Part shown: in pieces, positions 1 through 21,734 of the stretch | How positions within the stretch are numbered: the first letter of the stretch is position 1 | How the letters are laid out: each line of letters begins with the position of its first letter | From: a virus | Virus record (IMG/VR): IMGVR_UViG_3300037880_000006 | Location: 1 to 21,734 of that record | DNA: 21,734 bases | Strand: one strand, 5' to 3' | Program-made: the position numbers and the translations under genes | Notes under the pieces: model-generated | What the model was told of the DNA's origin: nothing | Databases searched by the model: none | What the model saw: only the letters and a program-made list of their open reading frames with translations

Positions 1-621
1 GCCGTGCGCGATGTCCGGCCGTGGGCCAATGGCGTGGCGCTGCAGCATGCGGACGGCAAACTTGCCTGCGTGGCGACCGACGGCGGATTGGCTGTGGTCA
101 ACGAGGTCGAACATGACTGCGAGGATTTCAGCCTGATTTTGCACAAGGACATCGTTGATCGGTTGCCGAAGATCGAGTCGGCCGAGATTCTTGAGCGGGG
201 CGTGCGGTTCGAGTGCGCGGCCGGGACCGTGACGGCGAATGCGATGGACGCGCAGTTTCCGAACTGGCAGCGGATCTTCAGCGTCAAGCAAAACCTGGCG
301 TTTCGCTGCGACACGAAGGGCCTGCTCGACGCTATCCATTCCAGCGCACCGTTCCAGGCCAACGGCAAGGCCGGCCGGGTGGTGCGGCTCGACGTGGGCG
401 AGGCCCTGAAAGTGTCGGGCAAGACCGAAACGCAGATGATGGAAGCCGAGATTGAGTGCGCGGGCGATCCGGTCAGCGCGGGGTTTCAGACGAAATACTG
501 GCTGGAAATTTTGAAGCAGGATTTGCCGGCGGAAATCGAAGTCCGGTTCACCGACGGCCAATCGCAATTCCAGATCAACAACGGCAACTGGCGGGCGGTA
601 ATCATGCCGCTCCGCGTTTAA
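1..621 (+). CDS. DNA polymerase III beta subunit-like sliding clamp (5' end outside the window)
   Basis: A ring-shaped clamp that tethers a DNA polymerase to its template. The visible 200-odd residues align, from memory, with the second half of bacterial DnaN: a DVRPWANG stretch corresponds to E. coli DVRYYLNG, followed by the conserved VATDG motif, then QFPNWQRIF (E. coli KFPDYRRVL) near the domain 2-3 boundary. Domain 3 has GFQTKYWLEIL (E. coli GFNVSYVLDVL), and the end is VIMPLRV where E. coli has VVMPMRL, so the C-terminal part of the peptide-binding pocket is kept. The frame is open at base 1. A GTG at 4 would start inside domain 2, and about 150 residues are missing compared with the family length of about 366, so the gene very probably begins upstream. 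It lies before a nuclease gene, consistent with a replication module. A clamp in a podovirus-type phage is uncommon. Family assignment is confident; the polymerase partner is not visible. Confidence 0.85.
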   Translation, partial: AVRDVRPWANGVALQHADGKLACVATDGGLAVVNEVEHDCEDFSLILHKDIVDRLPKIESAEILERGVRFECAAGTVTANAMDAQFPNWQRIFSVKQNLAFRCDTKGLLDAIHSSAPFQANGKAGRVVRLDVGEALKVSGKTETQMMEAEIECAGDPVSAGFQTKYWLEILKQDLPAEIEVRFTDGQSQFQINNGNWRAVIMPLRV

Positions 622-631
622 GGAGGATGAA

Positions 632-874
632 ATGGCTATCGTGAAAGTGGAACAAACAGTAACGCTGCGTGATGTCACGGTCGAAGTGGACGTTGACCTG
701 GCTGACATTGACGATGATGTGCTGGCGGCGGAACTGGAATCCCGCGGCTTTCTGGTGAAATACCCGAAAGACGGCGACCTGAACGAACTGCTCGACGCCT
801 TCAAGATCGGCGACCCGAATGCGCTGGAGCGGTGCAAGCGGTATCTGGAGGACATGACCGGGCGGACTATTTGA
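632..874 (+). CDS. Small acidic protein of unknown function
   Basis: An 80-residue protein I cannot assign to a named family. The N-terminal third alternates Val and Asp/Glu (TVEVDVDLADIDDD), suggesting a short beta strand region followed by an acidic helix. The C-terminal half looks helical and ends in a basic patch (RCKRYLEDMTGRTI). The start is well supported: AAGGAGG at 620-626 overlaps the stop codon of the clamp gene and sits 5 bases before the ATG, so the two genes are probably co-translated. Its place between a sliding clamp and a nuclease suggests a role in phage DNA metabolism, but that is inference from position only. No signal peptide or membrane segment is seen. Confidence 0.75.
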   Translation: MAIVKVEQTVTLRDVTVEVDVDLADIDDDVLAAELESRGFLVKYPKDGDLNELLDAFKIGDPNALERCKRYLEDMTGRTI

Positions 875-1269
875 AGGCGGTCTCCCGAAAGCTCAGCGAG
901 CACGCAATACAGGTCGCCTTCATCGACTGGGTGCGGATGAGCCAAAAACGCTACCCCGGCCTCGAGTTCGGGTTTGCTTGTCCGAACGGGAGCGCCAGGC
1001 ACCCGGCAGTCGCTGCCAAGCTCAAGGCCGAGGGCGTGCGCAAAGGCGTGCCGGATTGGTGGCTTCCCGTGCGGCGTAACGGGTTCAGTGGCTTAATTTT
1101 GGAATTCAAGGCCGGCAAGAACAAGCTCACGCCGGAGCAAAAAGATTACTTCAACTTCCTCCGCGGTGAGCAGTGGCACTGCGAGGTTTGCTATTCGACC
1201 GAGGAAGCGATCGAGCAGGTGAAACGGTATTTTCGTGCAGCGAACCGCCCAGCGGGAGGTGGCGTGTAA
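832..1269 (+). CDS. VRR-NUC domain nuclease
   Basis: A small nuclease of the VRR-NUC group (PD-(D/E)XK fold), a family used for structure-specific cutting such as Holliday-junction or flap processing. The order of motifs fits: SEHAIQVAFIDW (the Glu-Gln helix), then NGSARHP, then the glycine/lysine-rich GVRKGVPDWW with the catalytic Asp, then LILEFKAGKNKLTPEQ with the E-x-K pair and the downstream Gln, and finally a helix that begins STEEAIEQV. The length of 130-145 residues is normal for a stand-alone phage member. The start is uncertain. GTG at 832 overlaps the upstream gene by 43 bases with GGAG only two bases away. TTG at 871 gives a tidy TTGA overlap with that gene's stop and still keeps the whole domain. 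It probably serves replication, recombination or packaging of phage DNA. Confidence 0.85.
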   Translation: MQAVSGGHDRADYLKAVSRKLSEHAIQVAFIDWVRMSQKRYPGLEFGFACPNGSARHPAVAAKLKAEGVRKGVPDWWLPVRRNGFSGLILEFKAGKNKLTPEQKDYFNFLRGEQWHCEVCYSTEEAIEQVKRYFRAANRPAGGGV

Positions 1270-1377
1270 CACCCGCAGGCGGGGCCGGATGCCTCCCGGT
1301 TAACAAAGTTCCGGTGACCCGCCACCCATTCCGAAGTAAGTGGTTACTATTGCCAAACCCCTGAAAACCCTGTAGAA

Positions 1378-1409
1378 CGGCTGGGAATCCTTCCCGGGAG
1401 ACCCAGCCG
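1378..1409 (+). promoter_or_regulatory. Stem-loop with 8-bp perfect stem and an alternative inner hairpin
   Basis: CGGCTGGG at 1378-1385 pairs exactly with CCCAGCCG at 1402-1409, leaving a 16-base loop. The loop contains TTCCC (1391-1395), which can instead pair with GGGAA (1383-1387) over a 3-base loop, and a TCCCGGGA palindrome. The two folds share the GGG and exclude each other, as in attenuators. There is no run of T after the stem, so it is not a standard intrinsic terminator. Confidence 0.4.
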
Positions 1410-1456
1410 TGCCACAGTCCAGCTTCACAGCAGCCGGTAAACAGGCCGGCCTCCAA

Positions 1457-1470
1457 CCCCCGTCAGGGGG
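1457..1470 (+). promoter_or_regulatory. Hairpin that contains the Shine-Dalgarno site of the tail fibre gene
   Basis: CCCCC at 1457-1461 and GGGGG at 1466-1470 flank a GTCA loop. The AGGGGG strand is also the only Shine-Dalgarno-like sequence for the ATG at 1477, with a spacer of six bases. When folded, the ribosome site would be hidden, which could delay or limit fibre translation. The stem is short (5 GC pairs) but very stable per base pair. Confidence 0.4.
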
Positions 1471-1476
1471 TGTTCG

Positions 1477-3336
1477 ATGAGCGCCGCAACGCCGTTTGTT
1501 CCGGGCGCCGACTATAGCGCCGATGTCTCTCCAGGCGATCTGGGCAACGCCCTCGATGCCGACTTCGACGACCTCAAGCTCACTACCGACCAGATTCGCG
1601 CCAATCAGGCCCTGGTCCAACGCGATGATGGCCTCCCCGCCAACGCCACCATCCACCCCGACAGCTTCACCACCGCCAGCCTTGCCCTGATTGCGTCTGA
1701 CTGGACGCCGCGTGGGTTATGGCTCACGGCCACGGTCTATGCCATCGGGGACGTGGTGGAGGAATCAGGCACCAGCTACGTCTGCGCGGTGGCACACACC
1801 AGCGGCACCTTTGCAACCGATGACACGGCGGGCAAGTGGGTGCAGTTGTCCGATCGTCAAACGCTGCTCTACGCAGCGGCCGGCGGCACCGCTGACGTGA
1901 TTACTGCAGGGCTTCCGATCACCGTACTGGAGGACGGGCGCAGTTATTTCGTGTCCGCAGCGGCTGCCAATGCCACGACCACGCCGACGCTGAATGCGGC
2001 GAGTCTTGGCGCCAAGACCATCGTCAAGAACGGCAATCAGGCGCTGGTAGCGGGGGATATTTTCGGCTCCGGGCATGTGCTGCATCTGGTCTACCGCTCG
2101 GGGATCGGCAAGTTCGAGTTGCTGAATCCGGGCCAGTCTATCAGCGCGTACATCAAGACGCTGAACGTAGCGGCATCTGCTGCGGCAGCGCGGGTGACGC
2201 TCGATGTGCCCAGCAATGCCGAAGCGGTGCTGGATGCCATCTTCGACGCCAAGGGCGACTTGCTGGTGGCGACTGCCGCTGATACGCCCGCGCGCAAGGC
2301 GGCGGGCAGCGATGGCAAAATTCTCGTTCCGAGTTCCGGCGCGACGGACGGGCTGGCGTGGGTCGATATGGGCATCGCCATGTGGAACGGCGTGCTCAGT
2401 GCGTCCGTTGGCAGCAATGCGCTGACCCTGCAAGTGCTGACCAACGCTGGGGCCGCGCCCAGTGATGCCGACCCGGTGTTCGTGGCGTTCCGCGATGTGA
2501 CGCTGACCAGCGGGCAGTTCGTGGTGCGCAAACTCACGGCCGCGCTGTCGATCGTGGTGCCGGACACGGCCACCCTCGGCACGGCGAACGGCGTGGCCGC
2601 ACGTTTGTACTGTTTCCTTGCCGACGAGGCGGGGAGCGTGCGAATCGGTGTGTGGAACCCGTACAACTCCACCGGCCCAACCTTGGTTGGGCTCGACGAG
2701 AGCGACCTTATGACCTCGACGCTGATTGGCGTCGGATCGGACTCGGCGCAGACGGCATACACCAACGATGCGGTGACGGCGGTGGCATTCAGAACCATCG
2801 GCTACTGCGAAATCAGCGAAGCCACGGCGGGAACGTGGGCCACGGCGCCGACCAAAGTTCACACGCTCAAGCCGAGCGATGCGCGGACCGGCGACAAATT
2901 GCAGATGAAATACTCCGCAACGGGCGTGGTGGCAACCGGGACGACGCTTCTGCCGCTCGACAACACGATCCCGCAGATCACTGAGGGCAACCAGTACATG
3001 AGTCTGGCGGTCACGCCGTCCAACACGATCAATCTGCTGCAAATCGACGTGCAGGCGGCGATTGCCGCCAGCGTCTCTAACGACATGGGCGGGGCGCTGT
3101 TTCAGGATGCGACGGCGAACGCGTTGGTGGCGGCGAGTGTTGGCACTGCGGCGTCTAACCAGCAGTTTCAGTTCCTCCTCTCGCATCTGATGCGCGCAGC
3201 GACCGTTTCGGAGACGACCTTTCGTTTCCGCGCTGGAGGCAATTCAGCAGGGACTACAACCTTTAACGGCAAGTCCGGCGCCATTTACGGCGGGTCGGAA
3301 AATTCATTCATGCGAATCACGGAGATTTTCACATGA
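1477..3336 (+). CDS. Modular tail fibre (receptor-binding protein) with shared N-terminal anchor
   Basis: A 619-residue fibre built from parts common in phage fibres. Residues about 1-125 form the virion-anchor region, with QRDDG (48-52), HPDS, DW-PRGLW (75-82) and a Tyr/Trp-rich SYVC-AHT-KW segment (100-121) like small carbohydrate-binding modules. The same region opens the tailspike at 5377. Residues about 130-220 are a repeat-type module (GGTADVITA through LLNPG). Residues 258-290 carry the stem motif DAKGDLLVATAADTPA followed by GSDGKILVPSSG. From about residue 500, IPQITEGNQYMSLAVTP begins a C-terminal beta-sandwich seen at the tips of many fibres, which should be the receptor-binding end. 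It acts on the virion surface in host recognition. The ATG at 1477 follows AGGGGG. The stop overlaps the next gene as ATGA, so the two are translationally coupled. Confidence 0.88.
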   Translation: MSAATPFVPGADYSADVSPGDLGNALDADFDDLKLTTDQIRANQALVQRDDGLPANATIHPDSFTTASLALIASDWTPRGLWLTATVYAIGDVVEESGTSYVCAVAHTSGTFATDDTAGKWVQLSDRQTLLYAAAGGTADVITAGLPITVLEDGRSYFVSAAAANATTTPTLNAASLGAKTIVKNGNQALVAGDIFGSGHVLHLVYRSGIGKFELLNPGQSISAYIKTLNVAASAAAARVTLDVPSNAEAVLDAIFDAKGDLLVATAADTPARKAAGSDGKILVPSSGATDGLAWVDMGIAMWNGVLSASVGSNALTLQVLTNAGAAPSDADPVFVAFRDVTLTSGQFVVRKLTAALSIVVPDTATLGTANGVAARLYCFLADEAGSVRIGVWNPYNSTGPTLVGLDESDLMTSTLIGVGSDSAQTAYTNDAVTAVAFRTIGYCEISEATAGTWATAPTKVHTLKPSDARTGDKLQMKYSATGVVATGTTLLPLDNTIPQITEGNQYMSLAVTPSNTINLLQIDVQAAIAASVSNDMGGALFQDATANALVAASVGTAASNQQFQFLLSHLMRAATVSETTFRFRAGGNSAGTTTFNGKSGAIYGGSENSFMRITEIFT

Positions 3337-3617
3337 TCCGCGTCATCTACTCGTCGGAGCCGAAGTTCCCGCCAACCGACCAGCACCCGGACTGCAACCG
3401 CATCCAGATCGGCGCCTTTTGGGTGGACTACATTGGCGCGCTTCCGACCCAGCAGGAGGTGGATGCGATCGTAAACCGGCCGCCGATAGACCGCTCCGAC
3501 ATGGACAACATCGAGAAGTCCCTGAAGGCGCTAGGTCTGGTCATGGCGAGTTGGAACGCCAAGACACCGGCGCAACTGAAGGCCGCATTCAAAGCCGCAT
3601 GGGATTCGTTGCCGTGA
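3333..3617 (+). CDS. Small protein coupled to the tail fibre, function unknown
   Basis: A 94-residue protein whose ATG overlaps the fibre stop codon (ATGA at 3333-3336), so it is translated with the fibre. The N-terminal half has the pattern HPDCNRIQIGAFWVDYIGALP followed by a PTQQEVDAIV segment; the C-terminal half is helical, ending KTPAQLKAAFKAAWDSLP. I have seen small proteins of this kind behind phage fibre genes, but cannot name a family with certainty. A fibre-assembly chaperone is the natural guess because of the coupling. A role in the adjacent lysis cassette is an alternative. No membrane segment or signal peptide is present. Confidence 0.7.
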   Translation: MIRVIYSSEPKFPPTDQHPDCNRIQIGAFWVDYIGALPTQQEVDAIVNRPPIDRSDMDNIEKSLKALGLVMASWNAKTPAQLKAAFKAAWDSLP

Positions 3618-3916
3618 ACTACTCCCCGTGGCCCGATCCCGGCAAGAACATCAAGTTTACCCTGCGGAAGTGCTACGCCATGCGCTGTAGCTACAACGGC
3701 AAATGGCCGCTGTGGGCGTTTAGAAAGACCTTTAAAACAACCTGGGGACGGTGGCCGTTCCTGACAATCCGGCTGGGCAAGTACGGTTTCTACATTGGGT
3801 GGAAGCCGATCAATCTGGAAGATGCGCACTTTGCGATTCCAGATGGATTCCCACGCACCAGTCCTGCTTGTGAATTGAGCATGAGAACCAGCAACAGCCG
3901 CCACGACAATGAGTGA
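3614..3916 (+). CDS. Aromatic, basic small protein of unknown function
   Basis: A 100-residue protein starting at GTG 3614, which overlaps the preceding stop as GTGA. An in-frame ATG at 3599 would add five residues but lacks a better ribosome site. The sequence is rich in Trp, Tyr, Phe, Lys and Arg, with a striking core KWPLWAFRKTFKTTWGRWPF and then RLGKYGFYIGWKPINLED. No transmembrane helix is convincing because charged residues interrupt it. I recognise this type from phage late regions near lysis genes but know no function. Base composition is lower in GC than its neighbours (about 53% in the 60 bases from 3721), so it may have come in separately. It might act at the membrane or on nucleic acid; that is open. 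Confidence 0.72.
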   Translation: MNYSPWPDPGKNIKFTLRKCYAMRCSYNGKWPLWAFRKTFKTTWGRWPFLTIRLGKYGFYIGWKPINLEDAHFAIPDGFPRTSPACELSMRTSNSRHDNE

Positions 3917-3918
3917 AG

Positions 3919-3924
3919 AAAGGA
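3919..3924 (+). promoter_or_regulatory. Shine-Dalgarno site that favours the start at 3933
   Basis: AAAGGA sits eight bases before the ATG at 3933. The alternative in-frame ATG at 3909 has no purine-rich site at the right distance and would overlap the upstream gene by eight bases. Confidence 0.55.
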
Positions 3925-3932
3925 CGCAGCCG

Positions 3933-4235
3933 ATGACTGACGGATGGAAAGAAATCTCAAGTTGGCTGTGGGGTTTGCTGGTGCCGATCATGTGGTATCT
4001 GAAATCGCGATCTGACAAGCAGGCGGACCAAATGACAGAGGATCTGAAAAACAAGGCCGACAAGTCGGAGCTTGATCGCCAGCGCAACAATATCGAGAAG
4101 CTGTTCGAGGAAGGCGCGGACTTGCGCAAGGACATGAACGGCGGCTTCGAGCGCATCACGCATCTGATCCATCACGGGCAGACGCAGATCCTGACAGAGT
4201 TGGCGAAGAAGCAGGACCGGCGTAACGGGGACTGA
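3933..4235 (+). CDS. Membrane-anchored coiled-coil protein of the lysis cassette
   Basis: A 100-residue protein with one hydrophobic segment near the N-terminus (SWLWGLLVPIMWYL) followed by a long charged helix with coiled-coil character to the C-terminus. The start at 3933 is preferred over 3909 because of AAAGGA at the correct distance. The layout resembles an inner-membrane spanin or a haemolysin XhlA-like accessory protein, and the gene lies directly before the endolysin (TGATG overlap at 4233-4237). However, the residues after the membrane segment are basic (KSRSDK) while those before it are acidic. By the positive-inside rule this places the coiled coil in the cytoplasm, which argues against a spanin. 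It could be a holin, antiholin or membrane regulator. The assignment to lysis is inference from context. Confidence 0.7.
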   Translation: MTDGWKEISSWLWGLLVPIMWYLKSRSDKQADQMTEDLKNKADKSELDRQRNNIEKLFEEGADLRKDMNGGFERITHLIHHGQTQILTELAKKQDRRNGD

Positions 4236-4657
4236 TGAACTACCGCCCGAAGCACTTCATCCTGCAGGAACTCGTCGGCCCGGATGTGTTTGCCGAGCGC
4301 GGTGAGCGTGCGTGGGAGTTGCTGCAACCGGCGGCGCTGGTGTCGCTAGACAAGTTGCGCTGGCGCTTCGGACCCGTGACGGTGAACAACTGGCACGCGG
4401 GCGGGCAGTACAAGGAAAGCGGGTTGCGCGAATGGGGCAGCATGACGGGCGCGAAGTGGTCGATGCACCGGTTCGGCGGCGCCTACGATTGCAAGTTCCG
4501 CGATGCGACGCCGCAGGAAGTGTACGACCTGATCCTGCTGCGGCCGGATGAGTTCCCGGAGATTACTACGCTGGAGAACATCATCGCAACGCCGACATGG
4601 CTGCATCATGACTGCCGCAACCACAACCGCGAAGGTATCTGGATAGTAAACCCGTAA
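4235..4657 (+). CDS. Endolysin, M15-type D,D-/L,D-peptidase
   Basis: A 140-residue zinc peptidase of the M15 group that cuts peptide stems in peptidoglycan. The first zinc motif SxHxxGxAxD is present as SMHRFGGAYD (76-85), giving His78 and Asp85 as ligands. The second part, W-x-H-x-D, is WLHHD (122-126), with His124 the likely third ligand. Glu114, ahead of it, is a candidate catalytic acid. The length is normal for a single-domain phage endolysin, and there is no separate cell-wall-binding domain. No signal peptide is visible, so release should depend on a holin. The ATG overlaps the previous stop (TGATG). The next gene encodes a two-helix membrane protein that fits the holin. The protein would act in the periplasm. 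Confidence 0.85.
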   Translation: MNYRPKHFILQELVGPDVFAERGERAWELLQPAALVSLDKLRWRFGPVTVNNWHAGGQYKESGLREWGSMTGAKWSMHRFGGAYDCKFRDATPQEVYDLILLRPDEFPEITTLENIIATPTWLHHDCRNHNREGIWIVNP

Positions 4658-4667
4658 GGAGACGACT

Positions 4668-4841
4668 ATGAACGGAAAGAAAATCTCAGCCGGTGCAGCC
4701 GGCGGCGCCATCGCAGTGATTATCTGCTGGGTTGTGGAGGAATTTGCGAAGGTCACGATCCCGGCAGAAGTCGCCGCGTCCGGCGCAACGCTGCTGACGA
4801 TCATTGCCAGCGCGCTGATCCCTGACGAAATGGAGGCGTGA
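4668..4841 (+). CDS. Small two-helix membrane protein, holin candidate
   Basis: A 57-residue reading frame directly after the endolysin. AAGGAG at 4656-4661 overlaps the endolysin stop region and lies six bases before the ATG, a strong site. The protein has two hydrophobic stretches, AGGAIAVIICWVV and ASGATLLTIIASALI, separated by a short polar loop (EEFAKVTIPAEV). There is a basic N-terminal start (NGKK) and an acidic tail (IPDEMEA). This is the size and topology of small class II-type holins, which form lesions in the inner membrane and let the endolysin out. The stop overlaps the start of the lipoprotein gene (TGATG at 4839-4843... with ATG at 4841). It was supported by direct reading because it is short. 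Holin function is inferred from topology and position. Confidence 0.75.
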   Translation: MNGKKISAGAAGGAIAVIICWVVEEFAKVTIPAEVAASGATLLTIIASALIPDEMEA

Positions 4842-5173
4842 TGAAAGCACTCAACGCACTGTGGCTATTGGCGCTGCTGCTGTCCGGCTGCGCTCAACTT
4901 GGCATCGCGCCGGCCAAATCATTCGACGACCGGCTGGCCTACGCCTACGGCACCAACACGGCAATACGCGAAGCCTCGACATCCGCGCTCAACGCCAAGC
5001 AGATCACCAGCGAGGACATGGAGCATGTCATGGCCGTGAACGATCAGGCGCGGTCCATCCTGGATGCGGCGCGCGGCATGAAAGGTATTGACCCGAAGGC
5101 TGCGGAAGGCCGCCTGGTGTTGGCCACCAATCTGCTGGTGCAGTTGCAACAGTATCTCAGGAGCCGCCAATGA
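4841..5173 (+). CDS. Lipoprotein of the lysis cassette, outer-membrane spanin candidate
   Basis: A 110-residue protein with a textbook lipoprotein signal: basic Lys2, a hydrophobic core (LNALWLLALL) and the lipobox LSGC with Cys17 as the lipidated residue. Position +2 is Ala, not Asp, so sorting to the outer membrane is expected. The mature part is helical and Ala-rich, without the proline-rich stretch typical of Rz1. The ATG at 4841 is chosen over a GTG three bases earlier because it overlaps the holin stop. Next to endolysin and holin genes, the likely job is to help disrupt the outer membrane. A structural or superinfection-exclusion lipoprotein is the alternative. Lipoprotein status is confident; spanin function is not. 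Confidence 0.8.
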   Translation: MKALNALWLLALLLSGCAQLGIAPAKSFDDRLAYAYGTNTAIREASTSALNAKQITSEDMEHVMAVNDQARSILDAARGMKGIDPKAAEGRLVLATNLLVQLQQYLRSRQ

Positions 5174-5370
5174 CAGTCGATCTGGCAATCACGCTACTCA
5201 TCGCGCTGGCGAACAACGCCGGGCGCATTTCCACCGCCATTTCCCAAGCGCAGGCCGAAGGGCGAACAGAACTCACTGACGCCGAGTTCGACGCAATCAT
5301 GGCCAACGACGACGCCGCGCGCATCCGGCAGGAAGCTGCGCTGGCAAAGGCGAAGGCCGAAGGCAGGTAA
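5170..5370 (+). CDS. Small helical protein at the end of the lysis cassette
   Basis: A 66-residue protein whose ATG overlaps the lipoprotein stop (ATGA at 5170). It begins with a moderately hydrophobic helix (LAITLLIALANNAGRI), followed by a charged amphipathic helix (AQAEGRTELTDAEFDAIM) and an Ala/Lys/Glu tail. The hydrophobic part is too short and polar to be a firm membrane anchor. Small proteins of this type often follow a lipoprotein in phage lysis regions, but I know no defined role. Tight coupling to the lipoprotein suggests the two act together. Confidence 0.7.
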   Translation: MTVDLAITLLIALANNAGRISTAISQAQAEGRTELTDAEFDAIMANDDAARIRQEAALAKAKAEGR

Positions 5371-5376
5371 TCAGTC

Positions 5377-7143
5377 ATGGCACAACCTCCGGCCTATAAC
5401 AAGTCAACCAATTTCGCAGACTACGCCGCGGCCAATCCGTCCGCGCCGTTCCCGGCCGCCTCGACCGACAGCGAGTTCTCGGCGGTGGAGACAACGCTTG
5501 ATGCAACGCTGACTAACTTGGCGCTACTCCAGCGCGACGATGGCAGGATCAAGAACCAGACCGTTCACCCGGATTCGCTGACACCCGCGACCGTTGCCAT
5601 GCTCGGCGACTGGAACCCGCGTGGCCTGTGGACGACTGGAACCGCCTACGCGGTGCGCGACATGGTGGAGCAGGCGAGCGCCTCGTATGTCTGCGTGGTG
5701 GCCCATACGGCTGGGGCCTCGTTTGCCATCGACCAGGCGGCGGTGAAGTGGATCGCGCTGGACGGGCTGAATGCCCTCGCCGCTTCCTCCGGCTCGTCGC
5801 TTGTTGGGTTCATACAGTCCGGTACGGGGGCGGTGGCGAGTACGGCGCAGGCGAAGATGCGGGAGGTTGTGAGTGTCAAGGACTTCGGCGCGGTTGGCGA
5901 TGGTGTGGCTGATGATACGGCGGCGATCAGCAATGCCCTGACCTACTGCCTCGCCAACAACCGCCCGCTTTATTTCCCACCTGGCACATATCTTAGATCC
6001 TCCACTATCACACTGAACGTCGCCGGTGCGGCGGTTTTCGGGGACCATTGGCGCAATACGAAGATCAAATTCACGGCGGCGGTGAATGGTCTTGTGATCT
6101 CTGAGAAGTATTGCAACATCCAAGGTCTTTGGTTCGACGGCAACAGTATAGGGCTCACTGGCGTCATCTTCCACAATGGGTCAGAAAGTAATGTAGATCG
6201 TGTCCATTCGTCAGGCTGGACTGCCGATGGCGGCAGGGTAAATGAGACTTTCACGACACCGACAGGCAACAACAATCTAGCTCGCATCAGCCGTTCGCAT
6301 TTTTCCTCGAATACCGGCAAAGGATTCACGTCCCCCTCGATCGGCTCTGACGGTAACGGCATCGAGATTATTCAGTGCAATATGTCTGGTAACACGTCTC
6401 ACGGCCTGCTTGTTAAAGGGGTCGGATGGCGTGTCATCGGCGGCATCTACGAAGGGAATGGCGGTTACGGCATCCAACTCAGCGAATCGGGTGACGGAAG
6501 CGCGACTACCTTCGGCTTAGTCCTATATCCCTGGATTGAATCGAACACGTCTGGCGGGATTCGCGGCGGCGGGATGTCTCTCAAGAACCGCGTGGCTTTT
6601 GACACGAACACACAAACCTACACCGCAGCCGCTGGTTCAGAAGATCTCATAGAGACTGTAAACAATAGCGCTGGGCCTATTCTTCAGATCGGCGACGGGA
6701 CTGATTACATCGGGCTCACGGTCGTGCTCGCGGGCACTCGTCGTGCGCAGATTCAAGCTCTCGGGGCTGACACTAATATTCCTCTGTACCTCATGGGGAA
6801 AGGAACCGGAGGGCTACACCTTGACCCGTTTAATCTCGGCGGCGTAACACTGGGCGGCGCTGCCAATGCCGTAATTACGAAGCATCTCTCGGCGGCGGCT
6901 GCGCTTGACTTTGCAGATACGGCAACTGGAGCGGCGGCGAACCTGACTATCACGGTAACTGGTGCTGCGCTCGGGGACACGGTAACGCTCGGCATTCCGA
7001 ACGGCTCCATTGTCGCCGGTGCTGCAGGCTTCTATGCATGGGTATCCGCTGCGGACACCGTTACGGTGCGCTTCTGGAACGCGAGCGGCGGAAACCTAAA
7101 CCCGGCCAGCGGCACATTCCGTGTGGACGTATGGAAGCACTAG
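5377..7143 (+). CDS. Beta-helix tailspike with pectate-lyase-type domain
   Basis: A 588-residue spike. Residues 1-130 repeat the virion-anchor region of the fibre at 1477 (QRDDG at 52-56, DWNPRGLW at 78-85, SYVC and KW downstream). A short linker, LVGFIQSGTGAVASTAQ, leads to VVSVKDFGAVGDGVADDTAAI (164-184), the entry motif of the pectate-lyase superfamily right-handed beta-helix in phage depolymerases. The helix probably runs to about residue 440. Residues about 505-588 (ALDFADTATGAAANLTITVTG through SGTFRVDVW) form a C-terminal module shared by many fibres and spikes, probably for trimer formation. It most likely binds and cleaves a host capsule or O-antigen; catalytic residues cannot be read from the motif alone. 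The middle of the gene is lower in GC (about 53% at 6121-6240) than the anchor (about 68% at 5581-5640), a sign of domain exchange. Confidence 0.88.
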   Translation: MAQPPAYNKSTNFADYAAANPSAPFPAASTDSEFSAVETTLDATLTNLALLQRDDGRIKNQTVHPDSLTPATVAMLGDWNPRGLWTTGTAYAVRDMVEQASASYVCVVAHTAGASFAIDQAAVKWIALDGLNALAASSGSSLVGFIQSGTGAVASTAQAKMREVVSVKDFGAVGDGVADDTAAISNALTYCLANNRPLYFPPGTYLRSSTITLNVAGAAVFGDHWRNTKIKFTAAVNGLVISEKYCNIQGLWFDGNSIGLTGVIFHNGSESNVDRVHSSGWTADGGRVNETFTTPTGNNNLARISRSHFSSNTGKGFTSPSIGSDGNGIEIIQCNMSGNTSHGLLVKGVGWRVIGGIYEGNGGYGIQLSESGDGSATTFGLVLYPWIESNTSGGIRGGGMSLKNRVAFDTNTQTYTAAAGSEDLIETVNNSAGPILQIGDGTDYIGLTVVLAGTRRAQIQALGADTNIPLYLMGKGTGGLHLDPFNLGGVTLGGAANAVITKHLSAAAALDFADTATGAAANLTITVTGAALGDTVTLGIPNGSIVAGAAGFYAWVSAADTVTVRFWNASGGNLNPASGTFRVDVWKH

Positions 7144-7186
7144 CAATCGTTCCGCTGAACAACCGCAACAACAGATAGAACGAAGA

Positions 7187-7228
7187 ATGGACGCCCTCCT
7201 AACCGCCTTCGCCGGGATGCTCGGATGA
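7187..7228 (+). other. Possible 13-codon leader ORF overlapping the terminase start
   Basis: An ATG at 7187 opens a 13-codon frame whose TGA (7226-7228) overlaps the terminase ATG at 7225. The terminase start itself has only a weak ribosome site (CCGGG), so ribosomes ending on this mini-frame could re-start on the terminase. The mini-frame's own upstream region (GAACGAAGA) is only partly purine-rich. It may be chance. Confidence 0.2.
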
Positions 7229-8832
7229 CCACCACCGACTACAGCAAGCTCTCAAAGGAAGAACTGCTGCGCAAGAAGCAGGGGTTCGAGCGGCTGCTGG
7301 CGGCGAAGAAGGCGCGGGATAGTCTGTTGGAGTTTGTGCGGTTCATGATGCCGGACCCGAACCATCAGAACGACATGACGAAATCGCTCTACGACGTGCA
7401 GCCGCATCATCGCGTGATTGCCGAGGCGCTGGAGAACATCGAGGCCGGGCGCAATCTGCGTATGCTGCTGTCAGTGCCACCTCAACATGGAAAAAGTTTG
7501 CTTTCGTCGATCATGTTCCCCGCCTGGGCGATCGGCAGAAAGCCGTGGCGCAAGTTCATCATCGCCACCTACAGCGATGACTTCTCCGGGCAATTCGGCG
7601 CGAAGGTGCGGACGTTGATGCAGAGCCCGCTCTACCATCAGGTGTTCCCGCAAGTCGGCCTGCTGGTGGGCAGCAAGTCGAAGTCGTACATGAACACTCC
7701 GCAGGGAGGGCAATTAGTTTTCAGCGGGGTCCGTGGGCAAGTGACTGGAGTTGCCGCTGACATATTTTTGTTCGATGATCTTTTGAAAGGCCGGATGGAA
7801 AGCAACAGCTTGACCATCCGCGATCAGGTGTGGGAGTTCCTGTGGTCCGTGGCCTACACGCGGATCAACGCGGCCGGCGCCATGATCGGCATCGGTACGC
7901 GATGGAGCGAGGACGACCATATGGGCCGCATCACCGACAAGACCAGCAGCTACTACAACGAAGCCGAGGCGAAGAAGTGGCAGTACATCAACCTGCCGGC
8001 CATCATCGAGGACGCCGAACTGGCGAAGGCGCTGGACCGCAAGACGGGCGAAGTGTTGTGGCCGGGCCGATACACGCTGGAACACTTCGAGACGGTCAAG
8101 CAACTGGACGAGTACACGTTCAACGCGCTCTACATGGGCAGGCCAACGCCGCCAGAAGGTGCGTTCTTCAAGGCGTACCAGTTGCAGACCTACTCCGGCC
8201 TGCATGAACTGCCGAAGAATTTGCGCATGTACGGCAGCGGCGACTTGGCGGTGTCGCCGGATCGCAATGCCGACAGCAGCGTGGTGCTCAACTGGGGCCT
8301 GGACGAGAACGACTGCCTGTGGTGCCTGCCGGACGCCTACTGGGACAAGAAATCGTCCGACGAATCGGTGGAGCAAATCTGGAAGTACGGCAAGCACAAC
8401 AACTGGATGACGTTCTTCGGCGAGAAGGGCCAGATCAGCCGGTCGGTCGGGCCGTTCCTGAAAAAGCGGATGCAGGAAGAAAATGCGTTCTTCCATATCG
8501 AGGAATTCGCCAACGTCGCCAAGGATCAGGCGGCCGTGCCGTTTCGGGGCCGCTGTGCGCAGGGCAAGGTGCGCTTCCCGGCATTCGCGCCGTGGTGGCC
8601 GCGGGCGAAGGAACAGTTGCTGAAGTTCACCGGCAAGGACGACCGTTCGGATGACTTCGTGGACGCCTGTTCGCGCATCGGTCAGGGCTTGCAAATGCAG
8701 GTCACGGCGAGCCGCCGGAAGCTGCCGTCCAACGTCGTCGAAATCAAGCCGGGCTCGATCGCCTGGGCGCACCAGCAGTTCACGCACCAGCGCAAGTCCG
8801 AGAAACGCAAGAAAGCCCTGATGGGAATGTAG
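7225..8832 (+). CDS. terL: Terminase large subunit
   Basis: The 535-residue DNA-packaging motor and nuclease, acting at the portal of the procapsid. The ATPase part has the Walker A VPPQHGKS at 84-91, Walker B IFLFDD at 180-185 and the coupling motif IGTRW near 223-227. The C-terminal RNase H-like nuclease starts at about residue 336 with YGSGDLAVSPDRNAD, Asp340 being the first catalytic acid, and shows the late acidic cluster KDDRSDDFVDA near residue 475. All expected parts are present at normal length. The start at 7225 is tied to a short upstream frame by ATGA; its ribosome site is weak. The portal gene follows after two bases. No small terminase gene lies in the usual place just upstream, which is occupied by the tailspike. 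Confidence 0.95.
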   Translation: MTTTDYSKLSKEELLRKKQGFERLLAAKKARDSLLEFVRFMMPDPNHQNDMTKSLYDVQPHHRVIAEALENIEAGRNLRMLLSVPPQHGKSLLSSIMFPAWAIGRKPWRKFIIATYSDDFSGQFGAKVRTLMQSPLYHQVFPQVGLLVGSKSKSYMNTPQGGQLVFSGVRGQVTGVAADIFLFDDLLKGRMESNSLTIRDQVWEFLWSVAYTRINAAGAMIGIGTRWSEDDHMGRITDKTSSYYNEAEAKKWQYINLPAIIEDAELAKALDRKTGEVLWPGRYTLEHFETVKQLDEYTFNALYMGRPTPPEGAFFKAYQLQTYSGLHELPKNLRMYGSGDLAVSPDRNADSSVVLNWGLDENDCLWCLPDAYWDKKSSDESVEQIWKYGKHNNWMTFFGEKGQISRSVGPFLKKRMQEENAFFHIEEFANVAKDQAAVPFRGRCAQGKVRFPAFAPWWPRAKEQLLKFTGKDDRSDDFVDACSRIGQGLQMQVTASRRKLPSNVVEIKPGSIAWAHQQFTHQRKSEKRKKALMGM

Positions 8833-8834
8833 CC

Positions 8835-10922
8835 ATGTATGAAGAAACGTACCAGATGGGACCGAGCGGCGAAATGAACAAAGTGATCGCCCGCGACAAG
8901 CCGGACGTGCCGGAAGCGCGCAGTGCGCTGGTGAAGGACTGGGAAACGCGCGTGGCCAAGCGGCGCGACTATCTGCGCGACAACGAGTTCGCCCGCATCC
9001 GCGAGAATCAGGACTATGCCGACGGCTACCAGATCGAGGGTATGACGGCAGAAGCGGCCGATCAGTACGTCGCCAATCTGGCGCTGCGCCACGTCAACGA
9101 GCGGGTGGCCACACTCTACGCCAAGAACCCGACGGCGGTAGCCAAGCGCACCCAGCGGCTTGACAGCAACGTGTGGGACGGCAAGGCCGAGAGTGTGACG
9201 CCGGTCGATCAGCGCATGGCCATCAGCGTCCAGAGCGGCATGGAGCCGCTGCCGGAGGATCTGGCGTTCATGGCCGAAGTCTCGGCCGTGCTGGAGCGGC
9301 GCAAGATGCTCGACGGCATCGGCCGGACGCTGGAACTGCTGTTCAACCATTTCATGCGTGAAGGCAATCCGCCGTTCAAGACCAGCGCCAAGCAGCTTGT
9401 CCGCCGGGTGGAAACCTGCGGGGTGGGCTACATCAAGCTGGGCTTCCAGCGCGTGATGGAGCGCAACAACGAGGTCGAGGCGCAGATCGCCGACTTCAGC
9501 CAGCAACTCGCCCATATCGAGGCCCTGACCGCCGACCTGGCGGACGAGGAATTCGACGAGCACGACAAGCGGGCGGAAGGCTTGCGCCAAGCCATCGCGG
9601 CGATGCAGTCGCAGAAGGAAATCATCACCCGCGAGGGACTGGTGTTCGACTTCCCGGAAGCCACCGCCATCATTCCCGGTCCCGGCACCAAGCATATCCG
9701 CGGCTTTATCGGCACGCCCTGGATCGCCGAGGAACACATTGTCAGCCCGCAGGAAATCAAGGAACGCTTCGGTATCGACATGGGAACCGGCTATTCGGTC
9801 TACAAGCCGACGGACGCCGGGGCGGACTGCGATGAGCCGATGTGCCGGTGGTACGAAATCTACGACCTGAAGGCGGGCGTGGTGCGCCATGTGGTCGAGG
9901 GCTACTGCGACTTTCTGGAGGAACCGAAGGCGCCGGAAATCTTCCTTGAGCAAGGGCACCCGTACTTCGCGCTGACGTTCAACAACCTGGAGTCGCGCAA
10001 GACCTGCATTCCGCCGTCCGACGTGCGGCTGCTGATGCCGATGTGCAAGGAGTACAACCGCTCCCGCGAGGGCCTGCGCAAGCACCGGATCGCCAATCGG
10101 CCGGCCTATGTGACGGCGACCGGCACCTTCGACGAAGGCGACCTGATGAAGTTCGGGGCGCACGCGGACAACGAAATCATCGAACTTAAAGTGCCGGTCG
10201 GCACCAATGTCGGCCAGAGCATCGCGGCCAAGCCGACCGTGCCGATCGATCCGGGACTCTACGACACCGAGCACCTGTACGCCGACATGCTGCGCGTGAC
10301 CGGCAGCCAGGAGGCGAACTTCGGCGGCACCAGCGGGGCTACGGCCACCGAGAGCAGCATCGCCGAATCGAGCCGCATGACCAATGTCGGCAGCAACGTC
10401 GATGATCTGGACGACTTCCTGACCGCCGTGGCGCGGGCGGCCGGGCAGTTGATGCTGGCCGAAATGTCGGTCGAGCAGGTCAAGCGCATCGCCGGGCAGG
10501 GCGCGATCTGGCCGGAACTGACCCGCAGCGAGATTGCCGAGGAAATCGGGCTGGAAATCAAGGCCGGTTCGAGCGGGGCGCCGAACCAGGCGCAGGAACT
10601 GGCGAACTTCGAGCGGGCCGCACCGTACTTGTTGCAGATCCCCGGCGTGGACCCGAAGAAGCTGGGCGAGTACGTGCTGGAGCGCCTGGACGCCGGGGTG
10701 GACCTGGACGAGTGGCTGGTCGAGGGCTTGCCAAGCATTCAGGCCATGAACGCCATGAGCAAGGCCGCGCCGCCGCCCGGGGCCAACGGCAGCCAGCCTG
10801 ACCAGCAGGGCGCCCAAGGCGCACAGAACGCGCCCGCCATGCCCGGCCCGCAAGCCGCCCAGCCGATGTTCCCGGCGCCCGGTGAGCAGGGGATGGGGCC
10901 GGGCGGGGCAATGATGCAGTGA
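8835..10922 (+). CDS. Portal protein
   Basis: The 695-residue dodecameric portal through which DNA enters and leaves the head. Its size and place between terminase and scaffold fit the P22-like portal group of short-tailed phages. The N-terminal part is helical and charged. Residues about 207-263 form a strong coiled-coil-like insertion (ERNNEVEAQIADF onward). A central region with EEHIVSPQEIKERFGIDMG follows, and near residue 500 comes the motif ATATESSIAE that is common in these portals. The last 50 residues are rich in Pro, Gln, Gly and Ala, with several Met, and are probably disordered. The ATG at 8835 is three bases after the terminase stop, and the stop is followed by a strong ribosome site for the next gene. 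Confidence 0.9.
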   Translation: MYEETYQMGPSGEMNKVIARDKPDVPEARSALVKDWETRVAKRRDYLRDNEFARIRENQDYADGYQIEGMTAEAADQYVANLALRHVNERVATLYAKNPTAVAKRTQRLDSNVWDGKAESVTPVDQRMAISVQSGMEPLPEDLAFMAEVSAVLERRKMLDGIGRTLELLFNHFMREGNPPFKTSAKQLVRRVETCGVGYIKLGFQRVMERNNEVEAQIADFSQQLAHIEALTADLADEEFDEHDKRAEGLRQAIAAMQSQKEIITREGLVFDFPEATAIIPGPGTKHIRGFIGTPWIAEEHIVSPQEIKERFGIDMGTGYSVYKPTDAGADCDEPMCRWYEIYDLKAGVVRHVVEGYCDFLEEPKAPEIFLEQGHPYFALTFNNLESRKTCIPPSDVRLLMPMCKEYNRSREGLRKHRIANRPAYVTATGTFDEGDLMKFGAHADNEIIELKVPVGTNVGQSIAAKPTVPIDPGLYDTEHLYADMLRVTGSQEANFGGTSGATATESSIAESSRMTNVGSNVDDLDDFLTAVARAAGQLMLAEMSVEQVKRIAGQGAIWPELTRSEIAEEIGLEIKAGSSGAPNQAQELANFERAAPYLLQIPGVDPKKLGEYVLERLDAGVDLDEWLVEGLPSIQAMNAMSKAAPPPGANGSQPDQQGAQGAQNAPAMPGPQAAQPMFPAPGEQGMGPGGAMMQ

Positions 10923-10939
10923 CCGAAAAGGAGACGACG

Positions 10940-11182
10940 ATGCCGAAAATCAAACTGCTAGACAAGCTGTTCAAGAAGGGTGCGGCGCAACCGGCTGACT
11001 TCCCGATTGTTGATGGTAAACCCGCGAAGTCCAAGAGGACCAAAAAACCCAAGGCGGCAAAGCCGAAGTCTGAACCGGTTGTGGTGGCCGAGCCGATCCC
11101 CGCGCCGGAGCCGGTAAAGGCATTGCCGATGTGCCCGGAGAATTACCCGCACCTGTACGACACATTTGGAAACAAGCTGTAG
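10940..11182 (+). CDS. Small basic Lys/Pro-rich protein between portal and scaffold
   Basis: An 80-residue protein of unknown function. AAGGAG at 10928-10933 lies six bases before the ATG at 10940, which decides this start over an in-frame GTG at 10919 that overlaps the portal stop. The N-terminus is a basic amphipathic helix (MPKIKLLDKLFKKG). The middle is a lysine-rich disordered run (KSKRTKKPKAAKPKSE), followed by a Pro/Glu/Ala linker, and the end is a compact aromatic tail (CPENYPHLYDTFGNKL). The charge suggests binding to DNA or to the acidic scaffold. Location suggests a head-assembly or minor head role. Both are inference. Confidence 0.7.
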   Translation: MPKIKLLDKLFKKGAAQPADFPIVDGKPAKSKRTKKPKAAKPKSEPVVVAEPIPAPEPVKALPMCPENYPHLYDTFGNKL

Positions 11183-11188
11183 ACCCTT

Positions 11189-11219
11189 GCGCAACGCTGG
11201 AATTTAGGTTAGCGTGCGC
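11189..11219 (+). promoter_or_regulatory. Hairpin in the leader of the scaffold gene
   Basis: GCGCAACGCT at 11189-11198 pairs with AGCGTGCGC at 11211-11219, giving nine base pairs with one bulged A around a 12-base loop. No T run follows, so it is not a standard terminator. It lies in the 75-base gap before the scaffold start, where it could be an mRNA processing or stabilising element for the highly expressed scaffold and capsid genes. A TTGCGC (11187-11192) and a TAGCGT 17 bases later could be read as a poor promoter within the same bases. Confidence 0.4.
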
Positions 11220-11257
11220 TCACATCGCTGTTCCACGTAACTTTGGAGTCGTGACCA

Positions 11258-12370
11258 ATGGCAGAAGCAACAGAAGGCGGCGAGCAGGGCGACCTGTTAG
11301 CCGCCGCAGCAGCACCCGAAGGGGGCGTAGAGACGCCGGAAGCGCCCGCCGGCAGTGAAGCAGCAGCACCCGTTACAGACGCACAACCGTCGGCCTCGTC
11401 AACCGATGAAGGCGTAAAAAAGCCCTCCCAACTCGACGCCGTAATGAAGGCGCTGGGCCGGGAAGATGGTGCCGAAGCCTCGCCAGCGGCGGAAAGCGAA
11501 GATCAGGATAAGGACACGCCCGACCCCGACGGGAAGGCAGCGCCGGCCGATGAGGCCCCGCCTGCAGCCCTGGAAGGCGAGGACGCGAAACTGCCCTTTG
11601 CCCGACACCCGCGGTTCCGGCAGCTTTTGACGCAGCGCAACGAATTCAAGGCGAAAGCCAGCGAAATCGAAGCCAAGCTCAAGGTTCTGGAGCCCAAGGC
11701 GCAGCATTTCGAGCAGTTGACGCAGTACGCGGTAGCGGCCAATTTCACCAGCAAGGACTTTCAGGACTTGCTGCATATGGGCCGGCTGATGAAGAACGAC
11801 CCGATTGCCTTCCACGAAGCCTTCAAAAGCCAGTGGGCGGAAATCGAGCAGTTGGTAGGTGCGAGGCTGCCGGAGGACCTGGAACGCAAGGTCAACGACG
11901 GCCTGATCGACGAGGAATCCGCGAGGGAGCTTGCCCGGAAACGGGGTGAAGCCAGCCTGAACGGGGAACGAGCCGAACGCATCACCCGTCAGACCGCGCA
12001 GGAGCGTGAGCAGGCCGCAAGCCGGGATCACGAGCGTCAGCAGCAGGAATTGGTGAGCAATTTGCAGGGCACCGCAAATCGCTGGGAAGCGCAGTGGAAA
12101 GGTTCCGATCCGGACTACGCGATAAAGCAGCCGCTGGTCCAGGAAAAGATCGAACTGGCCCTGTTCAAGAAGCCGCCGGCCTCCCCCGAGGAAGCCTTGG
12201 CGATCTTCAACCAGGCCAAGAAGGATGTCGATGAGCAGATCAAGCGTCTGCGCCCGCCTCCGGGATCGGTCAGAACCACGGGCAGCGGCACGTCTGTAAA
12301 CGCGAAAGGTGTGCCCAAGGACCCGATTGACGCCGCAATGATGGCCATCGAGAACATGGGCAGCCGATAG
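11258..12370 (+). CDS. Scaffolding protein
   Basis: A 370-residue protein that directs capsid assembly inside the procapsid. Evidence is its place between portal and capsid genes and its build. The first 105 residues are acidic, rich in Ala, Pro, Glu and Asp and probably disordered. From about residue 113 (FARHPRFRQLLTQRNEFKAK) it becomes a long charged helix and coiled coil to about residue 290. The C-terminus has a basic, flexible part (RLRPPPGSVRTTGSG) followed by a short helix (KDPIDAAMMAIENMG) that would touch the coat protein, as in other scaffolds. GGAG at 11244-11247 precedes the ATG. There is no protease domain. The family assignment relies on context more than sequence identity. Confidence 0.8.
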   Translation: MAEATEGGEQGDLLAAAAAPEGGVETPEAPAGSEAAAPVTDAQPSASSTDEGVKKPSQLDAVMKALGREDGAEASPAAESEDQDKDTPDPDGKAAPADEAPPAALEGEDAKLPFARHPRFRQLLTQRNEFKAKASEIEAKLKVLEPKAQHFEQLTQYAVAANFTSKDFQDLLHMGRLMKNDPIAFHEAFKSQWAEIEQLVGARLPEDLERKVNDGLIDEESARELARKRGEASLNGERAERITRQTAQEREQAASRDHERQQQELVSNLQGTANRWEAQWKGSDPDYAIKQPLVQEKIELALFKKPPASPEEALAIFNQAKKDVDEQIKRLRPPPGSVRTTGSGTSVNAKGVPKDPIDAAMMAIENMGSR

Positions 12371-12382
12371 GAGACTGCCACC

Positions 12383-13429
12383 ATGCCGTTGACGCAATTT
12401 ACCGCGGCCGAAGCCGCAAACATCACGAACGCTGTGCTGGACCATCACCTGAAGGGCCAGCCGCTTTCCCAAACGATCCAGAACAAGCCGCTGTTGAAGG
12501 CTCTGCTGTCCAAGCCCAAGCCGTTCGCGGCCGGCAAGGATCTGCTGACCTGGCCGGTCAAGGGCAACTACAGTGCCGTCACGCAGGGTTTCAGCGGCGA
12601 TGACACCGTGGCCTACAGCAACCCGACGAACGTCAAGCGGGCGTCGGTGGCCTACTACCAGTTGCACACTGGTATCACCTGCACGCACGACGAACTCAAG
12701 CGTGACGGCATCAGCATCACTGACTCCACCGGCTCTGGCAAGAGCAAGGCCACGCGCAGCGATGTGGCGGTGCTGGTCAACCTCTGGAAAGACAAGATCG
12801 AGGATCTGACCGAGAGCCGCGAGCGCAACCTTCAACTGATGATGTGGCGCGACGGCACCCAGGACGCCAAGGAAATTCCGGGCCTGCTGTCGTTCATCCT
12901 CGACGACCCGACCGCGGCCGGTAGCACGCTCGGCATCGACCGGGTGGCCAATACCTGGTGGCGCAACCGTGCCAGTCTGGCGATCGACTCCAGCACCGCG
13001 TCGAACCAGAACCTCGTCAACAAGCTGCAGACCGAGTACCGCCAGTTGCGGCGCTACGGCGGCAACCCGAGATTCTTCCCGGCCGGCTCCGCCTTCTTGG
13101 AGGCGCTGGAAAAGGAGCTGCGCAGCAAGGGCAACTACACGCTGGAAGGCTGGAACAAGACAGGCGCGGTGGACTTTGGCATGGCCGACGTGCAGTTCAA
13201 GGGCATCATGGTGCAGTACGAACCGACCCTGGACGACATCGGCCGCTCGAAGTACGGCTACTGGCTGGATATGAACCATATCCACCTGCGGCCGATGGAG
13301 GGCGAGTGGGAAAAGACCTTCACGCCGGAGCGGCCGCCGGAGGCTTACTGTCTGTTCCAGGCCGTGGTCGATACGGCGGCACTGACGTGCGACCAACCCA
13401 ACTCATGTGGCGTTTTTTCCATCGCTTAA
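12383..13429 (+). CDS. Major capsid protein
   Basis: A 348-residue coat protein, expected to have the HK97 fold and to build the icosahedral shell. It directly follows the scaffold gene, with AGGAG at 12368-12372 ten bases before the ATG. The sequence has features I associate with podovirus coat proteins: an N-terminal helix (TAAEAANITNAVLDHHLKG), a central substrate-like strand region (NPTNVKRASVAYYQLHTGIT), the RERNLQLMMWRDG helix and a C-terminal strand region (KYGYWLDMNHIHLRPMEG) ending with AALTCDQPNSCGVFSIA. The last dozen codons (from about 13395) use AT-richer codons than the rest, next to an inserted endonuclease gene. No cleavage site or fused decoration domain is evident. Confidence 0.88.
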   Translation: MPLTQFTAAEAANITNAVLDHHLKGQPLSQTIQNKPLLKALLSKPKPFAAGKDLLTWPVKGNYSAVTQGFSGDDTVAYSNPTNVKRASVAYYQLHTGITCTHDELKRDGISITDSTGSGKSKATRSDVAVLVNLWKDKIEDLTESRERNLQLMMWRDGTQDAKEIPGLLSFILDDPTAAGSTLGIDRVANTWWRNRASLAIDSSTASNQNLVNKLQTEYRQLRRYGGNPRFFPAGSAFLEALEKELRSKGNYTLEGWNKTGAVDFGMADVQFKGIMVQYEPTLDDIGRSKYGYWLDMNHIHLRPMEGEWEKTFTPERPPEAYCLFQAVVDTAALTCDQPNSCGVFSIA

Positions 13430-13437
13430 CTGGCGCC

Positions 13438-14142
13438 ATGAAGAAATGCACTTCTTGCGGCGAGACGAAGGCTGAGGATTTATTTCCAAAGCGTCGTAAC
13501 GTTTGCAAGAAGTGCTGGGTTGCCAGAAACAAAATTTCTTTTGAGAAGCACAGAGAGGCTAGGGTCGCGCAGAAGAAAGAGCACTACGCCAAAAACAGGG
13601 AGCGCATCAAGGCGCAAGTAGCGCAATATCGCAAGGAGCACCCAGAGGTTTTGAAATCGTACCGCGAGAAAAACAAAGATGTGCTTTACAAGAAAAACTC
13701 TGAGTGGAGAAAAGCAAACCCGGAAAAAGCAAGGGCAATAGAGTTGCGCAGGATACCTAGCGAGGAAAGAAAAAAATCTGGAATCGAAAGACTGAAAAAG
13801 TGGTCAGTTGAGAACGCAGAAGCGGCAAAAGTTGCAAGACGTGAAGCCGCTAGGCGGTTTGCAAAAAATAATCCTCACAAGATCGCAGCTTCAAATGCGC
13901 GTCGAAGGTCTCAGACAAACCACAAACTACCGTGGGGCCAAGAAGGAATTGCTGATGTTTATGCGGAGGCGCGATATTTCGGCATGCACGTAGATCACAT
14001 CGTTCCGCTGAATCATCCTCTGGTGTGCGGCTTGCATGTATGGGATAACCTGCAACTATTGTCGCGCAGCGAGAATTCGTCTAAAAGAAATCGCTTCGAC
14101 CAAGATTCGCATGTGCACACTTCGTTAGGAGATCAAAAATGA
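13438..14142 (+). CDS. HNH endonuclease (homing type), inserted behind the capsid gene
   Basis: A 234-residue endonuclease. The N-terminus is a zinc-binding module with Cys4-x2-Cys7 and Cys23-x2-Cys26. Residues 30-150 are an extremely Lys/Arg/Glu-rich helical stretch that probably lies along DNA. The C-terminal HNH motif is clear: VDHIVPL with Asp186 and His187, GLHVWDNLQLLS with His200 and Asn204, and N213-x2-K216-x-N218. The gene is AT-richer than everything around it (about 42% GC at 13681-13740 against about 63% at 12961-13020) and sits between two head genes, both signs of a selfish insertion. The ATG at 13438 has no good ribosome site. The stop overlaps the next gene as ATGA. It probably cuts insertion-free relatives of this phage and so spreads. 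Confidence 0.92.
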   Translation: MKKCTSCGETKAEDLFPKRRNVCKKCWVARNKISFEKHREARVAQKKEHYAKNRERIKAQVAQYRKEHPEVLKSYREKNKDVLYKKNSEWRKANPEKARAIELRRIPSEERKKSGIERLKKWSVENAEAAKVARREAARRFAKNNPHKIAASNARRRSQTNHKLPWGQEGIADVYAEARYFGMHVDHIVPLNHPLVCGLHVWDNLQLLSRSENSSKRNRFDQDSHVHTSLGDQK

Positions 14143-14558
14143 AACTCTACAACTGCCGCGTTTCCCTCGGCGCCAACATCGGCACCGTCAACCCGCACCA
14201 CGAAAAGCCGATGTACTCGATCCCGAAGGCCGAAGTCGTGCTGCTGCGGGCGATTCACGGGCGTGACGCCGTGATCGACATCGTGGAAGTCGGGACCACG
14301 GACAAATCGGACCGCGAGATTTATCAGGCGCTGGCCGATGAATTCACCGGCTACCCGAAGTACGTGCATCTGATCGAGCAGTTGTTCAGCGTCAAGCTGA
14401 CCGACCTGACTTCGGATCTGGACGATCTGGAGTCCGACCTGGGCGGTGATCGCCTGACCGCGAAGGTGGTGGATGTGGCGGCGGGTGCTGACGATGAAAT
14501 CGAAATCGCGCCTGTCGCAACCCAGCGTCCTGCGCGCACACCGGTAGCGATGGAATAA
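14139..14558 (+). CDS. Conserved-looking head-region protein, function unknown
   Basis: A 139-residue protein. AGGAGAT at 14128-14134 gives the ATG at 14139 its own ribosome site, so it can be made independently of the overlapping endonuclease. The N-terminal 90 residues look like a compact domain: MKLYNCRVSLG, an AEVVLLRAIHGRDAVIDI helix-strand unit, VEVGTTDKSDREIY and a helix (KYVHLIEQLFSV). The last 50 residues are acidic and then low-complexity (VATQRPARTPVAME), probably disordered. Proteins with the LLRxIHG pattern often follow the coat gene in such phages, but I know no assigned function. A minor head or completion protein is possible. Without the endonuclease it would directly follow the capsid gene. 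Confidence 0.75.
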   Translation: MKLYNCRVSLGANIGTVNPHHEKPMYSIPKAEVVLLRAIHGRDAVIDIVEVGTTDKSDREIYQALADEFTGYPKYVHLIEQLFSVKLTDLTSDLDDLESDLGGDRLTAKVVDVAAGADDEIEIAPVATQRPARTPVAME

Positions 14559-14568
14559 GGGGCCTGCG

Positions 14569-15270
14569 ATGGCCCGCAACAACACGCTGTCGGAACTTGT
14601 GGAGTCCGTTTTAGACGAGACCCGTCATTCGACCGACGCGACCCGCGGCGTGGACCATCGCAACTACGTCAAGCGGCTGATCCGCAATTTCTACCAGCAA
14701 CTCGCCGATGAACATTCGTGGCCGTTCCTGCGCATCGAAAAGGCCGACGCCACAAAGGATATTCAGGCGGGCTCTCGCTATTATGACTTCCCCACCAACC
14801 TCGACATGGAGCGCGCGCTATCGCTCTGGACCAAGTTCGGGGAAGTGTGGAGCCAACTGACCTACGGCATCGGCCCGCAGGAGTATTCCGCTTACGATTC
14901 TGACGATGACGAACGCACCGGGCCGGCGCTGCGCTGGCAGGTGTACAACGAAACCCAGTTTGAAATTTGGCCTCTCCCGGCCGCGAACATCACCGGCGGC
15001 TTGCGCTTCGAGGGCTACCGCAAGATCACGCCGCTGATTGCAGACGACGACCGTTGCGACCTCGACGGCATCCTGATCGTCAAGTTCGTGGCGGCGCGCA
15101 TTCTCGCCAAGAAGAAGTCAGCCGACGCGCCGATGGTGCAGGCCGAAGCGGTGGAGCGGCTGGCGACCCTGAAAGCCCGCGCTCCGCGCCCGCGCGTCAT
15201 CATGGGCGGCGCACCTACTGGCGGCAATCAATACCGAATCATTGGCGGACGCTTCGCCAGGGTGGAGTAG
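14569..15270 (+). CDS. Head-tail adaptor-like protein
   Basis: A 233-residue protein likely to form the ring between portal and tail nozzle, comparable in place and size to T7 gp11 or the P22 neck proteins. It starts with helices (TLSELVESVLDETRHSTDA, then NYVKRLIRNFYQQLADEHSWPFL) and continues with a beta-rich part: SRYYDFPTNLDMERAL, TYGIGPQEYSAYDSDDDER, and FEIWPLPAANITGGLRFEGY. The D-F-P, Y-G-I-G-P-x-E-Y and IWPLP signatures recur in podovirus adaptor-type proteins as I know them. The end is Arg/Gly-rich. AAGGGG before the ATG at 14569 supports the start, and the stop TAG shares its G with the GTG start of the nozzle gene. Function is inferred from pattern and position. Confidence 0.72.
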   Translation: MARNNTLSELVESVLDETRHSTDATRGVDHRNYVKRLIRNFYQQLADEHSWPFLRIEKADATKDIQAGSRYYDFPTNLDMERALSLWTKFGEVWSQLTYGIGPQEYSAYDSDDDERTGPALRWQVYNETQFEIWPLPAANITGGLRFEGYRKITPLIADDDRCDLDGILIVKFVAARILAKKKSADAPMVQAEAVERLATLKARAPRPRVIMGGAPTGGNQYRIIGGRFARVE

Positions 15271-17381
15271 TGAGTTATTTATCGGTGCAGGACTTCCGAT
15301 CCGGCGTCGATCGGAGGCGTCCGATCTTTGCCGGCGAGCCCGGATCGCTTTGGACCTGCATCAATGCCCACCTTTCGAGAGGTGGCGATGTAGAGAAGCG
15401 GAAAAGTTTTGTCTCGAAGTACACGCTTCCCGCAGGCACCTTCGGCCTCGCCGCGACCAACAGCGCGCTCTACACCTTCGGCTCAGCGGTTGATCCGGGC
15501 GTTCCGGCCGGCATGACCTACCAGCGCCTGCAGCACCCGGACACGACGCCTTCCATGACCGCCATCCTGTCGGTCGAACTGTTCGACGGCATGCTTTACG
15601 TCATTGCCGAATACAGCAACGGTGATGTCATTCACTTCTACAACGGCGCGGTGGTGGCGGACTGGCTCAACGGCATCGTGCGCAGCGCCATGACTGACAA
15701 CAGCGGCATCGCCTCGCATCTGGCGACGCTGATTCAGGCCGACACCGCTTACACCACGACCGTCCTGACCAACGTGATCACCGTCACCGCAGCGGTGGCG
15801 GGGACGCCGTTCACCATGACGACGCTGGCCGAGAACGTGACCGGCGGCACCGACAACCAGACGGCGACGGTGGCGAATACGATTTCCAACGTGGCGGGCG
15901 TGTCGGAAGTGCTGGCGACCTGCACCTTTGCCGTGACCGGCGGCACCAACAGCGCCGGCGTCAACAAAGTGACCAGCATCAAGATCAACGGTATCGAGGT
16001 CTTGAGTGTGGCCGTGGACTGGGTGACATCGAACTCGGTGACGGCGGCCAACGTGGCAACCCAGATCAACAGCTTTGCGTCCACGCCGGAATACTCGGCC
16101 ACTAGCAGCGGCCAGAACGTGACCATCAGCGCCGCGGCTGGAAGTGGCGCGACGCCGAACGGCTTTACCGTGGCGATCGACCCGGACGGTAATGTGACTG
16201 TGGATGCGGGGGCTGCCGGTGCGGTGGTGAACAAGACAATGGGCGGCGGCGTGACGGCGGTATCCGGCCAGGCACAGCGCAACACCATCACCATCGGCGG
16301 CACCTTCGAGGTGGGCGACCGCTTCACGGTAATCATCGACGGCAAGCGATTCGGCGCCGACGGCAACCCGCGCAACAAGGGACGGTTCGCCCACACGCAG
16401 GAGAACAAGGTCTGGTCGCCGGTCGGCTCGCTGGTGAACTTCAGCGGCGTGGCCTTGCCGGCGGGCTGGAACTCGGTAGACGATGCCGGGGCGGGCCGCA
16501 TCAACGCGGCGACCCATGCGGCCGGATCGGCGGAAGTGACGGGGCTGGAGAACTATCAGGGCAAGATGGCGATCTTCTCCGAAAGCACGGTGCAAATCTG
16601 GACCGTGGACGAGGACGATGCGTTGAATGCCATCAGCCAGACACTGAAGAACACCGGCACCAAGTCGCCGAGTTCGGTCATCGCGTTTTCCGATTCGGAT
16701 GTGTTCTACCTTGATAACCGCGGCATCCGGTCGCTGCGGGCGCGGGATTCCAGTAATGCCGCGATGGTGGCCGGCGTCGGCGCCTTGATCGACACCTACG
16801 TTGTCGAGTACCTGCAGACCCTGACTGACGCGCAGATCGAGGCGGCGGTGGCGGCGATCGACCCGGAGGATGGACGGTTCTGGCTGGCGGTGGGCACCAA
16901 GGTTTTCGTGTTCAGCTATTTCCCGGAAACCAAGATCAGCGGCTGGACCTGGTACGAGCCGGGCTTCCAGATCACCGAGTTCGCGATCTACCAGAAGCGC
17001 CTGTACGCCCGCAGCGGCAACACGGTTTACCTGTACGGCGGCGACAACAACGCCACCTACGACGCGGCGACGGTCGATCAAGGCAAGGTGACGGTCTGGA
17101 TACCCTTCCTGTCGGCCTCGAAGGACGGCACGTACAAGGGCCTGCTGGGTGCTGACATCGCGGCGCTGAATACCTGGGACATGGTGATCCTGACCGACCC
17201 GAACAACACCGACCGCGAAACCGATATTGGCGTCATGCCGGGCGTCACCTACGGGCTGGACGATGTGGGCGTGGTGGCGAGTGTCTGCCACTTCTCGCCC
17301 AAGCTCACCTGCCAGAAGGACGGGCCGGCCGTACTGTCGAAAGTGACCATCTACTTTGACGGCGAAGATGAAAGCAGTTGA
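15270..17381 (+). CDS. Tail nozzle / hub-like protein (tail tubular protein B type)
   Basis: A 703-residue protein that probably forms the short tail tube below the adaptor. GTG at 15270 is chosen because it overlaps the adaptor stop (TAGTG) after GGAG, and because the recognisable sequence begins there (SYLSVQDFRSGVDRRRPIF). Residues about 1-140 and 340-703 show propeller-like features: LWTCINAHLSRGGDVEKRK, LYTFGS, then NYQGKMAIFSESTVQIW, PSSVIAFSDSDVFYLDNRGI and YQKRLYARSGNTVYLYGG. These match podovirus nozzle proteins such as P22 gp10 or T7 gp12 in style. Residues about 160-316 are an insertion of two Thr/Val/Asn-rich beta modules that look like repeat domains of fibres. The end overlaps the next gene by 14 bases. 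Confidence 0.75.
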   Translation: MSYLSVQDFRSGVDRRRPIFAGEPGSLWTCINAHLSRGGDVEKRKSFVSKYTLPAGTFGLAATNSALYTFGSAVDPGVPAGMTYQRLQHPDTTPSMTAILSVELFDGMLYVIAEYSNGDVIHFYNGAVVADWLNGIVRSAMTDNSGIASHLATLIQADTAYTTTVLTNVITVTAAVAGTPFTMTTLAENVTGGTDNQTATVANTISNVAGVSEVLATCTFAVTGGTNSAGVNKVTSIKINGIEVLSVAVDWVTSNSVTAANVATQINSFASTPEYSATSSGQNVTISAAAGSGATPNGFTVAIDPDGNVTVDAGAAGAVVNKTMGGGVTAVSGQAQRNTITIGGTFEVGDRFTVIIDGKRFGADGNPRNKGRFAHTQENKVWSPVGSLVNFSGVALPAGWNSVDDAGAGRINAATHAAGSAEVTGLENYQGKMAIFSESTVQIWTVDEDDALNAISQTLKNTGTKSPSSVIAFSDSDVFYLDNRGIRSLRARDSSNAAMVAGVGALIDTYVVEYLQTLTDAQIEAAVAAIDPEDGRFWLAVGTKVFVFSYFPETKISGWTWYEPGFQITEFAIYQKRLYARSGNTVYLYGGDNNATYDAATVDQGKVTVWIPFLSASKDGTYKGLLGADIAALNTWDMVILTDPNNTDRETDIGVMPGVTYGLDDVGVVASVCHFSPKLTCQKDGPAVLSKVTIYFDGEDESS

Positions 17382-17844
17382 GTATCAAAAGCTGATCGAG
17401 CAGGCCGCCAACGGCGATGCCGATGCGCGGGACTTCCTGACGACCTTGATCCACGTCGCCCATGTGTGGGACGACTTGATTGACGGCGACAAGATCGTGG
17501 TGGCCGAGCAGATCCACTGCGCCTTCGAGGCGGCGCTGTTGTGGTTGCCACGCAACCCGTTCTACCAGCGCCATGCCGGGGAATTGAACGTGTTGCTGCA
17601 GAACAGCATCCGCAACTGGCAGCTTGCCAACGAGATTGAGCGCAGCCGCCAGATCGGGCTGTATCCGGCCTCTTTCGTGCTGCGCAGCAGCTATGCTGAC
17701 ATTGTGGCGCAGGTGGCGTATATTACCGGAGGGCCTAAGTTGGCGCTCACTATCGGCATGGAAGCGCGCAGGCAAGCGCACGCCGAAGGGTTCGAGGGCT
17801 ACCTGACCAACCTGGACGCTGAACTGGCGGCGCGGGAGAACTGA
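17368..17844 (+). CDS. Helical protein after the tail nozzle, function unknown
   Basis: A 158-residue protein starting at ATG 17368, inside the last codons of the nozzle gene; a TTG twelve bases earlier is an alternative. It is predicted to be mainly helical: LIEQAANGDADARDFLTTLI, HVAHVWDDLIDGD, AEQIHCAFEAALLWLP, a Leu/Asn-rich helix (LNVLLQNSIRNWQLANEI) and two more helices towards the end. There is no signal peptide or membrane anchor. I know small proteins with the HxWDDLIDxD pattern from this place in other phage tail operons but not their function. It could be a minor virion protein or a chaperone for the ejection proteins that follow. The resemblance to a terpenoid-synthase DDxxD motif is not meaningful here. 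Confidence 0.72.
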   Translation: MKAVEYQKLIEQAANGDADARDFLTTLIHVAHVWDDLIDGDKIVVAEQIHCAFEAALLWLPRNPFYQRHAGELNVLLQNSIRNWQLANEIERSRQIGLYPASFVLRSSYADIVAQVAYITGGPKLALTIGMEARRQAHAEGFEGYLTNLDAELAAREN

Positions 17845-17845
17845 T

Positions 17846-18637
17846 ATGGGCATGTGCGGCGGTGGTGGTGGCGATGGTGGCGCGGAGGAAATGCGCCAGC
17901 AGGAGATTGAGCGCCAGAAGCGTATCCGGGCTGGCACGAACGCGATCAACCAGATATTCGGAGGCAAGATCAATACCCCGTACACCGAGCAGGTGCCGGT
18001 AACGCGCTGGGTATCTGGCGGGCTACAGAATGTGCGAGAAGGTCAAATGGGCACGCCGAGGCAAGTGACTTTCAGTCAGCCCGTGGAGCGGATTCGCACA
18101 GAAGAAGTGCCCGGCCAGTTCACCGACGACTTCTTCACCGGCCTTGAACGCAACTACCTCGACTACTACCTGCCGCAATTCACCCGGCAGGCCGAGGATG
18201 CAGACCGTGGGCTGCGCATCAACCTGGGCCGCACCGGCAACCTGTCCAGCAGCTTCGGCGCCCGCGAGCTTGCGCGGCTGGCCGAGGACAAGGAAATGAA
18301 CCGGCGCCGGATCATCGACGAATCGATCAAGTACGGCTCGGATCAGCGCAAGGCGCTGGAGGACACGCGCGGCAACCTGATCGGCCAACTGGAGTCCGGG
18401 GCCGGGATCGAGAACGTGGCCGGGCAGGCGGCAGCGCAGGCGCGCGCCATGACGGCACCCCCCGCCTTCAGCCCGCTGGGCGACCTGTTCAAGAACTACA
18501 CGGCGGCGGTGGCCAATGCCTCGATCGCCAGCGGCGACCCTCGTTTCCCCGGTGCTGAAGATCAGCGCCGGGCCTTGCTGTTCAACATCCCCGCGGCCGG
18601 CGGCAGGAACAAGTCCGGCGCGGTGGTCACTTCGTAG
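17846..18637 (+). CDS. Internal virion / ejection protein candidate (first of series)
   Basis: A 263-residue protein opening with MGMCGGGGGDGG and a charged helix (EEMRQQEIERQKRIRAGTNAINQIFGG). Podovirus ejection proteins often start with a short Met-Cys-Gly-type N-terminus, and the place after the nozzle is right for one. The middle is polar and helical: DDFFTGLERNYLDYYLPQF, RTGNLSSSFGARELARLAED, and a helix with EMNRRRIIDESIKYGSD. The C-terminal third is Ala/Gly-rich and flexible. The ATG comes one base after the previous stop, with GGGAG about eight bases upstream. It would be packaged in the head and released ahead of DNA into the envelope. The ejection role is inference from context and composition. 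Confidence 0.65.
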   Translation: MGMCGGGGGDGGAEEMRQQEIERQKRIRAGTNAINQIFGGKINTPYTEQVPVTRWVSGGLQNVREGQMGTPRQVTFSQPVERIRTEEVPGQFTDDFFTGLERNYLDYYLPQFTRQAEDADRGLRINLGRTGNLSSSFGARELARLAEDKEMNRRRIIDESIKYGSDQRKALEDTRGNLIGQLESGAGIENVAGQAAAQARAMTAPPAFSPLGDLFKNYTAAVANASIASGDPRFPGAEDQRRALLFNIPAAGGRNKSGAVVTS

Positions 18638-18646
18638 GAGGCGATC

Positions 18647-19279
18647 ATGGCAGCATGGCTACCGATTGCCCTGATGGTTGGCGGGGCGCTGGCGAACCAG
18701 CAGGCCGAGCGCCGGGTCGAGAAGGAGCGCGACCGCAAGGCCCGCGCCGAGCGTCTGCGTCAGATGGCGTTGGGCAACGAGGCTGACGCCAAGCTGCGTG
18801 AATCGCTGGCCGATCAGGAGCGGCCCGCGGTGGAGCAGGAGCAGCGCGTGGCGGAAGCGAGCCGCGAGCAGAAGTACGCCGAGGCCGCCGCACCCTCTGA
18901 TCAGGAATACGCGGCCACCCCGAGCGCGCCCGTGGAAGTGAAGTCGGAACTGGCTGCCAGACTGTCTGACGCCCTGAAACGGGGCCGGCAGCAATCTGCG
19001 GCGCTGGCCAAGCTGGGCGGGCGTTCGGATGCGCAGATGCAAGGCGCATTCTCGCTGGGCCGCAGCGCGCAGGAACTGGACAGCCTGGGCAACCGTAGCC
19101 GGTCGAGCAGCGCGATCCTGCCGTATGAACTGCAGGACGCCAACCGAAAGGGCGAGGGCTGGCGCACCATTGCCGACCTGTTCAACACCGGGGCTGCCGT
19201 GACCGGGATGTACGGCATGACGGCAGCACCGGCGGCCTACAACTACGCCAATCGCCCGCGCGGGTCGATGGGTCACTGA
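18647..19279 (+). CDS. Internal virion / ejection protein candidate (second of series)
   Basis: A 210-residue protein with an excellent ribosome site (GGAGG at 18637-18641). It begins with a short hydrophobic helix (AAWLPIALMVGGALA) directly followed by a very charged helix (ERRVEKERDRKARAERLRQ). This build is close to the small T7 gp14-type ejection proteins, which insert into the outer membrane. The middle is Ala/Glu/Gln-rich coiled coil. The C-terminal part has a second mildly hydrophobic stretch (TGAAVTGMYGMTAAPAAYNYA) that might also meet a membrane. It is surrounded by other proteins of the same kind, which supports the assignment. No enzyme motif is visible. Confidence 0.65.
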   Translation: MAAWLPIALMVGGALANQQAERRVEKERDRKARAERLRQMALGNEADAKLRESLADQERPAVEQEQRVAEASREQKYAEAAAPSDQEYAATPSAPVEVKSELAARLSDALKRGRQQSAALAKLGGRSDAQMQGAFSLGRSAQELDSLGNRSRSSSAILPYELQDANRKGEGWRTIADLFNTGAAVTGMYGMTAAPAAYNYANRPRGSMGH

Positions 19280-19280
19280 C

Positions 19281-20771
19281 ATGGCCAACTCCCGCTGGGC
19301 CACGCCCTTCACGCCACGCAGCCAGATTGGCGAGAGCATGGGGAACATCATGACCGCGCTGTTTGCCGGAAAGGGCGGCGGTGCGTCCGGTGGCAGCAAC
19401 CGCTCGCCCGCGCAGGATGAGGCGGATCTGGCGCAGGCGTTCAAGTTCATGGCCGAGGGCGACCTGGACCGGCAGACCTACGATGCGCGTTCCGGCGTGG
19501 TTGGTCGTGCTGATGAGCTACTGCGCCAGCGTGAGAACTCGCGCGTCAGGCCGCTTAATCTGGACTTCGCCCCGGGCGATGACGGGCTGGGGTTTGACCT
19601 GGATACCAGCGCCTTGGCGCGGTTGATCCGGCCGGAATCGGATGAGCCGATCGTGCGGCCGTATTTGCCGAATAGCGGCGAAGATGCGTTTTCTCGCATC
19701 ACGACTATGAACGGCCCTGTCCCTGCGCCATCCTTTGCCGCCGGCGGGGAGCCGCGCGGGTGGGCTGTGCCATCGGCGGTAACAAGATTGGAGCAACCCG
19801 GTTTCGACCTTGACGCGCTGCCGCCAGGCCTGGGCCTGCCAGATGCGATGCCGGAAGTGGTGATGAGCCGCGGTGCGCCCGGTCCGGTCGATCCGCTGGA
19901 GCAGGAGCGGTACAACACGCTGCTGGCGATCGAGCTTGCCCGGGCGTTCGGTGGAAACCCGGATCAGATCGTCGGTGGCATCGGCGGGCTGCAGACGCAG
20001 GGCTTTGAGCGCGGGCTGATGAGTGGCGCGGTGACGCCGGAGCAGTGGTTCCTGCTGAACAACAAGCCGCTGCAGGATGTGCAGGACGGCTACGCGGTTC
20101 CAACCACTAGCATGGCCGAGCCGAACCCGCTGGGCACGGCGCTGGCGCGCATCGCGACAGAGGAATCGCGCGCAAGAGAGATTGATTCGCGCATTCCGCT
20201 GAACGAGGCGCGGGTGGCAACCGAGGGCGCACGTCAGAACCTTATGGGCGAACAAGCGGCAACGCAGCCTTCTGTGCGCGACCGCAATGCAGCGGCGGCC
20301 GAACGGTCGCGCCGACCGGGCAGCACGGCTGACGGCAAACCGCTGGTGCCCAAGAAATTCGACGTGCAGACCATCGAGGGCGAGATTGCGACGCTGCTGC
20401 AAGATGCGACCGGGGAAACCAACATCGACGCCGGCCTGCTGAACAGCATCAAGGCGCGGGCGATGGAACTGTTTGCCGAGAGCGGCGATCACTTCGACGC
20501 GGCTGCGCGGGCGGTGGAAGAGGTTGCGGCCGGCATTGAGGTCGAGGGCAACTGGAATCCGTTCAAGACCAACAAGATCGTGCCGAAGCCTGGATTGGGA
20601 CCGCGCAGGACCGAGCCCGCGGTGACGACTTCGCCGGGAATGCGCGCGCCTGCGGCGCCGAGTTTCCCGCCTGCGCCGGTAGATAAGGCGCAACGCAAGC
20701 CCGGTGCCGTCTACATGACGCCCAAGGGGCCGATGACCTGGACGGGGACCGGATGGCTACCGCCGGCCTGA
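19281..20771 (+). CDS. Internal virion / ejection protein candidate (third of series)
   Basis: A 496-residue protein starting two bases after the previous stop. The N-terminus (NSRWATPFTPRSQIGESMGNI) is followed by a Gly/Ser linker, helices (DEADLAQAFKFMAEGDLDRQT), a long acidic and Pro-rich middle that looks disordered, and helical parts near 290-330 (ARIATEESRAREIDSRIPL) and 365-425 (DVQTIEGEIATLLQDATGE onward). It ends with GAVYMTPKGPMTWTGTGWLP, a small Trp-rich C-terminal motif that I have seen at the ends of podovirus internal proteins. There is no transglycosylase motif that I can find. The stop overlaps the next gene by 19 bases. It probably acts with its neighbours in forming the DNA conduit, by position. 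Confidence 0.65.
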   Translation: MANSRWATPFTPRSQIGESMGNIMTALFAGKGGGASGGSNRSPAQDEADLAQAFKFMAEGDLDRQTYDARSGVVGRADELLRQRENSRVRPLNLDFAPGDDGLGFDLDTSALARLIRPESDEPIVRPYLPNSGEDAFSRITTMNGPVPAPSFAAGGEPRGWAVPSAVTRLEQPGFDLDALPPGLGLPDAMPEVVMSRGAPGPVDPLEQERYNTLLAIELARAFGGNPDQIVGGIGGLQTQGFERGLMSGAVTPEQWFLLNNKPLQDVQDGYAVPTTSMAEPNPLGTALARIATEESRAREIDSRIPLNEARVATEGARQNLMGEQAATQPSVRDRNAAAAERSRRPGSTADGKPLVPKKFDVQTIEGEIATLLQDATGETNIDAGLLNSIKARAMELFAESGDHFDAAARAVEEVAAGIEVEGNWNPFKTNKIVPKPGLGPRRTEPAVTTSPGMRAPAAPSFPPAPVDKAQRKPGAVYMTPKGPMTWTGTGWLPPA

Positions 20772-21734
20772 TCGAACTCTCCGACGAGGAAGTGTTCGGG
20801 GTTCCTGGCGAACTCAGCGACGACGAAGTGTTCGGCGCTTCGCCCACCCCCAATCGCCCTGTCGGCTTTGTCGAGGGCGCGCAACGCTTCGGCACCAAGG
20901 CCATCGGCGAGGCTGGCAAGCGTGCCGGACTGGCGCTGGCCGCACCCGCTGTCGGGCTGGACTGGGTGGCGAACCTGTTCCGCGACGAGCCGCGTTACCC
21001 GCTGGGCGACATGGCATTCTCTGGCTTGGTGGACCCATCGCAGCGCAACATTGAGGCTGGACGGATGCAACCAGGTGAGGAACTGACGCCCGGCGGACAG
21101 GTAGGCGCAGTGGTGGGTTCGGTCGGCGGCATGATCCCGGACCTGGCAATGGGCGGCGGCTTGCTCAAGGCCGGACCCGACTTGGCGATGAAATCCACGG
21201 TTCCGACGGCAGAAGCGATTGGGCGACTGCTTGCCGCGGGCGTGGTGAGTTCGCAACCGATTGCGCAGACGCAGGCGCTGACCACGTTCGACGACTTGAC
21301 GGCGGCTGGCGTTGATCCTGCGACAGCGGGGAAAGCGGCTATCGGCCAGTACGGCGTGGATTCGGTGACGATGGCGACCCCGATTGGTGCAGTAGGCGGC
21401 GTGGCCAAGCGCGCAGCCTCCGGTGGCGCTGCCGGTGTTGCCGGTGGCGTGGCGGCCGATCAGGCGGTAAACGAAACGCTGGACGAGGCCGGTTACACCG
21501 ATCAACAGCGCGACCTGGCTGACCCGAATGCGCGCGGCACGGAAGGCGCGATCAGCGCCCTGATGTCTGTGTTGCTTGGCGCCCGGGCACGGCGCGCACC
21601 TGACCGCAGCCAGCTTGGCTATGGTGAGCCGCCGCCGAGTGCAGAGCAGGTGCTGGCTGACGCCTTGGTAGGACCGTCCCGCACGGTGGCCGAGGGCATC
21701 AACGAACAGACCGGCGTTCGCGGCGCACCTGACC
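20753..21734 (+). CDS. Start of a large internal virion / ejection protein (3' end outside the window)
   Basis: The frame opens at ATG 20753, inside the end of the previous gene, and stays open for 327 codons to the window edge. GGGGA a few bases upstream serves as ribosome site. Residues 8-28 hold two copies of an acidic motif, ELSDEEVFG and ELSDDEVFG, spaced 12 residues apart. After a linker come glycine-rich hydrophobic segments (114-126 with Gly at 114, 115, 118, 122, 125, 126; and 212-232) that resemble glycine zippers of membrane-active ejection proteins. The stretch 240-290 is acidic, then basic. As last member of the ejection series it probably corresponds to the very large internal protein of short-tailed phages, which may carry lytic transglycosylase or other domains further on. 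No enzyme motif is visible in this part. Confidence 0.75.
   Translation, partial: MATAGLIELSDEEVFGVPGELSDDEVFGASPTPNRPVGFVEGAQRFGTKAIGEAGKRAGLALAAPAVGLDWVANLFRDEPRYPLGDMAFSGLVDPSQRNIEAGRMQPGEELTPGGQVGAVVGSVGGMIPDLAMGGGLLKAGPDLAMKSTVPTAEAIGRLLAAGVVSSQPIAQTQALTTFDDLTAAGVDPATAGKAAIGQYGVDSVTMATPIGAVGGVAKRAASGGAAGVAGGVAADQAVNETLDEAGYTDQQRDLADPNARGTEGAISALMSVLLGARARRAPDRSQLGYGEPPPSAEQVLADALVGPSRTVAEGINEQTGVRGAPD
20774..20845 (+). repeat. Tandem 36-base repeat encoding an acidic 12-residue motif
   Basis: Two direct units, 20774-20809 and 20810-20845, encode ELSDEEVFGVPG and ELSDDEVFGASP. The core GAA-CTC...GAC-GA-GAAGTGTTCGG is kept at the DNA level with changes mostly at third positions or within the Ser codon, so the peptide appears to be under selection. 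Confidence 0.7.

Follow-up and report, generated by a model that had tools for sequence, protein, structure and literature searches.

Homing genes cluster near essential genes, capsid genes among them (PMC10448857), and in phage T4 the free-standing gene segD is inserted between the capsid genes 23 and 24 (PMC2988022). The sections of PMC2988022 that treat T4-type phages describe seven free-standing genes as seemingly promoterless and a segD-like gene, seg43(25) of Aeromonas phage 25, as carrying, ahead of its RBS, a hairpin of very high stability. They also place the cuts of known free-standing enzymes hundreds or thousands of bp from the enzyme's own gene, so that a target cannot be read from gene position. 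Phage HNH enzymes can exclude or outcompete relatives (PMC12724721, PMC11620839).

Here we analyse a stretch of viral DNA of 21,734 nucleotides (the window), which is an entire 21.7 kb virus record; a megablast search of the phage collection gave no match to a close relative of the window phage. Between its capsid gene and the next head gene lies what is probably a free-standing, homing-type HNH endonuclease gene and a mobile intruder (Table 1). The position, kind and likely role of this gene are precedented, because segD, capsid-near homing genes and excluding HNH enzymes are known; an array of 15-residue units in the protein and a hairpin within the coding sequence are the less familiar parts of a known kind of selfish phage gene. 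Like segD and seg43(25), the window gene is a free-standing nuclease gene (PMC2988022), but those two encode the GIY-YIG catalytic fold whereas the window protein is of the HNH type, and the hairpin is upstream of the RBS in seg43(25) (PMC2988022) and inside the coding sequence here. T4 mobA-mobE and Aeh1 mobE resemble the window gene in being intergenic, in pairing an HNH core with a separate presumed DNA-binding part and, often, in the absence of a promoter of their own (PMC2988022); in these proteins, however, the HNH part is N-terminal and the binding part C-terminal, whereas in the window protein the zinc ribbon and arm come first and the HNH core last. The I-HmuI-like HNH genes of Skunavirus are likewise patchy, occupy set insertion places within one genus and lie outside introns (PMC12724721). 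Their class was assigned by HHpred, and the relevant passages of that paper make no mention of a 15-residue array such as the window protein carries.

Table 1. Features of the capsid-proximal region of the window (all coordinates are window positions).
Feature	Coordinates	Strand	Basis or remarks
Major capsid (major head protein) gene	12383..13429	+	phrog_9953, E 7e-45
HNH endonuclease gene	13438..14142	+	234 aa; phrog_1035, E 2e-14; phrog_26577, E 2e-11; AlphaFold2 mean pLDDT 89.2
Zinc-ribbon-like segment, residues 1-27 (C4, C7, C23, C26)	13438..13518	+	Sequence; pLDDT 97-98 over residues 1-30
RNA hairpin within the first 26 codons of the HNH gene	13448..13515	+	Folding energy against recodings and shuffles
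Basic arm, residues 24-163, tandem short helices	13507..13926	+	AlphaFold2 helix starts; 15-residue period in the family
HNH core, residues 168-216 (D186, H187, N204, N213)	13939..14085	+	Alignment; PDB look-alikes
Shine-Dalgarno-like AGGAG of P3, within the 3'-terminal part of the HNH gene	14127..14131	+	Sequence
P3, small gene found next behind the capsid gene in relatives	14139..14558	+	Homologue alignment
P4, SU10-type adaptor gene	14569..15270	+	PF24175, E 2e-12

The HNH gene starts 8 nt behind the stop of the capsid gene, and the start of P3 overlaps its own stop (ATGA), the overlap named in the original prediction. The place between two head genes is borne out in that the capsid gene lies directly upstream and, one gene beyond P3, the adaptor gene lies downstream. 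The capsid protein is intact and aligns with its relatives over its length, and a search for introns gave no Rfam match between positions 12300 and 14700 at E values up to 1. The gene is thus free-standing in the usual sense, as it lies between genes, outside an intron or intein, with its neighbours intact.

That the gene is foreign and horizontally acquired is well supported. Its GC content is 0.471-0.472, against 0.581 +- 0.009 expected for the same protein (z -11.6), and its GC3 is 0.502-0.504, against an expected 0.770 +- 0.027 (z -9.9), the expectations being derived from 500 simulations in which the same amino acids were recoded with the codon usage of the rest of the window. The composition is therefore unlike that of the neighbours, as had been proposed, and the shift is not merely an effect of the many Lys codons, since the expectation holds the amino acids constant. 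Among the 24 ORFs tabulated, the gene has the lowest GC and the lowest GC3, and the low-GC stretch extends from about the capsid gene's end as far as P3. The tail spike gene (5377-7143) also has a codon usage unlike the rest of the window (z -7.6) and was probably exchanged too; odd GC alone therefore indicates import and not homing.

The site between capsid gene and P3 (the slot) was compared across relatives that were found by using the capsid protein, or alignments of capsid proteins, as queries; with the window, 262 loci had a capsid match. Removal of duplicates left 215 loci, of which 13 had no mapped P3 and were dropped, leaving 202. Each alignment scan of the viral collection lists the best 80 of more than 500 candidates, and the slot counts given here are therefore samples. 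Among the matches listed, the slot is empty (capsid-P3 interval under 250 bp) in 116 of 202 loci and filled in 86. The gene is neither common to all relatives nor uniform with them in composition: the HNH family of the window fills the slot in 3/202 of the listed loci (the window, L069 and L265), and another HNH type does so in 2/202 (L209 and L268; the L209 gene is HNH_3 by Pfam). The slot HNH genes of these five loci come from at least two nuclease families. When the 86 filled slots are ranked by their drop in GC, the window, L265, L209 and L069 take ranks 1-4, all of them HNH genes, and L268 takes rank 9. The remaining 81 filled slots have no profile assignment, and those inspected contain small ORFs or genes that resemble head-fibre or decoration genes. 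Such head-fibre- or decoration-like genes, of variable length, are common in the slot (L008, 2383-3273; L021, 1172-1849; L031, 4797-5702; and others). Since other cargo enters it too, the slot may be open to insertions in general instead of being a homing site.

Absence from the site in relatives is characteristic of free-standing homing endonuclease genes and is what we observe. The comparison with gene-less relatives that had been suggested for finding the exact borders did yield empty slots, but it did not fix the borders of the insertion in the window, where the nearest gene-less relative among the matches listed has a capsid protein that is 58% identical. A closer empty-site pair is formed by L069 and L274, with capsid DNA 82% identical and an alignment break at 6032 to 6855 in L069 versus 5023 to 5094 in L274; this pair makes homing testable. 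The slot counts also bear on a role in packaging or head maturation. In HK97, an HNH protein adjoins the terminase, and the placement of the window gene among head genes would suit a similar function. However, terL ends at 8832, 4.6 kb away, the family is absent at this place in 199/202 sampled relatives and the composition is foreign, and we consider an HK97-type packaging protein highly improbable.

When the 202 capsid proteins are placed on a FastTree tree, three changes are needed to account for the window, L069 and L265, although counts of changes on this tree cannot alone separate gain from loss. Each of these loci has an empty locus as its nearest row. The smallest well-supported set that holds the window consists of the window and 6 empty loci, and the place of the window is less sure because of its long branch. 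The tree of the HNH genes themselves separates the three slot rows from the four rows from behind the adaptor gene, and decides little, because it is built on 85 columns, few of its forks are supported, and the rows of L069 and L265 are very long. A single common origin of the slot HNH genes would fit this tree, and the case for separate entry rests on the capsid tree for that reason. Together with the two nuclease families found there, these data show repeated entry of HNH genes into the slot among related phages, and document a site just behind the capsid gene that was entered by at least two HNH families in one tailed-phage lineage. The end of the adaptor gene is a second HNH hot spot, used by the window's family (L254, L245, L246 and L220) and by another HNH type (L020, L194 and L263). 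With HNH genes both in the slot and at the adaptor gene end, several HNH types have therefore entered the operon.

The zinc-finger cysteines reported from the first inspection are all present in the ORF, as two N-terminal CxxC knuckles, and the segment that holds them is zinc-ribbon-like, with a putative metal site. The complete HNH motif also reported, which is C-terminal, stands as far as its core residues are concerned, but the third motif residue is N213, so that the motif (HVDHIVPL...DNLQLL...N) is an H-N-N variant. D186, H187, N204 and N213 are invariant in 39/39 aligned family sequences. The AlphaFold2 model (pTM 0.44) is confident in its parts and not in their mutual arrangement. Its PDB look-alikes, over residues 167-230, are HNH domains, and a PDB sequence search with the window protein gave no useful match. 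Pfam HNH (PF01844) scores the window protein at 18 bits, below the curated cut-off of 21.4, and matches 4/39 family members at E 0.01; by residues and model the protein appears HNH-like, yet it is not filed as a member of PF01844. The PHROG matches and the model support an HNH domain, and the invariant residues and the model support an intact nuclease core of a homing-enzyme fold.

One of these PHROGs, phrog_1035, is named 'endonuclease VII', and its match would speak for a junction resolvase of that type. Endonuclease VII has its DHDH between its two cysteine pairs (PMC6083498), whereas in the window protein both pairs precede the arm and are separated from the core by about 160 residues. PF02945, the endonuclease VII model, matches neither the window protein nor any of the 39 family members at E 0.01, and a resolvase of this type is almost certainly the wrong reading. 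The name of phrog_1035 may be misleading, as this PHROG matches 38/39 family HNH proteins that have no PF02945 match. The phage homing enzyme F-CphI (DHHRN) likewise has its catalytic core at the C-terminus, but it carries an endonuclease VII motif inside a zinc site (PMC6083498), a layout the window protein does not have. Elsewhere in the window, near its left end, the gene at positions 832-1269 probably encodes a protein resembling a resolvase or endonuclease (phrog_824, E 4e-36; phrog_5702, E 5e-15).

Relatives of the window HNH protein are encoded in at least 456 candidate stretches of viral contigs. The 147 ORFs that neighbour 78 family members fall into 135 clusters, a scatter typical of genes that have no set location, and one that is partly expected because the loci come from very different phages.

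We infer cutting, target site, homing, and the expression and regulation of the gene from these features. The zinc ribbon and the basic 15-residue helix array would hold DNA, and in a mixed infection the C-terminal HNH core would nick or cut the DNA of a relative that lacks the gene, at a matching site. Repair templated by the carrier genome would then copy the HNH gene into that relative. Of the free-standing homing endonuclease originally predicted, the foreign nuclease gene, its position outside an intron and its absence from sampled relatives hold up, whereas cutting, homing and the proposed target, capsid-region DNA of competing phages, are putative. It is also conceivable, if unlikely, that the nuclease is kept because it harms co-infecting relatives (interference competition, marker exclusion), with homing lost or incidental. 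The experiments described in the relevant parts of two reports would favour this: two of seven Skunavirus HNH enzymes tested lower the plaquing of phage sk1 about 1000-fold (PMC12724721), and phiPA3 gp210 hinders phiKZ (PMC11620839). The intact core residues of the window protein suit it as well, but the rare and patchy presence of the gene (3/202 sampled loci) fits a selfish gene at least equally.

As regards expression of the putative homing gene, a scan found no promoter or terminator of its own near the gene beyond chance, and no Shine-Dalgarno sequence is visible for it; it is therefore probably read from the capsid mRNA and weakly translated. A hairpin, whose start lies 10 nt beyond the start codon's first base, would lower its translation further. 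The first 28 codons fold at -35.8 kcal/mol, a value as low as which was reached by 0/400 synonymous recodings (mean -17.6, sd 3.7), and dinucleotide shuffles of positions 13430-13520 give z -4.35. The outer stem, of 11 Watson-Crick and 2 G-U pairs, joins the coding sequences of the two CxxC knuckles. The window copy ranks first of the 46 zinc-type family members, the window included. The zinc-ribbon segments of 10/46 members have z below -2; two other regions of these genes each give 2/46, and members without a zinc ribbon give 3/34. Quasi-palindrome correction during replication is a rival, function-free cause of such a coding hairpin.

The empty loci (for example, L198, L274 and L099) have a hairpin between capsid gene and P3, with z below -2 in 98/114, versus 16/114 for equal-length pieces inside the capsid gene. 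These post-capsid hairpins were judged by z-scores relative to shuffles, together with this matched control, and not by raw folding energy, because capsid coding DNA folds about equally strongly. We do not call these hairpins terminators because T-runs behind them are rare (five or more T in 8 nt in 19/114). A strong hairpin kept behind the capsid gene across the lineage perhaps guards or processes the capsid mRNA. L069 and L265 retain a hairpin in the interval from the capsid stop to the start of the HNH gene, whereas the hairpin of the window is within the HNH gene itself. The window hairpin may stand in for the post-capsid hairpin of relatives, although the relative L001 has only 20 nt behind its capsid gene, too short for such a hairpin; a stand-in of this kind offers a concrete, testable idea of how an inserted gene could spare the expression of the capsid gene ahead of it. 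The same features would suit inert cargo, that is, a nuclease gene recombined in by chance, too weakly expressed to matter and being lost: there is no visible Shine-Dalgarno sequence and no promoter match, the hairpin covers the start region, and the codons are strongly foreign. The open frame and the intact conserved core residues argue against this, and repeated HNH entry into the slot and operon exceeds what it would lead one to expect; we regard it as decidedly unlikely.

The middle of the protein (residues 24-163) is rich in Lys, Arg and Glu. The 'long Lys/Arg helix' first described for it was right as to composition, but the AlphaFold2 model has about nine short helices in its place, mostly about 15 residues apart (starts at 24, 39, 54, 69, 80, 95, 108, 127 and 146). 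Model and sequence together thus describe the basic arm as a predicted tandem array of helical units of about 15 residues, which is more degenerate in the window than in many relatives. In 80 family proteins, successive N-x-[EDQ] motifs are exactly 15 residues apart in 77/160 cases and 30 apart in 20/160, whereas shuffled regions give a total of 14.3 distances between such motifs, 0.28 of them being 15 residues long; a recurrence at lag 15 is also seen for aromatic residues (z 28.6). When 39 members were scanned with Pfam and NCBIfam, the array itself was covered by no model apart from single weak matches, and a limited search of open-access papers found no description of it.

A query with the repeat array matched 210 loci, of which 80 (L351-L430) were inspected; 39 of them carry the HNH core of the window's family. 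Among the other 41, Pfam confirms GIY-YIG in L417 (1/1 scanned) and endonuclease VII in L391, L401 and L410 (3/3 scanned); array proteins of this type, with a true endonuclease VII domain, match PF02945 at E 7e-24. By eye, seven further array proteins resemble endonuclease VII, and other nuclease-like ends are seen in L355, L366, L422 and L412, the first with no Pfam match and the last with one below the cut-off. No domain was assigned in 26/80 array loci, some of which are cut by contig ends. The charge of the array and the company of nucleases suggest that it probably binds DNA. In this repeat-search set, which is biased because the search patterns that picked its loci spanned part of the unit, repeat conservation gives no clear DNA-reading code.

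The repeat arm is the aspect with the wider reach. In a speculative and rather unlikely extension, it would be a portable DNA-reading arm of mobile phage nucleases (HNH, endonuclease VII and GIY-YIG) that gains and loses whole 15-residue units, the number of units and their variable residues setting the DNA gripped; in the window copy, the zinc-ribbon mRNA hairpin would replace the post-capsid hairpin of relatives, so that the intruder would be cheap for the phage. Should the array read DNA one unit at a time, three nuclease folds would share a natural, modular binding part. The longest arrays reach about 20 units (L370 and L353).
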